Shown: positions 1-64,000, counted from the stretch's first letter. The stretch is 64,000 nt of DNA from Rickettsiales bacterium (GCA_035765535.1 DASTXE010000002.1:62001-126000); one strand, 5' to 3'. The notes: generated by a model not told the origin, from the letters alone. Made by a program: numbers and translations.

Positions 1-82
1 GATAGCATAAAGAACCCATAAACAGCAGGAAGCACGATTGGCAGAAAAGCTGGAAAAGACACTAAAGCTATTCAAAAAAGCC

Positions 83-895
83 TTAGTAGGTCCGGTAAGG
101 ATTGACACCGTCTAGCACGACATCCCATTTGACTTCGAGCGCATTGTCGTTATTCAGCGGCGCTACGGTGGCCAGCAATGCACCGCGCACAGGTTCAGGT
201 AAGGTCTGGAGCGATTTGTCGCTGTCATTGCGGCTGTCACCTGCGAAGAAGACCTCCGTATTCACGAGCGGATAATTACCATGCGTAATGCGGAAATGCA
301 GGTGCGGTGCGTGTTTTGCGTCTTCCTGGCCGGGGAATAAAGTGATGAAGCTGAAATTACCGAGATTATCGGTAACCGCACGGCCCGAACCGGCAAAACC
401 GGGGTAGGGGCTGAGACGGTCGCCCAGCGGCTCGGTGAGGTATTTGCCATCGGCATTAGCCTGCCACAATTCCACAATGGCATCGCTGATCGGTACGCAG
501 TTCCTATCCAGTACGTGACCGCGAACATAAACTTTCTGCCCGGAAGCATAAATGGATTTGCCTGCAGGTAAGGCCAGATTGTTGGAGGTGATGATGGATT
601 CCCGGCCCGGATAACCGCCGCCATTGCTGCCGCTGAGCGATGGAGTCGGATGGCATTTGCTGTTCATGTCGGGAATGCGCGTCTGCATCTTTTCTGCTGC
701 CGCGTGATGTTTGCGGTGATGCTTCGCATGTTTCTTTTTATGTGCTTTATGAGCAGGCTTGGCTACAGGAGCTGCCTGACACCCTACGGGGCATTGCTGC
801 GGGGTGCTGCTGGGAAGACTGATGTCGGCAGCCATAGCAGAAAACGGAAGGAGCGATACAAGCAGCAGCGGAATTTTTCTCATCTTTGCACTCAT
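83..895 (-). CDS. Exported intradiol ring-cleavage dioxygenase-like protein
   Basis: A 270-aa protein. Residues about 5-22 form a signal peptide ending in AMA, followed by a His/Lys-rich linker (about residues 46-65) and an intradiol dioxygenase beta-sandwich. The family splits catechols between the two hydroxyls using Fe(III) held by two Tyr and two His. The segment VELWQANADGKY (Tyr152) and PHLHFRI (His198, His200) match three ligands. The loop that normally carries the second Tyr (PGPYP in protocatechuate dioxygenases) reads PGQED here, so one ligand is not evident. Export is unusual for catabolic members of the family. ATG at 883 (MRKIP) is an alternative start. Substrate and even activity are uncertain; family membership is clear. 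Confidence 0.85.
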   Translation of the reverse strand: MSAKMRKIPLLLVSLLPFSAMAADISLPSSTPQQCPVGCQAAPVAKPAHKAHKKKHAKHHRKHHAAAEKMQTRIPDMNSKCHPTPSLSGSNGGGYPGRESIITSNNLALPAGKSIYASGQKVYVRGHVLDRNCVPISDAIVELWQANADGKYLTEPLGDRLSPYPGFAGSGRAVTDNLGNFSFITLFPGQEDAKHAPHLHFRITHGNYPLVNTEVFFAGDSRNDSDKSLQTLPEPVRGALLATVAPLNNDNALEVKWDVVLDGVNPYRTY

Positions 896-918
896 AATAT
901 AATAGCTTATAAAACATC

Positions 919-1803
919 TCAGTACTGGGTTTTAATGTCAAGCCAATCCGTTACCGTCTTGATCTGAAAATCGTCGATTAATGCCGGAGCGTGTCCGACT
1001 CCCTCAACTTCGGTAAGTGTCACATTGTTTTTCTCGCTGCGCATGGCCTGTGCCGTCTCCCGGGAAAGAATATCCGAATTGCCGCCGCGCAATATCAGAA
1101 CCGGACAGGTAACGGCGTTCCAGAAGGGCGAAAGATCGATATCCTTGATCTCCTCGTCTTTAACAGCGCTTTCGCGGAAGGGAATGCTGATATCCGGGTC
1201 GTAACGCAGCGCATATTGCCCATCGGAAAGCGCTTTATAAGTGGTGTTGAACATAAATGCCCAATCCTCTTCGGATTTAACCCCGAAGGTTGCTGCGTTC
1301 TTGCGCAACGCAGCATTGGCTTCTTCCCGGTTCGCGAAATTACCGGAAACGCCCACGTAGCCCATAATGCGTTTGAGCCCTGCGGCAGAAACGATTTTGC
1401 CGACATCGTTAAGCACCATGCGCTTGATCCGCCCCGGCTGGGCGCTGGCCAGCATCATGCCGAGTATGCCGCCCATGGAAGTGCCTATCCAGTCCACCTG
1501 GGCGATATTCAAATGTGTGAGCAGTGCGAGCGTATCGTTAAAATAAGTAGTGTAGCTGTAATCGGATTTGCGGATCAGCCAGTCGCTATAGCCGCGTCCG
1601 GCCATATCCGGGCATAAAACCCGGTAACGCGGAGCCAGCCTGATCGCGAGCCGTTCAAAGTCCAGCCCATTGCGTGAAAGCCCGTGCGAACAGAGGATGA
1701 CGTTAGGGTTAGACGGGTCCCCGAATTCATAGTAGGCGATATGGCGTGGTTGCGCTTCATTAGCAGGTTCTGACAGGGTAATATAACGGGGTTCCGGAGG
1801 CAT
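919..1803 (-). CDS. Alpha/beta hydrolase
   Basis: A 294-aa protein starting MPPEPRYITL at the ATG at 1803, preceded by an AGAGA-type ribosome site; the frame stays open further upstream but runs into the divergent fabG. Fold signatures are the oxyanion strand (CSHGLSRNG), the nucleophile elbow GTSMGG, the acid in GGNSDILS and the histidine in VGHAP, so the catalytic triad is complete. The family hydrolyses esters, amides or C-C bonds in the cytoplasm; the substrate cannot be read from the sequence. It is divergent from fabG with about 85 bp between starts, and its stop is TGA. Confidence 0.88.
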   Translation of the reverse strand: MPPEPRYITLSEPANEAQPRHIAYYEFGDPSNPNVILCSHGLSRNGLDFERLAIRLAPRYRVLCPDMAGRGYSDWLIRKSDYSYTTYFNDTLALLTHLNIAQVDWIGTSMGGILGMMLASAQPGRIKRMVLNDVGKIVSAAGLKRIMGYVGVSGNFANREEANAALRKNAATFGVKSEEDWAFMFNTTYKALSDGQYALRYDPDISIPFRESAVKDEEIKDIDLSPFWNAVTCPVLILRGGNSDILSRETAQAMRSEKNNVTLTEVEGVGHAPALIDDFQIKTVTDWLDIKTQY

Positions 1804-1887
1804 AAATTTTCTCTGGGATATTGGCCGGACTGTGCTATAAGCCCAATATAAATTGAGCGTCCAACTTAATAAAGAGAATAATGGCTT

Positions 1888-2625
1888 ATGATGAATCTGA
1901 CAGGCAAAACCGCGCTGGTGACCGGCGCTTCGGGCGGCATCGGTGGTGCTATCGCAAAGGCGCTGCATAACAATGGCGCAAAGCTTGTAATTTCCGGTAC
2001 CCGTAAGGAAGCGCTGGATGCGCTGAATGCGGAACTGGGCGGTGCAGCAACCCCCATCACCTGTAACCTGTCTGACGGTGCTTCTATCGAAGCGCTGATC
2101 AAGGAATCGGAAGCAGCTCTTGGTCAAATCGATATCCTTGTCTGCAATGCGGGCGTCACGCGCGATAATCTCAGCATGCGCATGAAGGATGAGGAATGGC
2201 AGCAGGTGATCGACGTCAATCTGACAGCCACGTTCCGTCTCGTTCGCGCTGCCATGAAGGGAATGCTGAAACGCCGCAATGGCCGCATTATTAATATCAC
2301 ATCCATCGTGGGCACCATGGGCAATCCCGGCCAGGCGAATTATTGTGCCTCCAAAGCAGGTATCGCCGGTATGACGAAAGCGATCGCGCAGGAAGTAGCC
2401 AGCAGAAATGTGACGGTAAACTGCGTTGCGCCGGGATTCATAAAGACCGCCATGACGGACGCGCTCAATGAAGAACAGCAGAAACGCATTACGAACAACA
2501 TTCCGGCGGCGCGTTTCGGTCTTCCGGAAGATGTGGCAGGCAGCGTGCTGTTCCTGGCAAGCGAGGCAGCCGCCTATATCACAGGGCAGACCCTACACGT
2601 TAATGGCGGCCTTTTGATGGTGTAG
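1888..2625 (+). CDS. fabG: 3-oxoacyl-[acyl-carrier-protein] reductase FabG
   Basis: A 245-aa short-chain dehydrogenase, the usual length for FabG. It reduces 3-oxoacyl-ACP to 3-hydroxyacyl-ACP with NADPH in fatty acid elongation. The Rossmann motif TGASGGIGG lies at residues 12-20, NAG at 87-89, and the catalytic residues are Asn111, Ser139, Tyr152 and Lys156 (YCASK). The C-terminal ITGQTLHVNGGLLMV is typical of FabG. A purine-rich AAGAGA lies about 11 bp before the ATG; the second ATG at 1891 is an equally good start. It stands alone here rather than beside fabD and acpP, so another SDR role cannot be excluded, but similarity to housekeeping FabG is strong. Confidence 0.92.
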   Translation: MMNLTGKTALVTGASGGIGGAIAKALHNNGAKLVISGTRKEALDALNAELGGAATPITCNLSDGASIEALIKESEAALGQIDILVCNAGVTRDNLSMRMKDEEWQQVIDVNLTATFRLVRAAMKGMLKRRNGRIINITSIVGTMGNPGQANYCASKAGIAGMTKAIAQEVASRNVTVNCVAPGFIKTAMTDALNEEQQKRITNNIPAARFGLPEDVAGSVLFLASEAAAYITGQTLHVNGGLLMV

Positions 2626-2626
2626 C

Positions 2627-4567
2627 CTATCTGCCGAAGAAAATATTCTGCGGATAGTAGAACTGAAGCGGTGATGTGCCGGAACCGGCTGCAGCTGTGC
2701 CGATTGTTTTTATCAGCGCTCCTGTAGCGGGCGTGATATTATAAATATAGCTCGAGGTTGAATATTCATCCGCTCCCCAGAGGGTATTGCTGCGGTCGAA
2801 ACCGAGCCCGTCCACGCCGCGGCCGCCGGTGCAGCTGAATACCGAGCCCGGTAAAGTGCCGCTGTAGGAACCCGAAGAATTGAATTTATAGACTTTGCAG
2901 TTGCCCTCGTCGGAAGCCCAGATGACGCCGCTACGGTCAACGGTAATATAATCGGAATAATCAAGGCCGCTTACATTGCTGAAACTAATGCCACTGACGA
3001 ATGCGCAGGAGCTGACCGATGTGCAGCGTTTGATCTGCGTGTCGTTAGGGGAGATAATCCATATGTTGCCGGAGTTATCGATTGCCACCCCGGAAGGAGA
3101 ATTGGTCAGCGAAATCTTATTCATATAGGCACCGGTGCTGCCGTTGAATTCTTCCACGCGATTATTGCCATAATCCGTCGCCCAGACATTGTTGCTGCTG
3201 TCAATGGCAAGCTGCTGTACGTTCGTGCCTACGGTAAACTGCCCGTTGCCGGTTCCGGTGCTGCCGGTCGTTAATAAGACATTCCCGTTATAGTCATATT
3301 TGATGAGGCGGTTATTGCCGCTATCGCCGACCCACACATTGCCATTGCCGTCAACCGCTACGGCATTGGGCTGATTAAGGCCGGTAGCGAAGGTAGAAAC
3401 ATACGCACCGGAGGAGGATAATTTCAATATGCGGTTATTGCCGCAATCGGCTACCCAGAGAAAATCGTCGATCACTACCTGCGACAGGTCCGGCGGAGAA
3501 AAATAGATGCACTGGCTTACGCCATTGCGAGTTATACTGCCGCCATTGAGGCTGATGGAGCTGGACAGGGAAATGCCACTCGGAGCCCAATCAGCCGAGG
3601 GCACAGTGTAGGTGAAGATGAGTGCGTTACTGCCGCTGCCGCTAACGTAATTGGCATAGGCCGTGTTACTGGTACCTATAGAGCCTGTTCCTAGCGCACT
3701 AAGCACGAGGCGGGGCGTGCCGGTGACCGTCACAGGGGAGGAGAAGGCAAGCGTAAAGGTGAGCACGGCTCCTGTGCTATAAGTATTATTGGAAGGCGGT
3801 GTGATGGAAGCGGTTTCCATCATGGGAATCTGCCTTAAATCCCATTGCTGCGTTTTATACACCACCAGATCGTCGAATGTGGATGTCGCCGGCTTAATGA
3901 CAAAAGAGGCAAAAGCCGTGTTATTGGTAAGTCCGCCGCCATGGGCTACCTGTGCGTTGTCTGCCTGAGAAGTATCGGTAGAGCCGGAATTCAGACGCGT
4001 CGTGCCGCTACCGGTGCCGGGAAGGGGAAGCCATGCACCGTAACCATCTGCACCATGGCTGATAAGAGCAAGGACAGCATTACGGCTATGGCCGTTATCA
4101 TTGACCGTGATGGAACCTTGTTGTGTGGTAGAAGTCCAGCATGCTGTTGCGCCCGTATCCACAGTGTAAGTAATATCTCTGCCGTAACTATCCAATGCGT
4201 AGCTGCTGGCAAGGCCGAGCGTTCTGACAGGAACCATGCCGATAGCGACATGATTGGGCGAAGAGGTAACAGCATAAATGCTGCCGCCGGAGCAATTGCT
4301 GCTCGCGCCGGAATTGGCGGAAGCCATTCCGTATGCCGTATTGCCGACAGCAAGGTTAGGGTCGGCGGGGCAGGGAACATAACCATGAGATGCTTCGTAT
4401 TGTCTCACTGCGGAGAGTATGGCTTCCATTTTCTGTGTTCCCATTTCATTGGAGCGTAATGCGCTACGGGTACTGGGAAGCGTCGCAACGACCACTAAGG
4501 AAGCAACTGTCAGCAGGATGCTGATTTGCAGTAAGGTGAAACCAGAGGAATGTTTGTAATCCATCAT
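2627..4567 (-). CDS. Prepilin-like protein fused to an Ig-like domain and NHL beta-propeller (copy 1)
   Basis: A 646-aa protein with three parts. Residues 7-30 form a type IV prepilin N-terminus: short basic leader, SSG/F cleavage site, then a hydrophobic helix. The pilin +5 glutamate is Gln (FTLLQ). Residues about 50-230 form a pseudopilin-like head with PCPADP, VDTGATACW and SHGADGYGAW. Residues about 253-345 resemble a bacterial Ig-like/SwmB-type strand domain, and about 365-646 contain NHL repeats (NVWVGDSGNNRL, NVWATDYGNNRV, NIWIISPND). NHL propellers usually bind ligands or proteins. I infer an envelope-anchored or pilus-associated adhesin or sensor. It lies just downstream of its paralogue and ends 1 bp from the fabG stop. 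Homology of the parts is clear; the role is not known. Confidence 0.8.
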   Translation of the reverse strand: MMDYKHSSGFTLLQISILLTVASLVVVATLPSTRSALRSNEMGTQKMEAILSAVRQYEASHGYVPCPADPNLAVGNTAYGMASANSGASSNCSGGSIYAVTSSPNHVAIGMVPVRTLGLASSYALDSYGRDITYTVDTGATACWTSTTQQGSITVNDNGHSRNAVLALISHGADGYGAWLPLPGTGSGTTRLNSGSTDTSQADNAQVAHGGGLTNNTAFASFVIKPATSTFDDLVVYKTQQWDLRQIPMMETASITPPSNNTYSTGAVLTFTLAFSSPVTVTGTPRLVLSALGTGSIGTSNTAYANYVSGSGSNALIFTYTVPSADWAPSGISLSSSISLNGGSITRNGVSQCIYFSPPDLSQVVIDDFLWVADCGNNRILKLSSSGAYVSTFATGLNQPNAVAVDGNGNVWVGDSGNNRLIKYDYNGNVLLTTGSTGTGNGQFTVGTNVQQLAIDSSNNVWATDYGNNRVEEFNGSTGAYMNKISLTNSPSGVAIDNSGNIWIISPNDTQIKRCTSVSSCAFVSGISFSNVSGLDYSDYITVDRSGVIWASDEGNCKVYKFNSSGSYSGTLPGSVFSCTGGRGVDGLGFDRSNTLWGADEYSTSSYIYNITPATGALIKTIGTAAAGSGTSPLQFYYPQNIFFGR

Positions 4568-4676
4568 CGTCCTATAATAGCATACATAGAGAGAAAATAC
4601 ACTCTAAGATATTATTTTCTCATGAAAATAAGCCCTTGGACGGCTTGAGGTTATTGTTTATACCGCTTTAATACGG

Positions 4677-6758
4677 CTAACGGCTTATATAAATCTGATA
4701 GGGATTACTCAGATTGATCGGTGTGCTGCCGGTCGTGCCCGTCGAGCCATGCCCCACTTTTTGCAAAATGGTGCCATCTTGCTTGAGCTGATAAACATAA
4801 TTGTTATTATCGTTAGCAACCCATATATAGCCGTTGCTGTCTATGGCAATGCCAGCTGGGCCTACGCCGCTTCCCGGGGAGCAGTCTGCAAGTGAAAATG
4901 TAAAGGGTATGCTCCAGCTATCTGTAGTGGGATTGTATTTTTGCACCTGGCAATTGCTTTCGTCCGTTACCCAGATATTACCACCAGAATCAATGGCGAT
5001 TTCGTCCGTATCACCGTTACCGGTAGTATAGAATGTTCCTGCCGTCCCCCCAGTGCTGCATGAACTATGCGAGACGCAGCCGCTGCCATTCGCATTGCAG
5101 CGCGCCAATCGGCAGACGCTATTGCCTGGCTGCATAATCCACAGATAACCGCTGGAATCAAGTGCGGCGCCGGAAGTATAACCGGAAATGGAAGTGGTCG
5201 TAGTGCCCATGTAGTTACCGCTGGTATCAAACTTGGCAAGACGCGTGTTGGTGCCACCGACATCCATTACCCATAAATAACCGCTCGTATCAAAAAACAT
5301 CTGGGAGTTAGTGGTCATGTCAAACTGGGTAGTAAGTGCATTGCCGGCGTGACAGGTGCATGATGTGGCATTAAACGCGCAACATGCGGTACCGCTGACA
5401 TAGCCACAACTTGTTGAGGTAGTATAATAGCCCGCGCATGTATCTGTTGTATTGCCGCCGATGGTCCGCTTCCAGGTTCCAGTGGTGTCGAACTCCGAGA
5501 CACGGTCATTTCCGGTGTCGGCGACCCAGTAATTTCCTGCGCTGTCGATAGCCACACCGGCCGGGCTTTTTAAACGTGTAACACGTGTGCCGCTCGTATT
5601 GGTAGTACCCAGCTGACGGATAAAATTACCGTTGCTGTCGATCACGGTAATATAATGTCCGCCAAAATTGGCAATGGCGATAGTGGACGCAATAACAACC
5701 TGCGACAGATCCGGCGGATTGAAAGTGATGCAGGGAGAAGTGGTTCCTACCACTGAGGAGCCAAGCGAGATACCGTTAGGGGCGGTGTCGCTTGCCAGGA
5801 TGGTGTACTTAAACACGAGAGAAGTAGAAGTGCTGGAGCCGCTGACATAAGTGGCATGCGCCGAAAGATTGCCGCCGGAAAGCGCCGTGAGCTGCAGGTA
5901 AGGGGTGCCGGTGACGGTGACGGCATAGGGCGTGGTTAAGGTAAAGGTCCAGGTTTGACCGCTGGTATAAGAGCCGTTGGAAGGCGGCGAAATGCTGATA
6001 TTCGTAATCGTATTGGGAAGTGAGTTCAGATTGAAAAGCGGCGTTTGATAGATCACCTGATCGTCGAAGCTGGTGGATGGAGTGCCGTTGACAAAAGAAG
6101 CGGCTGCGCCGTTATTGCTAAGCCCTCCGCCGCGTGCCACCTGGGCATTATCGGCCTGTGAGTTATTGGTCGAGCCCGTGTTCAGGCGAGTAGCGCCGCT
6201 ACCGGTGCCGGGAAGGGGAAGCCATGCGCCGAAACCATCCGCACCGTGGCTGACAAGTGCAATGACGGAATTGAAATTAACGTTATTGTCACTGATTTTA
6301 ACGGAACCCTGCATGGTGGGGGAAGTCCAGCATGCGGTTGCGCCGGTATCAACGGCATAGGTAATATTCCGGTTGAAGCCATCCACGGCATAATCCGAAG
6401 AGAGGCCAAGCGTTCTGACGGGAACGGTGCCGACGGCAATATGATTGGGAGAGGAGGTGGGGGCATAAATAAGACCGCCGGAGCAGTTACTGGTAGCACC
6501 GGAATTTGCGGATGCCACACCATAGCTGCTGTTTCCTGTGGCCAGATTAGGATCGGCTGGGCAGGGAATGAATCCATGAGCGGCCTGATATTGGCGGGTT
6601 GCCTTCAGCACGGAGTTCATTTTCTCAGCGCTGATTTTCCCGGCGTCAAGCTTCGCGCGCGAACTCGGGAGCGTGGCAACCACTGCCAAAGACGCCATCG
6701 TCAGAAGCAGGCTGATCTGTATGAGGGTAAATCCTGAAGACGCTTTTTTCGGTGCCAT
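4677..6758 (-). CDS. Prepilin-like protein fused to an Ig-like domain and NHL beta-propeller (copy 2)
   Basis: A 693-aa paralogue of the downstream gene with the same plan. It has a prepilin leader and SSG/F cleavage site (FTLIQ, again Gln instead of Glu at +5), a pseudopilin head with PCPADP and SHGADGFGAW, an Ig-like segment (about 255-340) and NHL repeats (GNYWVADTGNDRV, GYLWVMDVGG, NIWVTDESNCQV, GYIWVANDNN). It differs by a cysteine-rich insertion near residues 440-472 (six Cys) between propeller blades, absent from copy 1. The N-terminal 230 residues are much more alike between the copies than the propellers. It follows purC-purS on the same strand and is 109 bp upstream of copy 1, so a two-gene unit is likely. 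Function is unknown. Confidence 0.8.
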   Translation of the reverse strand: MAPKKASSGFTLIQISLLLTMASLAVVATLPSSRAKLDAGKISAEKMNSVLKATRQYQAAHGFIPCPADPNLATGNSSYGVASANSGATSNCSGGLIYAPTSSPNHIAVGTVPVRTLGLSSDYAVDGFNRNITYAVDTGATACWTSPTMQGSVKISDNNVNFNSVIALVSHGADGFGAWLPLPGTGSGATRLNTGSTNNSQADNAQVARGGGLSNNGAAASFVNGTPSTSFDDQVIYQTPLFNLNSLPNTITNISISPPSNGSYTSGQTWTFTLTTPYAVTVTGTPYLQLTALSGGNLSAHATYVSGSSTSTSLVFKYTILASDTAPNGISLGSSVVGTTSPCITFNPPDLSQVVIASTIAIANFGGHYITVIDSNGNFIRQLGTTNTSGTRVTRLKSPAGVAIDSAGNYWVADTGNDRVSEFDTTGTWKRTIGGNTTDTCAGYYTTSTSCGYVSGTACCAFNATSCTCHAGNALTTQFDMTTNSQMFFDTSGYLWVMDVGGTNTRLAKFDTSGNYMGTTTTSISGYTSGAALDSSGYLWIMQPGNSVCRLARCNANGSGCVSHSSCSTGGTAGTFYTTGNGDTDEIAIDSGGNIWVTDESNCQVQKYNPTTDSWSIPFTFSLADCSPGSGVGPAGIAIDSNGYIWVANDNNNYVYQLKQDGTILQKVGHGSTGTTGSTPINLSNPYQIYISR

Positions 6759-6785
6759 AATTAAGAATTATAGCACAAGAAAAAA

Positions 6786-7025
6786 TTACTCCAACTCAAA
6801 GTTGTAGTTCTCGATCACGGTATTAGCGAGCAGTTTCCGGCACATAGAGTCAACTTCATCATGCGCCTTCTGTTTGTCGGCGCCGTTCAGTTCGATTTCG
6901 ATATACTTGCCTTGGCGGACATCGCCGATGCCCTGAAAGCCCAGATGGCCGAGCGCGCCGGAGATGGCTTTGCCCTGGGGATCGAGCACGCCGTTTTTCA
7001 AAGTGATATGGATCTTCGCCTTCAT
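6786..7025 (-). CDS. purS: Phosphoribosylformylglycinamidine synthase subunit PurS
   Basis: A 79-aa protein of the size and pattern of PurS: KIHITLKNGVLDPQGKAI at the start, then GFQGIGDVRQGKYIEIEL. PurS is the small dimeric subunit that links glutaminase PurQ to synthetase PurL in the fourth step of de novo purine synthesis. It lies 32 bp downstream of purC on the same strand, as in many alphaproteobacteria (purC-purS-purQ-purL). Here purQ and purL do not follow; the prepilin-NHL genes do. No strong ribosome site is visible, so translation may be coupled to purC. Confidence 0.93.
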   Translation of the reverse strand: MKAKIHITLKNGVLDPQGKAISGALGHLGFQGIGDVRQGKYIEIELNGADKQKAHDEVDSMCRKLLANTVIENYNFELE

Positions 7026-7057
7026 AATCTATCTACGAGGTCAGGGAGGGCCTGAAC

Positions 7058-7873
7058 CTACTTGCCTTTCTTTTTCGTCTTAGGTTTAGCTTTAGCTTTA
7101 GCTTTGGTTTTAACTTTGGCCTTTGCCGCCACTACCAGCTCTTCGGTTTCACCGGGAAGCACGCCAAGCCTTCTGGCAACTTCGCGGTAAGCTTCTTCTA
7201 CCTTGCCCATGTCGCGACGGAAACGGTCCTTGTCCATTTTCTCACCGGTCTTCAAATCCCACAGGCGGCAGCAGTCTGGGCTGATCTCATCCGCAAGGAC
7301 GATCTGCACCGTATTGCCTTCGTAAAGACGGCCGAATTCGATTTTGAAATCCACGAGCTTGATGCCAACGCCAAGGAACAGGCCGCTCATGAAGTCGTTA
7401 ATGCGCAGTGCCATGGAAGTGATGTCTTCCAGTTCATTGGGTTGTGCCCACTGGAACGCAATGATGATTTCTGGTGCGACGATAGGATCGCCCAGTTTGT
7501 CGCTCTTGAGGCAGAATTCGATGATTGGGTAAGGGAGCTGCGTGCCTTCTTCAACCCCAAAACGCGTAGCGAAGCTGCCGGCGGCAACGTTGCGTACGAT
7601 CACTTCAAGCGGTACGATCTCAACCGCTTTTACCAGCTGTTCACGCATGTTGAGCATGCGGATGAAATGAGTCGGAATGCCGATTTCGCCGAGTTTAAGC
7701 ATGATATACTCGGAAATGCGGTTGTTGAGCACGCCCTTGCCGTTAATCACGCCTTTTTTTGCATTATTGAAAGCGGTGGCGTCGTCTTTAAAGTGCTGGA
7801 TGAGTGTGCCGGGTTCGGGACCTTCAAAGAGTTGCTTGGCTTTGCCTTCGTAAATTGGTGTTCTGCGGTTCAT
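7058..7873 (-). CDS. purC: Phosphoribosylaminoimidazole-succinocarboxamide synthase PurC
   Basis: About 271 aa from the ATG at 7873 ([13 protein letters not shown], the usual PurC beginning); ATGs at 7903 and 7918 would add 10-15 residues. PurC ligates aspartate to CAIR with ATP to give SAICAR. Family motifs are [42 protein letters not shown] and [14 protein letters not shown]. The C-terminus (about the last 20 residues) is an odd Lys/Ala/Thr-rich tail, encoded by near-perfect TTTAGC hexamer repeats on the + strand at about 7085-7105. It is first in a purC-purS unit and divergent from the zeta-inhibitor gene. Confidence 0.93.
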
Positions 7874-7950
7874 TGTTCTGCTTGCGGTTCGTTCGGATGA
7901 CATGTAAAAGTCTTTCATAATACTGGCAATGAAAATAAGAAAGGGAAAAT

Positions 7951-8271
7951 ATGACTGCCTTCGATAATAAAGAAAAAGCCGAAGAAAACAAGTATGCTCA
8001 CGATAAGGAGGTGGAATTCCTGATTAATGCCAGATATCATAGACTTCTGGCGGAATGGGCGATTGAGAAGATGGCTTTGGAGGCAGCAGCGGCAGAAGAA
8101 TATAAAAAACAGCTGGTTGCAGGCGATCTGGGTAAAAATGACGAAGAAATGCTGTTTAAAAAGATCCGCCATGATTTTCTCACGCACGATATCCATATGA
8201 CGGACCACGATATACGTGAGAAAATGTACAACCTCCTGCAGGACGCCAGGCAGCAGGTGATGGAAAAATAG
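7951..8271 (+). CDS. F1-ATPase inhibitor subunit zeta family protein (DUF1476)
   Basis: A 106-aa, highly charged helical protein. The DUF1476 hallmarks are visible: [19 protein letters not shown] at the N-terminus, [12 protein letters not shown], and [12 protein letters not shown] near the end. In Paracoccus the zeta subunit inserts its N-terminus into F1 and blocks ATP hydrolysis, and the family is characteristic of alphaproteobacteria. A good AAGGGAAA ribosome site lies 5-12 bp before the ATG. It is divergent from purC, with start codons under 80 bp apart. Whether this copy inhibits ATPase is inferred from family only. Confidence 0.88.
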
Positions 8272-8358
8272 CCTTACATCGGCTATTATAACGTAAATAA
8301 TCAGGAATATGCGGTGTGGCGGCTTGCTTCGCCCACCGTATGCATAAAGGGCCGGGAT

Positions 8359-8622
8359 ATGAAGAAATTTACCATTCCCTGTGATTTCGGCGGTCAGAAA
8401 GCGCCGTTCAATATCTATGTGGGGGAGCCGGAACCGTCCAAGCACCCGCTGCAGAACCAGGCGCACTGGCTCTCGACCGAACGCGGAGGTAACATTCCGC
8501 AGGAAGTGATGGATAGTTTCCAGACCCTGCATAATATCTCGAAGGAAAACGGCGTTTCCTTTGAAGAATTATGCGTCTATGCACTCGGTTCGGCCTCTGA
8601 AGGCGACGGGGGAGGATCCTAA
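8359..8622 (+). CDS. DUF2610 family protein
   Basis: An 87-aa protein from the ATG at 8359 (MKKFTIPCDFGG), which has AAGG about 8 bp upstream; the longer frame from 8314 adds unrelated residues. It matches the DUF2610 pattern that I recall from Rickettsiales and some other proteobacteria: TIPCDFGGQKAPFNIYVGEP, HPLQNQAHWL, ERGGNIPQEVMDSF, and SFEELCVYALG. It is a small acidic cytoplasmic protein without membrane segments or catalytic motifs. It lies between the zeta inhibitor and a coiled-coil orphan on the same strand. Function unknown. Confidence 0.82.
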   Translation: MKKFTIPCDFGGQKAPFNIYVGEPEPSKHPLQNQAHWLSTERGGNIPQEVMDSFQTLHNISKENGVSFEELCVYALGSASEGDGGGS

Positions 8623-8644
8623 ACCTTAGGATTAGCACAGACCC

Positions 8645-9451
8645 ATGGCCCTTAATTATTTACAGACAGCACAGGAGTTCGATCGCTTTGTCGGGCGTTT
8701 CAACTCCATCGATTCCCTGAGCCAGGAAGTCAAGGAACTTTCGATAGAACATGCGCGCAACATATTGAAGCATCTGCGCATCGTGGCGAACGGGGAAAAC
8801 AAGACCGAAAAACGCGACGTGGATGAGGACGCCAGGGAAATTGCCGACGCAATGCTGGAGGCGGCTAAGATGTTTGCTGCTCTGGTCATGGAATTGGTAA
8901 AAGATGGTATTGATCCGCTGAAGGATCAGGAAATCGCGCCCTTGTTTGAGGCGACACGGGATGCGTTCGGCAAAGCAAAGCGCCGTGTACGCGTGGATAT
9001 TATCAACATGCTGTCCAAGATGGGACGTGCGGGCGAAGCGCTGCAGATGAAACAGCAACTTGAAGCGGAAAGCCGGCAGACAGCGCAGCCTACAACGGTT
9101 TCTTCCATGGCGGATGTCGCGCGCCAGATTGAGGAGCGCCTTGCTAAGCTGGAGGCTGCGGCCCGCAAAAAACAGATGCAGGCAAAGCTCGGCGGTGCCA
9201 AGGGCAAACTGGCCGCTGCCGTGATGAATGTGAGCAATAATGTTGGCGGTGTATTTCGCATTGTGGGACTTAACAAGGAAGGCTTTCTTCCAGCCGCCCA
9301 GCATACGAACGAAATTCTTGAAACGACGATGGTGGGTAAGTCCGTCGCCGAAGTCAGCCATGAAAAGCTTGTCGATGCCGCACAGAAGGCCAGCGAAGGC
9401 CCGGAAATCACCTTCGGTCAGAACCGCACCGATAATAAGGGTAAAGCATAA
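8645..9451 (+). CDS. Hypothetical helical/coiled-coil protein
   Basis: A 268-aa protein I do not recognise. It is mostly alpha-helical and charged, with no signal peptide or clear membrane span. Residues about 155-185 (ARQIEERLAKLEAAARKKQMQ) look like a coiled coil. Gly/Ala-rich stretches follow (GGAKGKLAAAVMNVSNNVGGV). It starts 22 bp after the DUF2610 gene, suggesting co-transcription, and is followed by ileS. Codon use and composition look like its neighbours, so it appears to be a resident gene rather than a recent arrival. Confidence 0.7.
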   Translation: MALNYLQTAQEFDRFVGRFNSIDSLSQEVKELSIEHARNILKHLRIVANGENKTEKRDVDEDAREIADAMLEAAKMFAALVMELVKDGIDPLKDQEIAPLFEATRDAFGKAKRRVRVDIINMLSKMGRAGEALQMKQQLEAESRQTAQPTTVSSMADVARQIEERLAKLEAAARKKQMQAKLGGAKGKLAAAVMNVSNNVGGVFRIVGLNKEGFLPAAQHTNEILETTMVGKSVAEVSHEKLVDAAQKASEGPEITFGQNRTDNKGKA

Positions 9452-9495
9452 TTTTCATTGAATTTTCGGCCTTTCTTTGATTAGTATGCCGGTCT

Positions 9496-12400
9496 ATGAC
9501 CGAAAACACCAAATATTACCCGAATGTGGACGCTAACCCCGATTTTCCTAAAATCGAGGAACGCATACTTGAATCCTGGAAAAATGAAGGAACGTTTGCC
9601 GCTTCCGTTGCAGCGCGTGCACCGCAAACGGCAGACGGCGCGAATAACGAATTCATTTTCTATGACGGCCCTCCGTTTGCTAACGGTTTGCCGCATTACG
9701 GCCACTTGCTGACCGGCTTCGTGAAGGATCTGTTCGCCCGCTACCAGACCATGCAGGGCAAGCGTGTAGAGCGCCGCTTCGGCTGGGACTGCCACGGTCT
9801 TCCGGCGGAACTGGGGTCGGAAAAAGAACTGGGAATTTCCGGTCGTCAGGCAATCACCAAATTCGGCATCGGCAGGTTCAATGAACACTGCCGTACCTCG
9901 GTCATGAAATATACCCATGAATGGGAATATTATGTCACACGCCAGGCTCGCTGGGTGGACTTTGCAGGCGACTACAAGACGATGGATAAGAACTATATGG
10001 AATCCGTCATCTGGGCCTTCAAACAGCTTTACGATAAAGGGCTGGTATACGAAGCTTACCGCGTAATGCCATATAGCTGGGCGGCGGAAACACCGCTCTC
10101 CAACTTCGAAACGCGCCTGGACAATTCTTACCGCGAGCGCGTGGACAAGGCGATCACCATTGCGTTTGAACTGGCGAAAGTGCCGGAGAAACTGATCGAA
10201 GCCGTGCCGGTGCTGGCGCGTTGCAGGACATTCAAAGTGCTGGCCTGGACGACCACACCCTGGACATTGCCGAGCAACCTCGCTTTGGCAGTCGGTAAGG
10301 ATATCAAATACACCGCCATCTGCGTTGACGATACGTGCTACATCGCGGCCATCGCACAAACGCCGCTGCTCCAGCAGATCGCAGGGCAGGGCGGTAAAGC
10401 CCTTGTGACGGACGAGTTGCATCCCGGTTCGGCGGAAACCGTTGGCGAGTTCCCCGGCAGCGTTCTGGTGGGGCTAAGCTATAAGCCCCTTTTCCCATAC
10501 TTTGAAAAACACCAGCCCGGCAGAACATTCCGTATCCTGGACGGCAGCGACTTCGTTACCGATACGGATGGTACCGGCGTCGTGCATATGGCTCCCGGCT
10601 TCGGTGAAGACGATCAGCGCGTGTGCGAAGCTAACGGCATCAGCCTCGTCTGCCCGGTTGATATGGCGGGACGTTTCACGGATGAAATCTACGATCTGCC
10701 GGAGCTTTCGCTCAAAGGCATGAACGTCATCGAGGAAAATGTCGCGGAATATAAATTCGGTGAAGCCAATGAGCGTATTATCGAATGGCTGAAGAAACAC
10801 GGCCAGCTGATCAAGCAGGAACAGATCACGCATAACTATCCGCATTGCTGGCGCACGGACAAACCGCTGATCTACAGGGCAGTGTCGAGCTGGTACGTGG
10901 AAGTGACCAAGTTCCGTGACCGCGCTGTGGAGCTTAATCAGAAGATCAACTGGATTCCCGAGCATGTCAAGGACGGCCAGATGGGGCATATGCTGGCCAC
11001 AGCGCCGGACTGGTCCATTTCGCGTAACCGTTTCTGGGGTACGCCGATTCCACTGTGGAAAAGCAAATCAGGCAAGATAAAAGTATTTGGCAGCATCGCC
11101 GAACTGGAAGCCGCAAGCGGCCAGAAAGTGCCCGACCTGCATCGCCCCTATATTGACGAAATCGTCATCACCGAAAACGGTGAGGAATACCGCCGTGTGG
11201 AGGATGTGTTCGACTGCTGGTTCGAATCCGGCTCCATGCCGTTCGCGCAGGTGCATTATCCGTTCGAAAATAAGGAATGGTTCGAGCATCATTTCCCGGC
11301 GGACTTCATCACAGAATATGTTGGCCAGACGCGCGGCTGGTTCAATACGCTGATCATGCTGTCGACGGCTTTGTTCGACCGCCCGCCATTCCTTAACTGT
11401 ATCTGCCACGGCGTCGTGCTGGATGCGGAGACGGGGCTGAAATATTCCAAGCGTCTCAAGAATTATAAAGACCCGCGTGAGGTAATGGACCAGTTTGGCG
11501 CCGATGCGTTGCGCTGGCTGATGCTTTCTTCTCCCGTCATGCGCGGGCAGGATTTGAGTGTCGACCCGGAAGGCAAATTCATCCGCGACATGGTACGCCT
11601 TGCGATCAAGCCGATCTGGAACGCGTATAACTTCTTCTGCCTCTACGCCAATGCGGACGGTATCAAGGCTGCGTTCAAAACGGATTCCAAAGATATCATG
11701 GACCGTTACATCCTGGCCAAGTGCAATCAGGCCGTAGCTGCCATTGCCAAGGCGCTTGACGGTTACGATACACCCGGTGCGACCGAAGCTGTGACGCAGT
11801 TCTTCGAAGCGCTGAACAATTGGTACATCCGTCGCAGCAAGGAACGTTTCTGGAAAAGCGAGTGCGACGAGGATAAAATCTCGGCCTACAACACGCTCTA
11901 TACCGTGCTGCATATCATGTGCCGCGCCGCTGCGCCGTTATTGCCGTTGACGCTGGAAGAAATCTACCGCGGCCTGACCGGCGAAAAGAGCGTGCATCTT
12001 GCGGACTTCCCGGCTTATGCGCAGACCAGCAAGGAACAGAGTGATGCGATCCGCAGAATGGACCAGATCCGGGATATCTGTAACGCGGCCCTCGCTATCC
12101 GCAATGCGCGGAATCTACGTGTGAGGCTGCCGCTCGCAGCGCTGAAAATTGTGTCTGCGGAAGGGAACTTCTCCGAGGAAGAATTGAACATCATCCGTGA
12201 CGAAGTGAATATCAAGGATGTCGGCTATGATAGCAACCTGACGCAATATGCGGCTTTCAAGCTGCAGATTCATTTCCCTGTGCTTGGCAAGCGCCTGCCG
12301 GAGAAGATGAAGCAGATCATTCCAGCTTCCAAGAAAGGGGATTGGAAACTGCTGGAAGATGGGCGCGTGGAGATTATCGGGGAGCCGCTGGAAAAGAATG

Positions 12401-12771
12401 AGTTCTCTTTGCTGCTGGAACCCAAGCCGGACTATAAGGATAACGCGCAGCCGCTTTCCACGAACGATGCGTTAATCCTCCTGGATACACATATTACGCC
12501 GGAACTGGAAGCCGAAGGCTATGCGCGCGATATCGTGCGCCTCGTGCAGGAAGCGCGCAAGCGCGCTGGGCTGAACGTGACCGACCGCATCAATCTGCGT
12601 CTGCGCGTAGCGGATAAGCTGGCGCCGGCACTGCAGAACCATTCGCATTATATCGCGGATCAGGTGCTGGCGGCATCGCTGGAGCAGGGGGACATGCAGG
12701 GCTGCACCTATATCGCAAACGATATGGTCGAAGCACATGAAGTCTCCATCGGCTTTGCGGTAGCAGCGTAA
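9496..12771 (+). CDS. ileS: Isoleucyl-tRNA synthetase
   Basis: A 1,091-aa class I synthetase that charges tRNA-Ile. The ATP site motifs are HYGH at residues 67-70 (HIGH variant in GLPHYGHLL) and KYSKR near residue 648 (KMSKS variant). The editing domain and the WTTTPWTLPSNLA motif are present, followed by a helical anticodon-binding domain and a C-terminal extension. The length and the KYSKR form fit the long IleS type found in eukaryotes and in Rickettsiales-like bacteria, rather than the roughly 940-aa E. coli type. The long type is often less sensitive to mupirocin; that is family knowledge and not shown here. Confidence 0.97.
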   Translation: MTENTKYYPNVDANPDFPKIEERILESWKNEGTFAASVAARAPQTADGANNEFIFYDGPPFANGLPHYGHLLTGFVKDLFARYQTMQGKRVERRFGWDCHGLPAELGSEKELGISGRQAITKFGIGRFNEHCRTSVMKYTHEWEYYVTRQARWVDFAGDYKTMDKNYMESVIWAFKQLYDKGLVYEAYRVMPYSWAAETPLSNFETRLDNSYRERVDKAITIAFELAKVPEKLIEAVPVLARCRTFKVLAWTTTPWTLPSNLALAVGKDIKYTAICVDDTCYIAAIAQTPLLQQIAGQGGKALVTDELHPGSAETVGEFPGSVLVGLSYKPLFPYFEKHQPGRTFRILDGSDFVTDTDGTGVVHMAPGFGEDDQRVCEANGISLVCPVDMAGRFTDEIYDLPELSLKGMNVIEENVAEYKFGEANERIIEWLKKHGQLIKQEQITHNYPHCWRTDKPLIYRAVSSWYVEVTKFRDRAVELNQKINWIPEHVKDGQMGHMLATAPDWSISRNRFWGTPIPLWKSKSGKIKVFGSIAELEAASGQKVPDLHRPYIDEIVITENGEEYRRVEDVFDCWFESGSMPFAQVHYPFENKEWFEHHFPADFITEYVGQTRGWFNTLIMLSTALFDRPPFLNCICHGVVLDAETGLKYSKRLKNYKDPREVMDQFGADALRWLMLSSPVMRGQDLSVDPEGKFIRDMVRLAIKPIWNAYNFFCLYANADGIKAAFKTDSKDIMDRYILAKCNQAVAAIAKALDGYDTPGATEAVTQFFEALNNWYIRRSKERFWKSECDEDKISAYNTLYTVLHIMCRAAAPLLPLTLEEIYRGLTGEKSVHLADFPAYAQTSKEQSDAIRRMDQIRDICNAALAIRNARNLRVRLPLAALKIVSAEGNFSEEELNIIRDEVNIKDVGYDSNLTQYAAFKLQIHFPVLGKRLPEKMKQIIPASKKGDWKLLEDGRVEIIGEPLEKNEFSLLLEPKPDYKDNAQPLSTNDALILLDTHITPELEAEGYARDIVRLVQEARKRAGLNVTDRINLRLRVADKLAPALQNHSHYIADQVLAASLEQGDMQGCTYIANDMVEAHEVSIGFAVAA

Positions 12772-12870
12772 GAGAAAGTGACGAACGAGCGTAACGAGGG
12801 CTAGCGGCCAAGGGGGAGCGCAGCCTGCGTGGCGCCAAGGCGCCTGAACGCAAATATAACAGGAAAACCT

Positions 12871-13881
12871 ATGACCAACCAGGCCACCAGTATCGGAGTC
12901 ATAAGCGCAGGCGGATGGGGCACGGCGCTTGCCATTGCCGCTAATCGTGCGGGTAGCCGCGTCTCAATGTATTCAGCCAATCCCAACGTGCTGGAGTCCA
13001 TTCGCCGTAACCGCACGAACGATGTCTATCTGCCGGATGTCTTCATTGATCCCGCCATTACGGTCAGTGACAAGCTTGCCGAGATTTGCGCGAGCGATAT
13101 GATCATACTTGTCGTGCCGTCGCAGCATGTACGGTCCACCTGTATCTGGCTTTCCGATCAGTTGCCCATCACAACGCCCGTTATTATCGCGACCAAAGGT
13201 ATTGAGCGCGGAAGCCTTGCCTTGATGAGTGAAGTCGTTGGCTCCATCCTGCCGAAGAACCCGCTCGCAATCCTGAGCGGACCGAATTTCGCTATCGAAG
13301 TGGCGCGCGGCCTTCCCACTGCCACGACAATTGCCTGCCAGGATGCGTATCTGGCAAAGCAGATTATTTATGCTATCGGCGGTAAATTCTTCCGCCCCTA
13401 TTATACGGATGATGTCATCGGAACTCAGATCGGCGGTTCGGTGAAAAACGTGATTGCCATAGCCTGCGGTATCGCGATTGGCCGCGGCTTCGGTGAAAAC
13501 GCCAAGGCAGGATTGATCACACGCGGCATCACGGAGATGGCAAGATTATGCAACGCCAAAGGCGGAAGGCAGGAAACACTGATGGGATTCTCCGGTGTAG
13601 GCGATTTGATTCTGACCTGTGGCAGCCGCATGTCGCGCAATATGTCGCTGGGCATTGAAATCGGCAAACAGAAAGAATCGGTGAGAACCATCATCGAAAA
13701 CCGCCAGAGCAAACTGGCCGAAGGCGTAGCAACGGCTGATTCCGTGAATGAGCTGGCCAGCAGTCTCGGTATTTCCATGCCGATCTGCCATGCCGTGCAA
13801 AGCATCATCAGTGGCTCTGCCAGCATCGACGAAGCAATTGCCGCCCTGCTGGAACGCCCGTTCGCCACAGAGATGGCTTAA
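12871..13881 (+). CDS. gpsA: Glycerol-3-phosphate dehydrogenase [NAD(P)+]
   Basis: A 336-aa enzyme making sn-glycerol-3-phosphate from dihydroxyacetone phosphate for phospholipid synthesis. The start is set at the ATG at 12871 because AGGAAAA lies 4-10 bp upstream; a GTG at 12829 would add 14 poor residues. Motifs: dinucleotide fold SAGGWGTALA, ATKGIERG, LSGPNFAIEVARGLPTA, GGSVKNVIAIACG with the catalytic Lys, and GVGDLILTC. The first fold glycine (usual GAGSWGT) reads SAGGWGT. A hairpin terminator follows. Confidence 0.95.
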   Translation: MTNQATSIGVISAGGWGTALAIAANRAGSRVSMYSANPNVLESIRRNRTNDVYLPDVFIDPAITVSDKLAEICASDMIILVVPSQHVRSTCIWLSDQLPITTPVIIATKGIERGSLALMSEVVGSILPKNPLAILSGPNFAIEVARGLPTATTIACQDAYLAKQIIYAIGGKFFRPYYTDDVIGTQIGGSVKNVIAIACGIAIGRGFGENAKAGLITRGITEMARLCNAKGGRQETLMGFSGVGDLILTCGSRMSRNMSLGIEIGKQKESVRTIIENRQSKLAEGVATADSVNELASSLGISMPICHAVQSIISGSASIDEAIAALLERPFATEMA

Positions 13882-13910
13882 TTACTTACCCTTACTTTCA
13901 TAGCGGGTAC

Positions 13911-13940
13911 AAAAACGCGGTCAGAAGACCGCGATCTTTA
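13911..13940 (+). terminator. Probable terminator after gpsA
   Basis: The stem CGCGGTC / GACCGCG (13916-13922 and 13927-13933) encloses an AGAA loop and is followed by ATCTTT. It lies 35 bp after the gpsA stop. The U-tract is short, so termination may be partial. Confidence 0.55.
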
Positions 13941-13996
13941 GTCGCCGAAGGTGTCAGGTTCATTGCGAGGGCAGCAGGCCGAAGCAGGAACAATTA

Positions 13997-14935
13997 TTAT
14001 TTTAACTTCTCTTCCACCGCATCCCAGAATATGCGTTCCTGCTGGATGCCGTAAAGTTCATTGGACTTGATGAGCCCGGTCGGGCAGGTGATGTTAATCT
14101 CGGTCAGGTAATCCCCGATGATATCGAGTCCGGCAAGCAGGATACCGCGTTTCTTCAACTCCGCGCCGACCGTTTCTCCGATCAGTATATCGCGCTCATT
14201 GGTGGGCGCTTTAACGCCCGTGCCGCCTACGCGCATATTGGCGCGGATATCGTCCTGCGCGGGCACGCGACCTAGAATGGCGGTTACTTTGCCGTCAATA
14301 ACGATGACGCGTTTATCCATGTTGCGGATTTCCGGCAGGAAGCGTTGTGCGATCACCGGCTCGCCGGAACCCGCAAAAAACATTTCCAGCAGCGCATGGA
14401 AATTAGAGTCTCCCTGCTTGATATGGAAAACCGCATGGCCTGCAAATCCGTAAAGTGGCTTGAGTATAATTTCACCATGCTCGTTCAGGAAATGTTCGAT
14501 AGCTTCCACATCGTGCGAGATCAGGGTTGGCGGCACGAATTGCGGGAAGTCGAACATAAACCATTTTTCCGGCGCGTTACGCACATGGAACGGATCATTG
14601 ACCACCTGCACATCTGGCTGGAGCTTTTCCAGAAGGAAAGTAGAGGTAATATATTCCATATCGAACGGTGGTTCCTGCCGCAGCAGAACAACATCCATTT
14701 CATGCAGGTTCAGCGTCTGCAATTCGCCAACCGTATAATAATCCTTTGGGTCATCACGCAGTATAAGCTTACGCCCCTTGGCTGTGACCTCGCCGCTATG
14801 GAAGGACAGGTCTTTCGGCAGGTAGTAATACAGCTCATAGCCGCGCCGCAGAGCCTCACGGCCAAGCAGGAGCGTCGTATCGCTGCGCGGATTTAGCCGT
14901 TCAACCGCGTCCATTTGTATGGCGAGTTTCTTCAT
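13997..14935 (-). CDS. gshB: Glutathione synthetase
   Basis: A 312-aa ATP-grasp enzyme that joins gamma-glutamylcysteine and glycine. Characteristic stretches are MDAVERLNPRSDTTLLLGRE near the N-terminus, VVNDPFHVRNAPEKW, ILKPLYGFAGHAVF in the ATP-binding region, AQRFLPEIRNMDKRVIVIDG, and the C-terminal LAGLDIIGDYLTEINITCP. Full length for the family. It is the last gene of rsmI-yraN-dolP-gshB on the minus strand, a conserved neighbourhood in alphaproteobacteria, 33 bp after dolP. No gshA is seen in the window. Confidence 0.95.
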   Translation of the reverse strand: MKKLAIQMDAVERLNPRSDTTLLLGREALRRGYELYYYLPKDLSFHSGEVTAKGRKLILRDDPKDYYTVGELQTLNLHEMDVVLLRQEPPFDMEYITSTFLLEKLQPDVQVVNDPFHVRNAPEKWFMFDFPQFVPPTLISHDVEAIEHFLNEHGEIILKPLYGFAGHAVFHIKQGDSNFHALLEMFFAGSGEPVIAQRFLPEIRNMDKRVIVIDGKVTAILGRVPAQDDIRANMRVGGTGVKAPTNERDILIGETVGAELKKRGILLAGLDIIGDYLTEINITCPTGLIKSNELYGIQQERIFWDAVEEKLK

Positions 14936-14968
14936 AAACCGTACCCAGCTTAAGGTGAGCGTGGCAGC

Positions 14969-15565
14969 CTAGTCGTTCTTCCTGCGCGGATCGTCTCTCA
15001 GGACGGCATGGTTGACGACTTTCTGCACGCCGGAAGTCGTGCTGGCAATATAAGTTGCCTTGTCAAGCTCAGCCTGGTCCTGGGCGATGCCCATCAGGTA
15101 AACCACCCCGTTGACGACTTCGACGTTATAATTGACCGAATGCAGGCCTTTTTCCAGAATGAAGCGCGAGCGCACCGTATTGGCGATCCAGCTATCCTTG
15201 GCGTAATCCATGATTCCTGTCTTATCGTTAACCTGGATTTCGTTGATAACCTCGCGCACGCCTTTGACGTTCCAGGCGAGTTCTGCCGCCTTGATTTTGG
15301 TTTCGGGCTTATCCACGTCACCCGTCAGCAGAACGCGGCCTTCGGTGACCTTGATCGTTACATTGCGATACAGATCGTTCACATCGCCTTTTTGTAGGAA
15401 CTGGTTATTGATAGCGAGGCGAATGCCGGTGTCATCCACGGCATGGCCCGGGGTACGGTCCTGCTGCGCGACGACCGCGCCGGTTCCGGCTCCGGCAAAT
15501 ATAAGAGGAACGCATCCGCTGACGAGGAGCGGAGCAGCGATAATGGCGAGTGAAAGTTTCTTCAT
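14969..15565 (-). CDS. BON-domain outer-membrane lipoprotein, DolP (YraP)-like
   Basis: A 198-aa lipoprotein. The start is fixed at the ATG at 15565 by an ATGA overlap with the yraN stop. The signal ends in the lipobox LVSGC (Cys18). Two BON domains follow, about residues 45-115 (VTIKVTEGRVLLTGDV) and 120-190 (VEVVNGVVYLMGIAQ). BON proteins bind phospholipid; E. coli DolP supports outer-membrane integrity and BAM function. The neighbourhood rsmI/lpoA/yraN/dolP is the same as in E. coli (yraL-yraM-yraN-diaA-yraP) apart from diaA, which strengthens the orthology. Confidence 0.85.
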   Translation of the reverse strand: MKKLSLAIIAAPLLVSGCVPLIFAGAGTGAVVAQQDRTPGHAVDDTGIRLAINNQFLQKGDVNDLYRNVTIKVTEGRVLLTGDVDKPETKIKAAELAWNVKGVREVINEIQVNDKTGIMDYAKDSWIANTVRSRFILEKGLHSVNYNVEVVNGVVYLMGIAQDQAELDKATYIASTTSGVQKVVNHAVLRDDPRRKND

Positions 15566-15930
15566 TGAATGCTCCATGCATTTTCAAGATGATATATTCT
15601 GAAACGCGATGTTACCACCATCAGATCGAAGCGCAAGTCCGTATGCGAATATTTTTCATGCGCTGCAATAAAAGCACTTGCCGCTCGGGCGATCACCTGT
15701 TGTTTGGTGGGCGTGACGGAGTATAGCGCCGTCTCCATGGCGCTGCGTGCCTTGACTTCCGTAAAGACAAGCAGGTTTCTTCTGGCGGCGATGATATCGA
15801 TCTCGCCGTAACGGTTGCGGTGGCGCAGCTGGATAATGCGGTAGCCTTTCAGCAGCAGCAAACCGGCGCACCAGTATTCGGCGGCGATACCCCGCAGGTA
15901 AGAACGTTTGCGGCGTGCGTCGTGAGTCAT
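15562..15930 (-). CDS. YraN family (UPF0102) nuclease-fold protein
   Basis: A 122-aa protein of the UPF0102 family with a restriction-endonuclease-like fold. Core motifs are RGIAAEYWCAGLLLLKGY, then RYGEIDIIA and VFTEVKAR, giving the E-x(n)-D-x(n)-ExK arrangement of PD-(D/E)XK nucleases. The biological role is not established. The gene is coupled by ATGA overlaps to rsmI upstream and dolP downstream, so all three are likely one transcript. Confidence 0.9.
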   Translation of the reverse strand: MTHDARRKRSYLRGIAAEYWCAGLLLLKGYRIIQLRHRNRYGEIDIIAARRNLLVFTEVKARSAMETALYSVTPTKQQVIARAASAFIAAHEKYSHTDLRFDLMVVTSRFRIYHLENAWSIQ

Positions 15931-16781
15931 GGTTTTTCCGGCCTGAGCTGCAAGGCTTTGGCATAGAGTTCCTGCCGCGGCAATCCGGTAGCCTTGGCGA
16001 CATGCGCCGCCGCATCTTTCACACGCATGGTCTGAAGCGCTTCGGAAAGCAGCGCTTCCACATCTTCCGCCGCCGGAGCTTCAGCGGGCAGGGGAGGTGC
16101 AACGACAATGACGACTTCGCCTTTGGGCTCGCCAGCTTCAGCATAATAGTCTGCCAGTTCCGGCAATGTTCCACGCCGTAACTCTTCATGCAGTTTGGTG
16201 AGCTCGCGCGCGATCACAGCCTCACGCTCTCCGAGCTGCTGCGCCAGTTCCGCCAGTGCTTCCGGCAGGCGGCGGGCCGATTCAAAAAAGACCAGCGTAG
16301 CGGGAATGACGGCCAGTTCGGCAATTTCTTTTGCGCGTGCCTGCATTTTGGCAGGAAGAAAACCGCAGAACAGGAAGCGGTCCGTAGGCAAGCCGCAGAC
16401 ACTCAGCGCGGCGATAGAGGAAGAAGCGCCCGGGATCGGAATAACCCGGATACCTGCAAGTCCCGCTTCCCGTACTAGCCTGTAGCCGGGATCGGAAATA
16501 AGGGGTGTGCCTGCATCTGAAATCAGGGCGACAATTTTACCGCTTTGCAACTCCTGCAATAGTTGCGGTAGAGCCGATTCAGCGTTATGGTCGTGATAAG
16601 AACGTGTGCGGGCCTTAATGCCGTAATGCGATAGCAGCTTCGCGCTGGTGCGCGTATCTTCGCAGGCAATAAGATCGGCAGCGCGCAGCACGTCCAGCGC
16701 CCGCAGCGTGATGTCGGAAAGATTGCCGATAGGCGTGGCCACGATATAAAGGCCGGGTTCAATTGTTTGACTATTCGCCAT
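15927..16781 (-). CDS. rsmI: 16S rRNA (cytidine1402-2'-O)-methyltransferase RsmI
   Basis: A 284-aa tetrapyrrole-methylase-fold enzyme that methylates the ribose of C1402 in the decoding centre. Motifs: LYIVATPIGNLSDITLRA, ACEDTRTSAKLL, ALISDAGTPLISDPGYRLV and IPGASSSIAAL. The start is taken at 16781 (MANSQTIEPG) because the longer frame (to 17039) runs backwards through lpoA. The divergent lpoA begins 26-38 bp away, so the two promoters must lie over each other's 5' ends. Its TGA stop overlaps the yraN ATG. Confidence 0.95.
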   Translation of the reverse strand: MANSQTIEPGLYIVATPIGNLSDITLRALDVLRAADLIACEDTRTSAKLLSHYGIKARTRSYHDHNAESALPQLLQELQSGKIVALISDAGTPLISDPGYRLVREAGLAGIRVIPIPGASSSIAALSVCGLPTDRFLFCGFLPAKMQARAKEIAELAVIPATLVFFESARRLPEALAELAQQLGEREAVIARELTKLHEELRRGTLPELADYYAEAGEPKGEVVIVVAPPLPAEAPAAEDVEALLSEALQTMRVKDAAAHVAKATGLPRQELYAKALQLRPEKP

Positions 16782-16806
16782 CGGCTGGTTATTGTCCTGA
16801 AAAATA

Positions 16807-18249
16807 ATGGAACGTCTCATGCATATTACAGCTTCTTTGCGATTTGTGTACCGTTTATTGGCATTGCTGATGCTCATGACGGTTTGGGCCTGTGGAACTC
16901 CCACCGGATGGATGGGGCTGGGCGGGGAGGAAGAAAGCCCCGCGGCGAAAGCTGCAGCGGCGGCGCAGGAAAAACCGGCTGAAAAACAGCCGCCCAAGCC
17001 GGCAGCTCCTGCTACGCCTGCTCCGGCGTCATCTTCCACGCCGCCCGCAACACCGGCCCCTGCGCAAGGGAATCAGGGCAATAATGGATTCGCGCCGCCA
17101 AGCCATATCAATAACGAACCGCCGCCGCCAGCGCCAGTGGGGGTATACGCGCTGCCCACCAATCTGGGCGAAGGTGCCCTGAAGAATGTGCCCACTGTTA
17201 AGGTTGCGCTTCTGGTGCCGCTCACGGGAGCATCGGCGGATGTAGGAAAATCCTTCCTCGATGCTGGCGTATTGGCGCTTTACGATAAATATAATGCGCT
17301 ATCTACGCATGAAACAACCGCCAAGGTCGAGTTACTGCCCAAGGACACCGGGGATACGATTGAAGGGGCGGAAAAGGCAGCGCAGGATGCCATACAGGAA
17401 GGCGCAACGCTGATTCTGGGGCCGGTATATAGCAAGCAGGTGAGCGTGGTAGCCTCGAGCGCGCGTCACCAGAATATCCCTGTCATCACGTTTTCCAATA
17501 ATATGGCCGTGGCTGGCGAAGGGGTCTATCTGTTCGGCTTTGTGCCTGAGCAGCAGGTCGTGCGTATCGTACAGTATTCGCTCGGACACAACATTACCAA
17601 TATAGCGGCGCTCGTACCCAGCGACCCATACGGCGCGGCGATCGTCAAACAGCTTTCACAGGAAATGCGCAAGCATAACGGCCGTATCTACCCGGTGGAA
17701 TATTACTCGGAAGACATGCAGGCGCTGGATAATAATGTAGGCCGCCTGTCGCGCTTCATTCAGGACGAAGGCACCAAGAACCAGGCGCTCTTCATTGCCG
17801 AGGGTGGCAAAAAACTGAAAACACTGACGGATACGCTGGTAGCAAACGGTATAAGCGCAAACAATGTGCAGATGCTCGGCACCGGCCTTTGGGACGATCC
17901 GGAACTGCTGAAATGGCCCAATGTTAACGGCGGATGGTTTGCAAGCTCGCCGCCGGAAAAGTACACTGCGTTCGAACAGCATTTCATGACAACCTATTCC
18001 TACAGGCCGGAAAGACGCTCCAGCCTGGCATACGATGCCACTGCACTGGCGGTAAACCTGGCGCTCTCATCCAGCGGGAAAGGCTTCCCCACGGAAAAGA
18101 TTCTGGATCCCGTAGGTTTCAACGGGCCTGCAAACGGTATATTCCGTTTTCATGATGACGGCTCGGTCGAGCGTGGGCTGGCGGTATTGATGGTGACACC
18201 CGCCGGATTCAAAACGATCGACCCTGCGCCGACGATGTTTAATCAATAG
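16807..18249 (+). CDS. Penicillin-binding-protein activator LpoA/LppC family lipoprotein
   Basis: A 480-aa protein with a lipoprotein signal (LMTVWAC) and a long Pro/Ala/Gln-rich linker (about residues 40-115). It ends in a periplasmic-binding-protein-like domain (VKVALLVPLTGASADVGKSF onwards) with LILGPVYSKQV and PVITFSNN. In gammaproteobacteria LpoA activates PBP1A from the outer membrane; alphaproteobacterial members keep the ligand-binding-like domain but their partner is less certain. ATG at 16819, after GGAACG, is an alternative start. It is divergent from rsmI, as yraM is next to yraL in E. coli. Confidence 0.87.
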   Translation: MERLMHITASLRFVYRLLALLMLMTVWACGTPTGWMGLGGEEESPAAKAAAAAQEKPAEKQPPKPAAPATPAPASSSTPPATPAPAQGNQGNNGFAPPSHINNEPPPPAPVGVYALPTNLGEGALKNVPTVKVALLVPLTGASADVGKSFLDAGVLALYDKYNALSTHETTAKVELLPKDTGDTIEGAEKAAQDAIQEGATLILGPVYSKQVSVVASSARHQNIPVITFSNNMAVAGEGVYLFGFVPEQQVVRIVQYSLGHNITNIAALVPSDPYGAAIVKQLSQEMRKHNGRIYPVEYYSEDMQALDNNVGRLSRFIQDEGTKNQALFIAEGGKKLKTLTDTLVANGISANNVQMLGTGLWDDPELLKWPNVNGGWFASSPPEKYTAFEQHFMTTYSYRPERRSSLAYDATALAVNLALSSSGKGFPTEKILDPVGFNGPANGIFRFHDDGSVERGLAVLMVTPAGFKTIDPAPTMFNQ

Positions 18250-18250
18250 G

Positions 18251-19063
18251 CTAGGCAGATTTGATAAGCCCCAGCTTCTTCGCTTCCTCAATAACGGGAG
18301 TGACGATCTGCTCTGGTGTATAATCGGCATGGTGGACATCGTCATACACCACCAGCCGCTTGGGCTCATTCGCGGCTTCAAATAATTGCTGGCCGTGGCG
18401 CAGCGGTATTGTCAGGTCTTTGGTCCCATGCAGCATCAGCAGGGGGCAGATAACCTTCTTGATCTTGGAAAGCGAGTCGTATTTATCCAGCACAAGTTGG
18501 CGGACGCCGATAATGAAAGGATAGAGCTCAGCCGAACGTGTTTCCACGGACGTATAGGCGGCTTCCAGCACGAGAAGTGCAGGAGGACGTTTCGTAGCCA
18601 TTTGCACGGCTACGCCGCTACCCAGTGACTCACCGAAATAGATCAGCTCTTCCTGAGGGATTTTAAGATCGATCAGCGCGTAATTGATGGAGGCTTGTGC
18701 GTCGCGGTAGATACCGCTTTCCGTGGGCGTACCCTCGCTTTTGCCGAATCCCCGATATCCGACGGCGATCAGACCGAACCCGCTATCGATGAATGCGCTG
18801 AATTTTGCGACCCTGTCCCCCAGATTGATGGCATTGCCGTGGAAATAGATGATAGTGGGATAACCGGGCTTTGCCGTGTGCTGCCATAATTGCACCCGTA
18901 CGCCGTCCAGCGATTCGATGAAAAGGTCGTTAATCTGGCCCAGCCCGTATTTTCCGGGGTCACCTATATCGCGCGACGGGTGATACATGAGGTTCCTTTG
19001 GAAAAGGAACACAAGGCAGGAGATGATAATATATCCGATGATGGCAAACTGTATAAAAATCAT
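18251..19063 (-). CDS. Membrane-anchored alpha/beta hydrolase (BEM46/ABHD13-like)
   Basis: A 270-aa protein with one N-terminal membrane helix (IFIQFAIIGYIIISCLVFLF) followed by a serine hydrolase domain. The pattern MYHPSRDIGDP, YFHGNAINLGDRV, YRGFGKSEGTPTE and the nucleophile elbow FGESLGSG are those of the BEM46/ABHD13 group. The acid is in HGTKDLTIP and the base probably in DDVHHADY. The substrate is unknown; a lipid or peptide ester near the inner membrane is an inference. Its stop lies 1 bp from the convergent lpoA stop. Confidence 0.85.
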   Translation of the reverse strand: MIFIQFAIIGYIIISCLVFLFQRNLMYHPSRDIGDPGKYGLGQINDLFIESLDGVRVQLWQHTAKPGYPTIIYFHGNAINLGDRVAKFSAFIDSGFGLIAVGYRGFGKSEGTPTESGIYRDAQASINYALIDLKIPQEELIYFGESLGSGVAVQMATKRPPALLVLEAAYTSVETRSAELYPFIIGVRQLVLDKYDSLSKIKKVICPLLMLHGTKDLTIPLRHGQQLFEAANEPKRLVVYDDVHHADYTPEQIVTPVIEEAKKLGLIKSA

Positions 19064-19113
19064 CAGAATTCTACTGTTTCAAAATAAAGCCTGCTCCCGC
19101 AAACGGCGATCAG

Positions 19114-19470
19114 CTAGTCATCAAAAAATTTAGGCTGGAAGCTGCCGAACCGGTTGACAGGCTTGGGTGCCGGTACGTCGATCATGTTATATTTTTCTTT
19201 CATCTCGTCCCGGATTTCCTGCGGCGGCGTATCGCGCCCGGCAGCAAGAACGGAACCGAAATCGGCGGGTTTGAAATTCTTGCCCGCCTGCATTTCACCG
19301 AACATCCGCTTCAGGTCTTTCCCCATCAGCTTCAGGTAGGAATAAACAGGATCGCCGAATAGATTGCTGCCCTGCAGAAGGATGACAACCTCCACGTCAA
19401 GCAGTTCGTCGTTTATCCAGTCGGGCGATACGTTCTTTCCAAAACCCGGGGTTGACCAATTATTCTTCAT
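19114..19470 (-). CDS. Hypothetical protein, paralogue of the gene at 20216-20584
   Basis: A 118-aa acidic protein not assigned to any family I know. It aligns end to end with the 122-aa product of 20216-20584: NW..GFG..VSPD at the start, then D..VILL.G.N.FGD..Y.YL.L, FKPADFG.V..AGR and a final QPKFFD. No signal peptide or membrane span. The conservation of a central FKPADFG block suggests a folded domain with a shared role. It is the last of a four-gene minus-strand cassette (20837 to 19114) separated by AT-rich spacers. Confidence 0.7.
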   Translation of the reverse strand: MKNNWSTPGFGKNVSPDWINDELLDVEVVILLQGSNLFGDPVYSYLKLMGKDLKRMFGEMQAGKNFKPADFGSVLAAGRDTPPQEIRDEMKEKYNMIDVPAPKPVNRFGSFQPKFFDD

Positions 19471-19638
19471 GATTACTAACTTGTCGGTTGAGGCGGTTAA
19501 AGTTCAAATTATGTAGAAATATTAGTGCACAAAAGTGCAAAATAAAACAAAAATTTTCTAGGGTAACGTGAAAAATCCCATAGTGTTGCACGAAGCTTGC
19601 CATGGCGGAATGCCGAAAGGAGAGGAGAGGACAGTGGG

Positions 19639-20061
19639 TTATTTGAAGCGTGTGCCGATATTCTGGGACGGGGCGGCTACATTCTTACCCACCAGCTCCA
19701 TGGCCTGAGGCAGGTATTGCTTGTTCTGTATCCCTACGGCAAGTATCACAACATTATAAATTTTTCCGTTCGGGAAGACGATGCCGTCTTCATCGGTCTG
19801 GGCTTTGTTCTTATGCACCAGTCCAACCACTTCCGGCAGGTGTTCTACATCGACAGCGCCGATGGCGGGGATGCGGGCGTCAAAGACCACTTCATTGGGT
19901 TCGCCCTCAGTTGTGATGGAATTCTTGTCAATTAAGGCTTTTAAGAGGGGTAAATGTGCTTCGGAAGTGGTGCCTATGCAAGGAATGTTGGCTGCGTAAA
20001 GTCTCTTATCCGGTAGAACCCCATTTTCTTCGGTATTCATTTCCATACTCATTTTACTCAC
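19639..20061 (-). CDS. Hypothetical protein with three internal repeats
   Basis: A 140-aa protein. I see three tandem repeats in register: IPCIG at 26-30, IPAIG at 64-68 and ILAVG at 106-110. Each is followed six residues later by HLP, HLP or YLP, and each ends in a helix closing with KN (46-47, 84-85 and 126-127). Each unit reads as beta-strand then helix. No signal peptide. It lies between the two paralogous small genes in the same cassette, so a shared process is likely but unidentified. An 18-bp sequence repeated near 20968 lies 114 bp upstream of its start. Confidence 0.68.
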   Translation of the reverse strand: MSKMSMEMNTEENGVLPDKRLYAANIPCIGTTSEAHLPLLKALIDKNSITTEGEPNEVVFDARIPAIGAVDVEHLPEVVGLVHKNKAQTDEDGIVFPNGKIYNVVILAVGIQNKQYLPQAMELVGKNVAAPSQNIGTRFK

Positions 20062-20174
20062 CCTTCCTAAAACCGGTAACTTGCTTGTGTTTCCGTATCC
20101 ATTAAGCCCAGTATATCTAAAACACCCCCCCTATGCCATTGCATAATGCAGGTGTCAAAAACACTTCATCAATT

Positions 20175-20192
20175 TGTAATAGGATTGTAACA
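20175..20192. repeat. 18-bp sequence, first copy (identical to 20968-20985)
   Basis: TGTAATAGGATTGTAACA occurs here between two minus-strand small genes and again, identical and in the same orientation, in the divergent spacer upstream of the transglycosylase. Both sit in AT-rich non-coding DNA. A regulator site or remnant of a duplication are the two obvious readings. Confidence 0.5.
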
Positions 20193-20215
20193 ATTTAAGG
20201 GAAAAAGCAGGAAAA

Positions 20216-20584
20216 CTAGTCTTCATCGAAGAATTTGGGCTGCGATGTATCAATTTTAGGTAGAGCCGGTTTCTGTACGTCGATGATATGGTGCTCGTTA
20301 TTCATTTCCGCTTTGATTTCGGGAGACGGTTCTCCGCGTCCTGCCACGATGACGGTGCCGAAATCGGCAGGCTTGAAATTCTCGCCGCTACGTATCTTTC
20401 CGAAGATTTCGCGTAAGTTCCTGCAGGTCAGCTGCAGGTAGCAGTACAGGCGGTCGCCGAAGGTGTTATTACCCTCCAGCAAAACGATGACTTCGTCGTC
20501 CAGGAATTCATCGCTGATCAGATCAGGCGATACATACCTGCCGAAGCCGCTTGCCGTCCAGTTACTTTTTTTTGGAGGGGTCAT
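20216..20584 (-). CDS. Hypothetical protein, paralogue of the gene at 19114-19470
   Basis: A 122-aa protein of unknown family, paralogous to the product of 19114-19470 over its whole length (GFGRYVSPD, LLEGNNTFGDRLY, FKPADFGTV, VAGRGEP, QPKFFDED). It differs mostly in the middle helix and the linker before the C-terminal tail. Its start overlaps the end of the upstream 91-aa gene by 23 bp, which suggests translational coupling. No membrane or export signal is seen. Confidence 0.7.
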   Translation of the reverse strand: MTPPKKSNWTASGFGRYVSPDLISDEFLDDEVIVLLEGNNTFGDRLYCYLQLTCRNLREIFGKIRSGENFKPADFGTVIVAGRGEPSPEIKAEMNNEHHIIDVQKPALPKIDTSQPKFFDED

Positions 20585-20837
20585 AAGGATTCAACGAACG
20601 TTGCATGGTGTATAGCTGCTGTCTTTGTTTCTGCGCCTGCTGGAATAGCTCGGTATTGATTTCCATCATCCGCTTGGCGTACCGGGCGGCGATGAACCTT
20701 GCCGCTTCGGCGGAACGCTGTTTTTGCTGCTCGGTGCCGTTGCTGCGGATTCCCAGGCCAGCCATAAGCACGGTCAGGGCATTAAGCATTTCCTGATTTA
20801 CGTCTTCGCCGTTCAATATGTCTTTCATGTCAACCAT
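20562..20837 (-). CDS. Hypothetical small helical protein
   Basis: A 91-aa protein, first in the small-gene cassette. It is predicted helical: a hydrophobic helix (MLNALTVLMAGLGI) then a long amphipathic, Gln- and Arg-rich helix (AARFIAARYAKRMMEIN, FQQAQKQRQQL) and a basic tail ending in KKK. No family recognised. The 3' end overlaps the next gene by 23 bp. The second ATG at 20828 is an alternative start. Its promoter region is shared with the divergent transglycosylase gene. Confidence 0.62.
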   Translation of the reverse strand: MVDMKDILNGEDVNQEMLNALTVLMAGLGIRSNGTEQQKQRSAEAARFIAARYAKRMMEINTELFQQAQKQRQQLYTMQRSLNPYDPSKKK

Positions 20838-20967
20838 AGGAAAATCGCAGCTTCCGATAATACGCTTCAGTCTATTTTAGCATAAGGTCTGAAATAAATA
20901 AATCCTAGTGTTTTTTTAACCATTTTGTCACATGCGCAACGTGCGAAACTATTGTGCAGACTTGCAC

Positions 20968-20985
20968 TGTAATAGGATTGTAACA
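20968..20985. repeat. 18-bp sequence, second copy (identical to 20175-20192)
   Basis: Second exact copy of TGTAATAGGATTGTAACA, 53 bp before the probable start of the lytic transglycosylase and 131 bp before the divergent 91-aa gene. It is preceded by TTGCAC and followed by TATTATG, so it could overlap promoter elements. Confidence 0.5.
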
Positions 20986-21037
20986 TCCTGTATTATGCGG
21001 TATGGTAATGCGCTTTCAGGAGAGAACTCGGAATCCC

Positions 21038-22984
21038 ATGCGTAAGGCCCTTATCCTAACTACAGCGCTTGTAATGCTGCTTCAGCCGGTGATGGCGGGC
21101 AATGCGAAGGCAGAAAGCCTGAGAGACATGCACATACAGTCGGCATTTCTCTTTGCCAAGCGCCAGAACTGGCACGAGGCGGTAGCGCATGCCAGAATGG
21201 CGCATGATGAAATTCTGGAAAAATATTTCATCTGGGAATATCTCAGGGACCCGCAATCTGACGCGACGTTTGAGCAAATCAATCGCTTCCTTGATGAAAA
21301 CCCTTCCTGGCCGGACAGAACGTTACTGGAGAAGCATGCAGAAGTAGCGCTCATGGCCGCTAATCCGACAGATGACATGCTTGACGAATGGTTCAGCAAG
21401 CACCCTTCGCAGACAAATCTGGTGAAGCTGAAAAGAGCCAAAAATGCCGAAGCGCTTAAAGCCATGATACGTAGCGCGTGGGTGAGCGACAATTACGATA
21501 AGGCGACTGAAAAAAGGATACTGGAAAAATACCACAGCATCCTGCGCTCGTCCGACCATGTACGCCGCATTGACCGCCTGCTATGGGAGGGGAATGAAAG
21601 CGATGCAAAGCGTTTGCTGAAATACGTGCCTCGTTCGTATCAACGCCTGTTCCAGGCACGCATTGCACTCACTAATAATGAGGACTCGGGACCGGCAGCG
21701 CTGAAAAAAGTGCCGCGCGAGTTGATGGGAGACGCAGGATTGATTTACGCCCGCATCTGGTGGCGTATGCGCGAGAATGACAGGGACGGCGTGCGTGAAC
21801 TGCTGCTGTCCGCGCCTGCTCAGGTGCCTTATCCGGAAAAATGGTGGCGTCTGCGCGACCGTCAGGTACGTGAGGCATTGGCAGAAGGCAATGTGCATAT
21901 GGCGGAAAGGCTATTGCAGCGCACGGGACAGAAACCGGATACGGTCGAATATAAGGAAGCCGAATGGCTCAGAGGCTGGATAACGCTGGAGTACCGTCAT
22001 TCGCCAGACAAAGCGTATGAGATGTTCACAAAGCTGCATGAACAGATGGAAACGCCGTTCGGCAAAGCGCGCGCCGCTTACTGGGCAGGACGTTCGGCGC
22101 AGCATATCGTCAAGAGCGATCCGGCACGCTGGTTTGGCGAAGCATCACGTTATCCGACCACATTTTACGGTCAGCTCGCCGACTGGGAATTGCAGAAACA
22201 TGACGAAAACCGGCACGGACATTATATTGAATCCAGCGTACAGCCAACGCAGGAAGAGCGCGAGCGCTTCAAGAGACGTGAACTTGTTAGGCTGGTCTAT
22301 ACACTCTCCGCGGCACAGCAGACGGATCTCGCAGGCAGGTTCATTTTTTATATCGCGCAGAATGCAAAATCGGATAGCGAAGCTATTCTTGCCACTGAAC
22401 TTGGCCGCGATATAAAGCGTATCGATTTTGCCGTTCGCGCTTCCAAGAAAATATTACTGCGCGATATTGTGGCGCTGGAAAATGGCTGGCCTGTAATTCA
22501 CACGCCTCAGGCAGCGATAGAGAAGGCGCTGATTCTGGGGCTTACGCGCCAGGAAAGCGAATTCTATCCTTACGCCATCAGCCCTTCCGGCGCTGTCGGT
22601 CTCATGCAGCTTCTACCCGGTACGGCCAAGGAAACAGCCAAAAAAGCAGGACTCTCTTATTCGGGTGACCAGCTTTTCCAACCGGAATACAATATGACGG
22701 TGGGCAGCGCCTATATGGCCAGAATGGTCAACAGGTTTAACGGTTCTTATGTGCTGGCGATCGCCAGCTACAACGCCGGACCTGGACGTGTGACGCAATG
22801 GCTGGGCGAGTTCGGTGCGCCTGCGGCGAATGTGCATTCGATGGTGGACTGGATTGAACGCATCCCGACGAGCGAGACACGAAATTATGTCGAGCATGTC
22901 ATGGAAAATATAGAAGTCTACCGCTTCCTGCTGGGTGGCAAAACGGATGCAAAGACCTTAATTGCGGATGATTTGCTGCGGTAA
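21038..22984 (+). CDS. slt: Soluble lytic murein transglycosylase
   Basis: A 648-aa periplasmic enzyme that cleaves peptidoglycan glycan strands to 1,6-anhydro products. The start at 21038 gives a clean signal peptide (MRKALILTTALVMLL, cut after AKA) with AGGAGA 15 bp upstream; the frame is open from 21002. A long alpha-superhelical region (about residues 30-470) of Slt70 type precedes the catalytic SLT domain. That domain has LTRQESEFYPYAISPSGAVG with the catalytic Glu, GLMQLLPGTAKE, and ASYNAGPGRV. It is divergent from the small orphan cassette. Confidence 0.93.
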   Translation: MRKALILTTALVMLLQPVMAGNAKAESLRDMHIQSAFLFAKRQNWHEAVAHARMAHDEILEKYFIWEYLRDPQSDATFEQINRFLDENPSWPDRTLLEKHAEVALMAANPTDDMLDEWFSKHPSQTNLVKLKRAKNAEALKAMIRSAWVSDNYDKATEKRILEKYHSILRSSDHVRRIDRLLWEGNESDAKRLLKYVPRSYQRLFQARIALTNNEDSGPAALKKVPRELMGDAGLIYARIWWRMRENDRDGVRELLLSAPAQVPYPEKWWRLRDRQVREALAEGNVHMAERLLQRTGQKPDTVEYKEAEWLRGWITLEYRHSPDKAYEMFTKLHEQMETPFGKARAAYWAGRSAQHIVKSDPARWFGEASRYPTTFYGQLADWELQKHDENRHGHYIESSVQPTQEERERFKRRELVRLVYTLSAAQQTDLAGRFIFYIAQNAKSDSEAILATELGRDIKRIDFAVRASKKILLRDIVALENGWPVIHTPQAAIEKALILGLTRQESEFYPYAISPSGAVGLMQLLPGTAKETAKKAGLSYSGDQLFQPEYNMTVGSAYMARMVNRFNGSYVLAIASYNAGPGRVTQWLGEFGAPAANVHSMVDWIERIPTSETRNYVEHVMENIEVYRFLLGGKTDAKTLIADDLLR

Positions 22985-22995
22985 GGGTAACGTCG

Positions 22996-24015
22996 CTATT
23001 GCTGTGACGATCCCCACACCAGGAACAGGCCGATATCGCCCGGGAATCCGCCGGGATAATCAAGTACGCGCGCGCCAAGGCGGAATCCCTGTGGTTTTAA
23101 GTCGTGTTCCCAGCGTGCGAATACTTCGGCAGCCTCGCCGCGTAAAGTATTCTGCCAGCCTTCTTCCACGACATTAATTGCACGGCCGTTATCCGTGCAA
23201 AGATCGCTGGGGAAACGCAGGATCAGAAACTCCTTTTCACCGCGCTCGGCGGCTTCTCTTGCGTTATGCAGCATTGCCTGCCAGTCGGCATCGGCGAGAT
23301 GGTGATTGATAAGCTCAGCCACCATTTTCTTATGCTGTTCCATGATGCGGCGGCGCTCTTCCTGTTCTTCCAGCAGCCGCTCATGTTTATAATGTACCAC
23401 GAGTCCCTGAAAGTCCTTGGCAGTTGCCTTCATAGAAGCCTTAGTTTTGTCCTGCTCATGCTTCTGCTCAGGAGGATGAGTATATTCGTGGAAATGCTTA
23501 TCGACTTTATCGAACGCTTCAAAGATATACTGCCCCAGGTCGAAGCCGTGATGCTCGGCTTTCCCTGCCTGTAATGTTAAAGCACGCACGAGATCTGCAC
23601 GGCTGACAATGCCAATGATCTCACCGTTCTCGACGACCGGAACGCGTTTGATATGATGTTCGGTCAGTAATTTTGCCACATCGCTTACATCGGTATTTCC
23701 GTCCACGGTAATGACAGGGGTGGCCATTAATTCGCGTGCGCAGCGGGAACGTGCCTTGAGCGACTGAAGAAAATCAGGAGCTACGGCATTGCCTTCTGCC
23801 AGAAGATCCAGCCACCATTCGCGCCGCTCCATATCCTTTATAATATTGCGCCCGGTAAGATCACCTTCGCTGACGATACCTAGCGGTCTGCCATCCGCAT
23901 CCACCACCGGGACAGCGCTGATATGATGCTGCATCAAAAGCTTTGCAATATCCTGCGTAGTAGCTTCAGGAGCAACGGCAACGACTTTGCGGGTCATGAT
24001 ATCTTTAACAAGCAT
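22996..24015 (-). CDS. Tandem-CBS-domain protein with an uncharacterised C-terminal domain
   Basis: A 339-aa protein starting at the ATG at 24015 (MLVKDIMTRKVVAV, a standard CBS beginning). Two CBS motifs (residues about 1-60 and 92-150: HHISAVPVVDADGRPLGIVSEGDL, split here as HHISAVPVVDADG and GIVSEGDL, then HHIKRVPVVENGEIIGIVSR) form a Bateman module that usually binds adenine nucleotides. The remaining 190 residues include a charged coiled coil (ERLLEEQEERRRIMEQHKKM) and an unrecognised domain ending DIGLFLVWG. A sensor of energy state is the family inference; the effector function is unknown. Confidence 0.85.
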   Translation of the reverse strand: MLVKDIMTRKVVAVAPEATTQDIAKLLMQHHISAVPVVDADGRPLGIVSEGDLTGRNIIKDMERREWWLDLLAEGNAVAPDFLQSLKARSRCARELMATPVITVDGNTDVSDVAKLLTEHHIKRVPVVENGEIIGIVSRADLVRALTLQAGKAEHHGFDLGQYIFEAFDKVDKHFHEYTHPPEQKHEQDKTKASMKATAKDFQGLVVHYKHERLLEEQEERRRIMEQHKKMVAELINHHLADADWQAMLHNAREAAERGEKEFLILRFPSDLCTDNGRAINVVEEGWQNTLRGEAAEVFARWEHDLKPQGFRLGARVLDYPGGFPGDIGLFLVWGSSQQ

Positions 24016-24147
24016 ACAATCCCAGAGCGCGGTTGAAAAATACGATGAAAGAAAAAAGCAAGGAGCACAAGACAAGAAGATACCTGCATATTTTACCACT
24101 TATGCAGGCATATTCAACCTCTTGTAGGCTGGGAAGCGAAAAAGCAC

Positions 24148-25317
24148 CTATTTTTGCGGTTTTGTGGCGTCCTCAAGAGGAGCGCTATCCACGGCCGGAG
24201 GCTGAGGAGCGGATGTCGCCTGATGGGGCGCATCTATAGAGGATTTTGCTTTACGGTGCTTCTTCTTTTGCGCAGGCGCTGGTGCCGGATCAGTCTCACC
24301 AAAGGAATTGGGTATATCCTGCGCCGAGACGGGGCCATTATCAAGCGCATTGTCATTGACGACGACGCGTTTGCTATGAGAGCCGTATTGCATTGTGTTT
24401 TCACCGGAAGGGCCGATGGAGTTATCGCCATTGACGATGGCGAGATTCTTCCATGCGCGGTCGTAATAAATCGGATCCTGTGTCAGGGCTTTATTCAGGT
24501 AGACTTTCGACAGGTCGCGATTTTTCGAAATATAGGCATAGAAGCCCATATTATTATACAGTCCTGGTTTGCTTAAGTGCGGCGCTGCCATTTGCTCTGC
24601 TGCGTCAAGCTTGCCGAAAGTGGCGTAGGCGAGGGCAAAGTTCAGATCGATCTTGCTTAGTTCCGGGCTGCCGCTTTCCAACTGGCCGCGCGCACGTGTA
24701 AAAGCATCGACGCATTCATTATATTGATGGCCCATCGCATAAGCCAGGCCGAGATTGTTCAGGATGCCTGCATTAGTAGGATTAATCTCAAGCGCGGCTT
24801 TATAATATTCAATTGCCTGCGGTTCCATTTTCTTGATGGCGAAAAGAATGCCGATAGCGTTCAGTGTACGCCAGCGACGCTTGTCGTTCTTCATAACCTT
24901 CGCGAATGTCTTGCTGGCAGTGGTGAATTCGCCCACATTCATTAACGAGAGTCCCTTTACTTCCAGCGCTTCGGCATCGTCAGGATATTTACGCAATAGG
25001 ACATCCGACACTTTCAGCGCGGAATCATTTTCGCCGCTGCGCCTTAAATTGTCCGCAAGCGCAATCATGTAATGTTTGTCGTCGGGATGCTCGTCGCTAA
25101 GCTGTTTGTAGACCTGCGCGGCACGCTTGTAATCCCCATTGCTTACAGCTTGATTTGCCTGATTTTCCAAAGCCTTATCGACCGTACCCACCTTGGGGCC
25201 TTCCAGTTTTGCCAGTTCCGCGCGTCCGTTAAGGGTGGGGGTAGGAACGCAGGAGGAAAGAAGGCAGGTCAGGCTGGTGGCGGCCAGGATGTTAATGAGG
25301 GTTGCAGGAAAACGCAT
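24148..25317 (-). CDS. TPR lipoprotein, TadD-like
   Basis: A 389-aa protein with a lipoprotein signal (TCLLSSC) and a tetratricopeptide array (about residues 55-300): NGDYKRAAQVYKQLSDEHPDD, AIEYYKAALEINPTNAGILNNLGLAY and YLNKALTQDPIYYDRAWKN. The C-terminus is Pro/Ala/Lys rich. The layout matches TadD, the outer-membrane-associated pilotin-like protein of Tad/Flp pili. It stands 33 kb from cpaBCDEF and 7 kb from tadEFG in this window, so the assignment rests on architecture and on the presence of other Tad genes. A general TPR lipoprotein is the alternative. Confidence 0.75.
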   Translation of the reverse strand: MRFPATLINILAATSLTCLLSSCVPTPTLNGRAELAKLEGPKVGTVDKALENQANQAVSNGDYKRAAQVYKQLSDEHPDDKHYMIALADNLRRSGENDSALKVSDVLLRKYPDDAEALEVKGLSLMNVGEFTTASKTFAKVMKNDKRRWRTLNAIGILFAIKKMEPQAIEYYKAALEINPTNAGILNNLGLAYAMGHQYNECVDAFTRARGQLESGSPELSKIDLNFALAYATFGKLDAAEQMAAPHLSKPGLYNNMGFYAYISKNRDLSKVYLNKALTQDPIYYDRAWKNLAIVNGDNSIGPSGENTMQYGSHSKRVVVNDNALDNGPVSAQDIPNSFGETDPAPAPAQKKKHRKAKSSIDAPHQATSAPQPPAVDSAPLEDATKPQK

Positions 25318-25387
25318 TTTATGTCATTAAATTCGTTGAACGGGCACCCGACTATACCCCCCGAAAAAGCTTATAACAAGCGGTAAC

Positions 25388-26341
25388 ATGACAAACGAAC
25401 AGAAAAACCCACGCGCCGGAAAATATCCGCATCCGCATTTGCTCGGCATCGAAAATCTCTCCCGCGAAAATATCAGTCATATTCTGGATGTGGCGGAAGA
25501 TTATATTGAAAGAAATCGCCAGATAGACAAAAAGCACAGCATCCTGAAAGGGCGCACGCTGATCAACCTTTTCTTTGAGAACTCCACGCGCACGCGCATG
25601 TCGTTCGAGCTGGCAGGCAAAAGGCTCGGCGCGGATGTGATCAATATGTCGGTCGCGACTTCTTCAGTCAAAAAAGGCGAAACGCTGATCGATACGGCGA
25701 TGACGATCAACGCCATGCACCCGGATTTCATCGTGGTGCGCCATCCGGAAAGCGGTGCAGTGCATTTGCTGTCGCACAAGGTAAATTGCGCGGTGATCAA
25801 TGCCGGTGACGGCAGCCACGAACACCCGACGCAGGCACTGCTTGATGCGCTGACAATCCGCCGCCGTAAAGGCAGGATCGAAGGGCTGACGGTGGCCATC
25901 TGCGGCGATATTGTCCACAGCCGCGTTGCCCGCTCGAATATCCTGCTGCTCAGGACGATGGGGGCGAAAGTGCGCATCGTCGCGCCGGCGACGCTTTTGC
26001 CGCCGCAGCCTGAAAAGCTTGGCGTGGAAGTGTTCACGGATATGCGTAAAGGCATCAAGGATTGCGATATCATCATGATGCTGCGTATTCAGACCGAGCG
26101 CATGGAAAGCAACTTCATTCCATCCGTCCGCGAATATTTCCATTTCTGGGGGCTGGATCAGGGCAAGCTTGCTCTGGCCAAACCGGATGCGCTGATCATG
26201 CATCCGGGACCGATCAACCGTGGTGTGGAAATCGATACCAAACTGGCTGACGATCTGAACCGCAGTGCGATTCTTGAGCAGGTGGAAACAGGCGTGGCGA
26301 TCCGCCAGGCCGTGCTGGAAATCCTGTCGCAGCAATTATAA
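25388..26341 (+). CDS. pyrB: Aspartate carbamoyltransferase catalytic subunit
   Basis: A 317-aa transcarbamoylase catalysing the first committed step of pyrimidine synthesis. The carbamoyl-phosphate loop [12 protein letters not shown], the second loop SVKKGET, the [10 protein letters not shown] block, and the aspartate-site [12 protein letters not shown] are all present. No regulatory pyrI is adjacent; instead pyrC follows after 25 bp, the arrangement seen in alphaproteobacteria where PyrB and a PyrC-like protein may associate. Confidence 0.96.
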
Positions 26342-26366
26342 AGATTCGACGAAACCTTAACTTAAA

Positions 26367-27707
26367 ATGAAAACCATGAAACAGCATTTTGCCCAGCCGA
26401 CCCGCTCCCTTGCGGCCAACCATAAAGTAGCTTATGTCAACGCCCGCCTGTACGATCCGGAAAGCGGACTGGATGCAAAAGGTGCGCTGCTCACGGAAGG
26501 AAGCACTATTGCTGATTTCGGTGCAGGTCTGTTCGCCGGTGGTGTGCCGGAAGGGGTTGAAGTTGTAGATTGCAAAGGCGCGCTGCTCACGCCGGGCCTG
26601 CTCGATATTCAGGTGCATTTCCGTGAGCCGGGACAGGAATATAAGGAAACCATTGAGACCGGCAGCAAATCAGCTGCAGCCGGTGGCGTAACCACGGTTG
26701 CCTGCATGCCTAACACCAAGCCAGTAATTGACGATGTCGCGCTCGTGGCCTTCATCCACAAACGTGCCCGTGAAACCGGCTATGTCAACGTGCGCACATA
26801 CGGCGCGATCAGCAAAGGCATGAAGGGCGAAGCGCTTACGGAAATGGGCTTACTGAAAGAAGCAGGGGTCGTAGGTTTTACGGATGACGGTCTGCCCGTG
26901 ATGAACGCGCTGCTGATGCGCCGCGCGCTGACCTATGCGCGTGAACTCGGCGTGCCGATTGCACAGCATGCGGAAGATCTTAACCTGACTGCACATGGCT
27001 GCATGAATGAAGGCGTTGTGTCTGCAAGGCTTGGTTTGCCTGGCATTCCCAATGCGTCCGAAGCCGTGATCGTGGAGCGCGATATTATTCTCGCTGAACT
27101 CACCGGCGGACAATATCACGTGCTGCATATCTCGACGGCGGAAGCGGTGGATGCCGTGCGTCGTGCTAAGAAAAAAGGACTGCGTGTGACCGCCGAAGCG
27201 GCTCCGCACCATTTCTGCCTGACGGATGAAGCAGTAGAGGAATACCGCACTTTCTCCAAAATGAACCCGCCGTTGCGTGCTGAAAAAGATCGTATGGCTA
27301 TTATCGAAGGACTGAAAGACGGCACGATCGATGCGATTGCCACCGACCACGCACCGCATGATGAGGAAAGCAAGCGCGTGCCCATGACGCATGCCGCGTT
27401 CGGTATTGTCGGTTTAGAGACGATGCTGCCGCTGTCGCTATCACTGTACCACCAGAAGATCATGCCGCTGCGCGATGTCATTGCCGCCATGACTTATAAG
27501 CCTGCAGACATTATCCATGTCGATGCCGGGCGCTTGAGAAAAGGTGCGCCTGCGGATCTCTCGCTGATCGATCTCGATCTGGAATGGAAGCTTGTACCGG
27601 ATGCATTCGTCAGCAAATCGCAGAACTCACCGTTCGACAATTGGCCGACCAAAGGCCGCGCCATCCGCACTGTCGTCGGCGGCGAGACGGTCTATACGCT
27701 GGGTTAA
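26367..27707 (+). CDS. pyrC: Dihydroorotase (PyrC, alphaproteobacterial class I type)
   Basis: A 446-aa amidohydrolase that cyclises carbamoyl-aspartate to dihydroorotate. Active-site elements are LLDIQVHFREPGQEYKE, FTDDGLPVMN, QHAEDLNL, HISTAEAVD and IATDHAPHDEESK. The first zinc-ligand pair, normally HxH, is QVH here, while the other metal ligands (Asp in TDDG, His in QHAED, His in HIST, Asp in TDHAPHD) are intact. This differs from the inactive PyrC' proteins that lose most ligands, so activity is likely but metal content may differ. It is co-oriented with pyrB and ends before a repeat/terminator. Confidence 0.9.
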   Translation: MKTMKQHFAQPTRSLAANHKVAYVNARLYDPESGLDAKGALLTEGSTIADFGAGLFAGGVPEGVEVVDCKGALLTPGLLDIQVHFREPGQEYKETIETGSKSAAAGGVTTVACMPNTKPVIDDVALVAFIHKRARETGYVNVRTYGAISKGMKGEALTEMGLLKEAGVVGFTDDGLPVMNALLMRRALTYARELGVPIAQHAEDLNLTAHGCMNEGVVSARLGLPGIPNASEAVIVERDIILAELTGGQYHVLHISTAEAVDAVRRAKKKGLRVTAEAAPHHFCLTDEAVEEYRTFSKMNPPLRAEKDRMAIIEGLKDGTIDAIATDHAPHDEESKRVPMTHAAFGIVGLETMLPLSLSLYHQKIMPLRDVIAAMTYKPADIIHVDAGRLRKGAPADLSLIDLDLEWKLVPDAFVSKSQNSPFDNWPTKGRAIRTVVGGETVYTLG

Positions 27708-27731
27708 TATTCTCAATCTTCGCGTGGATAC

Positions 27732-27805
27732 GCGGAGGAGCGAAGCGACGACCCCCTTAGAGGGGGTAGGCAAAGCCGTAGGGGGCGATGAACTCGCCCC
27801 CTTTT
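27732..27805 (+). repeat. Palindromic intergenic repeat, copy A
   Basis: About 74 bp beginning GCGGAGGAGCGAAGCGACGA. It has an inner CCCCCTTAGAGGGGG hairpin and ends in GGGGGCGA-TGAAC-TCGCCCCC-TTTT. It belongs to the same family as 48729-48802 and 50157-50232. It lies after pyrC, and its right arm doubles as the pyrC terminator. Confidence 0.75.
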
Positions 27806-27809
27806 ATTA
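27781..27809 (+). terminator. Rho-independent terminator after pyrC
   Basis: Perfect 8-bp stem GGGGGCGA (27781-27788) / TCGCCCCC (27794-27801), loop TGAAC, then TTTTATTATTT. It is the right half of repeat copy A. Confidence 0.85.
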
Positions 27810-27810
27810 T

Positions 27811-28965
27811 TTAAATTTCCACAAACGCGACGCCGTTTTCGCCATCTGCTTTCAGGGCAATCTTGCCTTCCAGCAGTTTAAGTGCCTGTGCGCCGAACAG
27901 TTCATAACGCCAACCCTGCAACGTTTTGACGCCATCACGCTTGCCCATAGCGAGCATATCCAGATCGTCCTTATCCGCGATCAGGCGAGGGACGACCTGA
28001 TGCTGGTAGGCACAGTTCTTCAGTAGCATGCGTAGCAGATCCGCCAGCACGTCGCTATTGCCGGTCATTTGCGGCTTGGCGGGCATACGGGGATAAGAAG
28101 AAGGCGGCATTGCCTCCACTTCTTTCCACAATGCGAACAGCGGCTCATAATTAACGGCGGACATTGTCGGATGGAACCCGCGGATGGCCTGAAGCGCGGC
28201 GAAATCCTCCGGCCTGCTATGTGCCACTTCGGCGAGTGTTTCATCTTTCATGATGCGGCTGCGCGGTACATTGCGTTCACGTGCGAGCAATTCACGCCAG
28301 CATGCCGTCGCCTGCAGCGCCGCGAGGTAACGCGGAGAAGCATTGCGCACACGGATCTTTTTCCATGCCTCGTTGGGATCGTTATCATACGTTAGCGGAT
28401 CCAGCAGCGGCTGCATTTCCTCCGCAATCCATTCCTTACGTCCCATATCGGCCAGACGTTGCGAGAGTTCCAGATAGATCTTGCGCAAGTGTAGCACATC
28501 GTCCAGCGCGTAAACGAGCTGCTTGTCCGTCAGCGGGCGGCGTGACCAATCCGTGAAGCGCGAGGATTTATCCAGCGGCGCGCGAAGTATCTTGTTCACG
28601 AGCGTTTCATACGAAACGGATTCGCCGTAGCCGCATACCATTGCTGCAATCTGCGTATCGAACATCGGAGCGGGGATGACGCCGCCGGAAGCATGGTAAA
28701 AAATTTCCATATCCTGACGGCAGGCATGGAACACTTTCAATACGGCCGGATTTGCCAGCAGGTCGAAAAGCGGTTTAAGGTCAATGCCGGGCGCAAGCGG
28801 GTCGATTGCAGCAGCGTTTGTTTCACCCGATACCTGCACAAGACAGAGCTGCGGATAATACGTCTTCTCGCGCATGAATTCGGTATCGACCGTAATAAAA
28901 GTTTCGTGGGCAAGGGAGGTGCAGAAAGCCTCAAGTGCGGCGGTATCGGTAATGACGTTGACCAT
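27811..28965 (-). CDS. rnd: Ribonuclease D
   Basis: A 384-aa 3'-5' exoribonuclease for tRNA 3' maturation. The DEDDy active site is visible: VDTEFMRE (Asp, Glu), HACRQDMEIF (Asp) and YALDDVLHL (Tyr, Asp). The HRDC domain lies at about 215-290 (ERNVPRSRIMKDETLAEVA). ATG at 28965 (MVNVITD) is chosen, since the longer frame starts with TTG at 28986. Alphaproteobacterial size is normal. It is convergent with pyrC, with the repeat-borne terminator between them. Confidence 0.94.
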   Translation of the reverse strand: MVNVITDTAALEAFCTSLAHETFITVDTEFMREKTYYPQLCLVQVSGETNAAAIDPLAPGIDLKPLFDLLANPAVLKVFHACRQDMEIFYHASGGVIPAPMFDTQIAAMVCGYGESVSYETLVNKILRAPLDKSSRFTDWSRRPLTDKQLVYALDDVLHLRKIYLELSQRLADMGRKEWIAEEMQPLLDPLTYDNDPNEAWKKIRVRNASPRYLAALQATACWRELLARERNVPRSRIMKDETLAEVAHSRPEDFAALQAIRGFHPTMSAVNYEPLFALWKEVEAMPPSSYPRMPAKPQMTGNSDVLADLLRMLLKNCAYQHQVVPRLIADKDDLDMLAMGKRDGVKTLQGWRYELFGAQALKLLEGKIALKADGENGVAFVEI

Positions 28966-29071
28966 TTTATTCTGATAGAAATTCAAAGAAGGATATTCTG
29001 TTAAGATGTAAGATTGTTAACCGGCTGTGACAAGCTTTTTCTTGCCAATGCGCTGTAGAGTTAAGCGCAAG

Positions 29072-31771
29072 CTATCTCTGTGCTACGGCTTTACCGGAAT
29101 CTTTTTCGGGAGGGCGTTCAACCTCATTGCCAAGCCATTCAGGCTTAGTTGTGGAGGTCAGAATATGATGCTCGACGGTTCTGTCGAAAAGATTCTCGAT
29201 TGTCTTGGGCTGAAAGGCCTGCCGGGGCTTGCGCATTCCGTCGGCAGTGCGGTTGCCGTATGCATCCTTAATATAGGAGCCGAAAGTGCCGTTGAGCTGC
29301 TGCATAAGGGCTTCTATTGCTGCATCATCCACAGTACCGCTGACTTTAAATGTGCGGCTAAGTTCCTTGCCCGAGGGGCCTTTAAAACGGATGATATCGC
29401 CTTCTGCTTCCGTGCCGCGCTCCACATTCAGGGTAAGGAATGTATCTTCCCCTTTGGTATATTGTGTATAGCCTACACGGAAATTGGTTTTTGGATTCGG
29501 CATGTCCTGAGTGATATGCAGTAAGTTATGCGGTTCGGGATCGGGAAGCTGGCTGCCATCCGGCAGGCGCAATGCAAGACGGCTGGCGATAAAACCCTGG
29601 CCGTGCGGTGAATCGGTTCTGTCTTCTTCGGGCTCCGGCGCACGATCTTGAAACTCAAAGCGTAAGCCCGGATGGCTTTGTCCCAGACGGCGCAATTCAT
29701 TGGAGAGAAACTCGATCGCTTCGCTTCCACGCGCCTGAGCCGTCAACTCATCGGACGTGTGCAGATTCTGCCTGAACTCGCATTCTTGCGTTTCGTCCCC
29801 GTCTGCTCCCAGCCCTGTAATTTTTAAGGTATAGCGTAGTCGCCATGTGGGATTGGGATATCTTGCTCCTTCTTCAAGATAGAGCGTAGAAGAGGTCAAT
29901 ATGACATTCTGGCCGCTGCCGCTTGCAAAGGGCAGGGTATGAGCGCCCTCGTCATAATGATCGAGCTTCTGGCGGTCTGCAGTGTGCCATGCAAGCTCGG
30001 CCCGTTGTGCTGCATCTCGCTTTAAATCGCGGATAATATCGCCCAGGCTTATCCTAAAACCTGCTTCATTGGCTTCCAGCAGATATTCCTCTATGCGGCT
30101 GAAGCGCCGCTCTGCTTCGATCTGCACGGATTGGTCGCGAGGCTGATCAAGCAGACCGAGCGGGAGAATGAACTCCCTTTCCTGATCCGTGCCTTCTGTA
30201 AAAACTAAGCGTGCTTCATAGCGCCGCCCCGATTTGATAATCTCCGAAGTGGTGGGTAAATCATCGGGAATAAATGCATCTGTCGCGGTCGTGCGCTGAG
30301 AGGGACTTCCGCCGACATTCATATATAATGCCGTCATATTCTCATGGTTCAGGATATGACTTTGCAGCATCTTCTTAAGCGCAATAGCTTCATCCAGATC
30401 ACCAGTGCCCGTAAATACGGTGTATTCTGCGGTGTCTCCCCGGTCATTGCGAAAAGTGAGATTGATGGGGTAGTTGTGGCGCGTGTTATTATCATCCAGC
30501 ACCAGGCGGCAGCGAAACTGCGTGCAGGGCGGAGTACGCGACAAGGCTTCCGCCATGATCGGGCGCGTGCTTTCTATCAGGCTTGTCTCAAGGGGATTCT
30601 CGGAGAATGGATGAGTTCCGAAATCCGCCAATATCGGAGGGGCAGGGGGCTGAACAGCGTCGGTGGCTGGCTTAGAAAGTTCAATACCTTCCTGATAGCG
30701 TAGCGGGTTATGTGCAGGACTGCTCTTAAGTTCATTGACATGTTCTCTGACAATATCCATGAAACGTTCATAGAGCGCGACTGATTGTGGCATTTCGTGG
30801 CGAATAGTCAGCGGATTATAAAGACCGCTATTCAAAGCAAAATGAAGCTGACTGATGATTAGCATTGCAGGGTAAGGCATGGGACTAGTATCATCTCCAG
30901 CCTGCTGCGTTCTGTTCATGACAAGATCGCGGTGCTGGTTGAATTCTTTCCGGATACTTTCCATAGCCTGCTGGTTAGGGATATTTAGCATCCTGTTTGT
31001 GACACCGAGCGATATTCCAGCCATCATCACCACAGCCTGTGACACGAGATTGTTGATTTCATATTCAGATTGTGAAGTCGCCCGTATTAGCTTGTTGCTG
31101 AAGAGGGCAAGGCCGTTGGCTGCAGATAGGAGGAAGTCCGTGTTAGGGCGAGCAAAAAAATCTCGGGGTGCGACGGTAATGGGAATATTATCATATGCAA
31201 AAAGCTCGGCGAACTCGGATGTAAATACCGGCTGGCCCGTAAAAATTCTTTGAGCATTTTTGAAGCGAACATCGTTGATGCAATAATCCGATAGAGGTTT
31301 TCCGCGGCGCAGCGGCATTTCTGTAAAAGCATGATGTACTTCCGCATCGCTTAACCATTGCTCCGGCGAATTGGATATCGTGCGTAAGGTAGCTTGAGCA
31401 GCCGTCTCAGCATCTTTGGCAAAAGCTCTTGCTGCTTCATCTTCCCGGCTGGCAGAAAGAGGGGTCTCCCATATGTAACCGGCTTTTTCCAGTGTTCTAT
31501 AATATTGAGCGTTTTTCTCTCCGCGATCTCTCAGATGCTGTGCCATTCGGGTGTTGAAAGTGTCGCTGCCGAAGACTGCCAAATCTTCAGGTGTTGGTGT
31601 GGTGCCGCTTGGCCACATTGCGATGGCTTGCCGGATATGTCCCGGTCTGCTGGCAGTCGTACTATCGAAAAGTTCAGCTTCCCTCTTCAACGAGCCGTCA
31701 GGCAGCAAAACGACCTCATCGCCTTTCAGCCATAATAAAGAAGGAGGGGAATCTACGGGAGTATCCGTCAT
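29072..31771 (-). CDS. Hypothetical 899-aa protein with repeated C-terminal modules
   Basis: A large soluble-looking protein with no signal peptide, no strong membrane span and no family I recognise. Residues 1-360 look globular and helical. From about 415 to 840 I see four similar alpha/beta modules (about 418-490, 516-580, 642-710 and 763-840). Each begins with an R-L/Y beta-strand (CRLVL, ARLVF, RLRYTL, RVGYT), continues with a charged hairpin and ends in a helix with I/A-x-x-L pattern. The modules are only weakly alike, so the repeat call is tentative. The upstream DNA shares 19 identical bp with that of the 597-aa orphan at 53970-55763. It could be a secreted effector or a structural protein; unknown. 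Confidence 0.7.
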   Translation of the reverse strand: MTDTPVDSPPSLLWLKGDEVVLLPDGSLKREAELFDSTTASRPGHIRQAIAMWPSGTTPTPEDLAVFGSDTFNTRMAQHLRDRGEKNAQYYRTLEKAGYIWETPLSASREDEAARAFAKDAETAAQATLRTISNSPEQWLSDAEVHHAFTEMPLRRGKPLSDYCINDVRFKNAQRIFTGQPVFTSEFAELFAYDNIPITVAPRDFFARPNTDFLLSAANGLALFSNKLIRATSQSEYEINNLVSQAVVMMAGISLGVTNRMLNIPNQQAMESIRKEFNQHRDLVMNRTQQAGDDTSPMPYPAMLIISQLHFALNSGLYNPLTIRHEMPQSVALYERFMDIVREHVNELKSSPAHNPLRYQEGIELSKPATDAVQPPAPPILADFGTHPFSENPLETSLIESTRPIMAEALSRTPPCTQFRCRLVLDDNNTRHNYPINLTFRNDRGDTAEYTVFTGTGDLDEAIALKKMLQSHILNHENMTALYMNVGGSPSQRTTATDAFIPDDLPTTSEIIKSGRRYEARLVFTEGTDQEREFILPLGLLDQPRDQSVQIEAERRFSRIEEYLLEANEAGFRISLGDIIRDLKRDAAQRAELAWHTADRQKLDHYDEGAHTLPFASGSGQNVILTSSTLYLEEGARYPNPTWRLRYTLKITGLGADGDETQECEFRQNLHTSDELTAQARGSEAIEFLSNELRRLGQSHPGLRFEFQDRAPEPEEDRTDSPHGQGFIASRLALRLPDGSQLPDPEPHNLLHITQDMPNPKTNFRVGYTQYTKGEDTFLTLNVERGTEAEGDIIRFKGPSGKELSRTFKVSGTVDDAAIEALMQQLNGTFGSYIKDAYGNRTADGMRKPRQAFQPKTIENLFDRTVEHHILTSTTKPEWLGNEVERPPEKDSGKAVAQR

Positions 31772-31815
31772 AATTCATGCAAAACCTTGGTTCACCGTAA
31801 CTATAGCGAAAATAG

Positions 31816-31834
31816 GTTACAGAATTATGAATAT
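31816..31834. promoter_or_regulatory. 19-bp sequence shared with 55778-55796, first copy
   Basis: GTTACAGAATTATGAATAT lies 45 bp upstream of the 899-aa orphan. The identical 19 bp lies 15 bp upstream of the 597-aa orphan (57 bp if that gene starts at its second ATG). Relative to gene direction it reads ATATTCATAATTCTGTAAC and contains possible -10-like AT-rich elements. It may be a shared promoter or operator, inferred from position only. Confidence 0.5.
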
Positions 31835-31855
31835 AGTCAGAAAGAGATAGGGCTG

Positions 31856-31888
31856 ATGTTGACCCCTGCGGGACTCGAGCCCATGTTA
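31856..31888 (-). repeat. Degenerate 3'-end fragment of tRNA-Glu (att-like direct repeat)
   Basis: These 33 bp match 35326-35358, the 3' end of the intact tRNA-Glu (acceptor 3' strand and T arm), at 29 of 33 positions in the same orientation. Mismatches are at 31859, 31868, 31879 and 31883; the encoded CCA is lost. Beyond 31888 similarity stops. An intact tRNA with a repeated 3' fragment on its 3' side is the classic footprint of integration at a tRNA. The segment between (31889-35325) carries the tadE/F/G-like genes. Confidence 0.75.
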
Positions 31889-32034
31889 ATATCATATTGT
31901 ATATAAATAAAATATATTGCAGATAATGTCTTTCTTGGCATATGGCCTGACAGGAGCCGTATTAATTTTTTTAACGATTCTTTAATGAGCTGTATGGTAA
32001 AATGCGGGCTATAACGCGTAATTAATATGGTTTT

Positions 32035-32499
32035 ATGAAAAACGTTTTTAACGCTTTTACGTGTTGGTGTGGTAGGAAATTAAAGGATGCCGCCGGTAGC
32101 ACTGCTATCGAATTTGCGATTGCGTTTCCCATTTTTCAGCTGTTTATCATGGGCATCATAGAATATTCTCTTATCATTGCTGCCTCCTCGGTTCTGGAAG
32201 GCGCCGTTTTGGCAGGGGCACGGGAAGGTTCAACTGGCTATGTGCCCGCAGGACAAACACAATCAAGCTATATCACAAGCCTGATAAAGGCTCGCGTAAA
32301 TCACCTTCTGATTAATTCAGCTAATCTGCAAATCAATATACCTGCAAATGCAAATACGCCGGGTGCTCTGGTCGTCTATACCGCCACTTATAACTGGCCT
32401 GTCATAGATCCCGTAATGAAGAGGATTGTCGCCAATAATAGCCAGGGAACCTATACCATCAATGCGACCGCTGTTATTCAAAACGAAATGCATCCTTAA
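32035..32499 (+). CDS. TadE-like pilus assembly protein
   Basis: A 154-aa protein with the TadE signature: a short basic N-terminus, GSTAIEFAIAFPIF (the conserved E-F in the first turn of the membrane helix) and a long hydrophobic helix (about residues 20-50). A periplasmic domain with beta-strand character follows. TadE and TadF are pseudopilin-like minor components of Tad/Flp systems, probably processed by the TadV/CpaA peptidase. It is first of a three-gene plus-strand group; the next start is 20 bp away. Translation initiation signals are weak. Confidence 0.82.
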   Translation: MKNVFNAFTCWCGRKLKDAAGSTAIEFAIAFPIFQLFIMGIIEYSLIIAASSVLEGAVLAGAREGSTGYVPAGQTQSSYITSLIKARVNHLLINSANLQINIPANANTPGALVVYTATYNWPVIDPVMKRIVANNSQGTYTINATAVIQNEMHP

Positions 32500-32519
32500 G
32501 TGACAGCTTTGGAAAACAA

Positions 32520-33149
32520 ATGAGATTCTCAGGCATCATATCGCATTTGAAAGAAAAGAGAGGAATCCTCTTTTGTGAAAGCGGTGTGGCGATGGTGGAG
32601 TTTTGTATCATAGTGCCCATACTCTTAGTGCTTGCGACGGGAATCATAGAAACTACCCGCTATATGCTGACTATTCAGAAGCTGGAAAAAACCATCATCC
32701 TGAGAAATAACATCGTGACACAGCATTCCTCGCTGCTGGATAGCAGTAATGGCCATATCCCCATAAGTAATGCGGAGATGGCTGCACTTATGCTTAAGGT
32801 ACCCAGCATGCTGTCTCCTTATTCTTTCGGCAGTAAAGGCTTGGTCATTATTACAGATATCAAGACAGGTGCCAACGCTGCCAAACCAGTCATAAACTGG
32901 CAGTATTGTGGTGGTGGAACGCTTTCCGCAACAAGTAAATTGGGTAAGGGTGCAACGGGTTCAACACCAGCTGCTACGTTACCAAGCGGTTTTAGCATGA
33001 TCGCTAACGAGGAAATCGTCATAGGTGAGATATTTTATCAATACACCCCCTTGCTGCATAGCGTTATACCTTCCACGCGAATATATCGCACTGCTATTTT
33101 TGTACCTCGTTTTGAAACGCTTGCCGGGTTATCGTCTAACTGCCCCTGA
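32520..33149 (+). CDS. TadE/TadF-like pilus assembly protein
   Basis: A 209-aa protein. The N-terminal segment ESGVAMVEFCIIVPILLVLATG repeats the TadE/F pattern (shown here as ESGVAMVEF then a hydrophobic helix), with the conserved Val-Glu-Phe. The periplasmic part has two cysteines (YCGGG and the C-terminal NCP) that could form a disulfide, and ends RTAIFVPRFETL. GGAAAA precedes the ATG. It is in the middle of the tadE-tadF-tadG group, 18 bp from tadG. Confidence 0.8.
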   Translation: MRFSGIISHLKEKRGILFCESGVAMVEFCIIVPILLVLATGIIETTRYMLTIQKLEKTIILRNNIVTQHSSLLDSSNGHIPISNAEMAALMLKVPSMLSPYSFGSKGLVIITDIKTGANAAKPVINWQYCGGGTLSATSKLGKGATGSTPAATLPSGFSMIANEEIVIGEIFYQYTPLLHSVIPSTRIYRTAIFVPRFETLAGLSSNCP

Positions 33150-33167
33150 AAGGGTAAGGAATTGTAT

Positions 33168-35111
33168 ATGAAGATGCTGATAAACCTGATGCGAAAAAAG
33201 GCCAAAGCCTTTGCTGCTGACGAAAATGGTTCCATGTTAATATTAATGGCTATCCTGACGGCTTTTGTGCTTATAGTAGCGGCGGGGTTTGCAATTGACA
33301 TCACACGTGGTGAGATATTGCAGGGAAAAATGTCATCCGCATTTGATGCGGCCAGCCTTGCAACGGAGGTAGAAGTACAGAACCCGCCCACGGGGTATAC
33401 GCAGGAAGCATGGGCAAATGAGGTCGCGCAGCGTTACTTTAATGCAAACTTCCCTGCGAACTATCTGGGAGCCAGCACGATAACTCCTGCAGTGACGCCA
33501 GTCACATCAGACTGGAAAACACTATCTGTCAGTGGAAATACGAACGAATCAACTGTGCTCATGAAAATGGCTGGCTTTAAAACCATTAAGGTCGGTGCAT
33601 TATCGCAGGTGACGGAAAGCAGTCAAAACAAGAGTGTGGAAATAGCGTTGGTTGTAGATAATAGCTCGGCCATGTCTTCATCAGGAAGAATGGCATCATT
33701 GCAGGCGGCTGCCGGCAAGATGATCGATACTATTTTTGGCAGTAATTTAACCTTGTCTAACACGTATATTTCCATCATTCCCTTTTCTGACGGTGTAAAG
33801 ATACAGCCAGCCACAGCTAACCCATGGCTAAGTACGCCATTCAGTCCGGTATCTGGATTCGATGGCTGTATGACGAACCGCACGAATGCCGCCGCTTCTA
33901 CAGACAATGCGCCGACAGGTTCCAACCGTTTCCCCCGTTACATAGGGCCGTTTGATACGCTGAACAATGTCAAGATTACGGGGTATAGTGTGAATAATGC
34001 GGCAAGAACGAAACCTGATCTTACCTTGCCCTATGATATTTACCAGATTGAAAACGGAGCCGTTGTAGGAGGGGGGCCTGGCGGCATCGGATCGGTGGGG
34101 GCTGGCAGTAAACCGGTGCGTGACGGAATACGCATTAAGATTACGGATGATACGTTGGATTTGCCGGGAGGGCGCTGGAGCAAGGAAATCGATTATATCG
34201 ATAAGGATTGGAAAGGGAATTCGGTCAAACGCTCGGAAATGGTCCGGCTCGATCTCGGGGTGGACTATACGGCATCTTATGCCAATCTTTTTGTGCATAC
34301 GCTTACCAATGACGATTACACCGACTCTAATTGCTTTATTCCAGCTTCCGGGGGCTGTGTCGAACAGGGGCAATGGCAGACATATAATAGTGCTCGTACA
34401 TTGATAACTCAGGGAAAGATAATGGGGTCTGCCGATACCTACACCAATTATGCCGTTGATGCGACGAAACCGTTCCGTTATGTCGAGGTGAGTGCGACCG
34501 ATGATGGGCAGCGCTCATACCATATGTGGGCTGGTGATACACCGGGAAATCGTGATTGCACGAGTTATGAATGCGGTTATGCAGGTACCCCTGAAAACAG
34601 TGACTTAGGTTTGCCCGGGTTTGACGTATCGCCAAAATGTAACTTGACGCAGGCGTCATTTTTCATGCAGGACAAAGCCACGTTAAAATATCAACTCTCC
34701 TTGCTGAAAGCAGATGGCCCTACCCGCAGTAATATAGGTATGGCATGAGGCTGGTTTGCCCTTTCTCCAAGTTGGAAAGGATTGTTTAACTCTGGCCTGC
34801 CTAGTATCCCGGCGGCATATAAATCAGCAAATGCCCAGAAAATAGCTGTGTTAATGACGCAGGGGGTGAACTTCAATCCATCGGTGGATAATTCCAAATT
34901 CGCACAAATATGCACGAATATGAAAACGGATGGCATCGCTATTTATACGGTGGCGTTTGATGTAACAGACTCAACAGTGAAAACATTGCTAAAGAATTGC
35001 GCAAGTTCACCCAGCAATTACTTTACAGCGACTGACACAGCTTCTTTGACCACAGCCTTCCACGATATCGCCATATCTATCAATATAAACAATCTGCGTA
35101 TAAGTCAGTAG
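33168..35111 (+). pseudogene. TadG-like von Willebrand factor A protein interrupted by an in-frame UGA
   Basis: One reading frame of 647 codons runs from the ATG at 33168 (AAGGA 7 bp upstream) to the TAA-type end at 35111, broken only by TGA at 34746-34748 (codon 527). The N-terminus has the TadG pseudopilin-like helix (ENGSMLILMAILTAFVLIV). A vWA domain follows with VVDNSSAMSSSG as the metal-site motif, then a long insertion, then TRSNIGMA-stop-GWFALSPSW, KIAVLMTQGVNF and the terminal NLRISQ. In TadG proteins the interrupted position is normally Trp (LAWGW.ALSP), so TGG to TGA is the simple explanation. It could be a nonsense mutation, a sequencing error or readthrough. An internal ATG at 34839 or upstream could give a separate C-terminal fragment. 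Confidence 0.82.
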
Positions 35112-35326
35112 CGTAGTCGTTTAATCGAGCGATTGCACTCAGATATCAGAGGCAATGATTATCGGGCGAGCAAATAAATCAGGCGCGAGATATTTTATTA
35201 TGAAGGGCAAGATAACTGGTGACAGGAAAATCCTTCAAGGCGATATATAACTACCCTAATCGCTATTGGTTATGCCGTACATTTTGTACGACATCCAGAT
35301 AAATCAATATAACTGATTGAAAAGTA
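35112..35326. other. Non-coding spacer between tadG and tRNA-Glu
   Basis: AT-rich spacer of 215 bp without a convincing reading frame. The only structure I see is a small hairpin CGTAC-ATTTT-GTACG (35276-35290), 37 bp beyond the tRNA 3' end, which lacks a U-tract. Together with 35402-35600 and the tRNA this makes about 490 bp without a protein gene. Confidence 0.6.
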
Positions 35327-35401
35327 TGGTGACCCCTACGGGACTCGAACCCGTGTTACCACCGTGAAAGGGTGGTGTCCTAACCGCTAGACGAAGGGGT
35401 C
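35327..35401 (-). tRNA. tRNA-Glu (anticodon TTC)
   Basis: Full cloverleaf on the minus strand. The acceptor is GACCCCT/AGGGGTC, the anticodon stem CCACC/GGTGG holds the loop CTTTCAC with anticodon TTC, and the T arm is ACGGG-TTCGAGT-CCCGT. The discriminator is A and the CCA end is encoded (35327-35329). Its 3' end faces the tadEFG block and is partly duplicated at 31856-31888. Confidence 0.97.
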
Positions 35402-35600
35402 TAAAACTTGTGCGGTGCTGCCGAAAACAGGCCAGCACTATCATCAATTATTGGCCCTTAAGTCAAGCGGAATTTTCAATAATAAATGAGATAATGCTAA
35501 AAAAGCGGGCGGAGCAGGGGAAAGATGCTATTGAAGTGGCATTTTGCGTGGGTGCGGGTATAATCAGGCCGTATATTGGCCGCAAGGATTGTCTCTTACA

Positions 35601-36665
35601 ATGCATTCTCCCCATTACCCGACACTGGAAGTAAGCCTTGAGGCAGTCGCCCGCAATTACACGCTGTTGAAGAGAAAAGGGGCCGGGCGCTGTGCTGCGG
35701 TGGTGAAGGCCAATGCCTATGGTTTGGGAGCGGAGGAAGTGGCTCCCGCGCTGTATCACGCCGGATGTCGCGATTTCTTCGTTGCCACGCTCGATGAAGG
35801 CATCGCATTACGGCAGGTCTTCAGAAAACATAGCTTCGCTCAGGCAGATATTTACGTATTTCATGGTGTGCGTGCAGGGCAGGCAAGCGAGTTCGCCGCT
35901 TATGGCCTCATCCCGGTGCTTAATGACCGCGGGCAGATAGAGCATTGGCGCGATTCAGGCCGTTATGCATTGCATATAGATACAGGCATGTGTCGTCTGG
36001 GGGTGACGCCGCGGGAACTGGACGCTCTGCCGCCGGTAACGGGAAATCTTCAACTGGTAATGTCACATCTGGCCAATGCGGGTGATCCGCAAAGTCCCCA
36101 AAATGCCGAACAGCTGGAAGCCTTCAGGCAGGCATTGCATCATTTTCCAGGCATTCCGGCCAGCCTTGCCAACTCCTCAGGTGTGTTCCTCGGCAAGGAA
36201 TATCATTTCGATCTTTTGCGCCCTGGTTGCTCGCTTTATGGCATTTCGCCCAACACCTCATTACCCAATCCGGTGGAAAACGTAGTAAGGCTCTCCGCTC
36301 CCGTGCTGCAGTACCGCTTTATCGGCCAGGATCAGCTGGTGGGATACGGAGGTGAGGGCAGGGCTGGAAAAGGCGCAGTGCTCGCAACGCTGGAGCTTGG
36401 CTATGCGGATGGCTTCCTGCGTGCGCTGGGCAACCGGGCTTATGGCTTTGCCGAAGGGATAAAGGTGCCGATCATTGGCCGCGTATCCATGGATATGGTG
36501 AGCGTTGACCTGACGGCCGTGCCGGAACATCTGCGCACGCCGGATTTACGCATTACCTTTATCGGCCATGAACAGCCGGTGGATATTGTGGCGGAAACCG
36601 CGGGTACGATCGGGTACGAGATATTTACGCGACTTGGTACGCGGGTACGAAGGGTGTACGCTTGA
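35601..36665 (+). CDS. alr: Alanine racemase
   Basis: A 354-aa PLP enzyme making D-alanine for peptidoglycan. The PLP lysine lies in AVVKANAYGLG, the second catalytic Tyr region in GYADGFLRALGN, and GRVSMDMVSVDLT carries the Met-Asp-Met-Val block of alanine racemases. The start is set at ATG 35601 (MHSPHYPTLEVSLEAV), with AAGGAT about 12 bp upstream. The 3' end overlaps the convergent lpxC by 41 bp. Confidence 0.94.
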   Translation: MHSPHYPTLEVSLEAVARNYTLLKRKGAGRCAAVVKANAYGLGAEEVAPALYHAGCRDFFVATLDEGIALRQVFRKHSFAQADIYVFHGVRAGQASEFAAYGLIPVLNDRGQIEHWRDSGRYALHIDTGMCRLGVTPRELDALPPVTGNLQLVMSHLANAGDPQSPQNAEQLEAFRQALHHFPGIPASLANSSGVFLGKEYHFDLLRPGCSLYGISPNTSLPNPVENVVRLSAPVLQYRFIGQDQLVGYGGEGRAGKGAVLATLELGYADGFLRALGNRAYGFAEGIKVPIIGRVSMDMVSVDLTAVPEHLRTPDLRITFIGHEQPVDIVAETAGTIGYEIFTRLGTRVRRVYA

Positions 36666-37566
36666 TGGCAGCCTTCGGCTTGGCCGAAGTGGTCAGCCTC
36701 CAGGCGTCACGGTCAGCAAACAGCGCACGCAGCAGTTTGTTATTAATGCCATGGCCCGGACGATGCGTAGTGACGGCGCCGCGCAGCCTCATGCCGCTTA
36801 AGTAAAAGTCGCCGACGCAATCCAGCGCTTTATGGCGTACAAACTCGTCATTATAACGCAGGCCTTCTTCGTTTAGCACAGCTTTGTCACCGATGACGAT
36901 GGCGTTATCCAGTGAGCCTCCACGTGCAAGACCCATGGCCTGCAGCTTTTCCACGTCCGAAGCAAAGCCGAATGTGCGGGCGCGGCACAGAGCGTTCTTA
37001 AAACTCTGCTGGCTGAAATCGTACAAAGCCTGCTGGCGCGGAATGACGCTGCCGGGATAGTCGATCGAGATGTCGAGCGAAAAACCATCCAGCGGAGCGA
37101 TGGTTGCGGTGGATCCGCCTTCGCTGATGGTGATGGCCTGCAGTACTTCAACAAAGCTGCGATGCGCCTGGAGTTCTTTCACGCCCACGCATTCCAGCAG
37201 GAATACGAATGGTTCGGAACTGCCATCCATAATAGGCACTTCGGCATTGTCCAGCGTGATAATGACATTGTCCACGCCCATGCCCCACAGCGCGGCCATC
37301 AGATGTTCGATGGTGCTGACGCTGACATTATGCTCATTGCTGATCGTGGTGCCGAGCATGGTGTTCGTGACGGCCAGATAGTTGGCGGGGACGACGGATT
37401 TTTCTTCTTCGACGTCGAGACGGATGAACTGAACGCCCGTATCCGCTTCCGCCGGATAGAATTTCATGGTAACGGTCTTACCGGAATGCAACCCGATGCC
37501 AGAGCAGGAGATCTGGCCGGCGATGGTGGTCTGATGCAGCGAACGGAAGTGAGAATTATCGAGCAT
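36625..37566 (-). CDS. lpxC: UDP-3-O-acyl-N-acetylglucosamine deacetylase
   Basis: A 313-aa zinc deacetylase, the committed step of lipid A synthesis. The start at ATG 37566 gives MLDNSHFRSLHQTTIAG; the frame is open further up. Motifs: GIGLHSGKTV, STIEHLMAALWGMGVDN (first Zn His), MDGSSEPFV, and RHKALDCVGDFYLSG (second Zn His, Zn Asp). Presence of lpxC with the O-antigen ligase below shows that this organism makes LPS. The last 14 codons overlap alr on the other strand. Confidence 0.96.
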   Translation of the reverse strand: MLDNSHFRSLHQTTIAGQISCSGIGLHSGKTVTMKFYPAEADTGVQFIRLDVEEEKSVVPANYLAVTNTMLGTTISNEHNVSVSTIEHLMAALWGMGVDNVIITLDNAEVPIMDGSSEPFVFLLECVGVKELQAHRSFVEVLQAITISEGGSTATIAPLDGFSLDISIDYPGSVIPRQQALYDFSQQSFKNALCRARTFGFASDVEKLQAMGLARGGSLDNAIVIGDKAVLNEEGLRYNDEFVRHKALDCVGDFYLSGMRLRGAVTTHRPGHGINNKLLRALFADRDAWRLTTSAKPKAAIKRTPFVPAYQVA

Positions 37567-37663
37567 TTTTATCACTTTATATCTGGTTGCTATGGAAGCC
37601 AAGATACCTGCTTGCACCGCAACACGCAAATCACAGTTTATTACGAAATGTTACAAATATAAT

Positions 37664-38542
37664 CTATTGTAATAACTGGCGATTCCTTTCTTCCTGCGCC
37701 TTGCGTTCCGTGAGTTCCTGTTCCGTCAGGCAGTTAAACCAGTGGCGACCGGGAAGCTTGCGCTCAATGAACTGGTTGATACAGGATAGAAGAAATTCCC
37801 GGTCCGTAGTGGTGGGGGCAACGGGGCGTATATCGAAGCGGTGGACGATGCCATGAACGTCTACGCTAAACTTGCGGCCCATATTGACGACCGGATTGTC
37901 TTCAATGATTTCTACGGATGTATGGGTTTTGTCAGGTGCGCTCAGATGGACAATGAAATAGCTGCGGAAAGGCAGGTCAGCTCCGTTAGCGCTATATTGA
38001 GAATACCAGTAAGGTGTATCGGGGCTCCATAGATAAATATCTTCGGAACGCTCTTCATTGGAAAGCTTGGCGTAGCGTTGCAAGGCAGGGTTATCCATGC
38101 CCAATATACTGTAAGGCGTCACCTCTTGCAGGCGTCGTTGCATGGGCTTATAAGCAGCAAAGAACACATAGAATTTATTGGGTCGCACAAGCGGGAAGGC
38201 AATGAATTTCCGGTAAGCGGCCTTGCTCAGTCCATGGATATCTTTGGCATTATCCGGCAGCTGGTAGATGGCTCCGTTATAATCTTCGAAGAAGGCGCGA
38301 TCGTCGGCGCTGAACTGAAGATTGATGCGGTCGCGGACGAATTCCAGCGGGTAGGGAAGAACATCGGATACAAAATCCTGCTGTCCGTCTGCGGTAAGCT
38401 GAGGGTCCTGCTGCGCCGTGCCCTGTACAGGCGCTCCCGTAAAGCACAATATTGCAGCTAGCATAAAAAATGCTTTTCGTGTTTGCCTGCCGGGTGCTAT
38501 AGAGGTGAGCAGACGAAATAAAAACAGGTTTATTCGCGCCAT
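37664..38542 (-). CDS. Hypothetical secreted protein
   Basis: About 292 aa. I do not recognise the family. The N-terminus is hydrophobic (MLAAILCFTGAPVQGTA) and reads as a signal sequence, whether the gene starts at 38542 (MARINLF), 38548 or 38464. The mature part is rich in aromatic residues (YWYSQYSANG, FRSYFIVHLSAPD) and ends in a charged helix (TEQELTERKAQEERN). Two cysteines near the C-terminus (SCINQF, NCLTE) may pair. The ATG at 38542 overlaps the ATG of divergent bamE, so the true start is uncertain. Confidence 0.68.
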   Translation of the reverse strand: MARINLFLFRLLTSIAPGRQTRKAFFMLAAILCFTGAPVQGTAQQDPQLTADGQQDFVSDVLPYPLEFVRDRINLQFSADDRAFFEDYNGAIYQLPDNAKDIHGLSKAAYRKFIAFPLVRPNKFYVFFAAYKPMQRRLQEVTPYSILGMDNPALQRYAKLSNEERSEDIYLWSPDTPYWYSQYSANGADLPFRSYFIVHLSAPDKTHTSVEIIEDNPVVNMGRKFSVDVHGIVHRFDIRPVAPTTTDREFLLSCINQFIERKLPGRHWFNCLTEQELTERKAQEERNRQLLQ

Positions 38543-39047
38543 GAACATAAAGATATCGTTACGGGATGTAGGAGTTGCGTCGGCTATGCTGGTTATAGCC
38601 GCATGCAGCGATACTGTAAACCGCGGACATTTGAAAGAAGACGAAGCCATGGCGCACATTAAGGTCGGGGTTACGACCGAGAGCCAGGTGCGGCAGGAAC
38701 TCGGCTCTCCCTCGAGCGAGTCCAGCTTCGGCCCCAAGACATGGTATTACGTCTCCAGTATTTACCAGAACCGCGCGATCCTTGCGCCACGTCTTATTTC
38801 ACAGCACACGACGGAAATTGCATTCAATCAGGACCACGTTGTCTCCGGCATCAAGGAATATACGCTGGCGGACAGTAAAGACATCCAGATCGAGAAACGC
38901 ATCACTCCGAGCGAAGGCCAGCATCTGGGATTTTTCGAGCAGGTATTTGCTAATCTCGGAAGGTTCAACAAGAACCAGAATGGGACCGATATCAGCCATG
39001 GTCATAGCTCGACAGGAGGCGCTCCCACAGGCTATCCGGGAAGGTAG
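38541..39047 (+). CDS. bamE: Outer-membrane protein assembly factor BamE (SmpA/OmlA family)
   Basis: A 168-aa lipoprotein starting at ATG 38541 with lipobox VIAAC. The BamE core follows: GHLKEDEAMAHIKVGVTTESQ, QELGSPSSESSFGPKTWYYVS, and the strand TTEIAFNQDHVVSGIKEYTL. BamE helps the BAM complex insert outer-membrane beta-barrels. The C-terminal 50 residues are a low-complexity extension (GHSSTGGAPTGYPG) beyond the E. coli length. Its start codon shares three bases of the sequence CATG with the divergent gene. Confidence 0.9.
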   Translation: MNIKISLRDVGVASAMLVIAACSDTVNRGHLKEDEAMAHIKVGVTTESQVRQELGSPSSESSFGPKTWYYVSSIYQNRAILAPRLISQHTTEIAFNQDHVVSGIKEYTLADSKDIQIEKRITPSEGQHLGFFEQVFANLGRFNKNQNGTDISHGHSSTGGAPTGYPGR

Positions 39048-39161
39048 AAATTTCCTCCGGCTAAAGCAAAACAGCGTTTGACTAAACCGGAATTAGGGGA
39101 TTAGTATACTTGCGTCACAACCTCGTTAAATGCAACCAGCAACAACCCAGGAGAGTACATT

Positions 39162-40028
39162 ATGTTTCGCCGCAAAGAAGAAGAATCTAATGATGGTTAC
39201 CAGGCTTCGGCAGGCACGGCCCAGGAACCGTCCACCGGTGCAGCTAAAAGCGGTGAAAACGCTCCTTCCGGCGCGGCTCAGGTGCAGCCCCTGCATCAGT
39301 CCCAGCCTGCTCAGTCCTCTCCCGCAGCTTCTCAGCCGGTAGCAGCACCGGTAGTACAACCTGCGGTGCGTCCGGTTGCTGATATGGCCCGCCCTGCAGC
39401 AGCGGCAGGTGCTCCGGCTGCAGCTACTCCTGGCTATCGCCCGTCCCCGGTAACGGATTTCAACCGCTCGCCCGCAAGCCCGTCTCCGGCTCGCCCTGTG
39501 GGTCAGACACCCTCTTCCTCTGCAACAGTATCCCATTCTTTCCCCAGCAGCGCTGACAGGCAGACCACTAATACCGGTGGCAAAACGAGCCCGCGTATCC
39601 TGACGGTTGGTAACGACATCCTGCTCAAAGGTGAAATCGCGACTTGCGACCGTGTTGTGATCGAAGGCCGTGTTGAAGCGAAACTCAGCGACGTGCATAC
39701 GGTGGAAATCGCTGGCAGCGGTTCTTTCAAAGGCACTGCTGAAGTGGAAGATGCTGAAGTCAGCGGCCTGTTCGAAGGTGATCTCGCTGTGCGCAACCGC
39801 CTCGTGATCTACGCGAACGGCGAAGTGCGTGGCAACATCACCTACGGCGAAATCGAAATCGAACGTGGCGGCAAGCTGACCGGTCAGATCAAGACCGTAG
39901 GCGGCGCAGCAACTTCCGGCTCCTCGGCTGCTGCTGCTTCCGGCAGCGCATCTTCCGGTGAAAAGCCGAACCTGCTGGACGTGCTGGATGCAAAGTCTTC
40001 CCGTAAGGAAGCTGGTGGTCACCACTAA
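39162..40028 (+). CDS. Bactofilin family cytoskeletal protein
   Basis: A 288-aa protein with a strong AGGAG site 10 bp before the ATG. Residues 1-140 are a Pro/Ala/Ser/Gln-rich disordered region. Residues about 145-250 are the bactofilin right-handed beta-helix (ILTVGNDILLKGEIATCDRV, EGRVEAKLSD, GLFEGDLAVRNRLVIYANG, YGEIEIERGGKLTGQI). Bactofilins polymerise without nucleotides and position cell-wall enzymes, stalks or polar structures. The disordered N-terminus is longer than usual. A strong terminator follows. Confidence 0.92.
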   Translation: MFRRKEEESNDGYQASAGTAQEPSTGAAKSGENAPSGAAQVQPLHQSQPAQSSPAASQPVAAPVVQPAVRPVADMARPAAAAGAPAAATPGYRPSPVTDFNRSPASPSPARPVGQTPSSSATVSHSFPSSADRQTTNTGGKTSPRILTVGNDILLKGEIATCDRVVIEGRVEAKLSDVHTVEIAGSGSFKGTAEVEDAEVSGLFEGDLAVRNRLVIYANGEVRGNITYGEIEIERGGKLTGQIKTVGGAATSGSSAAAASGSASSGEKPNLLDVLDAKSSRKEAGGHH

Positions 40029-40054
40029 GACGCCTTAAGCATTAAGAAATGCAA

Positions 40055-40085
40055 ATACCCCGCCCGAAAGGCGGGGTATTTTTTT
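40055..40085 (+). terminator. Rho-independent terminator after the bactofilin gene
   Basis: Perfect 11-bp stem AATACCCCGCC (40055-40065) / GGCGGGGTATT (40071-40081) with loop CGAAA, followed by a T-run. Its symmetry (A-run on the other side) lets it also act for the convergent small membrane gene. Confidence 0.93.
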
Positions 40086-40090
40086 GTGGG

Positions 40091-40255
40091 TTAGATTCCC
40101 CAGATATTCATAATCATAATGATTGCGATAATGGCGGCGATTGCCTGCACGCCCCATTTGATGCCTTCTCCCTTGATGGGAGCAGTCGCGACAACTTCCC
40201 TTGCTATACCCAGGCAGATCAATACGACCGCCGTAAGCAACAGGTGCATTATCAT
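40091..40255 (-). CDS. Small two-helix membrane protein
   Basis: A 54-aa protein (MIMHLLLTAVVLICLG start) with two hydrophobic helices separated by a short polar loop (REVVATAPIKGEGIKW). An excellent GGAGG lies 4-5 bp before the ATG at 40255 (10 bp before the next ATG, 40249), which argues that it is real despite its size. No family recognised. It ends just beyond the bactofilin terminator. Confidence 0.6.
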   Translation of the reverse strand: MIMHLLLTAVVLICLGIAREVVATAPIKGEGIKWGVQAIAAIIAIIMIMNIWGI

Positions 40256-40354
40256 AATTCCTCCATGCGGCATTGGTAAGTTACACCGCTAATACTATTA
40301 GTATAATGGAAATGATATAAGATTTACATGTGGTTCTGGCGTATAAACTCGTAT

Positions 40355-41356
40355 TTACTTCGCGTAAACCTGATCAAACGTACCGCCATCCACGAAATGT
40401 TTTTGCTGCACGGTTTTCCATCCGCCCATCTCTTCGATCGTCAGCAGGGATATCTTGGGAAAAATATCGGAATGCTCAGCAAGCACGGCCGGATCGCTGG
40501 GGCGGTAATAAAATTTTGCCATGAGCTCCTGCGAATCCTTGGTATACAGATGTTCCAGATACTCATGCGCAGCGGCCTCCGTCCCGTTTTTCTGGGCGTT
40601 TTTAGTAATGACAGCTACCGGAGGTTCCGCCAGAATGCTGATGGATGGTGTAACGACCTCATATTGCCCTTTCGCCAGCTTATTGGTAATAAGCAAAGCT
40701 TCACTCTCCCATGTGATCAATACATCGCCAATGCCGCGTTTAGTGAAGCTCGTCGTTGCTCCGCGCGCACCGGTATCCAGCAGCGGTACATGTTTGAACA
40801 ACTGTGCGATGAAAGCCTTAGCAGCTTCTTCATTGTTATTATTCTTCTTATAGGCATATCCCCATGCTGCAAGGTAATTCCAGCGCGCGCCGCCTGAGGT
40901 TTTGGGGTTGGGGGTCAGCACCTGCACGCCGTCTTTTACCAGATCATCCCAGTCGTGGATATGTTTGGGATTATCCTTGTGCACCAGGAAAACAATTGCG
41001 GAATCGCAGGGGGCGCTGTTGTGAGGGAATTTGGTTTGCCAGTCCGGCTCCAGAAGCTTTCCGCGTTCGGCGATGACATCAATATCATAGGCCAGGGCAA
41101 GCGTGGCGACATCGGCATTGAGTCCATCCATAATGGCGCGGGCCTGCTTGCCGGAACCGCCATGCGACTGGTTGATCTTGATATCCTTGCCGGTCTTGCT
41201 TTTCCAGTACTGCGTGAATTCTCTATTATACGCTTCATAAAACTCACGGGTAGGATCGTAGGAAACATTCAGCATCTGTAACGTATCTTCCGCATAAGCT
41301 GCAGCAGACAGACTGACGATGGTGGAGGTAAGAAAGGCAGCCAGTAATTTACGCAT
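40355..41356 (-). CDS. Sulfate/thiosulfate ABC-transporter substrate-binding protein
   Basis: A 333-aa periplasmic protein with a cleaved signal (LLAAFLTSTIVSLSAAAYA). Sbp/CysP motifs: LNVSYDPTREFYEAYN, SHGGSGKQARAIMDGL, DVATLALAYDID, and LTPNPKTSGGARWNYLAAWG. It binds sulfate or thiosulfate for the Cys importer, but no permease or ATPase genes (cysTWA) are here. It starts 17 bp after the porin gene with a TAGGAGA ribosome site, so the two are probably one operon. Confidence 0.93.
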   Translation of the reverse strand: MRKLLAAFLTSTIVSLSAAAYAEDTLQMLNVSYDPTREFYEAYNREFTQYWKSKTGKDIKINQSHGGSGKQARAIMDGLNADVATLALAYDIDVIAERGKLLEPDWQTKFPHNSAPCDSAIVFLVHKDNPKHIHDWDDLVKDGVQVLTPNPKTSGGARWNYLAAWGYAYKKNNNNEEAAKAFIAQLFKHVPLLDTGARGATTSFTKRGIGDVLITWESEALLITNKLAKGQYEVVTPSISILAEPPVAVITKNAQKNGTEAAAHEYLEHLYTKDSQELMAKFYYRPSDPAVLAEHSDIFPKISLLTIEEMGGWKTVQQKHFVDGGTFDQVYAK

Positions 41357-41373
41357 TGCTAAGTCTCCTATAA

Positions 41374-42804
41374 TTAGAATTTAACCTGAGTGCGGCCAAG
41401 AATGGCTCTTTCGGTGGGCCTGTCACCGTTATTGGCTGCGCCGCCGCTGAAGGAGGTCACGGCGAAGTCCAGATTGAACTTAACCGCTGGGTTCAGATAC
41501 CAGTTGCCGCCGAACGTCGTTTCCTGCGCTTCGTTCGCGGAAGTAGAGGAACTGGCAAACACAGGGAAGGCCGCCTGATCCACCTGCAGTTTGCCTACAC
41601 GCCCTGCAAGTTCAAACGCACCCCATTCGCCATTTGCCGGGTCAAAATTATGTTTGGGGACTACGCCTGAGAAACTGGCATCTTCTCCCGTTACGACATA
41701 GGTGACAATGGCCTGCCAGGCATCGTTGCGCAGATCCGCTCTTACATTGCCGGAAGCAAGTTTCTGCTGCTCCAGCACATATTCTCCCAGAAGACTGAAA
41801 GGACCGTTATAATAGGTCAGCTGTGGATTCAGGCGCCACTGGCCTCCATCCGCATAAGCCGAAGTGGCATAGGTAAAGAATTTCGACTGTGCGGGCGTCA
41901 CATAGCCGGTGGTGAGATCTTGCGATGTCAAAGAAGCATCATGCGTGCCATATGAGGCCGCTGTGCCGATACCAAGACCTTTCAATGCTTTAATATCAGT
42001 CTGCGCGAAAGGGCGAACAAGAAGGCGACCAACAACAGACTTTCCGTCGTCTGCGCCGTTACTCAGATTGACCTGATCCGGTGCGCCGTCGGTAAAGGCA
42101 AGGTTATATTCCAGCACATTGGAAAACAGCTTGCCATAAACACCGATGCCGTTATCGCGGTAGGGCACGAGGTTAGTGGTAAGTCCTCGTTCTACGAACA
42201 GGATATTCTGCTCCGGCTGCCAGCGTTCAAGCCCGAGCGGCACTTTGAATTTACCGATCCGGGCGTTAAAGGCTTCGGATGCGTTATAGTCGCCATACGC
42301 ATCCATAAGGGTGCTCTGGCCGTTGCCGAAATCCAGCATGAGCCGCGCACTGAATTTATCGAAAATTTTCGCTTCAAAAATCGGTCGCGCGGAACGTATG
42401 AAGAACTGGCTCGGATTGTTTGAGGGAGTATCATGTCCGGTGAATTCACGCCCGTCGAACTGGAAATAACCACTGACTTTCAACTGGGACTGTCGGTCAG
42501 GTGAAGTGATTGTTAAGCCTTTGCCGCTTTCATAAGCGACGCTGGCATTATTGGCAGCAGGCGCAGCAGCGTATGCGGTAGATGAGGTAGCAACAGCGGG
42601 AGGTGTTGTAGTAGTGGCAAAGGGAGAAGGAGATACGGCTGGTGATGCTTTTACACTTTTCTGCGTTTCCTTTTTCTCCAATGCATCCAGTCTGGCTTCC
42701 AGTGCTTTAATCTGGGCACGCAATGCTGCGGTTTCTTCATTGGCCGTTGCGGATTGGAAGGGGGTGCTCACCATAATGGCAGACAGCAGCAAAGCTTTTT
42801 TCAC
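41374..42804 (-). CDS. OprP/OprO-type anion porin
   Basis: A 476-aa outer-membrane beta-barrel. I place the start at GTG 42804 because AGAGG lies 8 bp upstream and a clean signal follows (KKALLLSAIMVSTPFQSATA). Next come a coiled-coil region (ALRAQIKALEARLDALEK) and a Pro/Ala linker. The barrel is of the phosphate-selective porin O/P family: FQFDGREFTG, RSARPIFEAKIFDKFSARLMLDFG, IGKFKVPLGLERWQPE, and a terminal beta-strand ending in Phe (TQVKF). Pairing with a sulfate-binding protein suggests that it serves sulfate or another oxyanion. Confidence 0.9.
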   Translation of the reverse strand: MKKALLLSAIMVSTPFQSATANEETAALRAQIKALEARLDALEKKETQKSVKASPAVSPSPFATTTTPPAVATSSTAYAAAPAANNASVAYESGKGLTITSPDRQSQLKVSGYFQFDGREFTGHDTPSNNPSQFFIRSARPIFEAKIFDKFSARLMLDFGNGQSTLMDAYGDYNASEAFNARIGKFKVPLGLERWQPEQNILFVERGLTTNLVPYRDNGIGVYGKLFSNVLEYNLAFTDGAPDQVNLSNGADDGKSVVGRLLVRPFAQTDIKALKGLGIGTAASYGTHDASLTSQDLTTGYVTPAQSKFFTYATSAYADGGQWRLNPQLTYYNGPFSLLGEYVLEQQKLASGNVRADLRNDAWQAIVTYVVTGEDASFSGVVPKHNFDPANGEWGAFELAGRVGKLQVDQAAFPVFASSSTSANEAQETTFGGNWYLNPAVKFNLDFAVTSFSGGAANNGDRPTERAILGRTQVKF

Positions 42805-42870
42805 AGTCCGTACCTCTGATAATTGCAAAATGAAAAAGCTTATAGCGTATATGGAGTATATGCGCAATTA

Positions 42871-42900
42871 TGAATGTATATTGAATTAAATTCACATTCA
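42871..42900. promoter_or_regulatory. 30-bp nested dyad upstream of the porin operon
   Basis: Outer arms TGAATGT (42871-42877) / ACATTCA (42894-42900) surround a near-palindrome GAATTAAATTC (42883-42893). Its centre is about 80 bp upstream of the porin start. The symmetry fits a dimeric repressor or activator site, possibly linked to anion limitation; no known consensus is matched. Confidence 0.4.
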
Positions 42901-42939
42901 TTTGGGTGAAAATAGTAAGAGAACGAATGAAGCAAGCTG

Positions 42940-43512
42940 TTAGGCTGTAATGCCGAATGCTTCCAGCATCGCTTTTACTTCGCATAGCGGCAGGCCGACA
43001 ACATTGGAGTAAGAGCCGTTGATGAAGGGAATAAATGCGCCAGCAAGGCCCTGAATAGCATATCCACCTGCTTTGCCATGCCATTCGCCGTTAGCGATAT
43101 AGTGATCGATTTCTCCAGCGCTTAAACGTTTAAAGCGTACATGGGTCTCAACATGTTTCTGCCGTAACACTTTATCCTGTAGCATAGCGACAGCGGTGAC
43201 AACGCGATGCCTGCGGCCTGAGAGTAAGGTAAGACACCGCCGCGCAGTAGCTTCGTCTTCTGCTTTAGGAAGTATACGTCTGCCACAGAAAACCACTGTA
43301 TCCGCCGCAAGCACGGTATGGCCTGGCATGCGCGCGGCAATCAGGGAGGCTTTTTCCAGTGCTACGCGCTTGGCATAGCAAATAGGGAGTTCGCCCTTCA
43401 GGGGCGTTTCATCAATATCGGCTGGGGAAACACCGGCAGGTTTGATGCCGATCTGAGCAAGCAGCTCCAGCCTGCGCGGGGAGGCGGATGCAAGGATTAA
43501 GGGGCTGCTCAT
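42940..43512 (-). CDS. maf: Maf family nucleoside-triphosphate pyrophosphatase
   Basis: A 190-aa protein with the Maf beginning LILASASPRRLELL, the strand VLAADTVVFCGRRILPKAED, and LAGAFIPFINGSYSNVVGLP. Maf proteins hydrolyse non-canonical or pyrimidine NTPs and influence septation. The gene follows infA after 14 bp on the same strand, a conserved alphaproteobacterial pair. Confidence 0.94.
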   Translation of the reverse strand: MSSPLILASASPRRLELLAQIGIKPAGVSPADIDETPLKGELPICYAKRVALEKASLIAARMPGHTVLAADTVVFCGRRILPKAEDEATARRCLTLLSGRRHRVVTAVAMLQDKVLRQKHVETHVRFKRLSAGEIDHYIANGEWHGKAGGYAIQGLAGAFIPFINGSYSNVVGLPLCEVKAMLEAFGITA

Positions 43513-43526
43513 CGGCTGGATTCGGC

Positions 43527-43775
43527 TTATGCCGCGCCGCCTGCAGGCGGAGCTCCGTCTTTGTGGCGGAATTTAATGCGGCCTTTGGTAAGGTCGTACG
43601 GGGTCATTTCCACGGTCACGACGTCGCCGACAAGGATACGGATGCGGTTCTTGCGCATCTTGCCGGAAGTCACGGCGATCAGTACATGCCCGTTTTCAAG
43701 CTTCACGCGGAACATCGCGTTGGGCAGCAGTTCCAGAACCGTTCCGGTAAATTCAAGTAGTTCTTCTTTAGCCAT
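43527..43775 (-). CDS. infA: Translation initiation factor IF-1
   Basis: An 82-aa S1/OB-fold protein that binds the 30S A site. The family core is plain: [44 protein letters not shown] and [13 protein letters not shown]. Typical IF-1 ends near residue 72; this one carries an extra [10 protein letters not shown] tail. It is co-transcribed with maf. Confidence 0.96.
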
Positions 43776-43868
43776 AAATTACGTGTAATTCTATATAAAG
43801 GTTTTTAACTCTAAGCGTGATTACCAGCATCTGATGGGCTTGTCCAGAATTGACTGTTCTGGGGTAAT

Positions 43869-43897
43869 AAAAAACCTCGCTGCAGGTTGCAGCGAGG
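43869..43897 (-). terminator. Rho-independent terminator after the phasin gene
   Basis: A 10-bp stem CCTCGCTGCA / TGCAGCGAGG (43875-43884, 43888-43897) with a short loop, followed on the minus strand by TTTTTTATT. It separates the phasin gene from infA-maf. Confidence 0.9.
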
Positions 43898-43922
43898 TGA
43901 TTTATTCGTAAAGCAAAACCTA

Positions 43923-44363
43923 TTAGGCGGCTTTCTTCTTAGCAGCGCTCGGAGCGGAGGCAGCTTCGGAGAATTCCTTTACCTGTTCGGAAATGTGCTT
44001 GTTTACAACTTCGAAAACTTCCTGAGCGGATTTGGTGCCCAGTTCAACGAGCTCGCGAACGCTGTTAACGTTGTATTCGAGCCAGTTTTTAGCGAAGTCA
44101 GCCTGCTTTGCAGCAGCGTTTTCCGGGGTTGCGTTGCTAGCGATTTCTTTCGTTGCTTTGATAGCCTGCTCAGCATTGGAACGCAGGATTTCAGCCTGAC
44201 GGCGTGCAATTTCCTGGGTGCTGGCGGTAGCAATCTGGATAACGTTGGAAGTCGTTTCCGCGTTGCGGCGGTACTGGCTGATGATCTGGTTGACGTCAAT
44301 AGCCGGAGCTTTGAAATCCCCAAATACTTTCGTCCATTCGGTGAATGCGTTATTGTATGTCAT
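43923..44363 (-). CDS. Phasin family protein
   Basis: A 146-aa helical protein with AAGGAG 10 bp before the ATG. It has the phasin core: NAETTSNVIQIATASTQEIARRQAEI and ADFAKNWLEYNVNSVRELVELG (each spread over longer amphipathic helices), with a Lys/Ala-rich tail (SAAKKKAA). Phasins coat polyhydroxyalkanoate granules; no PHA synthase is in the window, so granule binding is a family inference. The strong ribosome site and terminator suggest high expression. Confidence 0.88.
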   Translation of the reverse strand: MTYNNAFTEWTKVFGDFKAPAIDVNQIISQYRRNAETTSNVIQIATASTQEIARRQAEILRSNAEQAIKATKEIASNATPENAAAKQADFAKNWLEYNVNSVRELVELGTKSAQEVFEVVNKHISEQVKEFSEAASAPSAAKKKAA

Positions 44364-44503
44364 GTGAAGTCACTCCTTAGGCAAAGATGATTGAAAAACT
44401 CAACGACCGCCGCGAATAATAGCAGCAAAACTCGCCTCGTCAACCCTAAAATGTTGCAATGCACCAATCAATTGTAAGTTGAAAAGAATTTGGTCCTGCT
44501 AAA

Positions 44504-45118
44504 TCAGAGTTTGTCCGTAGCAGGAGGAGTATTTACTGAATTGTCTTTGTTGGACTTCTTCGGTTTGACCACAACGATTGTACCCGCAATAAGATCATGA
44601 AAACCACGGCGTTTTTTATTGAACAGGATATAAAGAAAGCCAAAAGTAGCGGGTATGAATGAGACAAGATAGCCCAGAAAACGTATAACAGCCTGTTTAC
44701 GGGTCATCGGCGCGCGAGTGGCGGCATCCTGAATTTCGATGCGCATGAGCATCTTGCCGGGAGTAGAGGAGTAGCGGAACCAGAAGGGCAGCATATAGGC
44801 TGCAACAAACAGGAACTGCATAAGATTCTCAAAAAACGCCTGCTGCACGAGCCTGCGGTCCTGCGCAATCTGGACGAATCCATGCAGGAAGGTCCCCATA
44901 TTGCGGGAGTGCTCATATTCCCTGGCCAGGGGGGCAAAGTCATTGGGCGTCAGGGGAGTCCATAAATGCGCGGCAATGGTGTTGATGACCGGCATGGCGA
45001 CAATCATGATCAGCAGCACATCGACAGCAGTTGCCATGATTCTGGTATTAAACGGGGCGTACTGGACGGGCAGGGGAGCGTTTTCGTAATCCTGTGCGGC
45101 TTGGGTAGGCTCGGTCAT
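44504..45118 (-). CDS. RDD family membrane protein
   Basis: A 204-aa protein with three or four membrane helices: VDVLLIMIVAMPVINTIAA, LFVAAYMLPFWF and FLGYLVSFIPATFGFLYILF. The RDD pattern is complete: the Arg in FNTRIMATAVD, STPGKMLMRIEI, RKQAVIRFLGYLVS and RRGFHDLIAGTIVV. Some RDD proteins act as ion exchangers; function here is unknown. It is coupled to bioD by an ATGA overlap. Confidence 0.9.
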   Translation of the reverse strand: MTEPTQAAQDYENAPLPVQYAPFNTRIMATAVDVLLIMIVAMPVINTIAAHLWTPLTPNDFAPLAREYEHSRNMGTFLHGFVQIAQDRRLVQQAFFENLMQFLFVAAYMLPFWFRYSSTPGKMLMRIEIQDAATRAPMTRKQAVIRFLGYLVSFIPATFGFLYILFNKKRRGFHDLIAGTIVVVKPKKSNKDNSVNTPPATDKL

Positions 45119-45777
45119 AACGTCATTTCTGCCGGGAGGGCCGTAGTATCGTTTCGGTTAACGCAGTATAGAGGAAGATTATTAGGCAGGAAACGTTTAA
45201 GCGTCAATAGTGTGCGTGCGGTGGGAACAGGTGATGTCTCCGATTCGCTGATGATAAGGGAATGGATGGGCATGCCGCGTCCCGTGATGCAATGGCAGGC
45301 GGTAAGCGTATGGCTGAGCGTGCCGAGATAGCTGCCCGTAACGATGATAGCTTCATAGCCCAGTGCCGTCATCCAATCGAGTACGGTATAATCGCCGCCG
45401 ATCGGGGTCATGACGCCGCCCACACCCTCGATTAGCAGGTAATCCTGTCGCTCATTATTGCGGCAAAAGGCAATAAGTTCTTTCAGATCGACCGGACGTT
45501 TCTCCGCTTCAGCAGCCATATCCGGTGAAATAGGGGCGGAAAATTGCCAGGGCGAAATGGCATGGGCATTCGCCTGCGATAACGGCAGGCCTTGCGCCTT
45601 GAGCAGAATGCCAGTGTCGCTTTCCTCAAGTTTAGCCGGATCAAAACCGCTAATAACAGGCTTTAACGCTACTACGCTTGCTCCGCGGCTGCGCAATTGC
45701 CGGGTCAGGGCAGCGGTGATAAAAGTCTTGCCGATACCGGTTCCCGTAGCAGTGATAAAGTAGCGCTTACAGCTCAT
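45115..45777 (-). CDS. bioD: ATP-dependent dethiobiotin synthetase BioD
   Basis: A 220-aa P-loop enzyme that closes the ureido ring of dethiobiotin. The P-loop ITATGTGIGKTFITAAL, KPVISGFD, and LIEGVGGVMTPIGG match BioD. The other biotin genes (bioF, bioA, bioB) are not here. It is the middle of a three-gene operon: its ATG overlaps the stop of the upstream secreted protein (TAATG), and its TGA overlaps the RDD start. Confidence 0.92.
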   Translation of the reverse strand: MSCKRYFITATGTGIGKTFITAALTRQLRSRGASVVALKPVISGFDPAKLEESDTGILLKAQGLPLSQANAHAISPWQFSAPISPDMAAEAEKRPVDLKELIAFCRNNERQDYLLIEGVGGVMTPIGGDYTVLDWMTALGYEAIIVTGSYLGTLSHTLTACHCITGRGMPIHSLIISESETSPVPTARTLLTLKRFLPNNLPLYCVNRNDTTALPAEMTL

Positions 45778-46382
45778 TACTTAAGCGGAGTGGTGCGCGG
45801 GTCGCCGCTGTCGCGTTCATCCGTATTCTTGAAGCTGAACATATAGGCGCGCAGCTTGCCTTTTACGACGGAAATTTTTGCGTCCTTCACTTCATCGTCA
45901 CCGCGCTGTGCGCGTACTTTGTATTTGCCGGTCGGAAGATTCGCCAGCAGGATCGGGCCTTCTGCGGTAACATCAGCAAGTACGTGGCCTTTCATATCTT
46001 CAATATGCACCGCTACGTCTGAAATAAAGGTGCCGTTCTTTTCCGTGATAAGCAGTTTTAAATCATACTGGTTCTGGATGCTTTTCATGTGAGCGAGTTC
46101 ATCGTCACCGATACCGCCGGAGACAATATCAACACTGCTGTTATTATCCTGTGCTTCGTTTTCCACCGGTTCGGAGGCGTTTTCGCCCGGGGCTTCGGTG
46201 GTAAGGTCACGTGTGGTGTCCGTCGGAGTTTCTGTCTGTACTTCTTCCGAAGGGGACGTATGTTTCTGGTTCTGTATGACGATCTGAGGAGCATGTATGT
46301 CAAGCGTATCCGCCAGTGCCGGAACCGCTGTCAGCATCGTAGCGGTCAGCAATGTGGAAGCCAGTGGAAGTAAGCCTTTCAT
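45777..46382 (-). CDS. Hypothetical secreted protein with a C-terminal beta-sandwich
   Basis: A 201-aa protein with AGGAGAG 6 bp before the ATG and a clear signal peptide (STLLTATMLTAVPALA). The linker (about 35-85) is Glu/Thr/Pro rich. The C-terminal 100 residues resemble a carboxypeptidase-regulatory-like/transthyretin-type domain (ISDVAVHIEDMKGHVLADV, GPILLANLPTGKYKVRAQRG). It heads the bioD-RDD operon but has no obvious metabolic link. Function unknown. Confidence 0.75.
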   Translation of the reverse strand: MKGLLPLASTLLTATMLTAVPALADTLDIHAPQIVIQNQKHTSPSEEVQTETPTDTTRDLTTEAPGENASEPVENEAQDNNSSVDIVSGGIGDDELAHMKSIQNQYDLKLLITEKNGTFISDVAVHIEDMKGHVLADVTAEGPILLANLPTGKYKVRAQRGDDEVKDAKISVVKGKLRAYMFSFKNTDERDSGDPRTTPLK

Positions 46383-46533
46383 AGAACTCTCCTGTCTAGG
46401 TTAAGAAAGAGATGCGCTTGCATCAGAATGGCGAAGTCTGCCACAATATCACGCGGATTTCCATAGGTAATTTGCTGTTTATAGTGCCGGATCAGCCGAA
46501 TAAGGGGTATATTTACTGCTTCTTTACGGAAAA

Positions 46534-47418
46534 CTATAAATGAGCATATTCGTCTTTAATGAGTTCGGCTATTTTCGCAAAAAGGACTTTGCGCGCGGAG
46601 GTCGGACGTGAATAGAGTCCGATGGTGCGAAACGGGACGGTACCGCTGAAAGGAATATAGCGCAGATAGTCATCATGCCTGCGGATGGCGAGCTTAGGCA
46701 CAAGGGTTATATTATTACCTGACGCCACCATATGCAACAATGTCTCCAGACTGGTTGCACGGAAGCGGTTGGCCTCTCCGATACCGATTGTATGGCAGAC
46801 ATCAAGCGCCTGTTCACGCAGGCAGTGCCCGTCTTCCAGTAGCAGCATCGTTTCCTGCCGTATGTCGTCATAAGAGATTGATATTTTGCCCGCAAGTCTG
46901 TGGGAAACAGGCACGGCCACCAGGAACGGTTCATTAAACAGCGGCAGCGCGCTGAATCCCCCTTGCGCAACCGGCATGGCAAGCAACGCACAGTCTATCT
47001 CCCCCAGACTGAGCCGATTTACCAGTTCCGGTGTTTTTTCCTCGACCAGCAGCACGTTGAGCTTAGGGAAGGCGTTTTTAAGTTTCGGCATCAGCGAAGG
47101 CAGCAGGTAGGGCGCGAGGGTAGGAAAAACCCCCAAGCGGATTTCACCTGCGAGCGGATCGGCTGCCAGATGGGCAAGCTGACGGATCTGCTCAGCTTCC
47201 GCGAGGATATTACGGGCATGCGCCACAACATCACGGCCTGTTTCGGTAAGGCGCACGCTTTTGTTGGTGCGCTCAAAGAGCTGAGTGCCGAGCGTATCCT
47301 CCAGTTTTTTGAGCTGCATGGAGAGTGTGGGCTGGCTGACATTACATAATTCCGCCGCTCTGCCGAAATGCAGCTCGTCCGCCGTAGTGACCAGATATTG
47401 TAAATCCCTGAGGTTCAT
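46534..47418 (-). CDS. oxyR: LysR-type peroxide sensor OxyR
   Basis: A 294-aa LysR regulator with an N-terminal winged helix (residues 1-60, MNLRDLQYLVTTADELHFG, VSQPTLSMQLKKLE) and a periplasmic-binding-like sensor. The segment LLLEDGHCLREQALDVC contains the two cysteines at the spacing of E. coli OxyR Cys199/Cys208, the disulfide switch. It is divergent from ahpC with a dyad between them, so it very probably controls ahpC-ahpD and itself. Confidence 0.93.
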   Translation of the reverse strand: MNLRDLQYLVTTADELHFGRAAELCNVSQPTLSMQLKKLEDTLGTQLFERTNKSVRLTETGRDVVAHARNILAEAEQIRQLAHLAADPLAGEIRLGVFPTLAPYLLPSLMPKLKNAFPKLNVLLVEEKTPELVNRLSLGEIDCALLAMPVAQGGFSALPLFNEPFLVAVPVSHRLAGKISISYDDIRQETMLLLEDGHCLREQALDVCHTIGIGEANRFRATSLETLLHMVASGNNITLVPKLAIRRHDDYLRYIPFSGTVPFRTIGLYSRPTSARKVLFAKIAELIKDEYAHL

Positions 47419-47466
47419 AATAATGATAATTATAATCTATCGTTATCATAAAAACAATAGATTATA
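47419..47466. promoter_or_regulatory. oxyR-ahpC control region with OxyR-like dyad
   Basis: The arms TATAATCTAT (47431-47440) and ATAGATTATA (47457-47466) form a perfect 10-bp inverted repeat that fits the ATAG...CTAT theme of OxyR sites. Next to the oxyR start, 47419-47437 matches the 19-bp Fur box at 16 positions (overlapping the left arm), so iron control is possible too. Both calls are by eye. Confidence 0.6.
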
Positions 47467-47535
47467 CAATTAAAGGCGGGGGGAGTAGGGTCCTTTATGC
47501 AAGAAAGCAGTAACTATAAAACTAAGGAGAAAATT

Positions 47536-48075
47536 ATGTTAAGCGTAGGTCAAAAATTCCCCGCCTTCAATCTCAAGGCCACTGTAAGCAACGATGTAAA
47601 CTCCGCCTTCACGGATGTCACCGAACAGAGCTACAGGGGAAAATGGCTGGTTGTATTTTTCTGGCCGAAGGATTTCACCTTCGTCTGCCCGACCGAGATC
47701 GCCGAATTCGGTAAGCTGAACAAGGAATTCAAAGACCGCGATGCCCAAATTCTCGGCGCCAGCACGGACTCCGAATTCGTTCACCTCGCATGGCGTCAGC
47801 ATAAGGAAGAGCTGAATAAGCTGCCATTCCCGATGCTGGCGGATATCAAGCGCGAACTGAGCACTTCGCTCGGCATTCTCGACCCGAATGAAGGGGTGGC
47901 GCAGCGTGCGACCTTTATTGTCGACCCGGAAGGCATCATCCGCTTTACCATGGTGACCGACCTGAGCGTAGGCCGCAATGTGAAGGAAGTGCTGCGCGTG
48001 CTCGATGCATTGCAGACGGATGAACTCTGCCCCTGCAATTGGCAGAAAGGCGAAGATACGCTGAAAGTGGCGTAA
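47536..48075 (+). CDS. ahpC: Alkyl hydroperoxide reductase C / 2-Cys peroxiredoxin
   Basis: A 179-aa peroxiredoxin; the ATG at 47536 has AAGGAGA 5-12 bp upstream (the frame is open from 47497). It reduces hydroperoxides. The peroxidatic Cys is in FTFVCPTEI and the resolving Cys in ELCPCNWQKG. The sequence (AHPC/AhpE-like with a GILDPNEGVAQRATFIVDPEG block) belongs to the type partnered by AhpD rather than AhpF, and ahpD is the next gene. Confidence 0.94.
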   Translation: MLSVGQKFPAFNLKATVSNDVNSAFTDVTEQSYRGKWLVVFFWPKDFTFVCPTEIAEFGKLNKEFKDRDAQILGASTDSEFVHLAWRQHKEELNKLPFPMLADIKRELSTSLGILDPNEGVAQRATFIVDPEGIIRFTMVTDLSVGRNVKEVLRVLDALQTDELCPCNWQKGEDTLKVA

Positions 48076-48088
48076 GTAAGTAAACGAA

Positions 48089-48112
48089 GGGGGCGACGAA
48101 CTCGCCCCCTTA
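48089..48112 (+). terminator. Hairpin between ahpC and ahpD
   Basis: An 8-bp stem GGGGGCGA / TCGCCCCC (48089-48096, 48102-48109) with loop CGAAC, nearly identical to the right arm of repeat copy A. The T-tract is only two bases, so it may attenuate rather than stop transcription into ahpD. Confidence 0.6.
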
Positions 48113-48131
48113 CAACAAAAAAGGACTTATT

Positions 48132-48692
48132 ATGACGCTGGAAAATTTAAAAGACTCTTTCGGAGATTACGCCAAGGATATCAAACTGAATCTTGGGAAT
48201 GTACTGAACACAGAAGGCGCACCGGACCTGACGCAGAACCAGATCCACGGTATTGCTCTGGCTTCTGCCTATGCTACGCAAAACGATGCACTCATTGCAG
48301 CTATTCTGGCGGAAGCCGATTCATTATCGGAAGCGGAGCGTAAAGCTGCGAAGGCAGCGGCGACCGTGATGGCGATGAACAATATCTACTACCGCTTCGT
48401 GCATCTGGTGGGCGATAAGGAATATGGCCAGATGCCTGCCAAGCTGCGCATGAACGTGATTGGCAATCCGGGCATCGTGAAGGTGGACTTTGAGCTATAC
48501 AGCCTTGCCGTGTCCGCGATCAATGGCTGCGGCATGTGCATGGACGCCCATGTGCATGAAGTGACCAAAGCCGATATAAGCAAACTTGGTGTACAGTCGG
48601 CCATCCGTATCGCCGCTGTCATCAACGCGGCTGCGCAAGCTGCTTACCTGGGCGCACACGAACAAGCTACCGCGCAGCAAAATGCCGCGTAG
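48132..48692 (+). CDS. ahpD: Alkylhydroperoxidase AhpD
   Basis: A 186-aa all-helical protein with the AhpD active-site motif GCGMCMDAHVHEV (CxxC plus His). AhpD reduces AhpC via lipoamide-linked electrons in mycobacteria. AAGGA lies 8 bp before the ATG. It is 56 bp downstream of ahpC and separated from it by a hairpin; both should belong to the OxyR response. Confidence 0.94.
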   Translation: MTLENLKDSFGDYAKDIKLNLGNVLNTEGAPDLTQNQIHGIALASAYATQNDALIAAILAEADSLSEAERKAAKAAATVMAMNNIYYRFVHLVGDKEYGQMPAKLRMNVIGNPGIVKVDFELYSLAVSAINGCGMCMDAHVHEVTKADISKLGVQSAIRIAAVINAAAQAAYLGAHEQATAQQNAA

Positions 48693-48728
48693 TAAGACTC
48701 AGTAAGTTAATAGTACTTGCGGGGGTAC

Positions 48729-48802
48729 GCGGAGGAGCGTAGCGACGACCCCGCGAAGCGAAGGGGTAGCGTAAGCGAAGGGGGATGACTTCATCCCCCT
48801 TA
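48729..48802. repeat. Palindromic intergenic repeat, copy B (also convergent terminator)
   Basis: About 74 bp beginning GCGGAGGAGCGTAGCGACGA, with CCCCGCGAAGCGAAGGGG in the middle and a right hairpin GGGGGATGA-CT-TCATCCCCC (48780-48799) followed by TTA. It is nearly the same as copy C and related to copy A. It sits between convergent ahpD and the RNA methyltransferase gene and can end transcription from both sides. Confidence 0.8.
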
Positions 48803-48811
48803 AACAACTAG

Positions 48812-50086
48812 CTACTTCTCAAACTCGGCCACTAGTTCCAGATGCGAGCTATAGACGAACTGGTCGACGGGAGTCAGTTTTACTAACTCATACCCGCCTG
48901 CTTTCAGGAGGCGGGCATCACGTGTGAAGGTCGCAGGATTGCAGGAAACCATGACAATCTTCGGCACTTGTGAAGCGGCAAGCTCCTCAGCCTGTGCTTT
49001 CGCACCTGCACGTGGCGGATTGATGATGACAATATCATAAGGTTTGAGTTCTGCGGCTGTGTAAGGACGTTGGAACAAGTCGCGCTGAAGGGCTTTAAAA
49101 GAAAAAGCAGGAGTGCGCACCGGTGCGACAGTGACAACTTCTTCAGGGGCGGAAAGCAAAGCCGCAGGGGGCTTGCTAAATACCACTTTCTTCATCGCCT
49201 CTACCATACTTTGCTCACCTTCCACGGCGGTAACGCTGGCAGATGCAAGAAGAGGGAAACTATAGGTTCCAATCCCGGAAAAAAGATCCAGTATCTGAAC
49301 GCACCCGGCGGCGGCCTGTACGACAAGATTAGTCATGAGTGCCTGCGCATCGCGCGAGGCCTGCAGGAAAGCACCTGGCGGTACTTCCACTTCGGCTCCG
49401 GCCAGCGTCATTATGACGGGACCGGATTCATAAACGATGCGTATCTTATTATTTTCACGCACGGAAATACGCCTGATCTCAGGGCTTTGGGAAGGATCGA
49501 TTTTTGCAGCGCCTTCCAGCAGCAGATCATACCCTCCATCCACGCCGTTGATCTGCAGGCGCGTAGTGCCGGGAGCCGAGATAAGTTGCAGTTTCAAGCG
49601 CATGATGAGTGACAGCAATTCCGGCTCCAGTACCATGCACTCACCGATATCGATGATAGTATGGCTGCCTTCGGCATAAAATCCCAGTTTGCCGCCCGCC
49701 GCCTTTAGCTCAACACGTCTGCGGCTACCTGCAGGGAAGCGTGCAAGTTCTACGGTCAGATTCGGATCGAATCCGGCTTTTCGCACAGCCTCGCGGGCCA
49801 TGGTCTGCTTAAATTCCGCATATGCAGTATCGGAAATATGCTGTAGCGTACACCCGCCGCAAATACCAAAATGCGGGCAGGGTGGAGCGATACGCTCCGG
49901 GCTTGGCGAAATAACTTCAACCAGTTGGGCATAATCGGCATCCGTAGTGCGCCGTATAATACGCGCGCGGACCGTATCGCCTGTGCAGACGTAAGGCAGA
50001 AATACCTTCCTGCCGTTATGCATTCCCATCCCGTCGCCTAGTCCGGCAAGTTTCTCTACTTTAAGTGTTATAATGTTTTCAGCCAT
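48812..50086 (-). CDS. TrmA/RlmD-family RNA (uracil-5-)-methyltransferase
   Basis: A 424-aa SAM-dependent enzyme starting at ATG 50086 (MAENIITLKVEKL). It has an N-terminal TRAM-like OB fold (residues 1-60), then an iron-sulfur motif CPHFGICGGCTLQH (with a preceding Cys cluster). The Rossmann motif is LDLFSGIGTYSFPL, followed by INPPRAGA and the catalytic VMVSCNPATFTRD (Cys nucleophile). The family makes m5U in 23S rRNA or tRNA; which site cannot be told. The repeat copy C lies upstream of its start. Confidence 0.9.
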   Translation of the reverse strand: MAENIITLKVEKLAGLGDGMGMHNGRKVFLPYVCTGDTVRARIIRRTTDADYAQLVEVISPSPERIAPPCPHFGICGGCTLQHISDTAYAEFKQTMAREAVRKAGFDPNLTVELARFPAGSRRRVELKAAGGKLGFYAEGSHTIIDIGECMVLEPELLSLIMRLKLQLISAPGTTRLQINGVDGGYDLLLEGAAKIDPSQSPEIRRISVRENNKIRIVYESGPVIMTLAGAEVEVPPGAFLQASRDAQALMTNLVVQAAAGCVQILDLFSGIGTYSFPLLASASVTAVEGEQSMVEAMKKVVFSKPPAALLSAPEEVVTVAPVRTPAFSFKALQRDLFQRPYTAAELKPYDIVIINPPRAGAKAQAEELAASQVPKIVMVSCNPATFTRDARLLKAGGYELVKLTPVDQFVYSSHLELVAEFEK

Positions 50087-50156
50087 TGCTTCTTTTATGG
50101 CGGCAGTGCAAGATGCACAAGAAATTTGTGATATTTCTCTGTCATCGAAGAGTTGG

Positions 50157-50232
50157 GCGGAGGAGCGGATGCGACGACCCCGCGAAGCGAGGGGGTAAGC
50201 GTAAGCGAAGGGGGATGGCTTCATCCCCCTTA
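50157..50232. repeat. Palindromic intergenic repeat, copy C
   Basis: About 76 bp, GCGGAGGAGCGGATGCGACG at the left, CCCCGCGAAGCGAGGGGG in the middle, and the right hairpin GGGGGATGG-CT-TCATCCCCC (50210-50229) followed by TTATTT. Unlike copies A and B it lies between divergent genes, 41 bp before the glycosyltransferase start. Confidence 0.78.
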
Positions 50233-50273
50233 TTTAACTCTTCACAGGAATAAGTGATAACTACTGAGTAATA

Positions 50274-51377
50274 ATGAACGATATTGTTTCCATACTTCCC
50301 AAAGGAGAAGGGTTTTCTCCCGACCAGTTCGGTGCGATAGCGCTGTGTGTGCGGGATTTTACCCTTCATAGCGCCTATCGCGACAGGACGGTCATACTTG
50401 GGGGGATGGAAGGTAAAAGTTTTAAAGGCTTGCGTTATGAAGGAATGCGCAAGGCAAAATGGTACGAAAACCGTACCCGCGCTTACGCACGCGTTTGTAC
50501 GGAATATATACGCAAGCATGAAGTTGGACTGGTAGAAATCCATAACCGCCCGGCAATGCTGCATATGATTGCGCGTCGCGTAAAATGCCCTCTGGCACTG
50601 CATCTGCATAATGACCCCCAGGAAATGGAAGCTGCCCGTACTGCACGCGAACGCAAAAAGCTGCTGGAAATATGCGATGCGGTCTATTGTGTGAGTGGCT
50701 ACATACGCAACCGCTTTCTGGAAGGCATTGAACAGGAAGCACACGCTAAGGTGCATGTGATTTATAACGGCATCGAAGTACCGGATACGATGCCCGAAAA
50801 AGAAAAGACCATTACCTTTGTAGGCCGCATGACGGAGGGCAAGGGGGCATTGCTGCTGGCGCAGGCATTGCGCATCGCGCTGCCGCAATTGCCGGAGTGG
50901 AAAGCTGTGCTGATCGGCAGCAGGCGGCATGAAGTGGCCAAGCATTTGACACCGCATGAACTGCAGATCGCAGATATGCTGAAACCACTGGGAAAACAGG
51001 TGGAGATGACAGGATTCCTTTCGCATGAAGAGACAATGACGGTGTTTGGGAAATCGGCGATTGCCGTAGTCCCATCTGTTTGGCAGGAACCGTTCGGACG
51101 CACGGCGATTGAAGCGATGGCGGAAGGCTGTGCATTAATCAGTTCAGGGCGCGGCGGTTTGTATGAAGTAACCGGAGACGCGGCTCTTACACCGCAGGAA
51201 TTGACGCCGCATTCACTGGCAACTTCTATAATGCAGCTTGCACAGGATGATACGGAGCGGCTACGCATGCAGACGGCAGGACGTGAGCGCGCCAGATATT
51301 TTTCCATTGCGCGCCGCACGCAACTGCTGGATAAGGTGAGACAATCGATACTTAAGGAGAAATATGAGGATGGTTAA
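50274..51377 (+). CDS. Family 4 glycosyltransferase (LPS or surface polysaccharide)
   Basis: A 367-aa GT-B fold enzyme. The acceptor half has LVEIHNRPAMLHMIAR and LALHLHNDPQEM; the donor half has VIYNGIEVP, ITFVGRMTEGKGALLL, and VPSVWQEPFGRTAIEAMAEG with the conserved E-x7-E. The nucleotide-sugar donor is not identifiable. It overlaps the O-antigen ligase gene by 14 bp, which points to LPS core or O-antigen assembly. Confidence 0.9.
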   Translation: MNDIVSILPKGEGFSPDQFGAIALCVRDFTLHSAYRDRTVILGGMEGKSFKGLRYEGMRKAKWYENRTRAYARVCTEYIRKHEVGLVEIHNRPAMLHMIARRVKCPLALHLHNDPQEMEAARTARERKKLLEICDAVYCVSGYIRNRFLEGIEQEAHAKVHVIYNGIEVPDTMPEKEKTITFVGRMTEGKGALLLAQALRIALPQLPEWKAVLIGSRRHEVAKHLTPHELQIADMLKPLGKQVEMTGFLSHEETMTVFGKSAIAVVPSVWQEPFGRTAIEAMAEGCALISSGRGGLYEVTGDAALTPQELTPHSLATSIMQLAQDDTERLRMQTAGRERARYFSIARRTQLLDKVRQSILKEKYEDG

Positions 51378-52590
51378 CAAACTCCTGAAACTTCCGTTAT
51401 ATCTAACAGCATTCTTTCCCATATTATTTCTGACTGGCACTGCATCGGCGGATATCGGCATGTCGCTCATTGCTATTTGCTTCCTGCTGCACTCATGGCT
51501 GGAGAAGGATTGGGCATGGACGAAAGCGCTGTGGGTACGCACGCTCGGCCTTTTATGGATTTATATGAACATACGCGGACTGTTCGCCGAGCAGCCTTCG
51601 GAAGCACTGCATCGCAGCCTTCCGTTTGTGCGCTATTTCGTCTTTGCGGCGGCGCTGGCTTACTGGACCTTGCGGGAAAAATGGGTGCATGAGACATTCC
51701 TGAAAGTGCTGGCTTCCGTGGTGCTGCTTTCCTCACTGGATGCCCTGCTGCAGTGGGTACACGGAACTGACTTGATCGGTATGCCTTATAAGATCGACAA
51801 TAATCATATTCGCCTGACCGCGCCTTTCCGCATGCAGATTGTGGGCATTATGCTAGCCTGGCTTTCCTTGCCGGTATGCATGCTCTTTATTAAGAATAAT
51901 GAGGGCAGGCTGAAGCTGGATTGGAAACTGCTTATTATACTGCCTGTGCTGGTGGCCATTGTGCTCTCCGGCGAGCGTATGGCGTTGTTGCTGACGGCGG
52001 CAGGCTGGCTGATGGCAGTGTTCATGCTGCCGGTGCGCAAGATCTATCCGCTGGCCGCAGTGATCGCAGGCATTGCAGCATTGGGAGCATTAGCCTATAT
52101 GAGCCCGGTCACATTCAACCGCCAGATCGTTTCCACGGTGGAAACCTTGCAGAACTGGCAGCAAAGCCCATATGGTATATTGCTCACCAGCGACTTACGG
52201 GTTGCGCAGGTGAATCCGGTCTTCGGCATCGGCACCAATCATTTCCGCCTGGAATGTCCGAAATATTTTTCCGGTCCCTTGGCCTGTAATCTCCACCCGC
52301 ATAATATCTATCTGGAGTGGTTTATAGAGCAGGGGTTCATAGGGTTCATCTTGTTCCTCACCTTTATTTACGCCCTCCTGCGCGCTTGCGTTAAAAACTG
52401 GCAGGTGGTGCAGCAGAATCCGGTCTGTATCGGCTTCCTGGTGGCCGTGCTGTTGCGCCTTTGGCCGCTGGCTTCCTCCACGGGTTTCTTTTCCCGCTGG
52501 GGCGCACCGCCTTTCTGGCTGGTGATTGGCGCATTATTAGTGTATATAACCGGCAACTTTAAACAAAATACATCTGAGACTTCCTTATGA
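51364..52590 (+). CDS. O-antigen ligase family membrane protein (WaaL-like)
   Basis: A 408-aa polytopic inner-membrane protein with about ten hydrophobic helices. The Wzy_C-type periplasmic loop contains the family residues: [20 protein letters not shown] and, later, [10 protein letters not shown] and [17 protein letters not shown] (the H-N-x-x-L motif of O-antigen ligases). It joins O-antigen to lipid A-core or polymerises units. AAGGAG lies 5-10 bp before its start. It is coupled to gltX by an ATGA overlap. Confidence 0.88.
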
Positions 52591-53966
52591 CTGTTGTTAC
52601 CCGTTTCGCTCCCTCGCCAACCGGATTCCTGCATATCGGCAATGCCCGCACGGCGTTGTTCAGCTGGCTCTATGCTCATCATACGGGTGGGAAATTTCTG
52701 CTGCGTATCGAGGATACGGACCGCGAACGCTGGTCGCAGGCGGCAGTGGATGCTATCCATGAGGGGCTGGATTGGCTCGGCATTGTGCCGGATGGTGAGG
52801 TAGTCTACCAGTTCTCGCGTGCGGAACGTCACCGCGCGGTGGCACAGCAGTTGCTCTCGCAGGGCAAGGCCTATCACTGCTATGCAAGCCAGGAAGAGCT
52901 TGCGGCATTGCGTGAGCAGGGCAAACCTTATGACCGCCGCTGGCGTGACCGCAAACCGGAAGAAGCGCCTGCCGGTGTGAATCCCGTCATCCGCCTAAAA
53001 TCGCCGCTGGAAGGCGAAGTAATCGTGCACGACCATGTGCGCGGTGAAATCCATGTGCCTGCCGCACAGCTGGAAGATCTCGTGATCCTGCGTTCTGACG
53101 GCACGCCGACCTATAACCTCGCCGTGGTAGTGGACGATCACGATATGGGCGTGACGCACGTAATTCGCGGTGAAGACCATATTACCAATGCCGCCAAACA
53201 GGTGCTAATATACGAACTCATGGGATGGGATGTGCCGGAATTCGCGCATGTTCCGCTTATACACGGACCGGACGGTGCGAAACTCAGCAAACGTCACGGC
53301 GCGCTGAGCGTGCGCGATTACCGCGATATGGGCTACCTGCCCGAAGCAATGCGCAATTACCTGCTGCGCCTGGGCTGGGCACATGGCGATGCGGAGATTA
53401 TCAGCAGCGAACAGGCAGTCGAGTGGTTCGATCTTGATGGCATTGGCAAATCGGCTTCACGCTTTGACTTTGTAAAACTTGAAAACCTGAATGCCTATTA
53501 TATCCGTGAGGCAGATGATGCCCGTTTGGTGGATCTGGTGATGCCGCTTATCCGCAGCAAAGTAACGGGTGTGGATGTAGACGCCGCCCGGAAAATATTG
53601 ACTGCGGGCATGAGCGGCCTGAAGCAGCGCGCCAAGACCATCACTGAACTGGCCGAGAACGCAGCCTTCTATATAACGCCGCGTCCGCTGCCGCTGAATG
53701 ATAAGGCCAAAGGATTGCTGAACGAAGAAGGCAAGTCAGTATTGAAAGAGCTGGTCTCGCTTTATGAAGCGGCGGATGCATGGGAAGAGGCAGGCTTGCA
53801 GGATATGGCGAAGGCTTATGCTGAACGCAAAGGCATCAAGCTCGGTGCGGTCGCACAGCCGCTGCGCGCGGCGCTTTCAGGTAGCAATATTTCACCGGGT
53901 GTATTTGAAGTAATGCGTGTGCTGGGGAAAGAAGAAAGCCTGAACCGAATCAGGGATGTATTGTAG
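52587..53966 (+). CDS. gltX: Glutamyl-tRNA synthetase
   Basis: A 459-aa class I synthetase. [19 protein letters not shown] holds the HIGH motif (HIGN) and [12 protein letters not shown] the KMSKS motif. [11 protein letters not shown] and the discriminating [12 protein letters not shown] region are intact, with a helical anticodon-binding C-terminus. Alphaproteobacteria often have two GltX; which type this is cannot be settled here. Translation is coupled to the O-antigen ligase. It ends 3 bp from the convergent 597-aa orphan. Confidence 0.96.
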
Positions 53967-53969
53967 TAC

Positions 53970-55763
53970 TTAAGATAGCGCGACGCTAGCTCCGCGCGGC
54001 CGTGAATTCACATGATCGGCATGGGATGGCGCGGGCCCTCTGGCTAAAGGGTTATTCTGGGGCCGGTTCTTGATAGAGTCGAGTTCTACCCATTCTTCGG
54101 GACGTTCCTTACCTTTAATACCATATTGCTCCATAATGGATTTGCCGGGGGCGGCTTCTTCCGCCTGCTCGGGCGCAACCATACTGTCAATAGGAGGCAG
54201 TTCCTTACTGCGTGCGATAATCTCCTGCACTTTGGCGCTTGGTAATCCCATAGTGACGGAGGCAATGATATGCTTGACGGTATTGCGTTCGTCCGGTGAC
54301 ATCTGTGTATAATCAATTGGGCCTTCCTGCGCATGGCGGACGATAAATTTATTCGTATCTGCTGTGAAGCCATAATTCTTTTGGAGATCAGCTGCAGAGA
54401 GGGTTTCCAGGCTGTTGGCTATTACCGTGAAGATATTGCCCATATCGGAGCTGGTAAGCTGCTCACGCTGTTTAAAGATATCCGCCTTCTTCATGCCGGC
54501 TTTCATGAGCACGCCGGTCGGAAGAACAATGCTTGCCAGCGCCCGTTCATCCTTATCGCTCGATTTAACATGATTGGCGACATCGCCCAGTCCATAAACC
54601 TGGGTATTCAGGAATGCCTGTACATTAATGGTTGCGCTACGGGGAAGTATCTGGGTTTCCTTGACGAGCACTTCGTTGATTTTGTCCTGCGACACGAATT
54701 CAAGCTTGGTTTTGTCCAGCAGTTCTTCCTTGCCGATAATATTGATCAGAGAGAGGGGGCTCAGATCGCCGCGCACCAGATGCTGAGCAACGATATCGGC
54801 AACCTCTTTCATACTGTGGCTGGGAATTTCTCCACGGCCTTGCTCTTTCTGAAACTTCTGGAAAATATCTTTCACCTTGTCGGCAATCTGGCCGACTTTA
54901 TGATCATCTATCTTCTGGCAATCCACACCTTCGGTGCGCATAAAATCAACCAGCTTGCGGACCATGCCGAGTGAAGTGCCATCAATTACTTTGAGTGGGT
55001 CCGGAGGTGCGGTAGTGGCCTTGATACTTTGTTCTAACGCGCCGGTGACAAGTGTACCGTACGTATCAAGCATCTTATGCGTCCGGATGCGAGCCTCCAG
55101 TTTATCGGAAGATGCGGAAACGCTGTCCTTATCCGCATTACCTTTGCGAGGAGAGGCTGACTGGTCACGAGCGATGTTTTGGCCCATTTCAGCTGTAACA
55201 TTCTGCATAAGCGTTGAACTTAAGCCGGTGGTATTAATCATGAGATTGCGGCGTGTGGAGCTGTTAATGATGCCGCGCGCGCTGGCTACCATTTTATTGC
55301 CTGAGAAACCATTGTTAAATAAGCCGCTGCTGTTACCGGAAGCTTTATTAGCCTGTGCTATCGGAGCAAGCCAATTATTGAGAGTAGCATTCTGTTGACG
55401 GCCTTTTTTGCCAGTGCCGATAAACTCGCTGATATTTCTGAGATAGGGAAAGGTAAATTCAAAACCACGTCCCGTAAGTTCACCAATGCGTTGTGCCTGA
55501 TCTGGGGGAGCGGAAAGTAATGAGCTGGCAAGGGCGGTGGTTCCTTTCGTCACAAAAGGCTTTGTCTTTTGTGTGATGCCCTGCATTATTCGGGGAAGAA
55601 CAAAGTTTAGAGCGGATGCAAGAGTCGCAGGAACTTTAATCAGTCCGAAGATCTCTCCGTCCTGGTTAAGGAGCACTTTCTTAAGCTCTTCTTCGTCCTT
55701 TGTAAGTTTATCATCCGCCATAGAAATCTTATCCGCTTTCCAGCACAATTCCTCATTATTCAT
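53970..55763 (-). CDS. Hypothetical 597-aa protein
   Basis: A soluble, mostly helical protein without a family I recognise. The N-terminal 60 residues include a moderately hydrophobic stretch (KVPATLASALNFVLPRIM). Residues about 130-230 are Asn/Ser/Gly rich and look flexible. The rest is charged helices, e.g. VGQIADKVKDIFQKFQKEQG and VKHIIASVTMGLPSAKVQEI. ATG at 55721 (MADDKLTKDEEELKK) is an equally good start. Just upstream is the 19-bp sequence also found before the 899-aa orphan. Its size, low-complexity tract and isolation suggest a lineage-specific protein. Confidence 0.7.
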   Translation of the reverse strand: MNNEELCWKADKISMADDKLTKDEEELKKVLLNQDGEIFGLIKVPATLASALNFVLPRIMQGITQKTKPFVTKGTTALASSLLSAPPDQAQRIGELTGRGFEFTFPYLRNISEFIGTGKKGRQQNATLNNWLAPIAQANKASGNSSGLFNNGFSGNKMVASARGIINSSTRRNLMINTTGLSSTLMQNVTAEMGQNIARDQSASPRKGNADKDSVSASSDKLEARIRTHKMLDTYGTLVTGALEQSIKATTAPPDPLKVIDGTSLGMVRKLVDFMRTEGVDCQKIDDHKVGQIADKVKDIFQKFQKEQGRGEIPSHSMKEVADIVAQHLVRGDLSPLSLINIIGKEELLDKTKLEFVSQDKINEVLVKETQILPRSATINVQAFLNTQVYGLGDVANHVKSSDKDERALASIVLPTGVLMKAGMKKADIFKQREQLTSSDMGNIFTVIANSLETLSAADLQKNYGFTADTNKFIVRHAQEGPIDYTQMSPDERNTVKHIIASVTMGLPSAKVQEIIARSKELPPIDSMVAPEQAEEAAPGKSIMEQYGIKGKERPEEWVELDSIKNRPQNNPLARGPAPSHADHVNSRPRGASVALS

Positions 55764-55777
55764 ACTAGCACGGAATT

Positions 55778-55796
55778 GTTACAGAATTATGAATAT
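55778..55796. promoter_or_regulatory. 19-bp sequence shared with 31816-31834, second copy
   Basis: GTTACAGAATTATGAATAT, identical to the copy upstream of the 899-aa orphan and in the same orientation relative to its gene. It lies 15 bp from the upstream ATG or 57 bp from the second ATG of the 597-aa gene. Confidence 0.5.
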
Positions 55797-55920
55797 TGGT
55801 GCTTTTTTGACGATTTTATTTTGCGGTGAAGTGAATTGACCTTACTATGGCAGACATGTAAAAAAGGCCGTTCAACCGTAGATTATCCGTTACCATCAGG
55901 GAAATAAGGAAACATCCCGC

Positions 55921-56208
55921 GTGTCTGATCATAGTAAAGAGGAAAAAGAGAAGAAAAGGAAAAAACGGCTATCGGACGTGCTGTTCCATATGCACGCGGC
56001 CCGGTTTGTAAAAAATGTCGACATTGGCACGCCGGAAACCCGAAAAGATAAAGTTACCCCCAAACGCAGCGAAGGCGTTATTCATGATGAAGAATGCGCT
56101 GAGAAGCTGGCTACCGTCTATAAAAGCATCGAACTCAGAAGGCGCGAGGCAAAGGACAGATGGAACCGTTTTGCAGGCACAAGCGGCGGCGGCGGCAGGG
56201 GACGGTAA
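55921..56208 (+). CDS. Hypothetical small basic protein
   Basis: A 95-aa, very basic protein starting with GTG at 55921; AAGGAA lies about 10 bp upstream. The N-terminus is a Lys/Glu cluster (SKEEKEKKRKKRLSDVLF), the middle is polar, and the tail is Gly/Arg rich (GTSGGGGRGR). That composition would suit nucleic-acid binding, but there is no recognised domain. It is divergent from the 597-aa orphan and followed by a bidirectional terminator shared with aceA. Confidence 0.55.
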   Translation: MSDHSKEEKEKKRKKRLSDVLFHMHAARFVKNVDIGTPETRKDKVTPKRSEGVIHDEECAEKLATVYKSIELRRREAKDRWNRFAGTSGGGGRGR

Positions 56209-56233
56209 GAAATCTCAAATAAATCCTAAAGAA

Positions 56234-56262
56234 AAAGCGCGGCCGGATGACCGCGCTTTCTC
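56234..56262. terminator. Bidirectional terminator between the small basic gene and aceA
   Basis: A 9-bp stem AAAGCGCGG (56234-56242) / CCGCGCTTT (56251-56259) with an 8-base loop, flanked by an A-run on the left and TTTCTC on the right. It serves convergent transcription units. Confidence 0.8.
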
Positions 56263-56283
56263 AATTTCAAAGAATCGATTTAC

Positions 56284-57588
56284 TTAAGCTTTCGACCTTT
56301 TCTTCGCCTGGAACTGCTCTTCTTCCGTTGATCCATGCAAAGCGGTGATGGAGCTTTCGCCGCCGGAAATCACCATGGCAACCTGATCGAAATATCCCGT
56401 GCCGACTTCGCGCTGGTGCTTTGTGGCAGTATAGCCCAGTGCTTCATCTGCAAACTCTTTTTCCTGCAGGGTAACATACGCGCTCATACCTGTGCGCGCA
56501 TAATTCCTTGCCAGCTCAAACATGCTGTAATTGAGCGCATGGAAACCTGCCAGTGTGACGAACTGGAATTTGTAGCCCATCTTACCCAGTTCTTCCTGGA
56601 ACTTCTCAATCGTTTTGCCGTCGAGATTCTTTTTCCAGTTGAAGGACGGCGAGCAATTATAAGCCAGCAGCTTACCCGGGAATTTCTTATGAATGGCGTT
56701 GGCGAATTTCTCAGCTTCCTTAAGATCCGGCTTGGAGGTTTCACACCAGATGAGATCGGCATAAGGTGCATAAGCCAGGCCGCGGCTGATGGCTGCGTCA
56801 ATGCCGCCCTTGAACTTGAAGAAGCCTTCCGAAGTACGTTCGCCCGTAACGAACTTGCGATCATTGGGATCGTTGTCTCCGGTGATGAGGAATGCCCCGT
56901 TTGCATCCGTACGCGCGACGAGAATGGTCGGTACGCCCATGACGTCTGCAGCCAGCCTTGCAGCAATGAGTTTCTGCACGGCTTCGCCCGTGTTGACGAG
57001 CACCTTGCCGCCCATATGGCCGCACTTCTTGGCGGAAGCAAGCTGGTCTTCAAAATGCACGCCTGCCGCGCCCGCTTCAATCATGGCTTTCATGAGTTCG
57101 AACGCATTCAGATTGCCGCCGAAACCGGCTTCCGCATCCGCAACGATAGGCTGGAACCAGTCGATGGAATTATCGCCTTCGCTGAACGCAATCTGATCGG
57201 CGCGCTGGAGCGTGTTGTTGATGCGCTTTACGACTTCCGGCACACTGCTGGCCGGATAAAGGCTCTGGTCCGGATACATATGGCCCGCATTGTTGGCGTC
57301 GGCAGCGACCTGCCATCCGCTTAAGTAAATGGCTTTCAGACCTGCACGGACCATCTGCATGCCCTGATTGCCGGTGAGCGCACCGAGCGCGCGCACGAAC
57401 TTTTCCTTATGCAGATATTTCCAGAGTTTTTCTGCGCCCTTTTGTGCGATCGTGTATTCGATTTTTAGGCTGCCGCGCAGCTTCAGCACATCTTCCGGGC
57501 TGTAGGGGCGGGTAATGCCGGCAAAGCGCGCGGACTTCCATTCTTTCTTAAGTGCTTCAACGTCTTTGCGTAGGTCGATTTTAGCCAT
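56284..57588 (-). CDS. aceA: Isocitrate lyase
   Basis: A 434-aa enzyme splitting isocitrate into succinate and glyoxylate, the entry to the glyoxylate bypass. The catalytic loop [11 protein letters not shown] (KKCGH), the metal-binding [10 protein letters not shown] and [11 protein letters not shown], and [15 protein letters not shown] are all present. Length fits prokaryotic AceA. It implies growth on acetate or fatty acids; malate synthase is not in the window. It sits directly downstream of cpaF, where tadB would be expected. Confidence 0.97.
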
Positions 57589-57674
57589 ATGCGTTATCCC
57601 CGATGCATGGATGTTATAAGGTGCTGATGTTATAGCACTTTATAAACTGTTAAGCTACAAGATAGTGAGAGATT

Positions 57675-59087
57675 TTACATCGCTTCGAGCAGTTTCTTAT
57701 CCAGCCCGTAATAAGCAGCCTTGGTGACAAAATTGGGACGAAGTCCCGTCGATTTGAATTCGCCGACCAACCTGCCGTTTTCATCTTCGCCCTGGAATTC
57801 AAAAGTGAACAGGTCCTGTGTGATAATCACATCGCCTTCCATGCCGACCAGCTCCGTCACATGGGTAATGCGTCGTACACCGTCGCGCATACGGCTGATC
57901 TGAACGATCAGGTTCACGGCGTTGCTGATCTGCGTGCGTACGGCTTTGCTCGGCAGGTTGATGCCCGCAAGGCCGATCATGTTTTCAAGGCGGGTCAGGG
58001 CCTCGCGCGGATTGTTGGCGTGCAACGTACCCATGGAGCCGTCATGGCCCGTGTTCATGGCTTGCAAAAGATCGATAGATTCCGCGCCGCGCACTTCGCC
58101 CAGGATAATGCGGTCAGGACGCATACGCAGCGCGTTCTTCACAAGATCGCGCATGGTGATTTCACCGTGCCCTTCAAGATTGGCCGGACGCGTTTCCAGC
58201 GGCACGACGTGCGGCTGCTGCAATTGTAATTCTGCGGCGTCTTCGATGGTGACGACACGTTCGCCATGATCGATCATCTGGGAGATGGCATTGAGCAGCG
58301 TGGTCTTGCCGGAGCCCGTACCGCCGGAGATAATGATATTAAGACGGCATGCACCCGCGATCTTCAGCACCTGGCAGACATTGGGCGAGATATTTCCCTG
58401 CGATGCCATGATGTCGAGCGTAATTTTCTTCTGCGAAAATTTACGGATGGAGATACTGCATCCTTTAATGGAAAGCGGCGGCGCAATCACGTTGACGCGG
58501 CTGCCGTCCAGCAGGCGGGCGTCGCAGATGGGGCTTGATTCGTCCACGCGGCGGCCTACGGCGGTCACGATACGTTGCGCGATGGAAAGCACATGCGGCT
58601 CGTCGCGGAATTTCACATCCGTTAATATGAGCTTGCCTTTTCGTTCCACGTAAACCTGATTGGCGCCGTTCACCATGATATCGGTCACGGCTTCATCGCG
58701 CAGCAATGGCTCCAGCGGCCCAAGGCCGAGCATGTCGTCCACAATCTGGTTGGCAAGAAATTGCTGTTCAAGCTGATTGATGAGCAGCTTCTGCTCCATC
58801 ACGATTTCGCCGATCAGGTCGATAATCTGACGCTTCAAATCCTCGCGCGGCAGGCGCGATGCCGTCGTAAGATCGATTTGCTCCATCAGCAGCGAATAGA
58901 TCTTTTCCTTGGTAGAAGAAATTTCAGGCGTAACGGGCGCTGCCGTAGGAGTAGGGGCCTTGATTTCAGGCGGAGTGAGCCGGTCGCCTGGCTCTGGGGG
59001 CTTGGCTTCTTGTGGTGTGGGAGCGGGAGCCGGAGAGGCAGGCGGTGGAGAAGGAGGAAGATCAGTACTGCGTCGGCCGAACGCCAT
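57675..59087 (-). CDS. cpaF: Tad secretion ATPase CpaF/TadA
   Basis: A 470-aa hexameric secretion ATPase that powers Flp pilus assembly. An N-terminal Pro-rich region (about 1-60) precedes the N-domain. Walker A is GGTGSGKTTLLNAI, and the Walker B region is RPDRIILGEVRGAE followed by GHDGSMGTLHANNP with the conserved His. The C-terminal domain is complete. It begins 1 bp after the cpaE stop. Usually tadB and tadC follow; here they do not. Confidence 0.95.
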   Translation of the reverse strand: MAFGRRSTDLPPSPPPASPAPAPTPQEAKPPEPGDRLTPPEIKAPTPTAAPVTPEISSTKEKIYSLLMEQIDLTTASRLPREDLKRQIIDLIGEIVMEQKLLINQLEQQFLANQIVDDMLGLGPLEPLLRDEAVTDIMVNGANQVYVERKGKLILTDVKFRDEPHVLSIAQRIVTAVGRRVDESSPICDARLLDGSRVNVIAPPLSIKGCSISIRKFSQKKITLDIMASQGNISPNVCQVLKIAGACRLNIIISGGTGSGKTTLLNAISQMIDHGERVVTIEDAAELQLQQPHVVPLETRPANLEGHGEITMRDLVKNALRMRPDRIILGEVRGAESIDLLQAMNTGHDGSMGTLHANNPREALTRLENMIGLAGINLPSKAVRTQISNAVNLIVQISRMRDGVRRITHVTELVGMEGDVIITQDLFTFEFQGEDENGRLVGEFKSTGLRPNFVTKAAYYGLDKKLLEAM

Positions 59088-60317
59088 TTACTTATCCTTC
59101 TTGAATAATGTGAACAAGCCGCTTTGCTTGCCCGGCAATTTTTCTCCCGGTTCCGCATGGGAGAAATGCATTGCCAGTGAATGCAGTATTTTCGTAGCGG
59201 GAAGATTCTGCGCGGTTTCCGCCAGCACTTCGCCTGCGGTCGCGGCGGCATGTGCATCCAGTACGAAAGGAATATTGAAAGCTACCTTGGCGCCGAGACC
59301 TTTTTCAAACTCGCTTTGCGGCATCTGGTGCTTGCCTGCAAGACCGATTTTGTTGGCAACGAATACCGGCGGTTTGATTTTTAGAACATTGCGGAAATAT
59401 TCGAGATAGCGCAGTGACTCCCGAAGCCCTGCCATACTGTATTCGGTGACGCATACGACATGGTCGGCCTGTGTAATGGCGCGGCGTGTAAATGGATTGA
59501 GAACGCGTGGCAGGTCGATCACGATATGCGAGAATTTCGTGCGGCATTGTTTAAATAAACCTTCTGCGGCAGGTTCGCTCGTTACGATATTTTCTTCCAG
59601 CGGTTCTTCCGCGCTCATGAAGGAAAGATAATCGTCGACACGCACCATCACGCGATCCACGAAAAGACTGTCGATACGGTCGGGCTTTTCAAGCGCATCG
59701 CGTAAGCCACGGCCCGGTTCAAGATCGAGCGAGAGTGCTACGGTGCCGAACTGGGGGTCGAAATCCAGCAACGTGGTTTTATGATGCAGACGATTGGCGA
59801 GTATCCATGCCATATTCACGGCAACTGTCGTTGCGCCGACACCGCCGCGCGTACCGATAACAGTAATGATGTTGGATGCTTTCTTCGCTTCTTCGGGTTT
59901 GGCAGAATGGACGGGAGCGACATCTAATGCCTTCTGGTACGCTGCATTCAGCGCTGCAAGTGTGAAAGGTTTCAGCAGGTAGTTTGAAACGCCGATCTCT
60001 ACGAGCCAGCAATAGAAAGAATATTCGTTCACCTTACCGGAAACGATGACCTTGATATTAGGATCGCATACATCCGCCAGCGCGTCGAGCGATGGGGAGA
60101 CCGTCTCTGTGGTAGAACCGATATCTACGAACAGAACTTTCGGAGAAGGGGAAGATTTAAGGAATGTCGTAGCCGTATCAATATCGCCGGTATGCACAAC
60201 GCTTTCCGGCCAGCCATTCGTGGTCGCGAATTGCTTCAGCAAAGCGAGGCTCTCCTGGTCGTTACTGAACGCCATGAATGGAGTCTGCGAGCCGTTGGAG
60301 CTAGAAGCGGTACTCAT
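59088..60317 (-). CDS. cpaE: Pilus localisation ATPase CpaE/TadZ
   Basis: A 409-aa protein with a receiver-like N-terminal domain (about 1-125, no obvious phospho-acceptor set checked) and a MinD/ParA-like ATPase domain. The deviant Walker A is RGGVGATTVAVNMAW (Ala in place of the catalytic Lys, as in TadZ proteins). LLDFDPQFGTVALSLDLEPGR is split here as LLDFDPQFG and LDLEPG. TadZ marks the pole or site of pilus assembly. It has its own 142-bp upstream spacer after cpaD, so it may have its own promoter. Confidence 0.92.
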   Translation of the reverse strand: MSTASSSNGSQTPFMAFSNDQESLALLKQFATTNGWPESVVHTGDIDTATTFLKSSPSPKVLFVDIGSTTETVSPSLDALADVCDPNIKVIVSGKVNEYSFYCWLVEIGVSNYLLKPFTLAALNAAYQKALDVAPVHSAKPEEAKKASNIITVIGTRGGVGATTVAVNMAWILANRLHHKTTLLDFDPQFGTVALSLDLEPGRGLRDALEKPDRIDSLFVDRVMVRVDDYLSFMSAEEPLEENIVTSEPAAEGLFKQCRTKFSHIVIDLPRVLNPFTRRAITQADHVVCVTEYSMAGLRESLRYLEYFRNVLKIKPPVFVANKIGLAGKHQMPQSEFEKGLGAKVAFNIPFVLDAHAAATAGEVLAETAQNLPATKILHSLAMHFSHAEPGEKLPGKQSGLFTLFKKDK

Positions 60318-60459
60318 AACGCAAACCTCTTTTCCACAATCCTTTAGTCGGTTTCATTTCCATAGAAATTATCATAAAACCGTTACTATTTTATTAATGT
60401 TTATAACATCGCAGGACGCGGCGGCATAATAAGCAAAGCAATAGCCTGTCGGCCTGGGG

Positions 60460-60792
60460 TTACCGGCCCGACATGGAAGAAGTCACGTCCATCACCGGCA
60501 GCGCTTCCTGCGTTGCTTTCATATACCTGTCCAGCACGGCGCTTTCGCGGTCGCCCGAGCCCGTCATATCGCCATGGCCCATATGCAGATCGTCCGGATT
60601 GGCCACCTGCACGCTCAGATTATTGTAATAGGCGCAGCCGAATCCGCTGAACTCCGTATTCTGGTAATCATGGCTCGCATTGCTGCTCCAGTTGGGGCAG
60701 GCGTTAGACATTTTCTGTTCCGGCGCAGAGTCGCATCCGGTTGCCAGGATCGTCCATGCCGCAAGGACCAGTACAGATGATATGCGTTGCAT
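60460..60792 (-). CDS. Short CpaD-like pilus lipoprotein
   Basis: A 110-aa lipoprotein (lipobox LATGC) holding the conserved end of CpaD: FGCAYYNNLSVQVANPDDL, where CpaD has FGCA...NLA.QVANP.DL. Full CpaD is about twice as long, so the N-terminal half of the family is missing. It lies between cpaC and cpaE, exactly where cpaD belongs, which is the main support. Start, signal and stop look intact, so this appears to be a compact version rather than a broken gene. Confidence 0.75.
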   Translation of the reverse strand: MQRISSVLVLAAWTILATGCDSAPEQKMSNACPNWSSNASHDYQNTEFSGFGCAYYNNLSVQVANPDDLHMGHGDMTGSGDRESAVLDRYMKATQEALPVMDVTSSMSGR

Positions 60793-60802
60793 AAATCCTC
60801 CC

Positions 60803-62212
60803 TTACTTCAATTGATAGCCAGCCGCGCCATGCAGGTGCGGAGCGTCTGCGTCGTGCGAGTATCCCGGCGGCATTTCCTTATAGAGCTTGCCCAGTAATA
60901 TGCGTTCGAAGTCGCTGGAGAGCACAAGCCCTTCCGTCGGGTCGTGCAATGCCTTGGGATTATTCACCGCATCGACGATATAAGGTGTTACAATAATAAC
61001 CAGTTCGGTCTGGTTGTTATGGAACTCACTGGAGCGGAACAACGTGCCGAGAATCGGCATGTCGCCCAGGAACGGGAACTTCGTAATATCGTTATTGCGG
61101 TCATTCTCGATTAACCCGGCGATAGCGAAGCTCTGGCCGCTGCCCAGTTCCACCGTTGTAGAGGCTTTACGTGTCTGCAGGGCAGGGATATTGAATCCGG
61201 CCGTGCTGACGGCGCCGGTCTGCGTCAGCGAGCTGACTTCCGGCGAAACGGTCAGGTTGATCCGGCTTTTGGACAACACCGACGGAACGAAACTCAGGCT
61301 CACGCCGTAAGGCTGGTAATTGATGGAAACCTGCGCAGAGGAACCCGTGCCGGTAACGATGGGAATCGGAATCTCACCGCCTGCGAGGAAGCTTGCCTTC
61401 TGGCCCGACTGGGTGGTCAGCGTCGGTTCAGCCAGTGTCGTGACGAGGCCGTTATTTTCCAGTGCGTCAATCACGCCGTTGATGCTGTTATGCGAGTCGC
61501 TGAATCCACCAAATAAGGATCCGACCGTACCGTCACGTACGAACGTAGCGGGCGTCGTAGAGTTGTCGATAAAGTTACGGTTATTAAATACACCGAAGGA
61601 GAAATTACCGGCGAGAGAAAGATTCTGAAGGCTGATACCGAACTGTTTCAGCACGGTACGGCTTACTTCGGCCACTTTCACTTTCAGCATGACCTGGTTG
61701 GAACCGAGCGGTCGCAGCATGTTGACAAGTGTCTGACCCTGTTTGACAAAGGGAGTCGCAATCTTGCGCACATCTTCAGCCTGCAGGGGAGAATCGACAT
61801 CGCCTTTGACGACAAGCGCGCCACCGACAGACTGAACGCTGACCTGCGAATCGGGCAGCATTTCACGGATTTCCTTGCTCAGCCTGCTGAGATTATTCGT
61901 GACGTTGATCACGGCATGCAGAACTTCCGCGTCCTTGGAGTCCACGGCGAATACAGTCGTTTCACCGACTCCTTTACCGTTGACATAAATAAGGCTCGGA
62001 GAAATTACCTGTACGTCGGCAATCGTCGGATCGGCCGCGATGACGGAAGAAGCCGGTGAGGACAGGCGGATAAGCTTGCCCTTGCTGACCTCAATCGAAT
62101 AATCCTGCTCAGGGAGGGTTTCATCCTTGCCGGAGGCATAGGACTGCGCTGCGTAAAACGGCAGGCAGGTTATGCACATGACCAGCAGCAGCTTGCGGAT
62201 GGCGTTGCTCAT
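60803..62212 (-). CDS. cpaC: Tad outer-membrane secretin CpaC/RcpA
   Basis: A 469-aa secretin forming the outer-membrane pore for Flp pili. Signal peptide MSNAIRKLLLVMCITCLPFYA; pilus-assembly N domain (IEVSKGKLIRLSSPASSVIAAD in part); BON-like segment (VSVQSVGGALVVKGDV); secretin core from about residue 160 with FLAGGEIPIPIV and VTPYIVDA near the end. It overlaps cpaB by ATGA, and the start is well fixed. Confidence 0.94.
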   Translation of the reverse strand: MSNAIRKLLLVMCITCLPFYAAQSYASGKDETLPEQDYSIEVSKGKLIRLSSPASSVIAADPTIADVQVISPSLIYVNGKGVGETTVFAVDSKDAEVLHAVINVTNNLSRLSKEIREMLPDSQVSVQSVGGALVVKGDVDSPLQAEDVRKIATPFVKQGQTLVNMLRPLGSNQVMLKVKVAEVSRTVLKQFGISLQNLSLAGNFSFGVFNNRNFIDNSTTPATFVRDGTVGSLFGGFSDSHNSINGVIDALENNGLVTTLAEPTLTTQSGQKASFLAGGEIPIPIVTGTGSSAQVSINYQPYGVSLSFVPSVLSKSRINLTVSPEVSSLTQTGAVSTAGFNIPALQTRKASTTVELGSGQSFAIAGLIENDRNNDITKFPFLGDMPILGTLFRSSEFHNNQTELVIIVTPYIVDAVNNPKALHDPTEGLVLSSDFERILLGKLYKEMPPGYSHDADAPHLHGAAGYQLK

Positions 62213-63048
62213 TTGCTGTTCTCCTGAAAGTTCATTTGTTCGTTAGTACTGCCGTGATAGACGTTCACCTTGGTGGTGATGGAGCCTTTCTCGTCCAGAA
62301 GCCTGCTGACATCCAGATTGGTGGAATAATTACCTGGAGCGTCATGCGGCGCGTCCGGTGCACCGGCAGCTGTCGGAGCTTTCTGCGTGGCAAGACTGCG
62401 CAGGCTTACGGAAATCGTGCCGATGCTGATGGCGACATTGATCATCTCTGCCTGTTTCGGTGTGACTTCCAGCGTAAGGGTTTTCGGAATAACGGCTTTG
62501 TTGTCCGGGTTATTCAGCATCTGGTCAACCGCCAGCACGCGCAGATCCTTCAGGAAGGTTTCGCTCGCCAGTACGCCGTCAGGAATCTTATGTGTAAGGA
62601 TCAGGTCCACATGGTCGCCGGGGAATACAAACCCTGCATTAGCCGAGATGGAATTCACTGCGATGGAAACAGCGCGCATGCCGGGAGTGAGCACGGCAGA
62701 CATGAATCCGCCTTCATTGACGCGTACTACAGCAGTGGCGGTAATAGGTTCGCCCGCTGCAATATCATGACGCGCAACGGCGCCGTTGAAATCTTCAATG
62801 CGGTTAGCCTGCGGCGTGAGATAGGAGGGTGAAACACTGGCTTGTGGCCATTCTGCCCATTGCAGATCTTTATCGGCGCGGATGAAGCTGCCCGCGGCGA
62901 TCGTCTGTGCCGCCACAAGTATCTTCGGTCCGGAAACAGTTTGAGTGGGGGCATTACGGTTATTGACCATAATGACCATGACCGCCGCGATGGCAACCGC
63001 CATAACCAGCAGTAAAAGTGTGCGCCCGTTCATAGAACTACTCGCCAA
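62209..63048 (-). CDS. cpaB: Flp pilus assembly protein CpaB/RcpC
   Basis: A 279-aa periplasmic protein with one N-terminal membrane helix (TLLLLVMAVAIAAVMVIMV) and an SAF domain (ILVAAQTIAAGSFIRADKDL). The RcpC core follows: AGEPITATAVVRVNEGG, LTPGMRAVSIAVNSISANAGFV, FPGDHVDLILTH and TLEVTPKQAEMINVA. It is thought to link the secretin to the cell wall. It is first in the cpaBCD run, 188 bp downstream of the EAL-domain gene. Confidence 0.94.
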   Translation of the reverse strand: MASSSMNGRTLLLLVMAVAIAAVMVIMVNNRNAPTQTVSGPKILVAAQTIAAGSFIRADKDLQWAEWPQASVSPSYLTPQANRIEDFNGAVARHDIAAGEPITATAVVRVNEGGFMSAVLTPGMRAVSIAVNSISANAGFVFPGDHVDLILTHKIPDGVLASETFLKDLRVLAVDQMLNNPDNKAVIPKTLTLEVTPKQAEMINVAISIGTISVSLRSLATQKAPTAAGAPDAPHDAPGNYSTNLDVSRLLDEKGSITTKVNVYHGSTNEQMNFQENSK

Positions 63049-63197
63049 TCATTTGTCCAAGAATTATTGGGGCAAAAAACCGGAGAACTTTGATCGCGTG
63101 TGGTCGTGTCATACGTGAGCGAAGCCCGGTCCGCCTCCACAAGACTATATACCCGCCATCCTTAATAAGTGGTTAAGAAGCCGTAATTAAAATTCGT

Positions 63198-63211
63198 CAA
63201 AATGCATTTTG
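63198..63211. repeat. 14-bp perfect palindrome CAAAATGCATTTTG
   Basis: It lies in the 188-bp spacer between the EAL gene stop and the cpaB start, about 150 bp upstream of cpaB. It could be an operator half-site pair or chance AT-rich symmetry. Confidence 0.3.
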
Positions 63212-63236
63212 CATAGCTGTGGCAATTATGCCGCAG

Positions 63237-64000
63237 TTAGCCGACAATGTTCTTAAGCCGTGAAACCGCCACCGGTGGAGAAAAGAGATACCCTTGAAAA
63301 AGATCCACACCTGCTTTCAGCAGTTCCGCATGCGTTTCTTCCGTTTCAACCCCCTCGGCGATGATGGTCGCGCCGGAGCTGTGCGCCATCGATACGAGCT
63401 CGGCAATCGTGCGCTGGGACTGCGCTTCAAGCGCCGAACGCACAAGATGGACATCGAGCTTGATAAAATCGGGGCGGACGGTTTCCAGAATCTTCTTTGC
63501 CATGGCGACGGAAGCAATATCGTCCATGGAAAGCAGGTAGCCATGTGAGCGGCAATAATCGAAAATGGATTTCAGGTGCGACATGTCGCGCGGCGTTTCG
63601 GACTGAGTAAAGTCCAGTACGATCTGCTTGGACGGCATACCATTGAATTTCGCGCTTTCGGAAAGCCCTTCAAGATATTTTTCCGGTCGGTGAATGAAGC
63701 CCGGAATCAGGTTGATGAAGAGAAAGCCTTCAAGATCGCTGGAAATAAAGGTGCGTATGGCTTTTAAATGCAGGTAACGGTCAAGCATATACTCCGCATT
63801 GAGATATTTGCTCGCTTCGATAATCTGTCCGCCGCCTACGGGTTTATCAGCGGTTTCAATACGGGCGAACGCTTCATGCCCGAACACTTTATTACGCTTG
63901 TCGAAAACCGGCTGCATATAGCATACAATACGGTCTTCCAGCATCGCTTCGCCAAGCCAAAGGCTGGAAGCGATTTTATCCAGTATATCAAATGACTTGC
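63237..64000 (-). CDS. EAL-domain protein (partial, 5' end beyond the window)
   Basis: The frame is open to the window edge, reading KSFDILDKIASSLWLGEAM before the first internal ATG at 63944, so the gene is truncated by the window. The visible 254 residues are an EAL domain of cyclic-di-GMP phosphodiesterases: HEAFARI for EALxR, FINLIPGF for the metal Asn, MDDIASV for DDFG.G, FIKLDV for the Lys, IAEGVETEE and QGYLFSPP. Two sites deviate (LDFTQSE for LEITE; DDIASV lacks the Gly), so activity may be low or lost. Position ahead of cpaB suggests a link to pilus control. Confidence 0.85.
   Translation of the reverse strand, partial: KSFDILDKIASSLWLGEAMLEDRIVCYMQPVFDKRNKVFGHEAFARIETADKPVGGGQIIEASKYLNAEYMLDRYLHLKAIRTFISSDLEGFLFINLIPGFIHRPEKYLEGLSESAKFNGMPSKQIVLDFTQSETPRDMSHLKSIFDYCRSHGYLLSMDDIASVAMAKKILETVRPDFIKLDVHLVRSALEAQSQRTIAELVSMAHSSGATIIAEGVETEETHAELLKAGVDLFQGYLFSPPVAVSRLKNIVG

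Follow-up and report, generated by a model that had tools for sequence, protein, structure and literature searches.

Adjacent prepilin-NHL propeller proteins as probable modular minor pilins, and the order-wide head family to which they belong

PilY1 is the usual propeller at the tip of type IV pili in diderm bacteria. PilY1/PilC tip adhesins place a beta-propeller at the pilus tip, and PilY1 is not itself a pilin. Modular pilins are an already known kind of protein, and the idea that a pilin can carry a grafted domain to the tip of the pilus, where it is displayed, has been published (PMC8179133 and PMC9934059). Over 1,200 modular pilins with 264 architectures have been catalogued (PMC8179133). 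In S. sanguinis, PilA lacks the glutamate at mature position 5 (Glu5), and the modular PilB and PilC join PilA at the tip (PMC9934059). A tip complex capped by a subunit without Glu5 has also been described (PMC10191384), and the rationale given for such a cap is that a subunit without Glu5 is unable to neutralise the N-terminus of the subunit above it (PMC9934059). The analysis presented here addresses an open question, namely how type IV pili acquire new binding specificities.

The two adjacent proteins described below resemble S. sanguinis PilB, which carries a vWA domain, and PilC, which carries a lectin, in that a pilin module bears a bulky grafted binding module (PMC9934059 and PMC8179133). 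Likewise, a tip complex with a Glu5-lacking partner is predicted in both cases. However, the Glu5-lacking PilA of S. sanguinis is small and module-free, whereas here the Glu5-lacking subunit bears the propeller, and one homologous head family with many modules spans an order. The inferred tip position of a beta-propeller recalls PilY1/PilC. The original prediction drew a comparison with GspK, and this comparison is poor beyond the missing Glu5 that GspK-type tip pseudopilins share with the pair. The alpha-domain of GspK is inserted in the pilin fold (PMC8179133), whereas the extra domains here are C-terminal and all-beta in the models. PknD of M. tuberculosis also has an extracytoplasmic NHL propeller, but it is a receptor kinase and has no pilin module. 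The main text of PMC8179133 makes no mention of NHL, and the open-licence literature yielded no joint description of an NHL repeat and a prepilin, in line with the suggestion that this is a little-described surface system. No relevant description of a pseudopilin with RCC1 was found there either.

The window, that is, the whole 64,000-nucleotide stretch of DNA that was analysed, is part of a 2.6-Mb genome in six contigs. Both genes lie on the minus strand. Protein 1 (646 aa) is encoded at 2627..4567 and protein 2 (693 aa) at 4677..6758, as defined by ORF calls, Pfam, AlphaFold, and Foldseek, with VIA-align in addition for protein 2. The gene for protein 2 starts 27 nt downstream of a small purS-like gene (6786..7025, minus strand), which itself comes after purC (7058-7918), and the far end of the pair adjoins a convergent dehydrogenase gene; these three neighbors were named by inspection. 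In other words, the pair sits behind pur genes with no pilus operon around it. Tad pilus genes are present ~50 kb away (57675..63048, minus strand), with a T2SSE match at 57897-58727 and a secretin match at 60971-61465. A Tad/Flp pilus component was ruled out as an identity for the pair because the proteins are 646 and 693 aa long and no head-family gene was found among these Tad genes.

Both proteins begin with a leader of the class III prepilin type: MMDYKHSSG in protein 1 (4541..4567, minus strand) and MAPKKASSG in protein 2 (6732..6758, minus strand), with cleavage expected after Gly9. Leaders of this class are short and hydrophilic, end in Gly or Ala, and precede about 20 residues that are mostly hydrophobic. 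The pattern SSG/FTLxQIS is followed by a hydrophobic helix in both AlphaFold models. The mature forms would start with FTLLQ and FTLIQ, respectively, so that glutamine occupies mature position 5 in both (Gln5; codons at 4526..4528 and 6717..6719, minus strand). The pilin module follows at 3827..4540 in protein 1 (minus strand; head comparison and AlphaFold) and at 6015..6731 in protein 2 (minus strand; AlphaFold and PDB profile). As had been read from the sequence originally, PCPADP is present in both modules, together with SHGADGYGAW in protein 1 and SHGADGFGAW in protein 2. Both models show a long N-terminal helix (alpha1) to residue 61 and then a beta head. A head profile matched solved type IV pilins in the PDB (best E 1.8e-5) mainly over the N-terminal helix, and thus the PDB support for the module concerns mostly alpha1. 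The leaders of the pair fell below threshold in a PF07963 search, and the 693-aa protein had no TIGR02532 match; TIGR02532 did match Glu5 paralogues that share the head family. The prepilin-leader assignment is therefore based on the motif and on homology to these paralogues. A pilin-type head is favored over a chance resemblance because the two heads are 66% identical, four further genes of the genome combine this head with NHL, and the pilin profile matches. VIA-align of the 693-aa model covers mainly residues 273-693, the propeller filling the match list, and for this reason no claim about the fold neighbors of the head is drawn from it.

What lies beyond the head? The predicted leader, head, and C-terminal NHL propeller were borne out in both proteins, the propeller by AlphaFold, Pfam, and Foldseek/VIA alike. 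Pfam recognized four and three NHL stretches in the two proteins (E 3.5e-18 and 3.5e-17). The propeller was modeled at residues 369-645 of the 646-aa protein (2630..3463, minus strand) and at residues 359-692 of the 693-aa protein (4680..5696, minus strand). A C-terminal strand closes the propeller, and six blades were counted in the AlphaFold models. Solved NHL and YWTD propellers matched the models, the best with Z 28 and an rmsd of 2.1 over 250 residues. The propeller is thus an extra C-terminal domain that is not specific to pili. Between head and propeller, both models contain a beta-sandwich at about residues 253-319/339, which corresponds to an Ig-like linker (3527..3826 in protein 1 and 5724..6014 in protein 2, minus strand). 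Pfam returned no match on this linker, so the Ig-like domain of the original prediction is upheld by the models and not by Pfam. The models had mean pLDDT values of 74 and 78 and pTM values of 0.55 and 0.52, and the relative placement of the domains is unsure because of these pTM values.

The head of the pair was found seven times in the genome, in six NHL fusions and one head-only gene with Glu5 (C3:76k). Three of the fusions have Gln5 (the window pair and C5:28.6k) and three have Glu5 (C3:221k and two tandem genes at C4:122-125k). No NHL hit of the genome lies outside these six prepilin fusions, which together account for all 13. Glu5 is missing from both proteins of the window pair, but the three Glu5 fusions overturn its absence as a hallmark of the leader-NHL architecture. 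In this genome, the Ig-like linker was seen in the three Gln5 members and in no other. The genome also holds 34 PF07963 prepilins, ~30 of which have another head, are mostly 250-320 aa long, and carry GFTLIELSIVLVIIGLIVGG-like leaders. Gln5 occurs in three subunits of one genome, not all of which are necessarily caps.

The pair is not an isolated oddity either and forms a small part of an order-wide family of modular pilins. Of 131 genomes from the order, 88 had a head-family match (head profile, E up to 1e-6), and the matches cover 64 of 86 genera. At 1e-10, 29 of the 289 genomes in a class-wide sample matched, two of them from this order, and head matches outside the order were weaker than those inside. 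A profile search with a three-sequence alignment gave an uncultured alphaproteobacterium as the only named relative. DNA was fetched around ~60 head-family genes, mostly picked for long open frames, and the module sample is therefore biased toward fusions. Among 65 C-terminal parts, Pfam matched RCC1 in 11, NHL in 8, LamG in 8, FG-GAP in 6, WD40 in 3, DUF2341 in 3, S74 in 2, and C-type lectin in 1; the remaining parts were glycine-rich or without assignment. The head family thus carries NHL, RCC1, FG-GAP, and WD40-like propellers as well as LamG and C-type lectins, the WD40-like label of several members of family f23 being based on sequence reading and weak matches.

Do the heads without Glu5 belong together? 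A first tree, of 106 heads, placed the eight large non-Glu5 heads of families f1 and f23 together (SH-aLRT 92). In a tree of 62 heads, from which the first 40 residues were omitted, the large non-Glu5 heads again made up one clade (95/87), and the state at position 5 changed just once between Glu5 and non-Glu5, a count limited to the rows kept because other non-Glu5 leaders (e.g., L135, L139, and L132) had been excluded as long or unstable rows. The clade contains NHL proteins in f1 and FG-GAP proteins in f23. The Gln5 class is best explained as an old, separate class of subunits.

Further clues come from the pilus machinery. In 16 genomes, head-family genes have a PilD-type peptidase gene no more than ~2 kb away. 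This genome is one of the 16, and its peptidase gene overlaps the NHL fusion at C3:221k; an NHL member in a genome of the same family likewise overlaps a PilD-type peptidase gene. The proximity has a P of about 1e-5, a rough value that assumes the number and size of loci and treats the genomes as independent. A second peptidase copy is present at C3:379k. The PilD-type N domain was found in 86 of 88 head-positive versus 11 of 43 head-negative genomes, and the 64 genomes with at least two copies of it are all head-positive. In 11 of these 16 genomes, the peptidase has as its neighbor a secretin homologous to the 666-aa secretin of this genome, mostly accompanied by two conserved proteins of ~255 and ~250 aa; the secretin triad of this genome is on a separate contig, C6. 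Among NCBIfam models, MshL fits the secretin best (224 bits; cut-off 250), and the genome has a GspE/PilB-type ATPase with MshEN, a match to an MshE-related c-di-GMP domain. Both features recall the MSHA-type pilus. Points of difference from MSHA are the secretin score, which stays below the MshL cut-off, and the two conserved proteins that come after the secretin, for which Pfam and NCBIfam gave no match. The genome also has a PilT/PilU pair above the family cut-off and a two-domain GspF protein. PilY1 (PF05567) had no match in the whole genome or in either window protein (E up to 1), nor was it found in the sampled genomes of f1, f5, f13, and f23; it was found in nine genomes, which belong to f22, f24, and f27. 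None of the genomes whose propeller modules were read has PilY1, an absence that is suggestive only.

Taken together, the pair probably encodes modular minor pilins of an MSHA-like type IV pilus, with the Gln5 class at or near the tip and a propeller that binds a ligand. A PilD-type peptidase would cut the leader, the alpha1 helix would insert the protein into the filament, and the conserved head would dock it. The Ig-like linker and NHL propeller would then be displayed as a ligand-binding head, either an adhesin or a surface sensor. The Gln5 class would be placed at the tip or adjoining it because, without Glu5, it could not neutralise the N-terminus of a subunit above. The Glu5 propeller pilins would occupy the positions beneath it within one tip complex, on a retractable pilus. 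Of the originally proposed tip-located adhesins or sensors, the pilin type, the exposed propeller, and the fit of Gln5 to a tip or near-tip position hold up, but the pair does not stand by itself.

One alternative is that the proteins form part of a pseudopilus like that of type II secretion, in which a periplasmic propeller loads or gates cargo through the MshL/GspD-like secretin. Paralogue heads show weak similarity to TIGR01710 (GspG), under the cut-off, and GspE is a marginally better match than PilB for the ATPase, with neither reaching the cut-off. However, the PilT/PilU pair argues for a retractable pilus, the top score of the secretin is MshL, and the C-type lectin, LamG, RCC1, and FG-GAP modules suit display more than a periplasmic role, which makes a pseudopilus unlikely. 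Could the prepilin helix serve only as a membrane anchor for ligand sensors at the surface or in the periplasm, which never enter a filament? That the extracellular NHL domain of the receptor kinase PknD is among the Foldseek matches speaks for such sensors, and three Gln5 copies per genome are many for a cap. But the non-Glu5 class branches within a family of pilins, and the loci of that family contain a prepilin peptidase and, in many cases, a secretin, so that simple anchoring is distinctly unlikely. It is highly improbable that these are ordinary secreted NHL proteins with a leader that resembles a prepilin leader by chance, even though the pair escapes PF07963. The head recurs in the genome at 66% and 48% identity, heads of ~30% identity that carry canonical GFTLIELS leaders can be aligned with it over their full length, and the FG-GAP members of the non-Glu5 clade retain the prepilin leader in another family.

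Under the modular minor pilin model, how are the modules distributed over the heads? The relationships of heads and modules disagree, indicating that modules were exchanged between genes. In genome G116, the heads of a Glu5 and a Met5 protein are 37% identical, whereas their FG-GAP modules are 66% identical over 498 residues; the same Met5 protein and its clade-mate in G110 share 57% in the heads and 42% in the modules. Replacement is evident from a comparison with G053, which belongs to the same genus as this genome: the Glu5 heads are 42-58% identical, but the NHL modules here and the DUF2341-LamG modules of G053 align no better than shuffled sequence. Within this genome, the two tandem C4 proteins share 62% identity in the heads compared with 29% in the modules, and one C4 protein is 43% identical to the window proteins in the module and 31-35% in the heads. 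G116 and the G053 replacement are the strong cases, since repeat-rich modules align easily and little weight can be given to module identities near 30-40%. Most genomes in which proteins of both classes, Glu5 and non-Glu5, were read carry a single module type in the two classes (G000, G110, G116, and G129), G076 being an exception. Tentatively, and with somewhat less than even confidence, the tip may be regarded as a socket: orthologous Glu5 and non-Glu5 heads would have been kept for long while their modules were replaced, or copied from one paralogue to another inside a genome; the two tip classes of a species would then tend toward one propeller or lectin type, and receptor swapping by recombination at the pilus tip would take over from PilY1.

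What appears to be new, judging from the papers searched, is an order-wide, propeller-rich family with one head and many modules, an old non-Glu5 modular class, module exchange, and the peptidase-secretin linkage. Modular pilins have mostly been catalogued architecture by architecture, while here one head family can be traced across many families. Several unrelated propeller types and two lectin types on related heads constitute a natural experiment on tip evolution, and module swapping suggests how bacteria could alter what their pili stick to. Moreover, a class of large Glu5-less subunits makes the tip-cap hypothesis testable.

The order of the 131 genomes is probably Rickettsiales because the listed genomes of family f12 have exactly five TLC ATP/ADP transporter genes each, a hallmark of Rickettsia. 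Both type IV pili and Tad have been reported in early-branching Rickettsiales (PMC9352585; PMC10847448). If the order is indeed Rickettsiales, the head system was not found in the families taken as Rickettsiaceae and Anaplasmataceae, and the lineages that keep it include kinds described as free-living or extracellular. Such a distribution would be relevant to the question of how bacteria attached to eukaryotic cells before they turned intracellular. TLC and the head family are negatively associated, TLC being present in 10 of 88 head-positive versus 30 of 43 head-negative genomes, in counts that ignore shared ancestry.

PilY1, the usual pilus-tip propeller of diderms, was found within the order only in families f22, f24, and f27 in a family search across its genomes. 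The modules of these families, among those read, were non-propeller. PilY1 and propeller modules possibly have a complementary distribution across families of the order.

One fusion joined the prepilin head to a C-type lectin domain (locus L122, 9545-9979; Pfam match to PF00059, E 3.6e-20). Peptidase_S74 is an endosialidase chaperone, typically found in phage tail fibres. This family was matched by 2 of the 65 C-terminal modules in the Pfam scan; judged by eye, the regions behind the pilin heads in L139 and L147 resemble it. In L119 (684 aa; genome G035) and L121 (833 aa; G012) the modules are very long and, from visual reading, seem to combine a formylglycine-generating-enzyme fold with LamG; the Pfam scan returned no match for the L121 module.

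Two conserved proteins of ~255 and ~250 aa (L068, 8147-9609) lie downstream of the MshL-like secretin, and the same pair follows it in L159, L160, L161, L162, L164, L166, L168, and L169. Their copies in G000, the genome holding the window, had no match in Pfam or NCBIfam. The first looks, on inspection of its sequence, like an ABC-2-type permease.

Across the whole G000 genome, ~30 additional canonical prepilins, mostly 250-320 aa and encoded by dispersed genes, carry a head unlike that of the head family, and are a second, distinct prepilin expansion. Two tad-type loci occurred within a single genome (window 57675-63048; L069, 6280-11355).
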